Source of the DNA: Acidobacteriota bacterium
GTDB lineage: Bacteria > Acidobacteriota > Thermoanaerobaculia > Gp7-AA8
Direction: 5' to 3'
NCBI GenBank assembly: GCA_016184115.1
Contig: JACPDH010000002.1
Coordinates: 1-47,693 of the forward strand
Length of the DNA: 47,693 nucleotides
In this document: positions 1-47,693 of the stretch, one piece after another
Numbering within the stretch: position 1 is the first letter of the stretch
Layout: every line of letters starts with the position of its first letter
The notes under the pieces: generated by a model
What the model was told of the DNA's origin: nothing
Seen by the model: the letters and a program-made list of their open reading frames with translations, nothing else
Database searches by the model: none
Translations under genes and position numbers: made by a program

Positions 1-785
1 AGGAATGCGTGGAGGCAAAGGCGATCGACCGGATTCGAACGAGCGCCGTAGCGCTGGTCACCCGCAATCGGGAATCCGCTCTCGGAGAAATGCGCCCGGA
101 TCTGATTCTTGCGTCCCGTCTCGAGCCTGACCTCGAGCTTCGAGTATCGCTTCCCTGATTCAACGACTCGATAGTGGGTCACGGCGAGCTTCCCCGCCGA
201 CCGGTCGTTCGTGCTGTGGACCATGAGAGTCGCAGGATCCTCGCGCAGGTACGACCTGATCGTCCCTTCCTCCTTCGGCGGCTTCCCTTCGACGATCGCG
301 ATGTAGACACGCTCGATGTCGTGCGCGGCGAACGTGTCCTTGAGCAGCTCCTTCGTTCCGAAGTTCTTCGCGAACATCATCACACCTGACGTATCGCGAT
401 CGAGCCGGTGTACGAGGTGCACGCGGCCCGCGCGCCGCGCCTTCATGTACGCGTTGAGATAGCGCTGCAGCGTTTCATCCTGCTCCCCTGCCGTGCCGAC
501 GGTAAGAAGCCCCGCGGGCTTGAGAACGACGAGGATGTCTTCGTCTTCGAACAGTAGAGACACGCTTGGGTCGAGATTCGAAGCGGTCGTCCTACGCCCA
601 ACTTCGACGCCTTCGCCCTTTTTAAGCGCCCGCTTCGCATTCTTCTCGACCTCGTTACCAACGGCCACCCTCCCCGACTTCAGCATCTCGCGCAGCGTCG
701 ACTTCGACGCCTCAGGGAACCAGCCGGTCAGGAGCTCGAGCAATGCGCCGGGCGTTTCTACGGTGAATTTCACGCGCCGCAGCAT
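1..785 (-). CDS. RluA-family pseudouridine synthase, 3' end cut by window edge
   Basis: Converts specific uridines in RNA (rRNA or tRNA) to pseudouridine in the cytoplasm. The translation starts MLRRVKFTVETPG and has an N-terminal S4-like RNA-binding segment (STLREMLKSGRVAV, about residues 25-40), then the pseudouridine synthase domain opening DILVVLKPAGLL. The catalytic motif HRLDRDTSGVMMFAKN is intact, with its Asp, and TGRKNQIRAHF follows near the cut end. The C-terminus lies outside the window, so the exact type (RluC, RluD or another) cannot be set. The start ATG is the last in-frame one before the S4 segment; the frame stays open further upstream, so the start is moderately sure. Divergent from msrP, 131 bases away. 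Confidence 0.93.
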   Translation of the reverse strand, partial: MLRRVKFTVETPGALLELLTGWFPEASKSTLREMLKSGRVAVGNEVEKNAKRALKKGEGVEVGRRTTASNLDPSVSLLFEDEDILVVLKPAGLLTVGTAGEQDETLQRYLNAYMKARRAGRVHLVHRLDRDTSGVMMFAKNFGTKELLKDTFAAHDIERVYIAIVEGKPPKEEGTIRSYLREDPATLMVHSTNDRSAGKLAVTHYRVVESGKRYSKLEVRLETGRKNQIRAHFSESGFPIAGDQRYGARSNPVDRLCLHAF

Positions 786-916
786 CTCACCCCGCGACGG
801 CGCAATCAAGGCGCATGGCGAGTCGTAGGTCCGAACAGGAACGGGATTCGTAGTTGAACTGAAGCGGGTACGGCAGGTCGTGCAGTGACGACCGCGTCGC
901 AGTTCAGGTTGAGCCG

Positions 917-1885
917 ATGCTGATTCGACGTCCACGCCGCTGGGAAATCGCCGATCGCGACGCGACTGCCGAAGAGTCGTTCATGACCCGCCGCGAGCTC
1001 ATCAGCGGTCTGTCGCTCGGCATCGGCGCGCTGGCTCTCGGCGGATGCCGGATCGACTCGAATCGGGCAAGCCTCGAAGCCGAGCTCGCTGCGACGATTC
1101 CAGGGGTCGCACCGCCCTTCCCGTTTCCGCGCAGCAGAAAATTCACGCTCGACAGGGCAGAGACCGACGAGCTCGTCGCCGCTCGATACAACAACTTCTA
1201 CGAGTTCGCGCTCGACAAGGACAAAGTCTGGCAGGCGACCGAGCGTTTCGTGACGCATCCGTGGGAGGTCGAGGTGACCGGGCTTTGCTCGAAGCCCACT
1301 ACCTTTTCACTCGACGATCTGTTGACGAGATTCCCTAACGAGGAGCGGCTCTACCGTCATCGCTGTGTCGAGGCATGGGCGATGGCCGTGCCCTGGAGTG
1401 GCGTGCCGCTCGCGACAGTCCTCGAACGCGTCGAGCCTCGCTTCGACGCGAAGTTCGTCCGCTTCATCTCGTTCAACCGGCCGAAAGAGGCGCCGGGAAT
1501 CGACTCTCAGCCCTGGTAACCATGGCCCTATTTCGAGGCCCTGCGGATCGACGAGGCGATGAACGAGCTCACGATGCTCGTGACGGGAATCTACGGTCAT
1601 GCCTTACCGAAACAGCACGGCGCCCCGGTTCGTCTCGTCGTTCCGTGGAAATACGGCTATAAATCGGCGAAGTCGATCGTTCGGATCGAGCTCGTCGCGG
1701 AGCGGCCGCGAACGTTCTGGAGCGAGCTCGAGCCTAACGAGTACGACTTTCTCGCCAACGTCGATCCTGCAGTCGCTCACCCTCGCTGGTCGCAGGCGAG
1801 CGAGCGCCTCATCGGCACGCTCGAGACGCGGGCGACGATCGAGTACAACGGGTACGGCCCGGAGGTGGCAGGGATGTACGTTTAG
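917..1885 (+). pseudogene. msrP: MsrP (YedY) molybdopterin methionine sulfoxide reductase, interrupted by in-frame TAA
   Basis: MsrP reduces oxidised methionines in periplasmic proteins with electrons from the membrane heme protein MsrQ. The start MLIRRPRRWEIADRD matches the family, followed by a twin-arginine signal (MTRRELISGLSLG) ending in a lipobox-like ALGGC. The Mo-binding cysteine is present in YRHRCVEAWAMAVPW (residue 150). A TAA at 1517-1519 stops the frame after residue 200, but the same frame continues at once with [17 protein letters not shown] and runs to the normal C-terminus ([13 protein letters not shown], then [11 protein letters not shown]). Homologs have Tyr or a similar residue here, so one base change from TAC or TAT explains it. 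No msrQ follows. It is either a recent nonsense mutation or a consensus error. Confidence 0.9.
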
Positions 1886-1927
1886 GCCGGTCAGAGGCAA
1901 TCGCCTCGAGTCAAGAAGAAATGCCCT

Positions 1928-2044
1928 GAAGTGAGAACGCAGAACGTGGAATGGTGAACCCAGAAACGCATCCTGGGCGGGGGTTTCTGGGTTCGAAATT
2001 CAGCGTTCAACGTTCTAATTTCGGCCTTCTCCTCTTTACTTCGG
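1928..2044. repeat. Heptad-phased inverted repeat, GAA arm then TTC arm
   Basis: The left arm (1928-1969) is six 7-bp units each beginning GAA, for example GAACGCA GAACGTG. The right arm (1982-2037) has TTC at positions 4-6 of nearly every 7-bp unit, for example GCGTTCA ACGTTCT. At the centre a perfect 12-bp inverted repeat pairs GAACCCAGAAAC (1956-1967) with GTTTCTGGGTTC (1983-1994) across a 15-base loop. It fills the msrP-nuoF convergent gap together with the next element. Confidence 0.85.
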
Positions 2045-2046
2045 GC

Positions 2047-2294
2047 GGTCACAGGTCGAAGGTCAACGCAAACAAGGCCAGAAGCCAGCACAGGCCAAGT
2101 TGGTTGCGTCAAGTCATGCAACATCGGCCAGGGCGGTCTTTCGGTTCGACGGGACGTTCGTCGGGGCGACCCGACGGGCCGTACGTTCGATCGGCTCTAC
2201 GAATGAAACGGGCAACGCAGCGCGTCGCCCCTACGAATTCGCTGCGGGCTCTCTGCCTGCTGTGACCTTGGGCCTTTGACTTGCCTATCGGCCC
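2047..2294. repeat. Second heptad-flanked element with internal palindromes
   Basis: Left units GGTCACA and GGTCGAA start at 2047, and right units such as CTGTGAC and CTTTGAC run 2260-2294. GGTCACAG at 2047-2054 is the exact reverse complement of CTGTGACC at 2260-2267. Between the arms lies a hairpin with arms CGTCGGG (2159-2165) and CCCGACG (2170-2176), and a second GC-rich imperfect palindrome lies at about 2210-2232. These resemble the GGGCGACCC palindromes beside typA. No gene is seen between msrP and nuoF. Confidence 0.7.
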
Positions 2295-2306
2295 ATGCCC
2301 TCCGCG

Positions 2307-3617
2307 CTAATGCGCTCCCACCGGCATGTCCAGCCGCCGGTACCGCTTCGTTCCCGGCAGGCAGCCCTTGTGCTCGATGTGGTAGATGAACTCGTCGCGG
2401 AACTTCTTCACAGCCGATGCGACTGGGCCGCAGGCTGCGTCACCGAGGGCGCAGAGCGACTTGCCACCGATGTTGTCAGTCATGTCGAACAGGAGGTCGG
2501 CATCCTGCGGACGTCCGCCACCGCGTTCGATTCGATCGAGAATCGTCTCCATCCAGTTCGTGCCTTCGCGGCACGGTGTGCACTGTCCGCACGACTCGTG
2601 CGCAAAGAACTTCGCCATGCGCCACGTCGCATCGACGATGCAGGTCGAGCTGTTCATCACGATGATGCCCGCGGAGCCGAACATCGTGCCCGCCTTCATC
2701 AATGCATCGAAGTTCATCGGCAGGTCGATCTCGGCGGGAGTCAGCATCGGAGCCGAACCGCCTCCCGGAATGACCGCCTTGAGCGGCAGGTCATCGGTGA
2801 TGCCGCCACAGTGCTCGTAGATCAGCTCCTGCAGGTTGACTCCCATCGGGAACTCGTACACACCGGGCTTCTTCACATGACCCGAGACGCAGTAAAGCTT
2901 CGGACCGGTGTTCTTCGGTTGTCCGAACGACTTGAACCACTCGGCGCCGTGTTCGACGATCAGCGGCACGCACGAGAGCGTCTCTACGTTGTTGACGATC
3001 GTCGGGCTTCCGAAGACGCCGACGACCGCCGGAAACGGAGGCTTCACACGCGGCTGCCCGCGATGCCCTTCGATCGACTCGATGAGTCCCATCTCCTCGC
3101 CGCAGATGTAAGCGCCGGCGCCTCGATGAACGGTGATGTCGAGATCGAAGCCGCTGCCGAGGATGTTCTTTCCGAGAAACCCCTTGGCGCGAGCCTCATC
3201 GAGGGCGCGATTCAGCACCATCGCACCGTGATGGAACTCGCCGCGGATGTAGATGTACGACATCGGGCACGAGCGGATCGCAAAGGCCGAGATGATCATC
3301 CCCTCGATGAGGAGGTGCGGATCATGCTCGATGATGACGCGATCCTTGAAGGTGCCAGGTTCCGATTCGTCGGCGTTGCAGAGGAGGTAGCGCGGCTTGG
3401 GAGAGTCTTTCGGGAGGAAGCTCCACTTCATGCCGGTCGGGAACCCTGCGCCACCACGACCGCGCATCTCCGAATCCTTGACGAGCTGAACGAGCTCATC
3501 AGGAGTCGATTTGAGCGCCTTCTTCAGACTCTCGTAACCGCCGCCGGAAATGTACGTGTCGATCGAAGCCGAACCCGGCTTGCCGACGTTCTTCGTGAGG
3601 ACTCTGATCGGTTCCAT
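2307..3617 (-). CDS. nuoF: NADH-quinone oxidoreductase subunit F (NADH/FMN-binding)
   Basis: This complex I subunit binds NADH and FMN and passes electrons to the N3 iron-sulfur cluster on the cytoplasmic arm. The protein of 436 aa has the usual family length. It shows the FMN/NADH-binding segment RGRGGAGFPTGMKWSF, the acidic CNADESEPGTFKDR stretch and the 4Fe-4S ligands in ESCGQCTPCREG plus the later Cys in SLCALGDAACGP. The start MEPIRVLTKNVG overlaps the nuoE stop by one base (TAATG), which implies translational coupling. It is last in a nuoA-nuoE-nuoF unit; nuoB, C and D, which usually sit between A and E, are absent. Confidence 0.97.
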   Translation of the reverse strand: MEPIRVLTKNVGKPGSASIDTYISGGGYESLKKALKSTPDELVQLVKDSEMRGRGGAGFPTGMKWSFLPKDSPKPRYLLCNADESEPGTFKDRVIIEHDPHLLIEGMIISAFAIRSCPMSYIYIRGEFHHGAMVLNRALDEARAKGFLGKNILGSGFDLDITVHRGAGAYICGEEMGLIESIEGHRGQPRVKPPFPAVVGVFGSPTIVNNVETLSCVPLIVEHGAEWFKSFGQPKNTGPKLYCVSGHVKKPGVYEFPMGVNLQELIYEHCGGITDDLPLKAVIPGGGSAPMLTPAEIDLPMNFDALMKAGTMFGSAGIIVMNSSTCIVDATWRMAKFFAHESCGQCTPCREGTNWMETILDRIERGGGRPQDADLLFDMTDNIGGKSLCALGDAACGPVASAVKKFRDEFIYHIEHKGCLPGTKRYRRLDMPVGAH

Positions 3618-4147
3618 TACTTGAGCGTGTCCAGGAGCGTGTCGATCGACTCGACGCTCGCATTCTCGTGATAGTCGTTGTTGATCTGAACGACAGGCGC
3701 CGTACCGCACGAACCGAGGCATTCGACCTCGGTCACCGTGATGCGCCCGTCCTTCGTCGTCTCGCCAGGATGAATCCCTAACTTCGAGAGGCAGCGGTCG
3801 TAGATGTCGTACGCGTTCCGGATCATGCAGCTCAGGTTCGTGCAGACCTGGACGTGATGCCTGCCGACCGGCCTCTGGTTGTACATGTTGTAGAACGTCA
3901 CGACACCGAGAACCTTCGCCGGCTCGAGATCGAGCAGACCGGCCAGGTAGACCATCACTTCGGGAGAGACCCAGCCGATCTCCTCCTGCGCGAGGTGGAG
4001 CGCCGGCAGGAGTGCGGCTTCCTTCGTCGGGTAGCGTTCGAGGAGCGCATCGAACTTCGCCTTAGCCTCAGGCGAGAACGCGATCGTCTTCGTCGTGTCG
4101 GCGAAGCGTTCGGTAGCGTACGGGCTGTCGGGTTGGAGATGTGCCAT
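3617..4147 (-). CDS. nuoE: NADH-quinone oxidoreductase subunit E (2Fe-2S, thioredoxin-like)
   Basis: This peripheral-arm subunit of complex I carries the N1a 2Fe-2S cluster and pairs with NuoF. It has 176 aa. The four cluster cysteines are visible: C102 and C107 in VCTNLSCM, and C143 and C147 in VECLGSCGTAP. The helical N-terminal part contains ALLPALHLAQEEIGWVS, typical of the family. It starts three bases after the nuoA stop and overlaps nuoF by one base, so the three genes form one transcript. Assignment is firm; the only oddity is the direct junction to nuoA. Confidence 0.97.
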   Translation of the reverse strand: MAHLQPDSPYATERFADTTKTIAFSPEAKAKFDALLERYPTKEAALLPALHLAQEEIGWVSPEVMVYLAGLLDLEPAKVLGVVTFYNMYNQRPVGRHHVQVCTNLSCMIRNAYDIYDRCLSKLGIHPGETTKDGRITVTEVECLGSCGTAPVVQINNDYHENASVESIDTLLDTLK

Positions 4148-4150
4148 GGA

Positions 4151-4528
4151 TCAGTTCCAGTCGAACGCTTTCTTTTTCCAGACGTAGATGTAGCCGACCG
4201 CGAGAAGCGTGACGAACACGAACATCTCGCCGAGGGCGAAGAGCGCGATACCCGATGAAGTCATCGTTGCGTCGCGGTAGATCACGGCCCACGGGTAAAT
4301 GAAGGCTGCCTCGATGTCGAAGATGATGAAGAGCATCGCGATCTGGTAGAAGCGGACGTTGATCCGCTTCCGGTTGGTGTCGAGCAGCGGTACACCGCCC
4401 TCGTAGGGAGCGAGCTTCGACGGGTTGCGCCGGTGAGTGCCGACGTACCAATTGACGATCAGCATGCCTGCGCCAAGCGCGATGCCGAAAAGAATGAGGA
4501 TCAGGACCGGGACGAAGGATTCCGTCAT
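4151..4528 (-). CDS. nuoA: NADH-quinone oxidoreductase subunit A
   Basis: This small membrane subunit of complex I lies at the junction of the peripheral and membrane arms. It has 125 aa from MTESFVPVLILILFG, chosen because GGAG lies six bases upstream. There are three membrane helices. The conserved loop KLAPYEGGVPLLDTNRKRIN corresponds to the family's YECG loop with Gly in place of the Cys. The helix FIIFDIEAAFIYPWAV carries the conserved acidic residues. It is first gene of the nuoA-E-F unit, with a good sigma-70 promoter about 25 bases before the start. Confidence 0.95.
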   Translation of the reverse strand: MTESFVPVLILILFGIALGAGMLIVNWYVGTHRRNPSKLAPYEGGVPLLDTNRKRINVRFYQIAMLFIIFDIEAAFIYPWAVIYRDATMTSSGIALFALGEMFVFVTLLAVGYIYVWKKKAFDWN

Positions 4529-4553
4529 CGAAGGCTCCAAGAAAAGCGGCGAA

Positions 4554-4582
4554 ACTCTATCGCGGCGAAGAGGGCTTTTCAA
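4554..4582 (-). promoter_or_regulatory. Sigma-70 type promoter for nuoA-E-F
   Basis: Read on the minus strand, TTGAAA is followed by 17 bases and TAGAGT. Transcription would begin near 4547, about 20 bases before the nuoA start and just upstream of its GGAG. Confidence 0.6.
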
Positions 4583-4624
4583 GCAGCGCGCGCCGCGCGC
4601 ACGTGAGGGTCGGGACGGGCCGCG

Positions 4625-4981
4625 CTAGGCCGACGCTTCTTTCGACGTCAGGAACGAGAGCGCTTGATCGCGGCTGTCGAAGATCTTGAAGACCGTGTCG
4701 AGTTTCGTGATCTTCAGGAGCGCGAGGATGCGGTGGTTCGGATTCAGGAGCGCCATTTTTCGCTGCCGGTCCTCGAACTTCTGCAGGTAGCCGATCAGCT
4801 CTCCAAGCCCCGTGGAATCCATGTAATTGATTCCCTCGAAGTTGATGAGCACCGGCCCGGTTTCGTCGTTGAGGACTTTCTCGAGGTAGCTCGAGAATTC
4901 GCGTGCGCTTTCTCCAAGCTTGATGACCCCCTGAATGTCGAGAAGGGTCACATCCTGATGTCGGTTCCTGATGATGTTCAA
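4625..4981 (-). CDS. STAS-domain protein (anti-sigma factor antagonist type)
   Basis: It is a single STAS domain of about 118 aa, of the SpoIIAA/RsbV type that is switched by phosphorylation of one Ser and binds a kinase or anti-sigma partner. Visible are DVTLLDIQGVIKLGES, then VLINFEGINYMDSTGLGELI with the DSTG phospho-site. I chose the TTG start at 4981 because GGGAGA precedes it by six bases and the length then fits the domain. An ATG at 5065 would add 28 residues with a weak ribosome site. No kinase or sigma partner is adjacent, so the target is unknown. It is on the same strand as nuoA and upstream of it, but nuoA has its own promoter. Confidence 0.85.
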   Translation of the reverse strand: MNIIRNRHQDVTLLDIQGVIKLGESAREFSSYLEKVLNDETGPVLINFEGINYMDSTGLGELIGYLQKFEDRQRKMALLNPNHRILALLKITKLDTVFKIFDSRDQALSFLTSKEASA

Positions 4982-5085
4982 ACGTTGGTCTCCCGGGTGC
5001 GCTAACTTTACCGAATAGAAGCGATTGAGTCCATAGATGACTCGATCGCGACCTCGGCGTGCCATACTCGCCTTCCGGAGGCACC

Positions 5086-5436
5086 ATGAAATCGCTCCTC
5101 GTCCGCTGGATCGTCAACGCGCTCGCGCTCCTCCTCGTCTGCTACGTCGTTCGCGGCATCCGCGCCGATTCCATCGTCGTCCTGTTCGTCGCCGCCGCGG
5201 TGCTTGGACTCCTGAACGCCGTCGTCCGGCCGATCCTCGTGGTGTTGACTGCCCCGCTCTGGATCATCACCTTCGGACTGTTCCTCATCGTCGTGAACGG
5301 TGCCATGCTCTGGCTCGCGGGGCTGCTCGTGCCTGGCTTCACCGTCGATGGCTTCGTCGCCGCGCTCTTCGGCGCAATCCTCCTCAGCGTGATTTCCTTC
5401 TTTACGGGATCGATCGGCAAGAAGAAAGAGGATTAG
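5086..5436 (+). CDS. Phage holin family 4-type small membrane protein
   Basis: It is a 116-aa protein with four hydrophobic helices and a KKKED tail, matching the widespread chromosomal family annotated as phage holin family (mycobacteriophage holin IV type). Its true role in bacteria is unknown, and no phage gene is nearby, so a lysis function is unlikely. Recognisable are the VRWIVNALALLLV start and LGLLNAVVRPILVVLTAPL, a hallmark of the family. The start is set by GGAGG four bases before ATG. It stands alone on the plus strand, divergent from the STAS gene. Confidence 0.85.
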   Translation: MKSLLVRWIVNALALLLVCYVVRGIRADSIVVLFVAAAVLGLLNAVVRPILVVLTAPLWIITFGLFLIVVNGAMLWLAGLLVPGFTVDGFVAALFGAILLSVISFFTGSIGKKKED

Positions 5437-5625
5437 TGCTTCGTGGCGACGGATTCCGATCCGCTGCGGTCCCAACCCCTGAGCCTCGCGCTCGGCATGC
5501 CGCGCAACGGAATGCGCTGCTACGAGCCGCCCTCGCAGCTTAGTGCCCCGTAAGTCTTCGATTTTGAATTCGCGCCCCGCTCCGCGGTGCCGCAACGGCC
5601 GGATGCCGTTACCACGAGCGCGCTG

Positions 5626-6003
5626 TTACTCTGCGCCGCCTGAGAGGAACTTCTGGATCGACGGAATGAAGGTCTTCACGTCGATCGGCTTCGAGATGTA
5701 GCCGTCGCAGCCAGCCTGCAGGAAGCGGTCGCGATCGCCACGCATCGCGTGCGCAGTCAGCGCGAGAATCGGCACGCCGGTCAGCTTCCCGCCCGACTTC
5801 AATTCGCGGACCACGCTCAACCCGTCCATCCCGGGAAGGTGAATGTCCATGAGGATCAAGTCAGGATTCGCCTCGCCCGCAAGGCGAAGCGCCTCCTCAC
5901 CAGAGGTGGCTTTAACGATCTCGAACCCGCTCTCCTCGAGGAGGTACTCGAAGAGTTGCATGTTCATCTCGTTGTCTTCGACCACGAGGATTCGGCTGCT
6001 CAT
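5626..6003 (-). CDS. Single-domain response regulator (CheY-like)
   Basis: It is a 125-aa receiver domain with no output domain. MSSRILVVEDNEMN carries the acidic pair, DLILMDIHLPGMDG the phospho-acceptor Asp, ILALTAHAM the conserved Thr and GYISKPID the conserved Lys. Such proteins are phosphorylated by a histidine kinase and act by protein contact, often in phosphorelays or behind hybrid kinases. The family form closest in look is the DivK/CheY group. No kinase is encoded nearby. The start codon lacks a ribosome site and lies next to the predicted transcription start, so the message is probably leaderless. Confidence 0.93.
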   Translation of the reverse strand: MSSRILVVEDNEMNMQLFEYLLEESGFEIVKATSGEEALRLAGEANPDLILMDIHLPGMDGLSVVRELKSGGKLTGVPILALTAHAMRGDRDRFLQAGCDGYISKPIDVKTFIPSIQKFLSGGAE

Positions 6004-6011
6004 GCTCGCGA

Positions 6012-6039
6012 AGTGTACCAAATGACATCGAGCTTTCAA
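6012..6039 (-). promoter_or_regulatory. Promoter giving a probably leaderless response-regulator mRNA
   Basis: On the minus strand, TTGAAA, 16 bases, then TACACT. The -10 box ends eight bases before the ATG, so transcription would start at or within about two bases of the start codon. No Shine-Dalgarno sequence is present. Confidence 0.65.
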
Positions 6040-6110
6040 CTCATGACCGACATGGCGTCTCCGAGGAGGAGACAGAAGACGCGATGCGCGACGAACGACG
6101 GGATGCCGCG

Positions 6111-6138
6111 GCAGGGGCACGAGGCAACGTGCCCCTGC
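6111..6138 (-). terminator. Stem-loop downstream of the parvulin gene
   Basis: A perfect 11-bp stem (GCAGGGGCACG / CGTGCCCCTGC) with a six-base loop lies just after the parvulin stop. No U-run follows, so intrinsic termination is uncertain. Confidence 0.45.
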
Positions 6139-6151
6139 GCACGGAGTAGCC

Positions 6152-7099
6152 TTACTGAACCTGCGGCTGCGGCCGCTGCTGGCTGAAGAAGCTCTCTTCC
6201 ACCTCGATCTTTGCGCCCTCGCGGACCGCATTGACGACGACTTGCGCGCGGAGATTCATCCCCTGCTGTTCGAGGGCGGGCTTGACCTGCTCGAACGGCG
6301 TGACCTCGCGGGCGGTGACCTGGAAGATGTGAACGCCGTACGGGCTAGTGACCGGATCACTCACCTCGTTGACCTGGAGCTTGTCGATCGGTCCTTCGAG
6401 GTTCGGGCCAAGCTGTCCAGGGCGGAGTGTTCCGAGGTCACCACCATGCTCGTTGCTCTTCACATCGTCCGACTCCGCCTTTGCGACGGTCGCGAAATCC
6501 TCGCCCTTGCGAAGCCGTGCAACGATCGCCGCAGCCTTCACGGCGGCCTGGGCTTCAGACATTTTTTCTGCGCCCGGCTTCTGCGGAATGATCGAGCCTT
6601 CGTAGCCGATCAGAATCTGGCGCACGTTCGTCGCGCGAAACTGGTTCTTGTACTTCTCATAGAACGCCTGGAGATCGGTCGGCGATTCGCTCACGATCTT
6701 CTCGAGAGCCGACGCGGCCAGAATGTTGTCGCGCATCGCGGCAACCTGGCTCAGGATCTCGGGATCCTTATCGACCCCCATCGCTTCTGCCTGCTGCTTG
6801 AGGAGTTTGAGCTTCACGATCTCGTCGAGGATGAGCCGGCGACCGGAAGGCTTCGCGGCGATTGCTTTCGCCTGCGCCGGGAGGCTCGCGAGTGCAACCT
6901 CGTAATCGGACTTGTAGATCGCCTCACCGTTGACGCGCGCGATGACGACGTCACCGGCGGGACGGGCAGCGGGAGCGGGACTCTTCGAAGACGTCTCGAC
7001 GCTCGCCTCGGGCGTATTTCCGATGCCCTGACGACCGCCGTACCAAACACCGGCAACGATGAGCAGACCAACGACGGACCACAACACGATTCGCTTCAC
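6152..7099 (-). CDS. Membrane-anchored parvulin-type peptidyl-prolyl isomerase (SurA/PpiC-like)
   Basis: It is a 315-aa extracytoplasmic folding factor. The start is GTG at 7099, two bases after AAAGGAGAG. An N-terminal anchor (RIVLWSVVGLLIVAGVWY) is followed by a Pro/Ala linker, a SurA-like chaperone region (VNGEAIYKSDYEVAL through LILDEIVKLKLLKQQA) and one parvulin domain. The parvulin domain has VRQILIGYEGS, LRKGEDFATVAKAESDD, GGDLGTLRPGQL and SDPVTSPYGVHIFQVTARE. It probably helps fold secreted or outer-membrane proteins. It is divergent from nuoG with about 180 bases between them. Confidence 0.92.
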   Translation of the reverse strand: MKRIVLWSVVGLLIVAGVWYGGRQGIGNTPEASVETSSKSPAPAARPAGDVVIARVNGEAIYKSDYEVALASLPAQAKAIAAKPSGRRLILDEIVKLKLLKQQAEAMGVDKDPEILSQVAAMRDNILAASALEKIVSESPTDLQAFYEKYKNQFRATNVRQILIGYEGSIIPQKPGAEKMSEAQAAVKAAAIVARLRKGEDFATVAKAESDDVKSNEHGGDLGTLRPGQLGPNLEGPIDKLQVNEVSDPVTSPYGVHIFQVTAREVTPFEQVKPALEQQGMNLRAQVVVNAVREGAKIEVEESFFSQQRPQPQVQ

Positions 7100-7175
7100 A
7101 ACTCTCCTTTCGGATTCGCGGACCGGAGAGCGGAGGGATCCGATTTCACGCTGCAATACGATGGATGCAAAGCGT

Positions 7176-7204
7176 TTGACGCTGCCGTGCCAAACGGTTA
7201 TTCT
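7176..7204 (+). promoter_or_regulatory. Promoter for the nuoG-N operon
   Basis: TTGACG, 17 bases, TATTCT. Transcription would begin near 7211, leaving about 70 bases of leader before nuoG. I found no clear palindromic Rex site in the region. Confidence 0.6.
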
Positions 7205-7282
7205 CCACCCGCTCGTGAACGCTCTCACGGCCAGACGGTTACGCCGTCCTGATCGCGAAAAACCTCACACCTTTTACCACAC

Positions 7283-8884
7283 ATGGCAAAAGTAACGATC
7301 GACGGAATCGACGTTGAAGTCCCCGACGGAATCAATGTCGTCGAAGCCGCGAAAGCGGCCGACGTTCACGTTCCGCATTTCTGCTATCACCCTGCCCTGA
7401 GTGTCGTCGGCCAGTGCCGCATGTGCCTGGTCGAGATCGACGGAATGCCGAAGCTGCAGGCCGGCTGCGCGACCTCCGTGCGCGACGGCATGAAGATCTC
7501 TGTCCACAACGACAAGGTCGACAAGGCGCGCAAGGGGCAGATGGAGTTCCTGCTCATCAATCACCCGCTCGACTGTCCGATTTGCGACAAAGCGGGCGAG
7601 TGCCCGCTGCAGGACTACTCCTTTAATTATGGCGCCGTCGCCTCACGTTACGGTGACGTGAAGCGAACCTACCCCGGAATGGATCGCACACCGATCGGGC
7701 CGCACGTGATGCAGAACATGAATCGCTGCATTCACTGCACGCGCTGCATCCGCTTCTGTGACGAGATCACCGGCACGGGCGAGCTCGCATTCATCAAACG
7801 TGGCGCCTCGACGGAAGTCGGCATCTTCCCGGGCCGCCCCGTCGACAACTGGATGAGCGCGTGCGTCACTGACGTCTGCCCCACCGGCGCGCTCACGGCG
7901 CGGGAGTTCCGATTCGAGTCGCGCGTCTGGAACCTCGAATCGACCGAATCGGTCTGCAACGGCTGCGACGTCGGGTGCAACATCTTCGTCGAGCACCGCA
8001 GCGGGAAGATCTATCGATACAAGCCGCGGGTGAACCCCGAGGTCAACGACTACTGGCTCTGCGACTACGGTCGTTTCTCTCACGAGCGCTACGAGACGGA
8101 TCGCGTCGTCGTGCCCCGCATGATGCGTGACGACTACCAGTCGATCGCCGGCTGGTCCGAGGCGATCGATGAAATCGCCTCGAGGCTTCGCACCACGAGC
8201 GGCGACAAAATCGCCGTCATCGCCTCCTCCCAGCTGACGAACGAAGATGCCTGGCTGCTTCGCCAGCTCTTCATCGATCGTCTCGGATCGAAAAACGCCG
8301 ACGTCGTCGTCGACGACATCGCCCCGATCCGGATGAAGTCGCGCAACGGCTGGCTCGAAGGCAAACAGGCAGGGCCTAACTTCCGTGGCGTACGCGCCGC
8401 GGGAATCAAGCCCACCGGCGGCCGAAGCGCCGAAGAACTGATGACGAAGGGTGCCGATGGCATCGACGTCCTCGTCGTCACGGAAGCAGCATTCAGCGCG
8501 CGCGCAACGAGCGCCGAAGTCATCGCGAACCTTCGAAAGGCCAGATTCCTCGTCGTTCTCGCGTGGGAGAACCACCCGCTGGCAGACGCTGCCGATGTCG
8601 TGCTCCCCACGACGATCTTCGCCGAGAAGTCGGGCACGTTCACGAACGTACAGGGTCGTCTCCAGAAGATCGTCGCCGGCTCGCTGCCGAAAGGCGAAGC
8701 CCTCCCCGAGTGGGAGATCCTCCGCCGCGTCGGTGTCGCTCTCGCTCCCGACGAGGTTTCGTACGCATTCTCCGAGGTCGAGGAGCTCTTCGACCAGATG
8801 GTCTCGAAGACCCCGGCGCTCAAATCCCTCGACTGGAGCGGCATCGAGCAGTTCGGCGTCACGGGGGCTCCGCAGGGCAGCTAG
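7283..8884 (+). CDS. nuoG: NADH-quinone oxidoreductase subunit G
   Basis: This large iron-sulfur subunit of complex I carries electrons from NuoE/F towards NuoI. The N-terminal 2Fe-2S ligands are in HFCYHPALSVVGQCRMCLVE with a later Cys, followed by the HxxxCxxC region HPLDCPICDKAGECPLQDY. Next is the 4Fe-4S set NRCIHCTRCIRFC with DVCPTGAL. A molybdopterin-type Fe4S4 module follows (VCNGCDVGCN, then a Cys in WLCDYGR) and a shortened molybdopterin-oxidoreductase-like domain. At 533 aa it is shorter than the roughly 700-900 aa of many NuoG. It is first gene of the second nuo block. Confidence 0.95.
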   Translation: MAKVTIDGIDVEVPDGINVVEAAKAADVHVPHFCYHPALSVVGQCRMCLVEIDGMPKLQAGCATSVRDGMKISVHNDKVDKARKGQMEFLLINHPLDCPICDKAGECPLQDYSFNYGAVASRYGDVKRTYPGMDRTPIGPHVMQNMNRCIHCTRCIRFCDEITGTGELAFIKRGASTEVGIFPGRPVDNWMSACVTDVCPTGALTAREFRFESRVWNLESTESVCNGCDVGCNIFVEHRSGKIYRYKPRVNPEVNDYWLCDYGRFSHERYETDRVVVPRMMRDDYQSIAGWSEAIDEIASRLRTTSGDKIAVIASSQLTNEDAWLLRQLFIDRLGSKNADVVVDDIAPIRMKSRNGWLEGKQAGPNFRGVRAAGIKPTGGRSAEELMTKGADGIDVLVVTEAAFSARATSAEVIANLRKARFLVVLAWENHPLADAADVVLPTTIFAEKSGTFTNVQGRLQKIVAGSLPKGEALPEWEILRRVGVALAPDEVSYAFSEVEELFDQMVSKTPALKSLDWSGIEQFGVTGAPQGS

Positions 8885-8899
8885 CCCTCGAGGATCGCA

Positions 8900-10204
8900 A
8901 TGAGCTTCGACACCCCTGACATCCTCCTGAATCTCATCAAGATCGGGATCGTCCTCGGACTGATCCTCAACGTCACGCCGATCATGGTTTGGGTCGAGAG
9001 GCGAGGAAGTGCTCTCATCCAGGATCGGCCCGGGCCTAACCGGATCGGACCCCTCGGCCTGATCCAGGCGATGGCTGATGCGGCCAAGTTCATCCTCAAA
9101 GAAGATCTCGTCCCCGCTCAGGCGCACAAGGTGCTCTACAACCTCGCGCCGATGTTCGGGCTCATCCCCGCCGTCACGACCTGCGCGGCCATTCCGTTCG
9201 CCCGCGGCTTCACGATTCCTGACGCCTTCACCTACAACGGCGTGATCGGCGCACTGCTCGTGGCCGGTGCCGTCGCGAACTTCCTCTTCGGCGTAATCGC
9301 GCTTCGCGTCACCGCCCACTTCGGCGCCAAGCCGGGCGCAACTCGGTTCAACCAGTGGATCGGCAAGATCGTCGGAGTCGCACTCATCGCGACGGCTCCC
9401 GTTCTCTTCGGTCTCTTCGCGTGGTTCCGCTCGGTCGGGTCGGTCGCGATGCCTCTCGGACTCGGTGGACGCTACTTCGAGCCGATCATCGCCGACGTGA
9501 GCATCGGGATCCTTCTGATCTTCGCGCTCTCGTCGCTCGGCGTGTACGGTCTCGCGACGGCAGGTTGGGCCTCGGCGAACAAGTTCTCGATGATCGGCGC
9601 GGTCCGCGCCTCCGCACAGATGATCTCGTACGAGCTCGCGCTGACGCTCTCGGCAGTAGGCGTGCTGATGTCCGCGGGAACGCTCCAGCTCACCGAGGTC
9701 GTCTATCGCCAGAGCGGTACGTTCGTGCTGTTCGACATGATCCCGCTCCCCGCCTGGAACGTCTTCCCGATGTTCGTCGGCTTCATCGTCTTCTGGGTCG
9801 CGTCATTCGCAGAGACGAATCGCCTTCCATTCGACTTCGCGGAAGCCGAGGCCGAGATCGTTGCCGGGTACCACACCGAGTACTCGTCGATGAAGTTCGC
9901 GCTCTTCTTCATGGCCGAGTACATGGCGATGGGAACGATCTCCGCGTTGATGGCGACGCTCTTCCTCGGAGGATGGGACGTTCCGTACTGGAACGAGCCT
10001 GCCACGTTCGTCGGCTTCCTTGCTTCGTTCGGCGCATTCCTTGCGAAGACCACGTTCTTCCTGATGGTCTTCGTCTGGGTTCGCTGGACGGTTCCGCGCC
10101 TCAAGTACGACCTGCTGATGAAGCTCGGGTGGAAGGTCTTCCTCCCGCTCGCGCTCCTGAACATGGTGATCGTCGCAATCCTGATTCCGCTGGGGTGGAT
10201 CTGA
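8900..10204 (+). CDS. nuoH: NADH-quinone oxidoreductase subunit H with an extra membrane insert
   Basis: This membrane subunit forms part of the quinone-binding site and links the arms of complex I. Conserved segments include VERRGSALIQDRPGPNRIG, LIQAMADAAKFILKED, WASANKFSMIGAVRASAQM and AETNRLPFDFAEAEAEIV. At 434 aa it exceeds the usual 320-350. The excess lies between about residues 103 and 192, before IADVSIGILLIFALSSLGVYG. It contains two hydrophobic stretches (VIGALLVAGAVANFLFGVIA and IVGVALIATAPVLFGLFAW), probably two extra helices. It overlaps nuoJ by one base. nuoI, normally next, is missing. Confidence 0.95.
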   Translation: MSFDTPDILLNLIKIGIVLGLILNVTPIMVWVERRGSALIQDRPGPNRIGPLGLIQAMADAAKFILKEDLVPAQAHKVLYNLAPMFGLIPAVTTCAAIPFARGFTIPDAFTYNGVIGALLVAGAVANFLFGVIALRVTAHFGAKPGATRFNQWIGKIVGVALIATAPVLFGLFAWFRSVGSVAMPLGLGGRYFEPIIADVSIGILLIFALSSLGVYGLATAGWASANKFSMIGAVRASAQMISYELALTLSAVGVLMSAGTLQLTEVVYRQSGTFVLFDMIPLPAWNVFPMFVGFIVFWVASFAETNRLPFDFAEAEAEIVAGYHTEYSSMKFALFFMAEYMAMGTISALMATLFLGGWDVPYWNEPATFVGFLASFGAFLAKTTFFLMVFVWVRWTVPRLKYDLLMKLGWKVFLPLALLNMVIVAILIPLGWI

Positions 10205-10731
10205 TGTTCGAGTATCTGATCTTCTTCACGTTCGCGGCGATCGCGGTGATCTTTTCCGCAATCGTCGTGATCCACCGAAACCCGGTGGTGAGCGCGCTCG
10301 CGCTCGTCGTGTCGTTCTTCTCGCTCGCCGTGATGTACGTGCTGCTCGACGCGCCGTTCATGGCGGCCCTGCAGGTGATCGTCTACGCGGGCGCGATCAT
10401 GGTGCTCTTCCTGTTCGTGATCATGCTCTTGAATCTCGCGCACACCGAAGAGCCGATTACCCGCCCGATTCAGCAGTTCCTTGGCATCACCGCCGCGGCG
10501 AGCTTCGCGATCACGATCATCTATTACCTCTGTAAGGCGGCGGTGCTGCACACCGGCGGACCCGCGGAATTCGTCTCCGACGCGCGCGCGATCGGCGTCT
10601 CGATGTTCGAGGCGTATATCTTCCCGTTCGAGGCAGTGTCGATCCTTCTTCTGGCGGCGATCGTCGGCGCGCTGATTCTTTCGCAGCGGACGAGCGCAAT
10701 TACGGAAGCAAAGGACGGGGGCGCGCGATGA
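10204..10731 (+). CDS. nuoJ: NADH-quinone oxidoreductase subunit J
   Basis: It is a 175-aa membrane subunit of complex I near the NuoK/NuoA interface, with five predicted helices. The start is the ATG that overlaps the nuoH stop (TGATG). The conserved third helix region [24 protein letters not shown] is clear. The protein ends EAKDGGAR and overlaps nuoK by four bases (ATGA), so nuoH, J and K are translationally coupled. Assignment is by this core motif, position and length. Confidence 0.95.
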
Positions 10732-11030
10732 TTCCGACCAGCTGGTTTCTGATCCTCGGCGCAATCCTCTTCTCGCTCGGCGTACTCGGCGTGCTCACGC
10801 GCCGGAACGGCATCACGATCTTCATGTCGATCGAGCTCATGGTCAACGCGGTGAACCTGACGTTCATCGCCTACGCCAGGGAGCTCGGCTCGCTCCACGG
10901 CCTGATGTGGGTCTTCTTCATCATGGCCGTCGCCGCGGCAGAAGCCGCGGTCGGCCTCGCCATCTTCATCGCTCTCTATCGCCATCGCGAGACGATCGAT
11001 GTCGACGAGGCCAACCTGATGCACTGGTAA
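10728..11030 (+). CDS. nuoK: NADH-quinone oxidoreductase subunit K
   Basis: It is a 100-aa, three-helix membrane subunit related to MrpC and part of the proton path of complex I. It shows [20 protein letters not shown] with the conserved membrane Glu, then [13 protein letters not shown] and [20 protein letters not shown] with the second conserved Glu. The length is standard. The 127 bases between it and nuoL contain short GC-rich inverted repeats but no gene. Confidence 0.96.
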
Positions 11031-11157
11031 CGAATCCCCGCTCACGAGCGGGAGCTGTGACATTCGGGGAAATCCGCGCGGCACGAAGGGTGCGGGAAAC
11101 GCACCGTCCGACGGAGATCCCGCGGGCCGGAAGTCGCGGCCCGGGAGACTGACAGGC

Positions 11158-13092
11158 ATGCTCGATAAACTGGCACTGATTCCCCTGATGCCGTTCCTCG
11201 GATTTCTGCTGAACGGCCTCTTCGGACGGCGGCTCGGCAAGACGTTCGTCTCGATCGTTGGCGTCGGAACCGCGTTCGCTTCGGCAATCCTCGGCAGTTA
11301 CGCGACGTGGGAGTATGTCCACACCTTCCACGACGGCGAGCGCCACGTCGACGTCGTCTACCAGTGGTTCCTCTCCGGCGGCGTCGGCACAGACATCGCG
11401 TTCCAGCTCGATCCCCTCTCGATCGTGATGTTGATGGTCGTCACCTGGGTCGGCTCGCTCATTCACCTCTACTCCGTCGGCTACATGCACGAGGAGGATG
11501 GGTACTTCCGCTACTTTTCATACCTCAATCTCTTCCTGGCGATGATGCTCATTCTCATTCTGGGATCGAGCTATCTCTTCGCGTTCGTCGGATGGGAAGG
11601 GGTCGGCCTCTGCTCCTACCTGCTGATCGGCTACTACTATCAGACCGACTTCGCGCCCGCCGCGGGTAAGAAGGCGTTCGTCGTCAACCGGATCGGTGAC
11701 TTCGGCTTCCTCCTCGCGATGTTCCTGATGTTCATGGCCTTCGGCAGCGTCGATTTCGGCGCGGTCGAGAAGGGTGCGATCGGCGTCGGCCCTGGCGCGC
11801 TCGTGACGGGCATCTGCGTGCTGATGTTCGTCGGCGCGTGCGGCAAGTCGGCCCAGATGCCGCTTTATGTCTGGCTTCCTGACGCGATGGCGGGCCCGAC
11901 GCCCGTCTCGGCGCTGATCCATGCCGCGACGATGGTCACTGCCGGCGTCTACCTCGTCGTCCGATCGAACGTTCTGTTCCGCATGTCGCCGACGGCGATG
12001 GCGATCGTGGCGTTCATCGGCGCGCTCACGGCGCTCTTCGCGGCGACGATTGGCGTGGCGCAGAACGACATCAAGAAGGTGCTCGCCTACTCCACCGTTT
12101 CACAGCTCGGCTTCATGTTCATCGCGGCGGGCGTCGGCGCGTACGTCGCCGCGATCTTCCACCTGGTGACGCACGCATTCTTCAAGGCCTGCCTCTTCCT
12201 CGGCTCCGGCTCTGTCATCCACGCGATGGGTGGCGAGCAGGACATCCGGAAGATGGGAGGGCTTCGAAAGCACATCCCGGTCACGCACTGGACGTTTGCG
12301 ATCGCGACATTCGCCATCGCCGGCTTCCCTCTCGCCGCAGGCTTCTTCTCAAAGGACGAGATCCTCGCGTCGGCTCTCGCTACGCCTTACTTCGCTTCGC
12401 TCGGCAAGGTTGTGTGGGCGATGGGCACGGTTGCGGCGCTCTTCACCGCCTTTTACATGTACCGGCTTTACTACCTCACCTTCGCCGGTGAGTTCCGTGG
12501 CACGCACGAACAGGAGCACCACCTGCACGAGTCGCCGAAGACGATGACGATTCCGCTCATCGTCCTCGCTTCGCTCTCGGCAGTCGGCGGCCTCATCGGG
12601 ATTCCGCATCTCCTCGGCCATTCATTGCACATCCCGCACGTTCTCGAGCACTGGCTCGAGCCGGTGCTGACGAAAGTTGCGGGCCTGCGCGACGGAGCGT
12701 TCGCCGTGGCGGAACAGCCCGAGATCATCGTCATGGCCGGCTCGACGATCCTCGCGCTGGCTGGCTGGTGGTTTGCAAAGTCGAAGTATGCGACGCGCGG
12801 CACGGCCGCCGACGAGGCATTCCACGAGAACATGCCGGGGCTCGCCTCGACGTGGGAGAACAAGTACTGGGTCGACGAGCTCTACGACGCGATCGTCGTC
12901 AAACCGCTGCACGGCTTCTCGACGATCTGCTGGAAGGTATTCGACGCGATCATCGATGGGCTCCTCAGCCTCGCTGCTTACTTCATCGCCGCGTTAGGCG
13001 ACATCATCCGGTTCTTCCAGACCGGGAACGTGCGCAACTACGCGCTGATGCTCTTCCTCGGAGTCGTCGTATTCATCTGGGTGTATGTCTAG
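11158..13092 (+). CDS. nuoL: NADH-quinone oxidoreductase subunit L
   Basis: It is the distal antiporter-like proton-pumping subunit of complex I, 644 aa, the usual length. It has the N-terminal DKLALIPLMPFLGFLLNGLF, the quinone/proton-channel region FVGWEGVGLCSYLLIGYYY with the key Glu, then KSAQMPLYVWLPDAMAGPTP and VSALIHAATMVTAGVYLV. The broken-helix segments and the long C-terminal lateral helix region end FLGVVVFIWVYV. It is co-oriented with nuoM, 45 bases away. Confidence 0.97.
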   Translation: MLDKLALIPLMPFLGFLLNGLFGRRLGKTFVSIVGVGTAFASAILGSYATWEYVHTFHDGERHVDVVYQWFLSGGVGTDIAFQLDPLSIVMLMVVTWVGSLIHLYSVGYMHEEDGYFRYFSYLNLFLAMMLILILGSSYLFAFVGWEGVGLCSYLLIGYYYQTDFAPAAGKKAFVVNRIGDFGFLLAMFLMFMAFGSVDFGAVEKGAIGVGPGALVTGICVLMFVGACGKSAQMPLYVWLPDAMAGPTPVSALIHAATMVTAGVYLVVRSNVLFRMSPTAMAIVAFIGALTALFAATIGVAQNDIKKVLAYSTVSQLGFMFIAAGVGAYVAAIFHLVTHAFFKACLFLGSGSVIHAMGGEQDIRKMGGLRKHIPVTHWTFAIATFAIAGFPLAAGFFSKDEILASALATPYFASLGKVVWAMGTVAALFTAFYMYRLYYLTFAGEFRGTHEQEHHLHESPKTMTIPLIVLASLSAVGGLIGIPHLLGHSLHIPHVLEHWLEPVLTKVAGLRDGAFAVAEQPEIIVMAGSTILALAGWWFAKSKYATRGTAADEAFHENMPGLASTWENKYWVDELYDAIVVKPLHGFSTICWKVFDAIIDGLLSLAAYFIAALGDIIRFFQTGNVRNYALMLFLGVVVFIWVYV

Positions 13093-13137
13093 GAATTCTC
13101 GCGGCCGGCGCCATGCGGCCGGCACAGGGCTCGATGC

Positions 13138-14709
13138 ATGACTGAACTACTGAGCAATCATCTGCTGAGCGTGATCCTCTGGCTGCCGCTCGTTGGCGCG
13201 CTGGCGATCGCTCTGATCCCGAAACGTCTCGAGCAGCAGGCGAAGGTCGCGGGCCTCTTCGTCGCGCTCGCAACCTTTGTCCTCTCGCTCGGAATCCTGC
13301 AAAGATTCGACGACGCGGAGGCCGGCTTTCAGCTCGTGGAGCGCTCCGCCTGGCTCCCCGCATGGGGAGTTTCCTACGCACTCGGGATCGACGGCATCTC
13401 GCTCTGGCTGACGCTGCTGACGACATTCCTCACGCCGCTCGTGCTCCTCTCCGCCTGGAACTCGGTCCACAAGCACGTCAACTCCTACATCGTCGCGATG
13501 CTCGCGCTCGAGTTCGGCATGATCGGCTCGTTCCTCGCGACCGACTTGCTCCTCTTCTACGTCTTCTTCGAGTTGATGCTCGTGCCGATGTATCTCATCA
13601 TCGGCGTGTGGGGCGGCCCGCGCAGAATCTACGCCGCGATCAAGTTCTTCCTCTTCACGATCGCCGGTTCGCTCCTGATGCTCGTCGCGATCCTTTACCT
13701 CGTCTTCGTGATCAAGGGTGGAAGCGGGGCGCCGACCTTCAACATCGTCGACCTCTACGGTCTCGCGATCCCGATGAAGACGCAGGCACTCCTCTTCTTC
13801 GCGTTCACGCTCGCGTTCGCGATCAAAGTGCCGCTCTTCCCGTTTCACACCTGGTTACCCGACGCGCACGTCGAGGCTCCGACCGGCGGCTCGATCATCC
13901 TTGCAGGCGTTCTGCTGAAGCTCGGCACGTACGGCTTTCTCCGATTCGTCCTCCCCTTCTTCCCCGAGGCGACCTACAAGTACGCGCCGGTATTGGCAGT
14001 GCTCTCCGTGATCGGGATCATCTACGGCGCACTCGTCGCCTGGGTGCAGCCCGACATGAAGAAGCTCGTTGCGTACTCCTCGGTCTCACACCTCGGCTTC
14101 TGCGTGCTCGGCATCTTCGCCGTCACGCAGACGTCGATCGAAGGATCGATTCTGCAGATGGTGAGCCACGGTCTCTCGACCGGCGCGCTCTTCCTTCTCG
14201 TCGGCGTGATCTACGACCGCCGGCACACGCGCATGCTTGCCGACTTCGGCGGACTGGCGAAGTCGATGCCGGTCTACGCGACCATCTTCGTCATCGTCGC
14301 CCTCTCGTCGGCCGGGCTTCCGGGCTTGAACGGCTTCGTCGGCGAGTTCCTCATCCTGACCGGTTCGTTCAAGACGCTTCCGTGGTACGCCGTCGTCGCA
14401 GCGTCAGGAGTCATTCTCGCGGCTCTCTACCTTCTCTGGCTCGTCCAGCGCGTCTTCTTCGGACCGCTCGACAAGGACGAGAACAAGGGACTGCCCGACA
14501 TGCAGTGGAACGAGCTCGCGGCGGTCGTGCCGCTACTCGTCTTCATCGTCTGGATCGGCGTCTACCCCAACACGTTCCTCAAGAAGATGGAGCCCTCGGT
14601 GCGGCAACTGTTGACGACCGTCGAGGACCATCACGCGGCGATTGGAAAGCTCGCAGTCACTGAGCCAGACGCACCCGCCGCGAATCCCGTCGATGGAGTG
14701 TCGCGATGA
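13138..14709 (+). CDS. nuoM: NADH-quinone oxidoreductase subunit M
   Basis: It is an antiporter-like proton-pumping subunit of complex I, 523 aa. Visible are YALGIDGISLWLTLLTTFLTP, LLFYVFFELMLVPMYLIIG with the conserved Glu, FHTWLPDAHVEAPTGGSIIL, KKLVAYSSVSHLGFCVLG and SSAGLPGLNGFVGEFLIL. The stop overlaps the nuoN start by four bases (ATGA). The C-terminal tail after the last helix is longer than strictly needed and rich in Asp/Glu/Ala. Confidence 0.97.
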   Translation: MTELLSNHLLSVILWLPLVGALAIALIPKRLEQQAKVAGLFVALATFVLSLGILQRFDDAEAGFQLVERSAWLPAWGVSYALGIDGISLWLTLLTTFLTPLVLLSAWNSVHKHVNSYIVAMLALEFGMIGSFLATDLLLFYVFFELMLVPMYLIIGVWGGPRRIYAAIKFFLFTIAGSLLMLVAILYLVFVIKGGSGAPTFNIVDLYGLAIPMKTQALLFFAFTLAFAIKVPLFPFHTWLPDAHVEAPTGGSIILAGVLLKLGTYGFLRFVLPFFPEATYKYAPVLAVLSVIGIIYGALVAWVQPDMKKLVAYSSVSHLGFCVLGIFAVTQTSIEGSILQMVSHGLSTGALFLLVGVIYDRRHTRMLADFGGLAKSMPVYATIFVIVALSSAGLPGLNGFVGEFLILTGSFKTLPWYAVVAASGVILAALYLLWLVQRVFFGPLDKDENKGLPDMQWNELAAVVPLLVFIVWIGVYPNTFLKKMEPSVRQLLTTVEDHHAAIGKLAVTEPDAPAANPVDGVSR

Positions 14710-16187
14710 ACCTCAACCCGCTGCTCGAGCCCGACTGGCTCAAAGCGATCCGCCCGGAGACGATCCTAGTCGTCGGCGGTCTCCTGCTGATTCTCCTCGA
14801 GGCGTTCTTCCGCGACACCCTTCGCCGACTCCTCGCTCCGCTCGCCGCGGTCATTCTCGCGGCAACGGCGTGGGTCGTCGTCGGCATGTACCCATGGGTC
14901 TCGGACGCGCCGAGGGTCTTCTTTGGCGGAACGTACCAGATCAGCGTCGCGACGATTGTCTTCGACCTCACCTTCATCCTCGCGACGCTGCTCGTGATCA
15001 TGCTCTCGCGCGACTACCTGCAGCGCGAGAACATCGACTGCGGCGAGTACTACGCGCTACTCCTCTGGGGCACTTTCGGCATGATGATGATGGCGAAGGG
15101 GCTCGAGCTCCTCGTCGTCGTGCTCGGCCTCGAGACGTTGTCGGTCTGCATCTTCGTTCTCGTCGGATTCCATCGGAGGATCCCGATCTCGAACGAGGCG
15201 AGTCTCAAGTACTTCCTGATGGGTGCCTTCGCCACGGGCTTTGTCCTGTATGGCATTGCGCTCTTCTACGGGGCGACGGGATCGACGAGCATCCCGCAAC
15301 TTCTCGTCTACTTCTCGCAGAATCAGAGCGCGGGACCTCTGCTCACGATCGCGTTCATCCTCATCATGGCGGGGCTCGGCTTCAAGCTTGCGCTCGCGCC
15401 GTTCCACGGCTGGGCGCCCGACGTCTACCAGGGCGCGCCGACACCTGTCGCCGCATGGCTGTCGACCGCTCCCAAGGCGGCAACGCTCGTCGTGCTGCTC
15501 CGGCTCTTCGCAGCGACGAGTCCCGTCGCAGAGCAGACGAAGTGGATGTCCATCGCCGCGATTCTCGCCGTCCTTTCGATGATCCTTGGCAACTTCGTCG
15601 CGATTGCACAGCGCGATCTCAAGCGCATGCTCGCCTACTCCGGCATCGCGCACGTCGGATACATGATGCTTGCCGTCAGGACCGTTCGCGAAGACGCCGT
15701 CGCGGCGATCGCACTCTACGCCGTCACCTACGTGCTGATGAACATTGGCGCATTCGGCGTCATCTCTCTACTTCAGAAGAATCAGAACGATCCGCAGACG
15801 CTCGACGACGTCGCGGGTATGGGCTTCAAGTATCCGTTCGCGGGAATCGCGCTGACCGTGTTCATGCTTTCGCTCGCCGGCATTCCGGGTACCGCCGGCT
15901 TCATGTCGAAGTTCTTCGTGTTCAAGGTCGTCATCGATGCGGGCGACATCGGACTGGCACTAATCGGCATATTCACCAGCATCGTCTCGGTCTACTACTA
16001 CCTGCGGGTCGTCTACTTCCTTTACATGAAGGAAGGCGACGAACTGACGCCGGTGCCGGTGCGCGGCGCGTTCGCGACAGGAGCACTCGCGCTTGCGATC
16101 GTGGGTGTTTTCGTCGTGGGACTCTGGCCGATGCCTGTGTTCGATCTCTTCCCGCTCGCCGCCAACGCAATCTTCCTAGGTCACTGA
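14706..16187 (+). CDS. nuoN: NADH-quinone oxidoreductase subunit N
   Basis: It is the third antiporter-like pumping subunit of complex I, 493 aa. It shows GLETLSVCIFVLVGFHRR with the conserved Glu, LALAPFHGWAPDVYQGAPTP, LKRMLAYSGIAHVGYMMLA and SLAGIPGTAGFMSKFFVFK. The order L-M-N closes the membrane-arm genes as in typical operons. The next gene, rex, starts only six bases after the stop. Confidence 0.97.
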   Translation: MNLNPLLEPDWLKAIRPETILVVGGLLLILLEAFFRDTLRRLLAPLAAVILAATAWVVVGMYPWVSDAPRVFFGGTYQISVATIVFDLTFILATLLVIMLSRDYLQRENIDCGEYYALLLWGTFGMMMMAKGLELLVVVLGLETLSVCIFVLVGFHRRIPISNEASLKYFLMGAFATGFVLYGIALFYGATGSTSIPQLLVYFSQNQSAGPLLTIAFILIMAGLGFKLALAPFHGWAPDVYQGAPTPVAAWLSTAPKAATLVVLLRLFAATSPVAEQTKWMSIAAILAVLSMILGNFVAIAQRDLKRMLAYSGIAHVGYMMLAVRTVREDAVAAIALYAVTYVLMNIGAFGVISLLQKNQNDPQTLDDVAGMGFKYPFAGIALTVFMLSLAGIPGTAGFMSKFFVFKVVIDAGDIGLALIGIFTSIVSVYYYLRVVYFLYMKEGDELTPVPVRGAFATGALALAIVGVFVVGLWPMPVFDLFPLAANAIFLGH

Positions 16188-16193
16188 GCCCCG

Positions 16194-16868
16194 ATGCCTT
16201 CGCCTCTGAAAGGGCTCCGCGCGAGCGGCGCCGAGCGCGACGGCGTTTCGGAGTTCACAACGGAGAGACTGTCGATCTACCTCCGCTGCCTCGCACAGCT
16301 CGAGGCAGCCGGAACGGAGACTGTCTCGTCTGCCCGTCTCGCTGAGTGCTTCCACCTCAACTCGGCGCAGATCAGAAAAGACCTGGCCTGCATCGGAGAG
16401 CTCGGCATCCGCGGCGTCGGCTATCGCGTCGCGTCGCTGCGAGAGCACATCGCTCGCACGTTAGGGATCGACCGCACGCGGCCCGTCGTGATCTTCGGAG
16501 CCGGGAACCTTGGAACGGCACTTGCCGACCATCGCGGATTCAACGAGAACGGCTTTTCGGTCGTCGCCTTGTTTGACGACGACCCGGCGAAGACGGGAAC
16601 GTCGACGAGGAACGGCGTCGCGATCCATCCGGTCGAGAGACTTCGAGAGATCGTCGAGCGGGAGCGTGTCGAGATCGGGATCATCGCGGTGCCGGCGTCT
16701 GCGGCGCACATCGTCTGTGATCTGCTCGCCGGAGCGGGAATCCCCGCAATCCTGAACTTCGCACCCGTCCAGCTCGAGTTGCGTGACGGTGTCGTCATCA
16801 AGTGCGTCGATCTTCGAATCGACCTCGAGTCGCTCTCGTTCGCACTTCGAAGCGCGGGCCGGAGTTAA
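16194..16868 (+). CDS. rex: Redox-sensing transcriptional repressor Rex
   Basis: Rex is a dimeric repressor that binds DNA when NAD+ is high and is released by NADH, typically controlling respiration genes. It has 224 aa. The winged helix is at residues 20-80 (YLRCLAQLEAAG, HLNSAQIRKDLACIGELGIRGVGY) and the Rossmann fold starts at VVIFGAGNLGTALADH. The family core is QIRKDL-(A)-FG-E-G-RG-GY; here the Phe-Gly is Ile-Gly. It lies six bases after nuoN, so it is co-transcribed with the complex whose substrate ratio it senses. This suggests feedback on the operon; no operator was identified. Confidence 0.93.
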   Translation: MPSPLKGLRASGAERDGVSEFTTERLSIYLRCLAQLEAAGTETVSSARLAECFHLNSAQIRKDLACIGELGIRGVGYRVASLREHIARTLGIDRTRPVVIFGAGNLGTALADHRGFNENGFSVVALFDDDPAKTGTSTRNGVAIHPVERLREIVERERVEIGIIAVPASAAHIVCDLLAGAGIPAILNFAPVQLELRDGVVIKCVDLRIDLESLSFALRSAGRS

Positions 16869-16902
16869 GAAAGAATCTTTCCGATTCCTCCGCCACCAGC
16901 CG

Positions 16903-17778
16903 CTACGATTCGGCGCGCCGCGCAACCAGCCACCACCGGTCGATCGTGTCCTCTTCGAGCAGGGTGAGAAGCTGCTGCAGTCGTTCCGTCACCGGGCCGC
17001 GCGCGCGCGTTAGGCTGGCATCGATCGACGAGACCGGCATGACTCCGAGGCTCGTGCTCGTGACGAACAGTTCCGTCGCAGATTCAAGTTCGTGGAGCGC
17101 GATCGGCCGGCGCCGCACTTCGATCCCGTCACTTTGCGCGAGCTCGATCACCGCGTCGCGAACGGTGCCTGGCAGAATCTCGATCCCGTCCTCGCGGGTC
17201 ACGAGGGCTCCGTTCAGCACGGCGAAAAACGACGACGATGCGCATTCCGTGACGAATCCGTCGTCGACGTAGAGGGCCTCGCCTGCCTTCTCACGCATCG
17301 CGTGATTCTTCGCGAAGACGTTTGCGAGAAGATTCGTCGTCTTCAGGTCGCGGCGCTCCCATCGATTGTCGCGCATCGAGACGAGACCGATGCCGTCGCG
17401 CATTCGCTCGGCCGACGGGAATTCGAACGCGCGCGCGTATGCGAGCGCGGTAGGGTCGATCGCCGCCCCCCACGCGTGAGCGCGAGGTGCCACGCCGCGC
17501 GTGACCTGCAGGTAGATCAATCCGTGAACGAGATCCGTTCGATCGAGGAGCTCTCGGAGCAGCTCGAGGAACGCATCGAGGTGCCAAGGGGGAGGGATCT
17601 CGAGATCCGTTAGGCAGCGCTGCAGGCGCGCAAAGTGTCGCTCGGCGAGAAGCGGTGCACGTCGACGGAACTTCAGCACCTCGTAGATCGAATCACCGAA
17701 CTGCAGACCGCGATCTTCGACGCGCACGACCGGCTCGTCGGTCGTCGTCCAGCGCCCATTGAACCAGAGAACGTCCAT
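16903..17778 (-). CDS. Class IV aminotransferase, D-amino-acid transaminase-like
   Basis: It is a 291-aa PLP enzyme that moves amino groups between amino and keto acids. The fold-type IV pattern is clear: FNGRW and EDRGLQFGDSIYEVL at the N-terminus, the PLP Lys in RRDLKTTNLLANVFAK (K146) and the PLP-contacting Glu in TECASSSFF (E178), then LPGTVRDAVIELA and ELFVTSTSLGVMPV. The RDLKTTNLL context and the length favour D-alanine/D-amino-acid transaminase over branched-chain or aminodeoxychorismate lyase members. The substrate is inferred only. It lies 60 bases downstream of the DUF4412-like gene. Confidence 0.85.
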   Translation of the reverse strand: MDVLWFNGRWTTTDEPVVRVEDRGLQFGDSIYEVLKFRRRAPLLAERHFARLQRCLTDLEIPPPWHLDAFLELLRELLDRTDLVHGLIYLQVTRGVAPRAHAWGAAIDPTALAYARAFEFPSAERMRDGIGLVSMRDNRWERRDLKTTNLLANVFAKNHAMREKAGEALYVDDGFVTECASSSFFAVLNGALVTREDGIEILPGTVRDAVIELAQSDGIEVRRRPIALHELESATELFVTSTSLGVMPVSSIDASLTRARGPVTERLQQLLTLLEEDTIDRWWLVARRAES

Positions 17779-17838
17779 GGCACGGCGCCGCGCGGGAAGG
17801 GAAGGAAGGGCTGCCTCCTCCCCTGCCCGCGCGTTGCA

Positions 17839-18630
17839 TCACTGCTGCTTCAGCATCGCATCAAGGCCGGCGAGAGGGCTGTCGATCTTCTGATAGCCGG
17901 CTGGAACCGCGAAGCTCGACTCAGGAACGGCAGTCTCCTTGATCGCGGTAACGGTCACCGTGGTCTTCGTCGTTTCGCTCTTCGATCCCTGCTTCTGCGT
18001 CGTCGTGGTGACCTGCCTGAGCGGGAAACCCTTGATCGCGCTCGTTTCCTTCTCGACGAACTTGTCGAGCTCCGGCATTCCGGTCTTCAGGCCTTTCGTC
18101 TGCACGAACGTAGCGAGCGCGGAAGAGAGCTTTTCCGTCGCCCAGGTCTCTGTGTGAGACGAAACGCTCGTCACGCTCTTGCGTCCGAACACCTCGACCG
18201 AGAGGTCCCAGCTCGAGTCGACCACGTACTTCGTCGTCGGATAGCCTTCGATCGCCTCGCCTGCTGCGGGTGGGGCAGCCTTCACGCTGTGGTTGTCGAA
18301 CGACATCTTGAACATGCCGCCCATCGAATTCATCGCGGCACCCACGCTCGAAAGCAACTGTTCGAGCTCGAGCGTGAAGTATGTCTTCTTCTTCTGGTCG
18401 AGCACGCTGAATGTCTTGCCGCCGTCGCTGGAGATCATGACGCTTCCGTCGCGAAGCACGACGTCGTCGCCGTTGGCGATCTCGATGCGCATCTTGCTTC
18501 CATCGACAGCGGCTTTCCCGCTCAACCCGCCCTTACCGCGATCGACGACTGACTTGAAGTCGTAGGTGACTCCGGCGAGAGCAGGCATGGAGCAGAGAAG
18601 TACGAGGAGAACGAGTGTGACTTTCTTCAT
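17839..18630 (-). CDS. Secreted DUF4412-like protein
   Basis: It is a 263-aa exported protein of unknown function. It begins MKKVTLVLLVLLCSMPALAG, a clear signal peptide, with GGAAGG upstream. The mature part has the pattern VTYDFKSVV, GSKMRIEIANGDDVVLRDGS and SSDGGKTFSVLDQKKKTYF: a readout of a stored state followed by a modified-Asp/Glu region, as seen in DUF4412 proteins. The C-terminal half ends PESSFAVPAGYQKID, a common ending in this group. It is probably periplasmic. The family name is by pattern recall and should be checked by profile search. Confidence 0.7.
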   Translation of the reverse strand: MKKVTLVLLVLLCSMPALAGVTYDFKSVVDRGKGGLSGKAAVDGSKMRIEIANGDDVVLRDGSVMISSDGGKTFSVLDQKKKTYFTLELEQLLSSVGAAMNSMGGMFKMSFDNHSVKAAPPAAGEAIEGYPTTKYVVDSSWDLSVEVFGRKSVTSVSSHTETWATEKLSSALATFVQTKGLKTGMPELDKFVEKETSAIKGFPLRQVTTTTQKQGSKSETTKTTVTVTAIKETAVPESSFAVPAGYQKIDSPLAGLDAMLKQQ

Positions 18631-18699
18631 TGCGTTTCCTTCCCGAGAATGAACTCTTCCATCGCGCAAGCGCACTGATTTGAGGAAGATATCCTATGT

Positions 18700-18705
18700 T
18701 ATAGT
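18700..18705 (+). promoter_or_regulatory. Candidate -10 box for the fadL-type operon
   Basis: TATAGT lies in an AT-rich island, with a poorly spaced TTGAGG upstream (14-base spacer). It would leave a leader of about 50 bases before the TTG start. Confidence 0.35.
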
Positions 18706-18763
18706 TTCCGAGATTTTTAGGCTTCTACTCCACCGACCATACACGCTTCACGAGGAGGTTACC

Positions 18764-20059
18764 TTGCGTCCTTCCACTCTTCGATTTCTCACGATCGCGC
18801 TGCTGACGCTCTCGATCGCGCCGCTCGGATTCGCGGCGGGATTTTCGATCTTCGAGCAGGGCGCGAAGGCCACCGGCATGGGCGGCGCCTTCACCGCTAC
18901 GGCCGATGATCCGAGCGCGATCTTTTACAACGTTGCCGGCATCGCGTACCAGCGGGAGACAACCGCGATGCTCGGCGGCACGCTGATCAGCTTCCGCAAT
19001 GAGTTCAAAGGCGACCGGTACGAGTTCCCCGGACCCGATACGACCGAGGGCTACGAAGACCACCTCTTCACACCGCCAAACGCGTACCTCCTCATTCCCG
19101 TGGGAGAGAACGCGACCTTCGGCATCGGCCAGTTCACGCCGTTCGGACTTCGCACGCACTGGGAGAACCAGGACGCGTTCACCGGCCGCTTCATCTCGCA
19201 GGACGCGAACCTCAAGGTCTTCTCCGTTCAGCCGTCGTTCGCCTGGAAGACCTCGAGTGGCAAGTTCGCGATCGGCGCAGGCGCCGAATGGCGTGCGTCG
19301 AAGGTCTCGCTCGAGAGGAACCTTCCCGCGATCAATCCCTTCACGTTGCAGGTTGCCGACATTGGCCACGTCGTTCTTCAGAGCGACGAGGTCAACGATG
19401 CCTGGGGATGGAACGTCGGCGTGATCCTCCGGCCGAGCGAGACATGGAGCGTTGGTGTGAACTACCGCGCCCCAATCACAATCGACTACAAAGGTGACGC
19501 CACCTTCACCCAGATCCTCACGGGAAACCCGCAGTTCGACGCGATCGTGGCGACGCAGCTCCCTCCCGAACAAGCGATCAAGACGGCAATCGACTACCCC
19601 GACCAGCTCCACATCGGCATCGCGACCACCGCGATTCCGACTTGGACGCTCGAGCTCGACGCCGTCAGGACAGGCTGGAGCGATTTCGAGACGTTGGTCG
19701 TCGACTTCGAGAACCCCTCAACGCCCGATCTCGTCAACAACGAGCAGTGGGAAGACGCATGGTCGTATCGACTCGGTGCGAACAAGCGCGTCAATGACAT
19801 GTGGCAGGTCCAGCTCGGCGTCGTCTACGACGAGTCGCCGCAGCCGGTATGGAACGTCGGCCCGCTGCTCCCCGACTCCGACCGCGTCGGCCTTTCGTTC
19901 GGCGTGGAGCTCACGCATGGCAAATGGACCCTCAGCCTCGCCGACCTTTACCTCCCGTTCGTCGATCGTGACACGCTCGGCCAGAACGAGGACGGGTTCA
20001 ATGGCGTGTACGAGACTACCGCGAACCTCATGAGTTTCGACCTGGGCTACAAGTTCTAG
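18764..20059 (+). CDS. FadL/TodX-type outer membrane transport protein
   Basis: It is a 431-aa outer-membrane beta-barrel of the OMPP1/FadL/TodX family, which lets long-chain fatty acids or other hydrophobic compounds cross the outer membrane. I chose the TTG start because GAGGAGG precedes it and a signal peptide follows at once (LRFLTIALLTLSIAPLGFAA). The mature N-terminus GFSIFEQGAKATGMGGAFTA is the FadL hatch signature, followed by DDPSAIFYNVAGIA. The chain ends SFDLGYKF, with the C-terminal Phe of barrel proteins. An SGNH esterase follows 25 bases later, so lipid hydrolysis and uptake may be linked. Confidence 0.9.
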   Translation: MRPSTLRFLTIALLTLSIAPLGFAAGFSIFEQGAKATGMGGAFTATADDPSAIFYNVAGIAYQRETTAMLGGTLISFRNEFKGDRYEFPGPDTTEGYEDHLFTPPNAYLLIPVGENATFGIGQFTPFGLRTHWENQDAFTGRFISQDANLKVFSVQPSFAWKTSSGKFAIGAGAEWRASKVSLERNLPAINPFTLQVADIGHVVLQSDEVNDAWGWNVGVILRPSETWSVGVNYRAPITIDYKGDATFTQILTGNPQFDAIVATQLPPEQAIKTAIDYPDQLHIGIATTAIPTWTLELDAVRTGWSDFETLVVDFENPSTPDLVNNEQWEDAWSYRLGANKRVNDMWQVQLGVVYDESPQPVWNVGPLLPDSDRVGLSFGVELTHGKWTLSLADLYLPFVDRDTLGQNEDGFNGVYETTANLMSFDLGYKF

Positions 20060-20084
20060 CGAACCACAAGGAGACGAACCGACC

Positions 20085-21476
20085 ATGCGAATCAAGACGA
20101 AGGCAATTCGAAACATCGTAGTTCTGGCCCTCGCGATCGTGGCGGCCGTTCCGGCGTGGGGCGCGCGCGGCAAGGCCGACTTCACCCGCTACGTCGCACT
20201 CGGTGACAGCTTTGGCGCGGGATTCACCAGCGGCTCGCTCGTCGATGCGCACCAGCGAAACGGCTACGTCTCGGTCCTCGCCGAGCGTGCCGCCGCGCAG
20301 AACTTCCAGATCCCGTCGATCAGCCAGCCCGGCATCCCCGCCGAGCTCGAGCTCCTGTCGCTCCGTCCGCTCGTGATCCAGCCCAAGGCTGTGACCACGG
20401 GCGTGCCGACCAACCTGTCGCTCCAGCGCCCTTACAACAACCTCAGCATCCCTGGCGCGCGCGTGAACGACTTGCTGACACTGACCGGCGCGCAGCCGCC
20501 GCTCAGCACGCCGACCATCTTCGGCCAGTTCATCCTCCGCGGGCTCGGTACCGCGGCCGATCAGGCGCTCGCGCAGAACCCGACGTTCATCTCCGTATGG
20601 ATCGGCGGGAACGATGTCCTCGGCGCGGTTCTCGCCGGCACTCCGGCCGCCCTCACCCCCATCGAGTCGTTCAGAGCAAGCTATGACGCGCTGCTCGACC
20701 GTCTCGTTGCTGGCGCCCCCAACGCGGGCATGGTGCTCGGCAGCCTTGCCGACGTCGCTTCGGTTCCGTTCGCGACGACAATCCCAGCCGTCATCATCAA
20801 CCCTGCCACCAGCCAGCCGGTGCTCGGCCCCGACGGTAAGCCGATCTTCATGTTCGCCGACCTCGGGGGTGGAGTACTCGGACAGCTTCCCCCCGGAAGC
20901 CTCGTAACGCTGGGAGCTTCATCCTTCATGGCGACCGGCTACGGCATCCCGCCAGCCCTGGCGCCGTTGTTCCCGACGCTCCTCAACGCCGGCAAGCCGC
21001 TTCCCGACGCCGTCGTCCTTACACCGACCGAGATCGCCGAGATCCGCGCGGCCGGCGACGCGATGAATGCACACATCTTCGCGGCTGGCGCCGCGCGTGG
21101 CATCCCCGTCGTCGACTTCGACACCTTCTTCGAGCACGCAAAGTCGGGTGTTCACTACGGCGAGATCACGATCAGCGCGGCATTCCTCACGGGCGGAATG
21201 TTCAGCTATGACGGGTTCCACCCGAGCGACATCGGCTACACGCTCGTCGCCAACGAATTCATCCGCACGATCAACGCGAACTACGGGTCGAAGATCCCGT
21301 TCGCCTCGATCACTCGCTTCTACCAGAACAACGGCAAGCGTGGGCTCCGCTTCTCGGAAGACGAAGAGCTCCTTCCCGACACGCAGTTCATCTTCACACG
21401 CGAGGCGTACGAATCGCTGCTGCAGGGCGCCGGCGTGCAGGTGAGTCTCCCCGTCGACAACAAGACGCGAGACTAA
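20085..21476 (+). CDS. Secreted SGNH/GDSL-type esterase or lipase
   Basis: It is a 463-aa exported hydrolase. A signal peptide (IVVLALAIVAAVPAWG) is followed by the block-I motif YVALGDSFGAGF with the nucleophile Ser, block III WIGGNDVLG and block V FSYDGFHPSDIGY with the catalytic Asp-x-x-His. Between them is a large Pro/Gly-rich middle segment. It probably cleaves ester bonds of lipids in the periplasm or outside. AAGGAGA precedes the ATG. It is in an apparent operon with the FadL-type porin upstream and ends at a strong terminator. Confidence 0.88.
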   Translation: MRIKTKAIRNIVVLALAIVAAVPAWGARGKADFTRYVALGDSFGAGFTSGSLVDAHQRNGYVSVLAERAAAQNFQIPSISQPGIPAELELLSLRPLVIQPKAVTTGVPTNLSLQRPYNNLSIPGARVNDLLTLTGAQPPLSTPTIFGQFILRGLGTAADQALAQNPTFISVWIGGNDVLGAVLAGTPAALTPIESFRASYDALLDRLVAGAPNAGMVLGSLADVASVPFATTIPAVIINPATSQPVLGPDGKPIFMFADLGGGVLGQLPPGSLVTLGASSFMATGYGIPPALAPLFPTLLNAGKPLPDAVVLTPTEIAEIRAAGDAMNAHIFAAGAARGIPVVDFDTFFEHAKSGVHYGEITISAAFLTGGMFSYDGFHPSDIGYTLVANEFIRTINANYGSKIPFASITRFYQNNGKRGLRFSEDEELLPDTQFIFTREAYESLLQGAGVQVSLPVDNKTRD

Positions 21477-21502
21477 CCTTCCTACGAGTTGCACCGACCC
21501 AC

Positions 21503-21535
21503 GAGGCGGGCCTAACGGCCCGCCTCGATTGTTTT
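21503..21535 (+). terminator. Rho-independent terminator of the fadL-esterase operon
   Basis: A perfect 10-bp stem (GAGGCGGGCC / GGCCCGCCTC), TAAC loop, then GATTGTTTT. It follows the esterase stop by 27 bases. Confidence 0.9.
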
Positions 21536-21602
21536 CGGCGATCTCACTCCCTAACGCCTGGGTGAAGCGAAGCAACGTCGCGGAACCCGCCGCAAACAAG
21601 AA

Positions 21603-21628
21603 CGCCGGACGACCCGAGTCGTCCGGCG
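21603..21628 (-). terminator. Second, probably minus-strand terminator hairpin
   Basis: A perfect 11-bp stem (CGCCGGACGAC / GTCGTCCGGCG) with a four-base loop. Read on the minus strand it is followed by TTCTTGTTT, which fits termination of the gene ending at 21828. Confidence 0.65.
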
Positions 21629-21648
21629 ATTTCCGGTGTGCTTCAGTC

Positions 21649-21816
21649 TAGTGGCCTGTATTGGAGGAATTGGTACCGCCGTTGCGGACGCCGCGCGGCC
21701 AGATGCGAGTCGGCGCGACGTTGGCGATGCTGGGACATCGTCGAGGAGCGACGGCGAAGCAGATGGCCACGCGCCGACCGCAACGGCGGTACCAATTCCT
21801 CCAATACAGGCCACTA
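21649..21816. mobile_element. MITE with about 40-bp perfect terminal inverted repeats, IS630/Tc1-mariner-like target
   Basis: Positions 21648-21687 are the exact reverse complement of 21778-21817. The ends read GTGGCCTGTATTGGAGG. Inside, the match continues imperfectly for about 20 more bases, leaving a short unique centre. The element body (21651-21814, 164 bp) is flanked by TA on each side within C-TA and TA-G, as expected for insertion into CTAG with TA duplication, the habit of IS630/Tc1-mariner elements. It encodes no transposase; the short open frames inside only mirror the inverted repeat. It lies 11 bases past the stop of the next minus-strand gene. Confidence 0.85.
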
Positions 21817-21827
21817 GTTAGCGCGGA

Positions 21828-22208
21828 TCAGGTGCCGGTCGGTCGTCCGCGCGGAGATGGCCTCGAGATGTCGATCATCGCCATCCGTTCGCGCTCGTCG
21901 TACCAGCAGTGGAACCGCTTGATGCCTGGAACATCGATCTGATAATGGCGAAAGAAGCTGGGCACATGAATCGACGTCGACTTTTGTGACTGCCTGATCT
22001 TCGCCGCTCCTTCTTCCTTGCGATCGATCGCCTTGATCCCGATGACCTTGCGCTTGCGATCGTAGAAGAGATGAGCATTCGCCTTGCCGCGGAGCCGGAG
22101 CATGTCGGCGACAGGAACAGGAAGGCGGATCAGGCGCGACTGCACGATCGTCGCGGACGCCGGCACACGCTCGTAATCTGGTTTGGGCTCCCACTTTTCA
22201 AACGGCAT
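21828..22208 (-). CDS. Small protein of unknown function
   Basis: It is a 126-aa protein starting MPFEKWEPKPDYERV, with GAGGAG seven bases upstream. It has no signal peptide or membrane helix. The middle reads IRLPVPVADMLRLRGKANAHLFYDRKRKVIGIKAI and the C-terminal part SIHVPSFFRHYQIDVPG. This resembles small bacterial proteins that pair a strand-rich half (residue, bulky loop, VxLLYD-like strand) with a second similar half. It could be an AbrB-like DNA-binding fold, but I cannot name the family with confidence. It has its own strong promoter and stands alone. Confidence 0.7.
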   Translation of the reverse strand: MPFEKWEPKPDYERVPASATIVQSRLIRLPVPVADMLRLRGKANAHLFYDRKRKVIGIKAIDRKEEGAAKIRQSQKSTSIHVPSFFRHYQIDVPGIKRFHCWYDERERMAMIDISRPSPRGRPTGT

Positions 22209-22259
22209 TTCCCATCTCCTCACCCATCACGTTTACCGTTGAAATCGACTGGTACAGTC

Positions 22260-22287
22260 ATATTAAATCCTAAGGGCATTTTGTCAA
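22260..22287 (-). promoter_or_regulatory. Strong promoter for the small unknown gene
   Basis: On the minus strand, a perfect TTGACA, 16 bases, then TAATAT, about 45 bases before the start codon. Confidence 0.7.
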
Positions 22288-22655
22288 CAATTTCGAGCGC
22301 ATTTCCCGCCCATTTCGAGTCAGGATCCGGACTAATTTCTACATAACGATCCGGCGCGAAATTCCATGGCAGTCACGAACTAGATATAACTTCATTAAAA
22401 TCAATCCCTTAGATCGCGATCGTTCGTCGCATTAAACCGAAAACCTGACCCTCCGGCCCGAAAACCTGACCCCGCGCCCACACACGATTTCCCTTACCCG
22501 ACTCTCCAGCGCAGCGAGCCACCCGCCTCCCGGCCTTACAGGTCCGCCTTATGTTCAATCAATGAACACACCCCTACGACAACCCTTGTGCGAGACGCGC
22601 AACGAACCCGGCCACACACCTTCCTCGTGCTGCGAATCCGAACGCGGCAGGACGC
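22288..22655. other. Non-coding gap with AT-rich stretch and a 15-bp direct repeat
   Basis: No gene is supported here. The stretch 22370-22440 is unusually AT-rich for the window. CCGAAAACCTGACCC occurs twice, at 22437-22451 and 22458-22472, a 21-base period that equals three 7-bp units. Confidence 0.6.
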
Positions 22656-22685
22656 TTGCGAATCGCGATCCGGCCGAGGTACTCT
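22656..22685 (+). promoter_or_regulatory. Candidate promoter for comM
   Basis: TTGCGA, 18 bases, TACTCT; about 30 bases before the comM ATG. The comM start has no strong ribosome site. Confidence 0.35.
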
Positions 22686-22716
22686 CGGTTCGGGACTTGC
22701 GCGGGTCGCACAAGCC

Positions 22717-24258
22717 ATGCTTTCCAAGGTCTGGAGTGCAGCGACCCTCGGCATTGATGCAGTTCGTATCGTCGTGGAGGTTCACGCCGCGGGCGCGAAG
22801 CTCCCCGGCTTCAACATGGTCGGCCTGCCCGATACGGCCGTGCGCGAAGCGTATGCGCGCGTCCGGTCGGCGCTCGCCAACTGCGGCTTCACCTGGCCGC
22901 ACAAGTACGTCACGATCAACCTCTCCCCTGCCGACGTGCGCAAGGAAGGCTCCGGGTTCGATCTACCGATCGCGATCGGAATCCTCCGCGCGAGTGATGT
23001 GCTGACCGACCGCGACCTCCACGGGCGCGTCTTCGTCGGCGAGCTTTCGCTCGACGGCGCCGTCTCGCCGATCCGTGGAGCACTCTCGATCTCGTCGGCT
23101 GCAAGCCGTGAGGGTGACGTCCGCGAGCTCCTCGTGCCGGCCGGCAACGCCGCGGAAGCGGCGGCGGTGCGGGCGCTGCGCGTCGTAGGCGTGGCCAGCC
23201 TTCCAGCGCTTCTCGACCATCTTCGAGGCGAGTCGCCGATCGATCCGGCTGAACCAGTCGAGAGCGCCGAGACGATCAAGTCGCCCGATGCCGCCGACTA
23301 CGCCGATGTTCGCGGCCAGGCGTACGCGAAGAGGGCGCTCGAGGTGGCCGCGGCAGGGGGCCACAACATCCTCATGATCGGCCCACCCGGGTCGGGAAAG
23401 ACGATGCTCGCCCGAAGGATGCCGACGATCCTCCCCGGGCTCTCGCTCGACGAATCGATTGAGACGACGAAGATTCACTCGGTCGCGGGACTGTTGCGCC
23501 CCGGCGCAGGGCTCATCCGGGAGCGTCCCTTCCGTGCGCCGCATCACACGATCTCGAATGCCGGGCTCGTCGGCGGGGGCAGCACGCCGCGCCCGGGCGA
23601 AGTCAGCATCGCGCACAACGGCGTGCTCTTCCTCGACGAGCTCTCGGAGTTCCGACGCGATGTGCTCGAAGTGATGCGCCAGCCGCTCGAAGACGGACAC
23701 GTCACGATCTCGCGCGCCCTCCGAAGCCTCTCGTTTCCGGCGAGGTTCACCCTTGCCGCCGCGCTCAACCCATGCCCGTGCGGGTTTTTCAACGATCCAC
23801 GGCACCAGTGCGAGTGCGGCGAATTCCAGATCAGCCGCTATCTCGCGAAGATCTCCGGGCCGCTCCTCGACAGGATCGACATTCAGGTCGAGGTACCCGC
23901 GCTCGGACCACAGGAGATCGCCTCGTCCGCCGCCTCGGAGCCTTCCGCCGCGATTCGCGAGCGTGTGGAAGTCGCGCGGGCGCGCCAGCGCACGCGATTT
24001 GCGCGGCACGCGATCGGCGCGAATGCCGCGATGACGACGCGCCACCTTCGGCGCTTCTGCGAGCTCGACGCCGAATGCACGAAGCGGCTCGAGGAGGCGA
24101 TCGACAGGCTCGGCCTTTCAGCCCGCGCGTACGACCGCGTACTCAAGGTTGCGCGGACGATTGCCGACCTCGGCGAGTCGGAGTCGATCGGTCCGGCGCA
24201 CATCTCCGAGGCGATCCAGTACCGCGCGCTCGATCGGGCGTACTTTCGGAGCTCATGA
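22717..24258 (+). CDS. comM: YifB/ComM-type Mg-chelatase-like AAA+ ATPase
   Basis: It is a 513-aa hexameric helicase-like AAA+ protein; in naturally competent bacteria ComM drives branch migration during DNA uptake recombination. The start MLSKVWSAATLGIDA is typical. The N-terminal domain has VGLPDTAVREAYARVRSAL and FDLPIAIGIL. Then come DVRGQAYAKRALEVAAAGGH and Walker A GPPGSGKT, PFRAPHHTIS, GEVSIAHNGVLFLDEL (Walker B) and the zinc-like NPCPCGFF and CECGE cysteines. The C-terminal domain includes GLSARAYDRVLKVARTIADL. The assignment is firm; a role in competence here is inference. Confidence 0.95.
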   Translation: MLSKVWSAATLGIDAVRIVVEVHAAGAKLPGFNMVGLPDTAVREAYARVRSALANCGFTWPHKYVTINLSPADVRKEGSGFDLPIAIGILRASDVLTDRDLHGRVFVGELSLDGAVSPIRGALSISSAASREGDVRELLVPAGNAAEAAAVRALRVVGVASLPALLDHLRGESPIDPAEPVESAETIKSPDAADYADVRGQAYAKRALEVAAAGGHNILMIGPPGSGKTMLARRMPTILPGLSLDESIETTKIHSVAGLLRPGAGLIRERPFRAPHHTISNAGLVGGGSTPRPGEVSIAHNGVLFLDELSEFRRDVLEVMRQPLEDGHVTISRALRSLSFPARFTLAAALNPCPCGFFNDPRHQCECGEFQISRYLAKISGPLLDRIDIQVEVPALGPQEIASSAASEPSAAIRERVEVARARQRTRFARHAIGANAAMTTRHLRRFCELDAECTKRLEEAIDRLGLSARAYDRVLKVARTIADLGESESIGPAHISEAIQYRALDRAYFRSS

Positions 24259-24276
24259 GGGGGGTGGGCGGGAGTC

Positions 24277-24406
24277 GTTAGTTGTTCGTTGTTAGACGCG
24301 CGTCGGTGATTGCGCGGTCTCTGCTCGTCGCTCGAGGCGGCTGCGGGGCGGTCACCCGTCTCGCGCTGCCTGTCTAACAACTAACAACTAAAAACTAACA
24401 ACTCCC
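24277..24406. repeat. Heptad-phased inverted repeat, GTT arm then AAC arm
   Basis: The left arm (24277-24297) has three 7-bp units such as GTTAGTT, and the right arm (24372-24406) five such as AACTAAC. GTCTAACAACTAACAACT on the right is the reverse complement of the left arm with one mismatch. The 74-base centre is GC-rich. It fills the comM/glutaredoxin-like convergent gap. Confidence 0.8.
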
Positions 24407-24408
24407 TC

Positions 24409-24639
24409 TCATTCGTTCTCGTCGATATTCAGAATGTGGCGAAGCGCGTCGTCATTGGGATTGACGAATGCCTCACCATCGACTTCCACGACCGGCATCT
24501 CTCCGAGCTTGAAGAGATGAGACTTCACCGCTTTCACCTTGTCCGTGCCGACGAACTCGTATGTCAGATTGTGGCTCGTGAAGAAGCGCGTGATCGACTG
24601 GCTCTCAGCGTTCGTCGTGGAATACAGCGTGATCTTCAT
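24409..24639 (-). CDS. Glutaredoxin-fold protein lacking the active-site cysteines
   Basis: It is a 76-aa protein starting MKITLYSTTNAESQSI. It aligns with the NrdH/glutaredoxin pattern (strand, then CPYC, then helix), but the CxxC place reads TNAE, so neither redox cysteine exists. The cis-Pro loop is kept in KLGEMPVVEVDGEAF. The protein contains no Cys at all, so thiol-disulfide exchange is not possible. It may be a binding or scaffold protein. Frame, start and length are good, and it precedes no obvious partner; the ABC exporter lies upstream on the same strand. Confidence 0.8.
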   Translation of the reverse strand: MKITLYSTTNAESQSITRFFTSHNLTYEFVGTDKVKAVKSHLFKLGEMPVVEVDGEAFVNPNDDALRHILNIDENE

Positions 24640-24695
24640 ACCCCGTCCCACCCTCGCTTTGGTTGACATGAATGGGTCCAGTATAGCAGGCGCTC

Positions 24696-26558
24696 TCACG
24701 CCGAAGCTTCGACGCCTCGCTCCTCACGATATTGAAGCTCGTAGAGCCGGCGGTAAATTCCGTCGCTCCGGAGCAACTCATCATGCGTTCCACGCTCGCG
24801 AATCTCCCCGTGATGGAAGACCAGAATCTGATCCGCGGAACGAATCGTCGACAGGCGATGGGCGATCGCGACAGTCGTGCGCCCTTCCATCAGCACCTCG
24901 ATCGCTTCCTGAATGAGGCGCTCGGTCTCGCTGTCGATCGACGACGTTGCCTCGTCGAGCACGAGCACGGGGGGATTGAATGCGAGCGCGCGCGCGAACG
25001 ACAGCAGTTGTTTCTCGCCGACGGAGAAGCCCGCGCCGCGCTCGCGCACTGCTGCGTCGTACTGTTCCGGAAGTCGTTCCACGAACCGCCCGGCACGGAC
25101 GCGTCGCACGGAATCCTCGACCGATGCGCGCGAGATCGCGACGTCTCCAAGCGCGACGTTGTACGCGACGGTTCCGGAGAAGAGGAAGACGTCCTGCTGC
25201 ACGACGGCGAAGAGCCGCCGAAGGTCGGCGAGGCGGTACCGTCGGATGTCGACACCGTTGATGAGAATCTCGCCCCGCTGCACCTCGTAGAAGCGCATGA
25301 GCAGGCTCGTCACGGTCGTCTTACCGGCCCCGGTGTGTCCCACGAGCGCCGCACGCTCCCCACGCCTAACCACGAAGGACACGTCGCGAAGCACCCACTC
25401 CTCGGCGTTGTATGCAAACCAGACGTTGCGAAACTCGATCTCGCTCAATTCGCCGAGCTCCACGGGATCGGCCGGATCTTCGATCTCGATCTCCGTGTCG
25501 AGCAGCTTGAAGATCCGCTCGCTCGCCGCCATCGCGCTTTGCAGGATGTTGTACTTCTCGGAGAGGTCGGAGATCGGCTCGTAGAACCGCTGTGCGTACT
25601 GAAAGAACGCGACGAGGGCACCGATACTGAGCGTCCCCTGCACGACGCTCCCGCCGCCGTACCAGACGATCAGTGCGATACCGACCGATTGAATCAACTC
25701 GATCACCGGGTAGAAGACCGAGTAGTAGTGAATCGACTCGATGTTCGCGTCGCGATGTTTCGCGTTGAGCTCCGAGAACTTCGCCGCTTCCCGCTCCTGC
25801 CGGTTGAAGAGCTGCACGACGGCCATCCCCGAGATGTGCTCCTGCAGGAACGCGTTGATCGCCGCGATCCTCGCGCGGACCATCCGATAGGTGCGTCTCG
25901 CGCCTTCTCGGAACCACAGCGACGTCATCACCAGGAACGGGATCACCGAGAAGAGCACGAGTGCGAGCTTCCAGTTGAGCCAGAAGAGCATCGCGACGAT
26001 CCCCACGAGGACGAAGATGTCGCCGAAGATCGCCACGAAGCCCGCGGTGAACATCTCATTGAGAGCGTCGACGTCGGTCGTCACCCGCGTGATCAGCCTT
26101 CCGACCGGATTCCGGTCGAAATACTGCACCTGCAGCCTCTGCATCTTCGCAAAGATCTGCCGACGCATGTCGAACATGATCCGCTGGCCCATCATGTTCA
26201 TCACGACCATCTGGACGTAGAGGACGACGAAGCCTCCGCCTAACGTTGCGAGGTAGAGCAGTGTCGCCGCCGTGATCCCGTCGAGCGCCGACGCCGGCAG
26301 CAAACCCACCCCGGCCAGCCATTCCCGCACGCTCTTCGACACGCCAGAGATCTCGCCCCCCTTCGGCACCACGAAGAGGTCGATGGCAATGGCGACGATC
26401 GCGGGACCCGCGACCTCGGCGAGCGACGAGAGAATCACGAGCACGACCGAGATCGCGGCGCGAAGCCGGTACGGGCGAACGTAGCCGAGAAGCCGCAGGG
26501 TCAGACGCGGGTCGAGTTTCTTCGTTCCTTCGTCCTCGAACCGTTCGACGGCGCTCAT
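24696..26558 (-). CDS. ABC exporter half-transporter with degenerate signature motif
   Basis: It is a 620-aa MsbA/MDR-type protein: six membrane helices (about residues 35-325) then a nucleotide-binding domain. Walker A is GHTGAGKTT, Walker B VLVLDEATSSID with the catalytic Glu, and the switch His lies in IAHRLSTI. The signature motif reads FSVGEKQ instead of LSGGQ. Its start overlaps the stop of the upstream half-transporter by one base (TGATG), so the two are made together. The pair fits a heterodimer in which this subunit supplies the working Walker B. The substrate is unknown (drug or lipid are possible). Confidence 0.93.
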   Translation of the reverse strand: MSAVERFEDEGTKKLDPRLTLRLLGYVRPYRLRAAISVVLVILSSLAEVAGPAIVAIAIDLFVVPKGGEISGVSKSVREWLAGVGLLPASALDGITAATLLYLATLGGGFVVLYVQMVVMNMMGQRIMFDMRRQIFAKMQRLQVQYFDRNPVGRLITRVTTDVDALNEMFTAGFVAIFGDIFVLVGIVAMLFWLNWKLALVLFSVIPFLVMTSLWFREGARRTYRMVRARIAAINAFLQEHISGMAVVQLFNRQEREAAKFSELNAKHRDANIESIHYYSVFYPVIELIQSVGIALIVWYGGGSVVQGTLSIGALVAFFQYAQRFYEPISDLSEKYNILQSAMAASERIFKLLDTEIEIEDPADPVELGELSEIEFRNVWFAYNAEEWVLRDVSFVVRRGERAALVGHTGAGKTTVTSLLMRFYEVQRGEILINGVDIRRYRLADLRRLFAVVQQDVFLFSGTVAYNVALGDVAISRASVEDSVRRVRAGRFVERLPEQYDAAVRERGAGFSVGEKQLLSFARALAFNPPVLVLDEATSSIDSETERLIQEAIEVLMEGRTTVAIAHRLSTIRSADQILVFHHGEIRERGTHDELLRSDGIYRRLYELQYREERGVEASA

Positions 26559-28297
26559 CAGGCGATCTCCTCGAGCTCTTCTTCGAGCGCCTGCCGCCGG
26601 TAGAGGTCCGCGTAGAATCCACCCGCGGCGAGGAGCTCGTCATGCGCGCCTCGCTCGACGATCCGACCTTCGTCGAGAACCACGATCTGGTCCGCATCTT
26701 TCACCGACGAGATGCGGTGCGCCACGATGACGACGGTCCGTCCGCGCCGGAGCTCGCGCAACGAGCGGAGAATCCGCTCTTCCGTGTGCGTGTCGACCGC
26801 ACTCAACGCATCGTCGAGAATCATGATGCCGGGGTTGCGAACGATCGCGCGTGCGATCGCCGTCCGCTGCTTCTGCCCTCCCGATAACGTGATTCCTCGC
26901 TCGCCGATCACCGTCGCGATGCCTTCGGGCATGGCCCTAACGTCATCTTCGAGCCCCGCGAGCTCGACGACCGCCGCGAGCTCGTCATCGGTCGCGTCGA
27001 TCCGCCCCACGCGGATGTTCTCGGCGATCGTGTCGGAAAAGAGGAAGGTCTCCTGCGGCACGACTCCGATCATCGACCGCAATCGGCGCGGCGGAATCGA
27101 TTCCACCGGCACACCGCCGACGAAAACCGTGCCCGGAGGCGGCTCCCAGACGCGCGTCACCAGCGAGCAGAGCGTCGACTTGCCGCTCCCCGTCCTTCCG
27201 ACGATTCCGAGCGTCTCGCCTTCGCGAATCGCAAGGTCGATATCGTGCAGCACCGGCGTCTCGCCATATCCGAACGTCAGCCCGCGAAACTCGATCTCGG
27301 GCGCCAGCTGCTCTCCCCCGTACGCGTCACCCGTCGTCTCCGTCGCAGGCTCCGCAACGAGAATCTCGTGGAGGCGCTTCATCGACGCCATCCCACGTTG
27401 AAACAGATTGATGACCCAGCCGAGCGCGATGAGCGGCCACGCCAGCCTTCCTAGGTAAAGCGTGAACGACACGAACTCGCCGACGGACATCGAGCCTGAG
27501 AGGATCCGGCGCGATCCGAGGAAGAAGATGACGACGAACATGACGCCGATCATCGAGTGAAGCAGCGGGTAGAACGTCGCAGTGAGCAGGATCAGCTTCC
27601 GGTTCTTCTCGACGTACTCCTCGTTCATCTCCTCGAAGGCCTGCTTCTCGTGCTCCTCGCGCGTGAAGGCGCGCACGACGCGCACACCCGCGACGTTCTC
27701 CTGGACGCGCGCGGAGATCTCGCCGAAGTGATCCTGCACGTCGCGGAAGCGCTCGTGGATCCGCTCGCCGAAAAACTTCACGGCGCCCGCGACCGCGGGA
27801 ATCGCGAGCAGGGAGATCAGCGCGAGCTGCAGGTCGATTTGCGACATCATGACGAACGCGCCGACGACGACGAGGATCGACGAGAACGCATGCATGACCG
27901 CAGGGCCAACGAGCATCCTGACCGACGAGAGATCGTTCGTGGCCCGCGACATCAGGTCGCCTGTCTTGTTCTCCTGATAGAACTCGGCGGGAAGCGACTG
28001 CAGGTGATCGTAGAACTCGCCCCGCATGTCGTACTCGATCTTGCGCGACGCGCCGATCACGATCCATCGGTGCAGGTATAGGAACACCCCCTGTACGAGC
28101 GCGGCCCCGACGTAGAACAACGAGAAGCGAATGATCGCACTGCGGCTCACGCCGCTTCGAAGAACATCGACCGCCGTTCCGACGATGAGCGGTTTCGCGA
28201 GCGAGAACGCTGCCGCCCCGATCACACAGACCGCTCCGAGCGCGAGGTCGCGCCGATACCGCCCCAGGTAGCCTAGAAGTCTCTGTCCCGCCGTCAT
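26558..28297 (-). CDS. ABC exporter half-transporter with Walker B Glu-to-Asp
   Basis: It is a 579-aa MDR-type half-transporter with six membrane helices followed by the ATPase domain. Walker A is GRTGSGKST, the signature is the canonical LSGGQKQR, and the H-loop is IVAHRISSV. Walker B reads IMILDDALSAVD, so the catalytic Glu is Asp. The defects are complementary to the downstream partner: this subunit's nucleotide site and the partner's signature form the degenerate site, as in TM287/288-type exporters. It overlaps the next upstream small gene by four bases. Confidence 0.93.
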   Translation of the reverse strand: MTAGQRLLGYLGRYRRDLALGAVCVIGAAAFSLAKPLIVGTAVDVLRSGVSRSAIIRFSLFYVGAALVQGVFLYLHRWIVIGASRKIEYDMRGEFYDHLQSLPAEFYQENKTGDLMSRATNDLSSVRMLVGPAVMHAFSSILVVVGAFVMMSQIDLQLALISLLAIPAVAGAVKFFGERIHERFRDVQDHFGEISARVQENVAGVRVVRAFTREEHEKQAFEEMNEEYVEKNRKLILLTATFYPLLHSMIGVMFVVIFFLGSRRILSGSMSVGEFVSFTLYLGRLAWPLIALGWVINLFQRGMASMKRLHEILVAEPATETTGDAYGGEQLAPEIEFRGLTFGYGETPVLHDIDLAIREGETLGIVGRTGSGKSTLCSLVTRVWEPPPGTVFVGGVPVESIPPRRLRSMIGVVPQETFLFSDTIAENIRVGRIDATDDELAAVVELAGLEDDVRAMPEGIATVIGERGITLSGGQKQRTAIARAIVRNPGIMILDDALSAVDTHTEERILRSLRELRRGRTVVIVAHRISSVKDADQIVVLDEGRIVERGAHDELLAAGGFYADLYRRQALEEELEEIA

Positions 28298-28677
28298 CCC
28301 GTCGTCCCCGTGTCACCCTGAAGAGGGAGCTTGCGCAGCTCCATGAGCATGATCCTCAACACGCGCTCGAGCGTGTACCCGGGAGGGAACGCGTGCGGAA
28401 TCCTGATCCCCGCGCCGGTGAGCTCCAGAAAGTCCATCGAAGGCGTCCGTCGCGCCAGCACCCAGACGAGCTTGCGTGGAAGATCCTCGCGATCCATCGC
28501 GGCAAGGTGGAGTGATTGAAGGTAGTAGCCAAAGTGCATCGCACGAAGTTGCGGCCGGCCGCCACCATACTCCGGCAGCGTGACACTGAGGCTGAGCGCG
28601 CCGAGGAGCCAGTTCTCCCGGCCATACTCGGCGCGCCAGTAGTCCTCTTCCGCTTCGGTGAGTTTTTCCAGGCGCAT
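28294..28677 (-). CDS. Small protein of unknown function upstream of the ABC exporter
   Basis: It is a 127-aa soluble protein, MRLEKLTEAEEDYWRAEYGRE at the start, with a Leu/Arg-rich C-terminal helix (TLERVLRIMLMELRKL). It has no signal peptide and no recognisable motif. Its stop overlaps the ABC exporter start by four bases (ATGA), which argues that it is real and co-translated. No good ribosome site precedes the ATG. I do not recognise the family. Confidence 0.65.
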   Translation of the reverse strand: MRLEKLTEAEEDYWRAEYGRENWLLGALSLSVTLPEYGGGRPQLRAMHFGYYLQSLHLAAMDREDLPRKLVWVLARRTPSMDFLELTGAGIRIPHAFPPGYTLERVLRIMLMELRKLPLQGDTGTTG

Positions 28678-28720
28678 GGCGAACCAGGTTTCCGTTAGGC
28701 GCGGAGCGACGTCGGGTCAG

Positions 28721-28987
28721 TCAGCCCTGGAGCTTCTTCAGGCCTTCGACCAGCTCCCTCATCTTCGCGTCATGGAAGACGTCGAGCTTCCGCTGCAGCT
28801 CCGCTTCCGCGACACCCGCCATCTCCTCGGTGTACACCTTCTTGAGCGCGCCGCCGAGGTAGACCTTCGTCTCCAGCCGCCAGCCTGGGCGTGGAAAGAA
28901 CTCGGTCTGCACCGTGAGCTTCTTCTGCCCGACATCGAAAGCATCGAGACGGCCCATCGGAGGATTGGCGGGAGGTGTCGCGTCCAT
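28721..28987 (-). CDS. Small protein of unknown function, probably leaderless
   Basis: It is an 88-aa protein starting MDATPPANPPMGRLDAFDVG. The middle reads LTVQTEFFPRPGWRLETKVYLGG and the C-terminus is a charged helix (AELQRKLDVFHDAKMRELVEGL). It looks like a one-domain, sheet-then-helix protein; the function is unknown. The start lacks a ribosome site but lies eight bases after TACACT, the same geometry as the response regulator gene. It is between the sigma factor and the small gene before the ABC exporter. Confidence 0.7.
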   Translation of the reverse strand: MDATPPANPPMGRLDAFDVGQKKLTVQTEFFPRPGWRLETKVYLGGALKKVYTEEMAGVAEAELQRKLDVFHDAKMRELVEGLKKLQG

Positions 28988-28995
28988 GGCCCGAT

Positions 28996-29001
28996 AGTGT
29001 A
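28996..29001 (-). promoter_or_regulatory. -10 box directly before a leaderless start
   Basis: TACACT on the minus strand, eight bases from the ATG. The -35 region is not convincing. Confidence 0.45.
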
Positions 29002-29027
29002 GCGGATCGAACGGTGCGTGCAGCGTC

Positions 29028-30224
29028 TCAGCGCGACCGGTCGCGCCGGACGAGCCGGCGACACTTCGCCTCGGCCCTCGCCTCGATCTGTCGCACACGC
29101 TCGCGCGAGAGCGCGAGGAGGTCCCCGATGTCGCGCAGCGTCAGCTCGTCCTGCAGGATTCCGTAGTGGAGCTTCAGGACGACCCGCTCCTCGAGCGCGA
29201 GCGCAGACTCCATCCCGTTCTGCGCGGCGCCCGCATGTTTGAGACCTTCGAGTCGCGAGAACCGGTCCTGCGCCGGGTCGGCGTAGTGCCTGCCGTTTTC
29301 GTCGCCGCCGAGTCGCACCCACCACGTCAGCGACGCACGTGGGTTCGGATTCAGGTTCAGCAGCAGGTGCGCAAGCTCGCCTTCGGTGATCTCGAGCGTC
29401 TGGCACATCTTCATCTTCGCCGATGTGAGCGATGCCGCGATTCGCTCCGTCTCGAGCCCCATGAACTCCGCGATCTCGGCCGCGCCGCGGGGAATGTTGT
29501 CGCTGACACCGTGCCGCAGGCAGAGGATCAGCCTCTCCTTCGGCGAAAGCGCTGCCATCCGTTCGAGAAGCTCACTCCTCGCCGCCTGCTCCGTCAGTTC
29601 GTCTTCGGCCGAGGGGACCGTCGTCTGCTCGATCAGATCGCCGAGCTCCGTGTGCGATTCGCCGTCGAGCTCCGAGCTGAGCGAGAAGCTGTCGTTCATC
29701 GCCTGCATCAGTGTGTTGATCTCGCGAACGGACACACCGAGTTTCTCCGCGAGCTCTTCCGGAGGGGGGAACCGATTCTCCTCGGTGACGATCTGCCCGA
29801 TCATCCGCTCGAGCCTGTAGAGCAGATTCGCGCGCTTCGGCGGAAGACGGAACGGCCCCCCCTGCTCCGAAAGCGCGTGAAGAATCGCCTGCCTGATCCA
29901 CCAGACGGCGTACGTGATGAACTTGACGTTCTTCTCGGGATCGTACTTCTTCGCTGCGTGGATGAGTCCGATGTTTCCTTCGTTGATGAGGTCGAGGAAG
30001 AGCACATGAGCGTTGCGAAAGCGCTTGGCGTACGAGACGACGAAACGCAGATTCGCCTGAACGAGCTCTTCGAGGGCAGCGCGGTCGCCCTGCTGAACGA
30101 GGTATCCGAGCTCGCGCTCTCGCTCCGGCGTGAGGCGCGCGATCTTCGAGATCTCCTGAAGATACTGATTCAGCAGGTCGTACGAATCTTCATGGCTCGC
30201 GCTACGGCGGCTACCGGGTGACAT
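29028..30224 (-). CDS. Sigma-70 family factor with two region-4 modules
   Basis: It is a 398-aa sigma factor directing RNA polymerase to promoters. Region 1.2 is at about 14-45 (DLLNQYLQEISKIARLTPERE), region 2 at 53-121 (NLRFVVSYAKRF, DLINEGNIGLIHAAKKYDP, FITYAVWWIRQAIL) and region 3 at 122-185. A divergent region 4 is at about 221-276 (LSPKERLILCLRHGVSDNIP, AEIAEFMGLETERI). After a linker of about 60 residues comes a second, better region 4 at 337-392 (ALEERVVLKLHYGI, LTLRDIGDLLALSRERVRQI). The second keeps the DNA-recognition helix. It is not the standard single region-4 layout. Confidence 0.92.
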   Translation of the reverse strand: MSPGSRRSASHEDSYDLLNQYLQEISKIARLTPERERELGYLVQQGDRAALEELVQANLRFVVSYAKRFRNAHVLFLDLINEGNIGLIHAAKKYDPEKNVKFITYAVWWIRQAILHALSEQGGPFRLPPKRANLLYRLERMIGQIVTEENRFPPPEELAEKLGVSVREINTLMQAMNDSFSLSSELDGESHTELGDLIEQTTVPSAEDELTEQAARSELLERMAALSPKERLILCLRHGVSDNIPRGAAEIAEFMGLETERIAASLTSAKMKMCQTLEITEGELAHLLLNLNPNPRASLTWWVRLGGDENGRHYADPAQDRFSRLEGLKHAGAAQNGMESALALEERVVLKLHYGILQDELTLRDIGDLLALSRERVRQIEARAEAKCRRLVRRDRSR

Positions 30225-30282
30225 GTTGTCAGCTCACGGCGATTCTACAGCAGACGGGAGCGGCAGAACGACGCGGCAGCAA

Positions 30283-30458
30283 GGAATCGGGAACAGGAAG
30301 AGAGGAGCTAGAGAAACAAGAAGACAGGAGAACGGAGAGAAGACATCGGCGAGACGGGCAAGGAACAGGCCGACGAAGCAAGGCAAATCGGGGAACGGAG
30401 CACCTACAAGCGACACGACTGATAAACGGGGTCCTGTCTCCTTCTTCCTTTCTCCTCG
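30283..30458. repeat. Degenerate heptad-phased pair, GGA arm then TCC arm
   Basis: The right arm (30431-30458) has TCC at positions 2-4 of four consecutive 7-bp units, such as GTCCTGT CTCCTTC. The left purine-rich arm has GGA at 30283, 30290, 30304, 30327 and 30334, mostly in 7-bp phase with slips. Together they fill the gap between the sigma gene and hspR; no gene is seen. Confidence 0.55.
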
Positions 30459-30461
30459 CCG

Positions 30462-30842
30462 CTACGACCTCGTGATCCGCACGATCATTCGCGGCGTCGC
30501 TTTGACGAGTGCGTTCTCGCGCTCGAGCCCGATGCGGCGGTCGAGCACGATGCGGCGGATCGAATCGAGAATCAGGTCCGCATCCATCTCCACCTGCTCC
30601 ATCTCCTGCTGAAGGCGGAGGAAGACTTCGACACCAGCGAGGTTCACACCAAGGTCGCGCGTGAGCGTGAGGATCGTCTCCAGCTGGCGAATCTGCGCGG
30701 GGCCGTAGAGGCGGGTGTTCCCTCCCGTCCGCTCGGGCTTGATCAGCCCTTCACGCTCGTAAAGCCGCAGCGTCTGCGGATGGATGTTGTAGCGCTCAGC
30801 GATGATCGAGATCATCACGAAACCGTCGCGTCTTTTCGCCAT
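30462..30842 (-). CDS. hspR: MerR-family heat-shock repressor HspR
   Basis: HspR represses chaperone genes by binding HAIR operators and is activated as a repressor by DnaK in actinobacteria. It has 126 aa. The winged-helix core is ISIIAERYNIHPQTLRLYEREGLIKP... with TGGNTRLYGPAQIRQLETI, then the short HspR-type dimer helix GVNLAGVEVFLRLQQEM. The start is MAKRRDGF. It lies downstream of dnaK on the same strand with 114 bases between, which suggests autoregulation of a dnaK-hspR unit. grpE and dnaJ are not in the window. Confidence 0.92.
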   Translation of the reverse strand: MAKRRDGFVMISIIAERYNIHPQTLRLYEREGLIKPERTGGNTRLYGPAQIRQLETILTLTRDLGVNLAGVEVFLRLQQEMEQVEMDADLILDSIRRIVLDRRIGLERENALVKATPRMIVRITRS

Positions 30843-30874
30843 GATGCATCTCTTCCCCGTTGCTGGAGCGGTCG

Positions 30875-30904
30875 CGGGAGTGGATCGATTCCGTTCCACT
30901 CCCG
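30875..30904 (-). terminator. Stem-loop between dnaK and hspR
   Basis: A perfect 10-bp stem (CGGGAGTGGA / TCCACTCCCG) with a 10-base loop, no clear U-run. It could attenuate or process the dnaK-hspR message. Confidence 0.45.
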
Positions 30905-30918
30905 CGTACCCATCAACT

Positions 30919-30953
30919 CATTTCGCGTTCCGCATTTCGCGTTTCGCGTTCTT
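30919..30953. repeat. Five heptad units with phased TTC
   Basis: Units such as CATTTCG CGTTCCG repeat in 7-bp phase for 35 bases, ending four bases before the dnaK stop. Only one arm is obvious. Confidence 0.7.
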
Positions 30954-30956
30954 CGC

Positions 30957-32858
<1,902 letters not shown>

Positions 32859-32874
32859 TTTGTACGCTCCTAAC

Positions 32875-32895
32875 CTTGAGTGACTGACTGTCAAC
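32875..32895 (-). promoter_or_regulatory. HAIR-like operator in the dnaK leader
   Basis: The HspR consensus is CTTGAGT, 7 bases, ACTCAAG. On the plus strand CTTGAGT is perfect at 32875-32881 and, after seven bases, TGTCAAC keeps four of seven positions. It lies between the promoter and the ribosome site of dnaK, with hspR two genes' lengths away in the same unit. The site call is inference. Confidence 0.5.
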
Positions 32896-32916
32896 TCTGC
32901 GAAACCTGAGTGTAGT

Positions 32917-32946
32917 TGTATAAATTTCCTTACATCGACGTGCGAA
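32917..32946 (-). promoter_or_regulatory. Candidate dnaK promoter
   Basis: On the minus strand TTCGCA, 18 bases, TATACA. Transcription would start near 32910, just upstream of the HAIR-like site, so bound HspR would block elongation or initiation. Confidence 0.4.
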
Positions 32947-33005
32947 TATCAGGATCGTGAGGGGCGTTAACCACGGTGATCCGACTTCCTGGGAGGAATG
33001 ACTCG

Positions 33006-33716
33006 ATGAATGACTTCCGACAGTACGAACAACCCGCCTGGATCTCGACCAGCGCGGAAACGACCTTTTCGCGCGAGCAGTCGTTCATCCGGACGACCTA
33101 TGCATGGATGTTTGGCGGCCTGCTGCTGACGGCGCTATCGGCCTTTTTCGTTTACGCGACACCGGCGCTGCGCGCGGTGGTCTTCCAGCCGTTTGCCGCA
33201 ATCGCGCTGATGGTCGCGACCTTCGGGCTCGTGATGTTCCTCTCGTTCCGCATCACGAAGATTCAGCCGGGAACTGCTGCAGGCCTTTTCCTACTCTACT
33301 CGGCGCTCAACGGTCTGATGCTGAGCGCGATCTTCATGGTCTATTCCGGAGGCACGATCCTCTCCGCGTTCGTGGTTGCAGGCGGGATGTTCGGTTCGAT
33401 GGCTGCCTACGGAACGTTGACGAAGAAGGACCTCACCTCGTGGGGCTCGTTCTTCTTCATGGGCCTCATCGGGATCATCCTCGCCCAAGTCGTCAACATG
33501 TTCGTGAAGTCGTCGGCGCTCGACGGCACGATTGCTCTCGTCGGCGTGTTCGTATTCGTCGGTCTCACAGCCTACGACGCGCAGAAACTGAAGGCCTATG
33601 CGGCAGCGGCAGGACCGAACGTCACGAATTTCGCAGTGATCGGTGCTCTCGCCCTCTATCTCGATTTCATCAACATCTTCCTGATGTTGCTACGCCTCTT
33701 CGGCCGGCGCGACTGA
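33006..33716 (+). CDS. Bax inhibitor-1 (YccA/YetJ) family membrane protein
   Basis: It is a 236-aa protein with seven membrane helices, related to bacterial YccA and the pH-gated calcium-leak channel YetJ. It reads SFIRTTYAWMFGGLLLTAL at the first helix, FVVAGGMFGSMAAYG, then VFVFVGLTAYDAQKLKAYA with the paired acidic residues seen in the family and ALYLDFINIFLMLLRLFG at the end. GGAGG precedes the start. It is divergent from dnaK, with which it shares about 150 bases. A strong terminator follows. Confidence 0.92.
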   Translation: MNDFRQYEQPAWISTSAETTFSREQSFIRTTYAWMFGGLLLTALSAFFVYATPALRAVVFQPFAAIALMVATFGLVMFLSFRITKIQPGTAAGLFLLYSALNGLMLSAIFMVYSGGTILSAFVVAGGMFGSMAAYGTLTKKDLTSWGSFFFMGLIGIILAQVVNMFVKSSALDGTIALVGVFVFVGLTAYDAQKLKAYAAAAGPNVTNFAVIGALALYLDFINIFLMLLRLFGRRD

Positions 33717-33743
33717 GCAGGCAGCACCTCGCTTCGAATCGAG

Positions 33744-33770
33744 CGGGCCCGCGCAAGCGGGCCCGTTCTG
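33744..33770 (+). terminator. Rho-independent terminator after the Bax-inhibitor gene
   Basis: A perfect 9-bp stem (CGGGCCCGC / GCGGGCCCG), GCAA loop, then TTCTG. Confidence 0.75.
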
Positions 33771-33834
33771 CGTTCGCAGCCCCGCAGTCGGATCGCGACG
33801 CGCGGCGCACGTGCTGTAAGATCGATTTCGCCAG

Positions 33835-34044
33835 ATGAGTGAACGGGCAATGCCGGTGCTCAAGTTCCGATCGGTCGAGGAGCTGAATCAGCCGAGGTGG
33901 CGCGAGCCGGGTGATCCTGAGCTCTATCGCGCGCTTCGCGAGATCTGGGAGTTCTCCCGAAAGACATCGAACATTCGATTCCGTCCCGGCGTCTACAAGT
34001 TTCGCTCCGTCGAGGAGTTCGATTCGAATCGCATCCGGGCCTAG
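33835..34044 (+). CDS. 69-aa protein with an internal KFRSVEE repeat
   Basis: It has the same nine-residue motif near both ends: VLKFRSVEELNQ (about residues 8-19) and YKFRSVEEFDSN (about 54-65), with a basic, Trp-containing middle (PRWREPGDPELYRALREIW). It is small, soluble and charged; the function is unknown. TAAGAT lies 12 bases before the ATG, so the message may be nearly leaderless. A second ATG at 33850 would also keep both motifs. It overlaps the convergent SGNH gene by four bases. Confidence 0.7.
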   Translation: MSERAMPVLKFRSVEELNQPRWREPGDPELYRALREIWEFSRKTSNIRFRPGVYKFRSVEEFDSNRIRA

Positions 34045-34820
34045 ATCGACTCCCCGATTCTCCGTCCGATCATTCGATACCCCTCCGCGCCTGGGTGGAA
34101 TCGATCGGCGCTCAGCCGGTCGCGGTGCGAGAAGATGTCAAACGTCTGGACAATGGTGACGTTGTCGTCCTTCGAGAAGCGCCTCGTCAGCCTCACCGTC
34201 CACTCCGTTACCGCGGGATTCACGAACGTGCCGAACTTCGTCGTCACGAACGGATTGTAGAGGCCGACGTAAAAGATCCGTGCGTTCCCATTGATCGCGC
34301 GGATCTCGCCGATGACCTTCGCAACCTGCTCCTCGGTGCGATTCATCGCCGCCGCCGGGTCGGGTGGACGATCCGCCGCGCGTCCCGCGACGTCACCGAA
34401 AAGATCATTCCCGCCGATCGAGACAACGACGACGTTCGCCTCCGCGACGAACCGTCGGATGCTGGGTGAGTCGAGCTGCCGCAGAAGATCGGCGGACTTC
34501 GCCCCGTTCACGGCGAGGTTGACGTGCTGATCGTGCGTGATGGAGCGACGCTGGAGTTCTTTGTCGATCGCGCCCCCGATCCCCTCACCCGTCTCGTCAC
34601 CCGTGCCGCGCGCCACCGAATCGCCGAGAATCACGATGCGGAGCGGCCCCTGGGGCGCTCGTGCGACCGCCTCCGTCACGGGCGCGGCGATCGTCGTGCC
34701 GACGTCGTCGCGGAAGAGGAGGTGGAATCCGTAGCCGAAGAGCGTCGCCGCAGCGAGCGCGATCGTCACGGGAAGGTACCAGAAGAGCAGCTTGCGCAAT
34801 GTGCCCGTCAACTCGATCAA
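34041..34820 (-). CDS. Membrane-anchored SGNH/GDSL hydrolase
   Basis: It is a 259-aa extracytoplasmic ester hydrolase. An N-terminal membrane helix (LLFWYLPVTIALAAATLFGYG) is followed by block I IVILGDSVARGTGDE, the Gly block VNGAKSADLL, block III VVSIGGNDLFG and block V DRFHPGAEGYRMI with the catalytic Asp-x-x-His. It starts with TTG; an ATG is not available before the helix. The substrate is not known; relatives act on lipids or acylated sugars. It is divergent from the ABC transporter genes. Confidence 0.85.
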   Translation of the reverse strand: MIELTGTLRKLLFWYLPVTIALAAATLFGYGFHLLFRDDVGTTIAAPVTEAVARAPQGPLRIVILGDSVARGTGDETGEGIGGAIDKELQRRSITHDQHVNLAVNGAKSADLLRQLDSPSIRRFVAEANVVVVSIGGNDLFGDVAGRAADRPPDPAAAMNRTEEQVAKVIGEIRAINGNARIFYVGLYNPFVTTKFGTFVNPAVTEWTVRLTRRFSKDDNVTIVQTFDIFSHRDRLSADRFHPGAEGYRMIGRRIGESI

Positions 34821-34825
34821 CCTCG

Positions 34826-34851
34826 CTCTCGATTGTAACTACGATCGAGAG
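34826..34851. promoter_or_regulatory. 8-bp inverted repeat in the divergent gap
   Basis: CTCTCGAT and ATCGAGAG are separated by 10 bases, six bases upstream of the SGNH start. It may be an operator or a hairpin in the leader. Confidence 0.35.
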
Positions 34852-34934
34852 ATTCGCGAGTTTCGACGACTCCACCTCCACGGCTTCGCAACACGCGCTC
34901 GAGAATTGCGTAGTGCAACGATGAGGTTCTGACC

Positions 34935-35849
34935 TTGCACATGTCCAGTCCCGTCCTCATCGCCCACCACCTCTCGAAGACGATCGGCGAGAAGACGATC
35001 GTCTCCGACGTCTCGTTCGAGATCGAGCCTGGAGAGGTATTTGGCTTTCTCGGTCCGAACGGCGCCGGGAAGACGACGACGATTCGAATGCTCGTCGGCC
35101 TCATCCGCCCCAGCACGGGCAACGTCACGATCTGCGGGCACGACGTCGAGCGCGAGTTCGAGGCGGCGCTGCGCAATGTCGGCTGCATCGTGGAGACGCC
35201 CGACCTCTACCGGTTCATGTCGGGGAGGGAGAATCTCGAGCACTTCGCACGGATGCGGCGCGGCGTTGGCGAGGCCGACATCGCGAGGGTCGCCGAGCTT
35301 GCGATGCTCAGTCATCGCCTCGAAGACAAGGTGCGCACCTATTCACTCGGCATGCGGCAGCGGCTCGGCATCGCGGTCGCGCTGCTGTCGCGCCCGAAGC
35401 TTCTCATCCTCGATGAACCGGCGAACGGGCTCGACCCGGCAGGCATCCGCGAGATGCGCAACCTACTTCGGCGCCTTTCGACGGACGACGGGCTCGCCGT
35501 ATTCGTGTCGAGCCACCTGCTCGCCGAAGTCGAGCTGATGTGCGACCGCGTGGCGATCATTCATCGAGGCACGATCCTCGAGACGAGTCCGGTGCAGGGC
35601 CTGCATGCGCACGCCCCCGAAATGGAGTTCCGCGTCGACGACGCCGCGAGAGCCATCGCGCTCGTCGAGTCGATGGGTTTTCCCGTGGCGGTCAACGACG
35701 GCACGTTGTCGATCGAGATCGCCGAGGAGCAGGCGCCTGACGTCGTCTTGCGGCTGGCGACCGAGGGAGTCAGGATCTTCCACGCGCAGCGCCGCATCCG
35801 CACACTCGAAGAACGCTTCATCGAAGCGACGGGGGGAGAGACGGTGTAA
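34935..35849 (+). CDS. ABC-2 type transporter ATP-binding protein
   Basis: It is a 304-aa ATPase subunit. Walker A is GPNGAGKTTT, the Q-loop region is VGCIVETPDLYRFMSG, the signature is YSLGMRQRLG, Walker B LLILDEPANGLDP and the H-loop VSSHLLAE. The C-terminal quarter is the extra domain common in DrrA/NatA-type subunits. I chose the TTG at 34935 because GAGG lies eight bases before it; ATG at 34941 is the alternative. The permease gene follows after a 199-base gap made almost wholly of 7-bp repeats. The substrate is unknown. Confidence 0.9.
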   Translation: MHMSSPVLIAHHLSKTIGEKTIVSDVSFEIEPGEVFGFLGPNGAGKTTTIRMLVGLIRPSTGNVTICGHDVEREFEAALRNVGCIVETPDLYRFMSGRENLEHFARMRRGVGEADIARVAELAMLSHRLEDKVRTYSLGMRQRLGIAVALLSRPKLLILDEPANGLDPAGIREMRNLLRRLSTDDGLAVFVSSHLLAEVELMCDRVAIIHRGTILETSPVQGLHAHAPEMEFRVDDAARAIALVESMGFPVAVNDGTLSIEIAEEQAPDVVLRLATEGVRIFHAQRRIRTLEERFIEATGGETV

Positions 35850-35853
35850 AGGC

Positions 35854-36042
35854 AGTGCTGAGTGCTAAGTGCTGAGTGCTGAGTGCTGAGTCCTGAGCAC
35901 TCATCACTCATCACTCAGTAGTCATCACTCAGTAGTCAGTAGTCAGTACCCATCACTCAGTAGTCAGTACTCAGTAGTCAGGACTCAGGACTCAGGACTC
36001 AGGACTCAGCACTCAGCACTCAGCACTCAGGACTCAGCACTC
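35854..36042. repeat. 27 uninterrupted 7-bp tandem repeats inside the ABC operon
   Basis: The array is 189 bases, exactly 27 units. It opens with AGTGCTG-type units (five), a transition AGTCCTG, then ATCACTC, AGTAGTC and related units, and ends with AGGACTC and AGCACTC. The first and last parts are reverse complements (AGTGCTGAG against CTCAGCACT), so the array could form a long hairpin. It starts four bases after the ATPase stop and ends six bases before the permease ATG. Confidence 0.95.
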
Positions 36043-36048
36043 GATTGC

Positions 36049-37020
36049 ATGATCGACCTCATCCGCAACGAAGTCCTCAAACTGCTCCGCCGGAGGCGGT
36101 TCACGATCGCGGTCGTGATCCTCGCCGTCATCTTGTCTGCCGTCACGTACGGACAGTACCGCCAGCTTCAATCGGCGAAGGACGGCGACTGGCGCGCACG
36201 AACGCAGCAGACCATCGTCCGATACCAGAACGCCATGCGGCGTGCGCAGGCCAACCCGACATGGGCGAGGTCGCTCCGGCTCGAGATCGCACGGCTGCAG
36301 TACTACCTCGACCGCGACATTCAACCAGACAAGCCGAATGCGCCTTACATCGTCCGGGCCTTTGCAAACATCGCGGGATTCCTCCTCTTGCCGCTGCTCG
36401 TGTCCGTACTCGCGAGCGACGTCGTTTCGGCCGAGCATGCTGAGGGTACCGACAAACTGCTGCTCACACATCCAGTTCGACGATGGCGCATCCTGACCTC
36501 CAAGCTCGCAGCCGTCTTTCTCTTCACCACGCTGCTCCTCTTGTGCGGCGCGCTGCTTGGATTCACGATCTCCTCGTTCGCGCTCGAATCGAGAGGATGG
36601 GGCGCGCCGACCTTCAGCGGCTTCCGGCTGACCGGTGAAACGGTCGACTTCGCGGCGGTCCGGCAGCTCCCTCTCTGGCAAGACACACTGATCGCCTACG
36701 GTCTCGAGTGGTATGCGCTCCTGATGGTCGCGTCGATCGCCGTGATGCTCTCGACGATCTTCCGTTCCAGCGCGGCGTCGATCGGCACGATGATGGCGGC
36801 GCTGATCGGTGGAACGATCCTCACCCGCCTAACACCAGACTGGATCGCGGGGAAATACTTCTTCGTTTCCGCGCTTCCTCTCGCCGACTATTACACCGGG
36901 CAGCCGCCTCCCTACGAGGGCATGCCGCTGCTTTTCTGCATCAGCCTTCTTGCAGTCTGGGCGGCCGCGGCGCTCATCGTCGCGTACGGCCTCTTCACGC
37001 GAAGGGACGTGTTCGGCTAG
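36049..37020 (+). CDS. ABC-2 type transporter permease
   Basis: It is a 323-aa membrane subunit. One helix lies at the N-terminus (RFTIAVVILAVILSAVTYG), then a periplasmic loop of about 70 residues, then five further helices (FANIAGFLLLPLLVSVLASD, LAAVFLFTTLLLLCGALLG, YALLMVASIAVMLSTIF, SIGTMMAALIGGTILT, ISLLAVWAAAALIVAYG). The cytoplasmic segment AEHAEGTDKLLLTHPVRRWR is the typical coupling region of this family. It pairs with the ATPase upstream. No ribosome site lies in the six bases between the repeat array and ATG; the array itself contains none. Confidence 0.88.
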   Translation: MIDLIRNEVLKLLRRRRFTIAVVILAVILSAVTYGQYRQLQSAKDGDWRARTQQTIVRYQNAMRRAQANPTWARSLRLEIARLQYYLDRDIQPDKPNAPYIVRAFANIAGFLLLPLLVSVLASDVVSAEHAEGTDKLLLTHPVRRWRILTSKLAAVFLFTTLLLLCGALLGFTISSFALESRGWGAPTFSGFRLTGETVDFAAVRQLPLWQDTLIAYGLEWYALLMVASIAVMLSTIFRSSAASIGTMMAALIGGTILTRLTPDWIAGKYFFVSALPLADYYTGQPPPYEGMPLLFCISLLAVWAAAALIVAYGLFTRRDVFG

Positions 37021-37083
37021 AGAGTCCCCGCTCGCTCCGATGCCACTCGATCGGTTACGCTCGTCACCCGGAGGTTGCACGCA

Positions 37084-37635
37084 ATGAGGGTTTCGAAGGG
37101 ATTGACCATTGCCACGATCGCGCTCGCCGCCGCATGTGGAGCGAAGCAGGAAGCTCCCGCGCCTCCGAGCCGCGCGACGATCGCGATCAAGTACGCAGCG
37201 GGTGACCTCGAGATTCGCGAGGCACCGCGAGACGACGCGTCGCTCATGACCACCTACAAGACCGGAGAGTCGGTTTCGATCCTCGCAGAGCAGGGCGACT
37301 GGTCGGAAATCAAGATCAGCTTCGAGAAATCGGGATGGGCGAAGTCGGCGAACCTTGCCGCTAACAAGGCCGACGTCGGCTCGACGGCCGACCAGATCCG
37401 CTTCCGTGTCGCTCCGGAGCCGGTCACGCAACCTGGCGTCCGAGGGGTGATCGTCCTTGAAGCAACCGTGAACGTCCACGGCGATGTCACCGGCGTCAAG
37501 ACGCTGGAGAACACGACCGGCCGCAAGGACATCGAGAGCCTGACGGTCGAATCGCTGCGCAAAGCGAAGTTCTATCCGCTCCTCCAGGGGGGTAAGGCAG
37601 AGCAGTTCGTCTACGAGTACACGGCGACGTTCTGA
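37084..37635 (+). CDS. Lipoprotein with SH3-like and TonB-C-like domains (copy 1)
   Basis: It is a 183-aa protein starting MRVSKGLTIATIALAAACGAK, a lipoprotein signal with lipobox. GGAGG lies nine bases upstream. Residues 35-95 resemble a bacterial SH3 domain (KYAAGDLEIREAPRDDASLMT, VSILAEQGDWSEIKIS, GWAKSANL). The C-terminal part (VIVLEATVNVHGDVTGVKTLENTTG, ESLRKAKFYPLLQGGK) resembles the TonB energy-transducing C-terminal domain. Function is unknown; an envelope role is likely. It is a clear paralog of the gene at 38322. Confidence 0.8.
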   Translation: MRVSKGLTIATIALAAACGAKQEAPAPPSRATIAIKYAAGDLEIREAPRDDASLMTTYKTGESVSILAEQGDWSEIKISFEKSGWAKSANLAANKADVGSTADQIRFRVAPEPVTQPGVRGVIVLEATVNVHGDVTGVKTLENTTGRKDIESLTVESLRKAKFYPLLQGGKAEQFVYEYTATF

Positions 37636-37663
37636 GACAGGCACGAGGAACCTTCCACGCGCC

Positions 37664-38047
37664 TTACTTGATTGCGATCTGAAACTCCGGCGGCTCGAGG
37701 ACGTGACGCTTCACGGCGCAGTGGTCGACTGCGCGCAGGATGGCGTCGCGATACTTCTCAGGGAATCCTGGAGGCAGCGTAAGCGCGACTGAGACCCTCG
37801 CAACGCGCTTCTTCGCGTCGTCCTGCTCCGTGTTGAGCCTCACGCCGAGCCCATCGGTCGCGATGCCTCTCTCCTGGCAAAAGCGAAGTGCGTAGTAGCC
37901 CATGCAGGTCGCGAGCGACGCGAAGAAGAGGTCGAACGGCGACATCGCGCTGTCGCCGCCATTCGGGACCGGCTGGTCGGTCCGGACCGTGTGCCCCCGT
38001 AACGTCGCTTCGACTGCCACTCCTCCGGGAAAGCTGACTTCCATCAT
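37664..38047 (-). CDS. OsmC/Ohr-family thiol peroxidase-like protein
   Basis: It is a 127-aa protein related to OsmC/YhfA, which detoxifies organic hydroperoxides with two cysteines. The first Cys is in FFASLATCMGYYALRFC and the second in ILRAVDHCAVKRH, both at the expected places. GGDSAMSPFDLF is the family motif before the first Cys. The start MMEVSFPGG is set by AGGAG six bases upstream. It is convergent with one SH3/TonB-C-like gene and divergent from the other. Confidence 0.88.
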   Translation of the reverse strand: MMEVSFPGGVAVEATLRGHTVRTDQPVPNGGDSAMSPFDLFFASLATCMGYYALRFCQERGIATDGLGVRLNTEQDDAKKRVARVSVALTLPPGFPEKYRDAILRAVDHCAVKRHVLEPPEFQIAIK

Positions 38048-38321
38048 TTCGTACTCCTCTCCCCTCGAAGCAGACGGCCGCTCGACTTCAGCGCCGGCGT
38101 GCACGCCGGGTTATACGTGATCGCAAAGGCGCAGGCGGTGATGTCGCGCACGCATGCGGCCAGAGATTGCCATGCCGTTCCCTCACACGAAAGGGTTCGC
38201 CGCTGACCATGCACGCGTTCCATGCATCACACGGCGCGTTGACTCGGCCCACAACCAAGCTTGACCGCAACGACAGCAGATCGCGGCATCCGAGGTTAGC
38301 CTCGAAGTCAGGAGGTGCAAC

Positions 38322-38891
38322 TTGAAGCGATTCTCCATCGTCCTGCTACTCTGCGTTGCCGCCGGATTCGGGTACTACTACTACTTCAGGAAGGCGCCGG
38401 TGGTCGAAGTGCCGCAGACTCGCGAGACGATCGCTGTCAAATACGCGGCCGACGACATCGAGATTCACGAATCGCCTGCAGAGACCGCTCCCGCGATCAG
38501 CAAGCGGCGCATCACCGAGCCAATCTCGATCGTGAGCGAAAAGGAGGGTTGGAGCGAGGTGAAGCTCTCGATCGACAAGTTTGGCTGGGTCGCGAGCAGC
38601 GAGCTCGTCGCCGACAGACATGAGATCGGCAGCACCAAAGAAAAAATCCGCTTCCGCGTCCCCCCGGCAGAGGTGAAGCAGCGTGGTCCGCGCGGCAGCG
38701 TCATCTGGCTCAAAGTCGCCGTCACCGCGTATGGCGATGTTGCCGACGTCAGAATGTGGCAGAACAGTACCGGGAAGAAGGAGATGACCGATCTCCACAC
38801 CGCGGCCGTGAAGAAGGCAAAGTTCTACCCGATGATGTCCGAGGGAGGGACGCTCGCACCGTTCAACTACGACTACAAGGTCGAGTACTGA
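38322..38891 (+). CDS. SH3-like/TonB-C-like protein (copy 2)
   Basis: It is a 189-aa paralog of the gene at 37084. It starts with TTG after GGAGG, and a membrane anchor follows (RFSIVLLLCVAAGFGYYYYF) instead of a lipobox. The SH3-like part reads VKYAADDIEIHESPAETAP, ISIVSEKEGWSEVKLSIDKF and GWVASSELVADRHEIGSTK; the C-terminal part VIWLKVAVTAYGDVADVRMW and AAVKKAKFYPMM. The domains match copy 1 over their whole length with moderate identity, so the pair is an old duplication. Function unknown. Confidence 0.8.
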   Translation: MKRFSIVLLLCVAAGFGYYYYFRKAPVVEVPQTRETIAVKYAADDIEIHESPAETAPAISKRRITEPISIVSEKEGWSEVKLSIDKFGWVASSELVADRHEIGSTKEKIRFRVPPAEVKQRGPRGSVIWLKVAVTAYGDVADVRMWQNSTGKKEMTDLHTAAVKKAKFYPMMSEGGTLAPFNYDYKVEY

Positions 38892-38903
38892 CAGGCGGGC
38901 CAG

Positions 38904-39124
38904 AGGTCAGAGGTCGTAGGTCGAAGGTCGAGGGTCGAAGGTCATAGGTCATAGCAGGCGGCAAGCTCGCAAGCAGAGAGGTTTTCGTACGGGCGACCCG
39001 CTGGGTCGCCCGTTGCAGTTTCGTGCAAGGGACGGCGTGCCGCGCCGCGTCGTCCGTCCGTGAGTCGGCCGGCTCGCCCTGCTGCCTGCGATGACCTTTG
39101 CCCTAGAACCTTTGCCCTCTGACC
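38904..39124. repeat. Heptad-phased element with internal palindrome upstream of typA
   Basis: Seven left units (38904-38952) such as AGGTCGA AGGTCAT are followed, 137 bases later, by five right units (39090-39124) such as TTTGCCC TAGAACC. Reversed, the right units again read AGGTCAT-like. Inward of each arm GCAGGC-like sequence is also inverted. A perfect 11-bp hairpin (ACGGGCGACCC / GGGTCGCCCGT, 38989-39013) lies inside. The element fills most of the 279-base gap before typA. Confidence 0.75.
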
Positions 39125-39170
39125 TGCTCCATCGGGAATCTATTGATCCCGCGTACGTTACCCAGCCCGC

Positions 39171-41105
<1,935 letters not shown>

Positions 41106-41137
41106 CGACGATTTGCGACAGCTTCGTGAAGTTTACT

Positions 41138-41168
41138 CGGGCGACCGGCTGGGTCGCCCGTTTCATTT
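41138..41168 (+). terminator. Rho-independent terminator of typA
   Basis: A 9-bp stem (CGGGCGACC / GGTCGCCCG) with a five-base loop, then TTTCATTT. The hairpin is almost identical to the one at 38989-39013 upstream of the gene. Confidence 0.8.
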
Positions 41169-41200
41169 GCCGTCAACGTCGCCCCGGACGACGTTCGGGT

Positions 41201-42313
41201 TCACGCCCCTTCCGGTTTCCTCAGCAGCAACGACACCATCCAGAGTGTCGTCGCGATACCGGCGACGAGAAGCACTACGAAGATCGCGATGACTCCCCAC
41301 TGCGGCGCGACCCACGTCGCCGGCTCGAATGCCGCGATTCCGAGCATCCCAGTCCTCACCTCGTCTCGCGCGACAACCATCGAGGCAAGGCATCCAAGGA
41401 GCGTCCAAACGCCGACGCCGACATATCGCGCCGGATTCGGCGAGTTCATCGCCATCACCATCGCCACGCAGGCAACGAGACCGAGGAGGCTGCCCAGCGA
41501 AAGCGAAACGATCGCGAGCACGCTCTGTCCCGCGAAGCGGAGGACGACTTCGCGAGGGAGCGTTCCCAACCACCATAGTCCAACGAGGAAGTTGAGCACG
41601 GTCGGCATCACAAACCAGATCGCGCCGTGACGCATCGCCCAGGTGCCGTGAGGCTCGTCGTGCTTCGCCGCAGAGCGTCCGACGACCGAGATTACCATTC
41701 CCGACACGGCGATGGCACCCAGAAGCATGTGCAGATAGCGCGGGATCAGCGTCGGATCGCCGAGGTTCAAGTGCGCCGCCCGGTCGCCCGCACGGTGCAG
41801 CGCATGCATCGTCTCAGGCCGAAGCGACAGGGTCATGTTGTTGCTGTAGATGAACCCGATCGCGACGAAGAGCAGCGCGACGCCCGCGGCGATCGCGACC
41901 GTCGCTCCGCCACTCCTGTCGCCGCGATAGCTGATTACGTAGCTGCCGTAGTACGCGACGATCAGGACCGGCACCACGGCGAACCAGAACCAACCGAGCA
42001 CGATCGCGCTCGAGAAGAACAAGCGGCCGTACATGACCTGCAGGAACAGGAGCGCCGCGACGCCGAACGTCACGGTGATCGAGACCATGGGTGGCATCGC
42101 CTTCCCGATCCATGCGGCGAGTCGCCGGCTGTCATCGTGTTTCGCAGCGCGAAGGCGAGCGACCGCGCCAATGATCGAGCCGCCGAGCACGAAATTCATC
42201 GGAAGCATGTGACAGAAGAACATGAGGAGCAGAAGCGCCCAGAGCAGCAGCGGCGGCGCCGGCAGCGCGATCGGATCGGCCTGCGGAATCGTGTTGATCA
42301 GTGCGGCAATCAT
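41201..42313 (-). CDS. CydA-like membrane subunit, partner of the bd-like oxidase
   Basis: It is a 370-aa membrane protein with about eight or nine helices. MLPMNFVLGGSIIGAVARL resembles the first heme-ligating helix of the cytochrome bd superfamily, with a His at the start of HMLPMNFVLGG. Later helices include FLQVMYGRLFFSSAIVLGWF and SLGSLLGLVACVAMVMAMN. It starts four bases after the upstream gene's stop, so they form one transcript. It resembles CydA' rather than classical CydB; this is inference. The start MIAALINTIPQADPIA is set by position. Confidence 0.75.
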   Translation of the reverse strand: MIAALINTIPQADPIALPAPPLLLWALLLLMFFCHMLPMNFVLGGSIIGAVARLRAAKHDDSRRLAAWIGKAMPPMVSITVTFGVAALLFLQVMYGRLFFSSAIVLGWFWFAVVPVLIVAYYGSYVISYRGDRSGGATVAIAAGVALLFVAIGFIYSNNMTLSLRPETMHALHRAGDRAAHLNLGDPTLIPRYLHMLLGAIAVSGMVISVVGRSAAKHDEPHGTWAMRHGAIWFVMPTVLNFLVGLWWLGTLPREVVLRFAGQSVLAIVSLSLGSLLGLVACVAMVMAMNSPNPARYVGVGVWTLLGCLASMVVARDEVRTGMLGIAAFEPATWVAPQWGVIAIFVVLLVAGIATTLWMVSLLLRKPEGA

Positions 42314-42317
42314 CGCT

Positions 42318-44015
42318 TCACCTCGTCCCGCCCGCCGCAACGCCGGCGAGATAGCCGGCGAGCGCGTCGCGCTCTGCGTCGCTTCCCTCGAAGGGGGGCA
42401 TGTCAGGATTGATCGTATCGAGATGTCCAAGCGCATCGTGGATCCAGACGCGCGTCTTTCTCGAGATTCTTGGTGCGATCGGCCAGTCTCCGCCCTCACC
42501 ATGACAGGCCGAGCACTCCGCCTCGAAGATCGCGGCGCCGTCGACCGAGCCGGCCACGGGCTTCGCGATCACCTGACCTCCGCCTAACGTGGCGAGGTAG
42601 ACCGCGAGCGCCCGCTCCTCCGCCTCATTGCCGGGAAATGGCGGCATCCTTCGTCCACGCCACGAATCGAGTTTCAGCGGCTTCGCGTGCCAACCCTTCT
42701 CCGCATCGGTGGGTACCGAGAGGCGGTCGATCACCCCTTCGAGCGCGCTCGAGTTCCATCCCGCGACGAGCGGACGAATCGCCTGATAACCGTCGATCGT
42801 GTGGCACTGCGTGCAGGCGATGCGAAACACCTCCGCCCCCGCCATCACTTCTTCCTCGAGCGTTGTCGCCTTCGCAAGGTCGAAGCCGTCCGGGAGTCGC
42901 GTCCACCGCGACGAGGCCAGAATTCCTGCCTCGGGCATCCGATCGATCGCAAACGGATCTCCGTGACCCGTCGTGTCGGGAACCCTCACCGCGTTCACGA
43001 ACATGTACGAGCCGATCACCCACGGCTTGCGGAGATCTTCGCGGAACCACTCGGCGCCGCCGACGGCGAGAAACGAGGAGAGCATCAGGATCAGTGCGAC
43101 CGTCCGCCGCCCCGCGGCCCGAACGACTGAAAGACCTGCCAGTGCAACGACGACCGTCACGATGCAGGCGATCACGGCGACGCGGAACGAGCGCTGTGCC
43201 GACGGGTAGCCTGTCGTCGCCCCGGGTAGGAGCGCCCGGAAGAAATCGGACATCGAGGCGCCTGCCGCACCGAGAATCTCGGCGGTCGGAACGCCCGCTC
43301 CATCGGCGGCAGAAAAGAACCAGATGATTCCGATCGGAAGACCGATCGCCATCGGGACGATCCAGCCGAGAGTCGCGTACCGCGCGATGCGCCGGCCAAA
43401 CGCATCGTCGTTCACCCACGAAGACGTGAGTAACGCGTAGACCCCCGCGAGACCGACGCAACCGAGCGTGCGGGTGACGAGCGCGGGCCAGTACGTCGGA
43501 TTCATGAATCCGTCATAGAAGCTCCGCGACGCGAGCCATTCGCCCGGCGTGAGCATGTAGGTGAGGATGCCGTTGATCACGACGAGGCTCGCCCACGCCG
43601 ACCAGAAGTAGATCCAGCCGACGATCATGTGGTTGCGGGGCGCTACGCGGTCCCAGCCGTAGTAATAGACCATCGCAGCGGCAAGCTCGGTGAGGAAGAA
43701 GACCCACTCGATCGCCCAGCCCCAGACGAATGTGTTGATCAGCGACGACGTCGCGGCCGGATGAACGAGTCCGATCGTGAACCAGATCCCGACTCCCGTG
43801 ATCGCGCCGAAGACGAGCGTCAGCAGCACGAAGAAACGACTGTGCCGCCTCACGTACCCGAGCAATTCGTCATCACCGTCGCGACGCGCCTTGCGCTCCG
43901 TCCAAACCAGGAAAAGCCCGCCCCCCACCGCAAAATGGGCGACGAAGACGTGGACGATCGCTACGAGGGCAATCAGAAGCCCCGGAGCAGGGACGTCCCA
44001 TATCGGATAGTTCAT
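42318..44015 (-). CDS. bd-superfamily oxidase subunit I fused to a di-heme cytochrome c
   Basis: It is a 565-aa protein. Residues 1-320 form about eight helices with CydA-like features: IVHVFVAHFAVGGGLFLVWTE (helix-1 His), GAITGVGIWFTIGLVHP, ELAAAMVYYYGWDR and WFREDLRKPWVIGSYMFV, which recalls the CydA PWxxY segment. Residues 380-565 carry two class-I heme c sites, CTQCH (401-405) and CSACH (501-505), with likely Met ligands in RRMPPF and PDMPPF. It suggests a quinol oxidase able to exchange electrons with a cytochrome c pool, or a bc-like redox protein. GAGGTGA precedes the start. Confidence 0.8.
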   Translation of the reverse strand: MNYPIWDVPAPGLLIALVAIVHVFVAHFAVGGGLFLVWTERKARRDGDDELLGYVRRHSRFFVLLTLVFGAITGVGIWFTIGLVHPAATSSLINTFVWGWAIEWVFFLTELAAAMVYYYGWDRVAPRNHMIVGWIYFWSAWASLVVINGILTYMLTPGEWLASRSFYDGFMNPTYWPALVTRTLGCVGLAGVYALLTSSWVNDDAFGRRIARYATLGWIVPMAIGLPIGIIWFFSAADGAGVPTAEILGAAGASMSDFFRALLPGATTGYPSAQRSFRVAVIACIVTVVVALAGLSVVRAAGRRTVALILMLSSFLAVGGAEWFREDLRKPWVIGSYMFVNAVRVPDTTGHGDPFAIDRMPEAGILASSRWTRLPDGFDLAKATTLEEEVMAGAEVFRIACTQCHTIDGYQAIRPLVAGWNSSALEGVIDRLSVPTDAEKGWHAKPLKLDSWRGRRMPPFPGNEAEERALAVYLATLGGGQVIAKPVAGSVDGAAIFEAECSACHGEGGDWPIAPRISRKTRVWIHDALGHLDTINPDMPPFEGSDAERDALAGYLAGVAAGGTR

Positions 44016-44434
44016 GAATCACCTCGGCAGGAGTGACTTCTAGTCGATACCGGAACCGCGCATCAGTGTCGCGCGACACAGCGGATGGTACGACGCCTTC
44101 ACGCGGATCACACAATCCAAACGTCGCGACGCTGTGCTCACACGCCGTTCAGGGCCGCCGGCCCCACGATCGATCGGCCCGGCGACGACTGTCGGACGCA
44201 GCGCGCCTAATAGGCGTTCGGCCGAGGGCTCGGCACGATCCCTAACGATGCCAAAAGTGCAATCTCGCCACTCACACGAGGATTTGTGCGAATTCGAGCG
44301 CACGCAGCGCCTTTCGGGTCTATAATCAGGCGACAGGGGAAACTCAGCGGGAAGCCGTTAGGGACCGGCCGCGGGCCATCGAATCGCGGCCATGTCCCGA
44401 CCCGAAAGTCCAACGAGCGGAGGGAGTCTCAGCG
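44016..44434. other. Non-coding gap upstream of the small basic protein
   Basis: No convincing gene. It holds a consensus TATAAT at 44321-44326 and a GC-rich hairpin in the presumed leader (GGCCGCG / CGCGGCC, about 44367-44391). Confidence 0.6.
44321..44326 (+). promoter_or_regulatory. Perfect -10 box TATAAT for the zinc-finger/H1-like gene
   Basis: A consensus -10 without a good -35. The leader would be about 100 bases, ending at GGAGGGAG before the ATG. Confidence 0.5.
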
Positions 44435-44713
44435 ATGGCATCGAAGAGCGGCGGTTACTGCAAGAACGGCATTCACAAGATGACGGCGTCGAACACGTAC
44501 GAGCACCCGAACAAAGGCAGACTATGCCGCGGGTGTCTGCGCGATTATCAGCGCGAGTACATGGCGGAATGGCGTGCCGCAAAGAAGAAGGCCGCCGCCC
44601 GCGCCGCCAAGAAGGCGGCGAAACAGCCAGTCGCCAAGAAGGCCGCGAAGAAGGCTGTCGCCAAGAAGGCCGCGAAGCGGCCGGCGAAAAAGACGGCTCG
44701 CGCGCGGCGTTAG
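44435..44713 (+). CDS. Zinc-finger-like protein with histone H1-like basic tail
   Basis: It is a 92-aa protein. Residues 9-34 form a zinc-finger-like pattern: C9 and H14 in CKNGIHKM, then C31 and C34 in LCRGCLRDYQREY, the C-NGH...C-x-x-C layout also seen in HNH-type fingers. From residue 48 on it is almost only Lys, Ala and Arg (AKKAAKKAVAKK type), like bacterial H1-like proteins (HctB, AlgP type). It probably binds DNA and may shape the nucleoid. The gene has its own promoter and ribosome site (GGAGGGAG eight bases before ATG). Confidence 0.8.
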   Translation: MASKSGGYCKNGIHKMTASNTYEHPNKGRLCRGCLRDYQREYMAEWRAAKKKAAARAAKKAAKQPVAKKAAKKAVAKKAAKRPAKKTARARR

Positions 44714-45038
44714 GCTCGGCTACCGTCCCGGCGCTCGACTCTCGATGCAGACCGCTTCGAGGCACACTGGCGCCGGGACGGAACGCTCTACCGTTCGTCG
44801 TTGCAGGCCGCGGCAGAAGCTGTCATGCGACCGCGAGCCGCGGCAGTGGATGCTTTTCTCACACGTGGTAAGGCTCGCCTTGTCTTCTCACCTCAGCGTG
44901 CACTGATGCCACGTCGTCTTCGGTTTTGCGCCGTTTCCCGACGCGCTCGGCATTCGAGGCGGGCAATCGCGTCGTGCGGGCCTGCTGTTGCAGACACCGT
45001 GCTAATGACGATGGCCTCCTAAGTTCAGCCCATTGGGG
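44714..45038. other. Non-coding gap with an 11-bp inverted repeat
   Basis: CGTCCCGGCGC (44724-44734) and GCGCCGGGACG (44770-44780) are exact reverse complements 35 bases apart, starting 10 bases after the H1-like gene; they could form part of a 3' end structure. The rest shows nothing I can support. Confidence 0.5.
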
Positions 45039-46691
45039 CTAACGATCGTCGCGGGTCGGTTCCGGACGATCGACGACGAACAGTACGCCTCCATTACCAA
45101 TCCAGGTGCCGTTGCGTCGCGCCGTGACGTTGACCTGATACCGTCGGGTCGTGTTGTTAGGCTCCAGGTCGAGCTGTAACGACGTGGCTCGCGTCGAGCC
45201 GGAAAGCAGCGACCGGCCTCGCTCCTTCCCGCTGCAGGCGTTCTCGTAGACCGCATAGTCGTAGTAGGTTCCCTCTTCCAGCGGATCCCACGAGAGCGCG
45301 ACCGGCGATTCGGTCACCGCCTCGCACCTGCCCGGTTTTTGAACCGCCCGCTCGAGCCCACGCACCTGAATCATCCGCGCAAGGTGAAACTCGAACTGTA
45401 CGACGCGTCCTGCCTCGACGCGGATCTCATGTCCCCCGCTGAACATCTGCGCTCCATCCCAGTAGCTCGCCCAGAGTGAATACGTTCCCGGCTTGAGATC
45501 GTAAAGCTCGATCTCGCTCGAGGAGTAGCGCATCGGAGCGGCAAGTTCGCCGCGCGCCTCTTCGGAGTAGATCCTGAGCCGCGGGGTCGCGCGTATCGTT
45601 GCCGCGAGCGGCTGTCCCCCGTACGTGAGCAGTCCCTGCGCGACGCGCGCCGAACGGGTCGGGTCGGGAGCGAGAGGCTCGAACGATTCCCATGCGGGAT
45701 TCGCTCGCTTCGCCAAAGCCGCGGTGCCAACCGCGGAATCGCTCGCGGGCTCCGGCGTCCCCTCCCGCTCCGATCGCGGCTCCAGGGCCGTGGCGCCAGC
45801 AGTGCGCCGAGACTCTCCCTGAATCAGCATAAACGTCGCAATCGCGCCGGCGAGTGCGAGTCCCAACCCCACCCATGCCCCAGTTCCCGGCCTCTTCGCG
45901 AACGTCGCCGGCCGTGGAAGAGCCCGCTCCACATCGTCCGCCGTTGGGAACCGCACCTCGACGTCGGGATCGATCATCCGCTCCAGCACCGCGCAGAGCC
46001 GCTTCGAGATCGCCGCGTCGCCCGGGATCAAGGCACGCATCCCGCTGCGCTCGAGCTCGATCGGCTCCAGCCCCGTCAGGATGAAGATCATCGTCATGCC
46101 GAGCGCGTAGATGTCCGATGCAGGGAATGCCCGTCCTTCGTACTGCTCGAACGGCATGTACCCGTAGCTTCCGACGATCGTGAAGCCTCCCTCCGGATGC
46201 CTGTCCTGCTTCATCGTGTCGCGAACGCCGCTGAAGTCGATCAGATGGACCGTGCCATCCTTCGCGAGGATGATGTTGGCCGGTTTGATGTCGCGATGGA
46301 TCACCGGCGGAGAAAAGGAATGGAGATAGCGAAGGATGGCGAGCAGCTCGCGCGCAATCCGCACGACCTCCTCCTCGCCGATTTTCGTCGTCCGGCCTCG
46401 GACGGTGGCGAGGTTCTCTCCCGCAGCGTATTCCTGCACGAGATGAATGACGAGTTTCGCCTCGCCGCGCTCTTCGAAGGCGTCTAGAAGCCGCGGGATC
46501 CCCGGATGATCGAGCCCGCGCAGCACTCGAGCCTCACGGTGAAACATCTCAATGATCTTGAGGTCGTCGACATCTCCAAGATCGAGCGACTTCACGACGC
46601 ACTTCGTGCCGGTCTCGCGGTCGACGCGGAGCGTGGTCACCGCGTGGGGACTTCGGCCTAACTCCGCGAGAAGCTCATATCGATCGATCAT
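45039..46691 (-). CDS. Ser/Thr protein kinase with transmembrane helix and extracytoplasmic beta-domain
   Basis: It is a 550-aa protein. The kinase domain (1-255) has the ATP-binding Lys in TKCVVKSLD (K34), HREARVL (E53), the catalytic loop VIHRDIKPANIIL (D134) and IVGSYGYMPFEQYEG, but the magnesium-binding motif reads DFSG rather than DFG, and the glycine loop is LGRSPHA. A helix (AWVGLGLALAGAIATFMLI, about 272-290) leads to an extracytoplasmic part with PEGA-like and Ig-like beta stretches (YDLKPGTYSLWASYWDG, YDYAVYENAC). It probably senses envelope signals. A paralog lies 15 bases upstream. Confidence 0.88.
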   Translation of the reverse strand: MIDRYELLAELGRSPHAVTTLRVDRETGTKCVVKSLDLGDVDDLKIIEMFHREARVLRGLDHPGIPRLLDAFEERGEAKLVIHLVQEYAAGENLATVRGRTTKIGEEEVVRIARELLAILRYLHSFSPPVIHRDIKPANIILAKDGTVHLIDFSGVRDTMKQDRHPEGGFTIVGSYGYMPFEQYEGRAFPASDIYALGMTMIFILTGLEPIELERSGMRALIPGDAAISKRLCAVLERMIDPDVEVRFPTADDVERALPRPATFAKRPGTGAWVGLGLALAGAIATFMLIQGESRRTAGATALEPRSEREGTPEPASDSAVGTAALAKRANPAWESFEPLAPDPTRSARVAQGLLTYGGQPLAATIRATPRLRIYSEEARGELAAPMRYSSSEIELYDLKPGTYSLWASYWDGAQMFSGGHEIRVEAGRVVQFEFHLARMIQVRGLERAVQKPGRCEAVTESPVALSWDPLEEGTYYDYAVYENACSGKERGRSLLSGSTRATSLQLDLEPNNTTRRYQVNVTARRNGTWIGNGGVLFVVDRPEPTRDDR

Positions 46692-46706
46692 TCGCTCCCC
46701 GCGGCC

Positions 46707-47693
46707 TCATCGCCCCGTCACGACGAATCGATAGTCCCATCCATGTCCAAACGATCCGTAGGTCATTAGCGTACCCGTTCGCCTTCCGTTGCGCTCCGCC
46801 TCCAGATTGAAGAGGTAGAACTCGCCTGGCCGGCTCGGCGCGAGCCTGATCCGGATGCCGGTTTCTTCCGTCGCTCCCGAAGCCACCTCGGACTGCGCAG
46901 TGTACGGACATCCAACCCGCATCAGCTGCCAGCGATACGTGGCGTCGGGCGACACCGGCTCCCAGGCGAACTGCATGGCTCCGCGGAAGCCGGGGCGCCG
47001 CGCTTCACACGCTTCGCCCCATCCGTCGAGAATCATGCCGTTGTCCTGCGGGCTGGTGAGATGGATGATTCGAACGACGTCGACATCGATTTCCGTGACG
47101 CCGCCGTCGGTCACGTCGAAGATTCGCCATGCGTAGAAGTCGCCCGGGTAACCGAGAGCGTTCCCTGCGACGGCGTCGAAGCGCAGGTTGACTCCGTACT
47201 TGCCAGGCGCAAGTCCGTAGAGAGTGAATGAGCCGCGCTGGTAACGTGCCCGCGCGGTCGCGACTTTACCGGTAGCCTCGTTGCGGAGCCAGAACTGGGG
47301 CGGAACGCTCGTGAGCTCGGTGATCGGCCGTCCGTCATACCTCACCGATCCGCGAACCGAGACCGGAACCGAAGGCTCAGGAAGCAGCACTGGGCTGCGC
47401 TCCACTTCGCGCAGCTCACCGTCGGGAATCGGCGGAGGAACGCCGGTTTCCCTAACCCGAGCAGCAACCGCGACCGGTTCGCGTGGTACAGCGCGTCCGT
47501 CCGCCCACGTCGCCGGTTCGTCGCTCGCCGGCCTCGTGATCAGGATGCCCAGCGCGACCGAGATCGCGACGGCTGCGGAAACGAGCGCGGCGCGACGCCT
47601 GCGCGCGCGCGTCCGCGGCATCCGTCCTCGCTCGATGTCGCGCCTCACCGCGGTCGCCGACGAATAGCGATCCTCGATTGCCGGCTCGACGAG
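46707..47693 (-). CDS. Second Ser/Thr kinase paralog, N-terminal part outside the window
   Basis: The frame is open from the window edge. It begins LVEPAIEDRYSSATAVRRDIE, the last helix of a kinase domain (compare MIDPDVEVRFPTADDVERAL in the neighbour), so this is the C-terminal part of a kinase and not a separate gene. Then come a basic stretch, a membrane helix (ALVSAAVAISVALGILI) and an extracytoplasmic region: VRGSVRYDGRPITELTSV, FTLYGLAPGKYGVNLRFD and YRWQLMRVGCPYTAQ. About 329 residues are visible. It ends 15 bases before the next kinase, so the two are in one transcript. Confidence 0.82.
   Translation of the reverse strand, partial: LVEPAIEDRYSSATAVRRDIERGRMPRTRARRRRAALVSAAVAISVALGILITRPASDEPATWADGRAVPREPVAVAARVRETGVPPPIPDGELREVERSPVLLPEPSVPVSVRGSVRYDGRPITELTSVPPQFWLRNEATGKVATARARYQRGSFTLYGLAPGKYGVNLRFDAVAGNALGYPGDFYAWRIFDVTDGGVTEIDVDVVRIIHLTSPQDNGMILDGWGEACEARRPGFRGAMQFAWEPVSPDATYRWQLMRVGCPYTAQSEVASGATEETGIRIRLAPSRPGEFYLFNLEAERNGRRTGTLMTYGSFGHGWDYRFVVTGR

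Follow-up and report, generated by a model that had tools for sequence, protein, structure and literature searches.

The operon described here raises the question of why the genes for the ATPase and the permease of an ABC transporter should be separated by 27 tandem heptads, which fill nearly the complete gap between them. The window, i.e. the whole stretch of 47,693 nucleotides analysed, had previously been annotated from its letters (first-pass annotation), and a change in the number of units of this array was thereby suggested to tune permease translation in a manner similar to phase variation. The features of the junction are:

34935-35849, plus strand: ATPase gene of the ABC transporter (PF00005), upstream of the array
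35854-35895, plus strand: left arm of the array, 6 heptads of the AGTGCTG type
35896-36042, plus strand: right arm of the array, 21 heptads of the AGCACTC type, the reverse complement of the left unit
35854-36042, no strand assigned: the whole element, an inverted heptad-array hairpin filling the intergenic gap, assigned on the basis of the predicted RNA fold and of family membership
36049-37020, plus strand: ABC-2 type permease gene (PF12679), downstream of the array

The coordinates, the unit size, the number of 27 units and the perfect phase of the array were all reproduced. Lag-7 identity over 35854-36042 was 0.83, compared to a mean of 0.253 (sd 0.038, maximum 0.46) for other stretches of 189 bases in the window. 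The annotated reverse complementarity of the array ends was correct yet understated, as the first 6 units are inverted with respect to the other 21 throughout; both arms are contiguous and in phase, with no spacer in between. Besides AGCACTC, the right arm contains the variants AGGACTC, ATCACTC, AGTAGTC and AGTACTC. Seven of 20 neighbouring units are identical in this arm (permutation P 0.037), a weak sign of local duplication. The RNA, whose folding the annotation had considered, is predicted to fold strongly (35825-36060, -113.7 kcal/mol; compared with dinucleotide shuffles, z -6.9), and the base of the predicted hairpin is located close to the stop and start codons of the flanking genes. 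A search of the array against Rfam gave no matches above the gathering score, and those below it were eukaryotic-type small RNAs.

Only 4 bp separate the array from the ATPase stop codon and 6 bp from the permease start codon, as annotated, so that the junction without the array would measure 10 bp, a typical value for the element family described below. It also holds true that the permease lacks an ordinary ribosome binding site, since no Shine-Dalgarno-like sequence is present directly in front of its ATG (GACTCAGCACTCGATTGC). The 3' end of the ATPase gene contains the Shine-Dalgarno-like sequence GGGGGAG followed by the stop codon TAA, and the array parts the permease from this internal GGAG. 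In some genomes of the same class, the corresponding GGAG of the ATPase gene directly precedes the permease start, as in G033 (GGGGGGGAGACCGTATGAGG), where the ATPase gene carries GGGGAG before an overlapping ATGA.

Matches to the permease gene were obtained in 16 of 18 genomes of the bacterial family and in 26 of 61 genomes overall. In most members of the class outside the family, e.g. G033, the ATPase and permease genes overlap or nearly adjoin, and in G004, G007, G015 and G018, which belong to the same order, the junction is short or overlapping and free of arrays. The class outgroup G039 exhibits a gap of 52 bp with a short heptad-like stretch. Arrays are present at this junction in G000 (the source genome), G001 (its sibling species), G003, G009, G010 and G012, and their units differ: AGTTGTT/AACAACT in G001, where the array is also predicted to fold (z -4.5), GGATGAA (8 units) plus TTCATCC (7 units) in G012, AAATTGA-type units in G010, octamers in G009 and a solo arm of three AGTGCTG units in G003. 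None of the relatives examined carries a gene of the S23 family (PF05635, 23S rRNA intervening-sequence protein) at this site.

The array is one of hundreds of comparable repeat pairs, each able to form a hairpin, in small intergenic gaps of this bacterium. A search of the source genome with the array region yielded 145 matches, many of them as minus-then-plus pairs 40-600 bp apart, with left arms of (AGTCCTG/AGTGCTG)n and right arms of (AGGACTC/AGCACTC)n. The identical layout was found with other unit classes (GGAATGC/GCATTCC, GTTGTTA/TAACAAC and GGTCAAA/TTTGACC). In a census of 762 kb of contigs from this genome, conducted with a home-made gene caller and TRF, we counted 92 intergenic arrays of period 7 (84) or 14 (8) and six further ones of period 10-12, none of period 5, 6, 8 or 9, and a single period-7 array in coding DNA. 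Among gaps of at least 80 bp, the 57 array sites comprised 20 of 59 convergent, 31 of 163 co-directional and 6 of 86 divergent gaps. The distance between an array and the nearest stop codon was 5 bp in the median (12 bp or less in 48 of 71 cases), that to a start codon 31 bp. At 23 sites with tight contact on both sides, the flanking genes would be 11 bp apart in the median if the element were removed.

Wherever a site has two arrays (32 sites), these are inverted relative to each other. The left arm is G-rich at 22 of the 32 sites, which is a tendency and no strict rule of GC-skew polarity. Unit numbers of left and right arms are uncorrelated (rho 0.08) and unit variants are correlated weakly and non-significantly, so concerted evolution of the two arms at the level of units was rejected. 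A common transposon-like core was rejected as well, only four similar pairs being detected among 47 unique spacers between arms. Neither a transposition event nor a target duplication or circular form was observed in this analysis. In viral contigs, a perfect array of four AGTGCTG units was present in 9 stretches, and no S23 gene was detectable at these loci.

Further elements were noticed in the window itself. An inverted heptad element (24278-24403; left GTTAGTTGTTCGTTGTTAG, right CTAACAACTAACAACTAAAAACTAACAAC) lies between convergent genes and has units of the class dominating in the sibling species G001, and an inverted AGGTCGA / TGACCTTTGCCCT element (38903-39125) is flanked by co-directional genes. 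An arm of the CATTTCGCGTTCCG type (30915-30955) adjoins the stop codon of a dnaK-like gene and has no clear partner. Elsewhere in the analysed material, the heptad elements L016:3955-4242 and L017:4533-4832, present at different loci, have a common core of 85% identity which is rich in GC-rich hairpins.

The units at a given site are subject to turnover. Ten alignable sites, picked for having an array in the source genome, were compared with the sibling species, and nine, including one with unlike arms in G001, have heptad arrays in both. The unit class differs at six of these nine. At the tenth site (L118:2095-2340) a GAACGAT-type array is present in G000 and no array in G001. The AGTNCT class amounts to 555 hits in G000 vs 78 in G001, the GTTGTT class to 74 vs 194. 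A different repeat, roughly 270 bp long and composed of inverted halves (TAGTGTAGTGTTTC...GAAACACTACACTA), is located at L031:5047-5320 of G000 (G000:C34). It shares up to 95-99% identity with stretches from G001 contig ends and looks like a MITE, and the corresponding site of G001 is occupied by a heptad element instead.

A link to S23 genes became visible in the source genome, which has five of them. Four are bracketed by inverted heptad-type arms (one set imperfect), and one of these bracketed genes separates a MacB-type ATPase gene from that of its permease, a setting like that in the window. At this MacB junction an S23 gene with AGTNNTG-type arms is present in eight genomes of the family (G000, G001, G002, G003, G008, G009, G011 and G016); the junction is S23-free and 13-58 bp long in G004, G013 and G017 (13 bp in G013, 17 bp in G017). 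The MacB junction of G012 (L344) is occupied by an unrelated long inverted repeat, near-perfect and free of heptads. In front of an asparaginase-like gene, arms plus S23 occur in G000 and G011 with different units, S23-free arms of heptads in G001 and of octads in G008, and neither arms nor S23 in G003, G006 and G015. From this comparison we conclude that cassette, solo arms and empty gap are states of one and the same site. In the bacterial family as a whole, the majority of S23 genes are flanked by inverted arms, with many different unit sequences. Many of the S23 genes in this family also share a promoter-like motif, CCGAGGTA(T)nnnT, immediately 5' of the start codon.

A scan of GTDB genomes provided 80 loci with a named S23 gene from Chloroflexi, Planctomycetota, Proteobacteria, Bacteroidetes, Firmicutes, Cyanobacteria, Acidobacteria, Verrucomicrobia and other phyla. 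The density of period-7 arrays was 12 times higher at distances of up to 350 bp from S23 (119 in 55 kb) than beyond (66 in 377 kb). TRF detected them on both sides of the gene at 44 loci, on one side at 18 and on neither at 18, some of the latter showing octads by eye. Inverted-repeat scores of the S23 flanks were above the 95th percentile of controls at 59 of 79 loci and above the 99th at 51 of 79. The dispersed arrays accompany the gene, too: ten S23-rich members of the class had 20 heptad arrays in 324 kb vs 1 in 322 kb for ten S23-free members, a small comparison of random pieces of up to 20 kb from 20 genomes of one class in which counts ignore kinship. The sampled pieces of four S23-rich genomes (G034, G040, G049 and G064) contained no filtered arrays.

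Taken together, the array in the window is probably a solo copy, lacking S23, of a family of inverted-heptad intergenic insertion elements whose arms are of the kind bracketing S23 genes. This reading draws directly on family membership, the inverted architecture in an intergenic gap (6 + 21 units), the location next to a stop codon, the array-free junction in outgroups, the differing unit classes and the statistical link to S23. The element is called solo because its arms are contiguous and no relative has an S23 gene at this junction; it is thus no complete cassette with S23 between the arms, and a spacer is missing. Like transposons and MITEs, the elements have filled and empty orthologous sites, but a conserved core between the ends was not found.

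Alternatively, selection might keep inverted heptad hairpins of any sequence as bidirectional structures that end transcripts or stabilise mRNA, similar to REP/BIME elements. The arms adjoining stop codons, the enrichment at convergent junctions, the invariable inversion of two-arm sites and the persistence of the hairpin through changes of unit class would all fit, yet this leaves unexplained the period of 7, the association with S23 and the presence within operons in front of a start codon. Moreover, arm lengths are uncorrelated, indicating that a precise stem is not maintained. We consider this alternative unlikely.

More doubtful still is a contingency locus, in which gain or loss of heptads alters the hairpin and thereby tunes or switches permease translation, as the first-pass annotation had proposed. 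The strong predicted hairpin, the missing Shine-Dalgarno sequence beside the permease ATG and the separation of the permease start from the ATPase-internal site speak for it, as does the Coxiella burnetii case, where the copy number of heptamers upstream of an S23 ORF varies among strains (PMC4990558). Since the ancestral coupling of the permease to the ATPase gene is interrupted by the array, permease translation could depend on array length. But a switch dedicated to the permease is not borne out: arrays of the family reside at dozens of unrelated junctions, most commonly convergent and rarely divergent ones, the same junction in relatives has other units or no array, and the two arms vary independently (rho 0.08). 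Phase variation by frame shift was rejected, since the array begins after a stop codon and ends before an ATG, i.e. between co-directional genes and not in a reading frame or promoter as is typical for contingency loci. A phase-variation effect of another kind is possible and has no specific support. Elements of this family occupy dozens of junctions, with the highest frequency at convergent ones, where no start codon follows, so an insertion with side effects is a better reading of the array than a switch. Permease expression is likely to be affected as a by-product; any regulatory purpose would be hypothetical.

Least probable of all are plain microsatellites that arise by slippage in place, the second arm being a copy made through hairpin template switching, with no element involved: local runs of identical units (P 0.037), unrelated spacers and independent arm lengths agree with this, but not the absence of periods 5, 6, 8 and 9 among the intergenic arrays of the census, the co-occurrence with S23 over many phyla, the genome-specific amplification of a few unit classes and the scarcity of arrays in S23-free members of the class.

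For the insertion-element reading, the following course of events may be envisaged. Within this bacterial family, the element would have entered a junction at which the ATPase and permease genes lay close together or overlapped, its copies spreading as elements, with S23 or a partner presumably acting in trans on the arms. Identical neighbouring units and independent arm lengths suggest that each arm gains and loses units by slippage; over longer times, the unit sequence of a site may be replaced wholesale. The insertion could be tolerable because the hairpin in the transcript would keep the stop and start codons close, only 10 nt apart if the array is looped out.

No nuclease, recombinase or other catalytic activity is known for S23, a small helical bundle. 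S23 proteins form pentamers of four-helix bundles (PMC4990558; PDB 2GSC is a relative). A farther-reaching idea, which we put forward tentatively and do not expect to hold in full, is that of a bacteria-wide class of mobile elements with self-renewing tandem-heptad ends, the sequence of which can change: the S23 pentamer together with host enzymes might recognise the hairpin structure instead of a fixed sequence, seed arms at stop codons and leave solo arrays behind as non-autonomous footprints. If the link between heptad arrays and S23 is right, S23 or 'four helix bundle' genes, common small genes of unassigned function, would receive a candidate role, and the existence of tandem repeats with a period of 7 in bacteria would have a reason. 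At fixed sites, the sequence between genes would then be replaceable wholesale while the hairpin form persists. The tempting view of such arrays as gene-specific switches would be corrected as well.

Several known systems exhibit part of these characteristics. REP/BIME elements are short inverted hairpins adjoining stop codons, present in many copies and non-autonomous. The elements described here consist of tandem heptads and are linked to S23, whereas a REP is a short palindrome and the associated protein is a RAYT transposase. The STRR heptamers of cyanobacteria are dispersed intergenic tandem heptads like ours; in the literature searched, they are not reported as inverted pairs linked to S23. 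TAACTGA heptads of Beggiatoaceae, Cyanobacteria and Bacteroidetes are intergenic as well, with many arrays per genome and indels in multiples of seven, and relatives have shorter, array-free junctions, too (PMC4679880). In Beggiatoaceae, though, most are short direct repeats preceding start codons; a single unit sequence was studied, and one inverted case and no link to S23 are reported (PMC4679880).

In the P6b stem of the Nostoc trnL group I intron, which is made of complementary heptads, motif classes have been swapped wholesale and repeatedly at a fixed site (PMC4476775). The Class II motif NNTGAGT matches the unit in the window (GCTGAGT); the Nostoc heptads are confined to one intron stem, and neither S23 nor dispersal over the genome is described there (PMC4476775). 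A further system is the intervening sequence (IVS) in 23S rRNA, e.g. of Coxiella burnetii, an insertion with an S23-family ORF inside and inverted-repeat ends forming an RNA stem; the ORF is preceded by 3-4 tandem GACAGAT heptamers, whose number depends on the strain (PMC4990558). The array in the window likewise has terminal inverted repeats predicted to form an RNA stem (z -6.9). However, the IVS resides in a 23S rRNA helix and is excised by RNase III, whereas the present arms lie between protein genes, here those of an ABC transporter, and are two-sided heptad arrays mostly without an S23 gene. In the open-access literature searched, we found no paper that connects inverted heptad arrays with S23 genes located outside rRNA. 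Intergenic heptad arrays had been noted piecemeal in cyanobacteria, Beggiatoa, Nostoc introns and the Coxiella IVS, with no shared cause given. Our data join these cases: S23 genes are flanked by heptad arms across phyla, and in the genomes sampled the dispersed arrays accompany S23.
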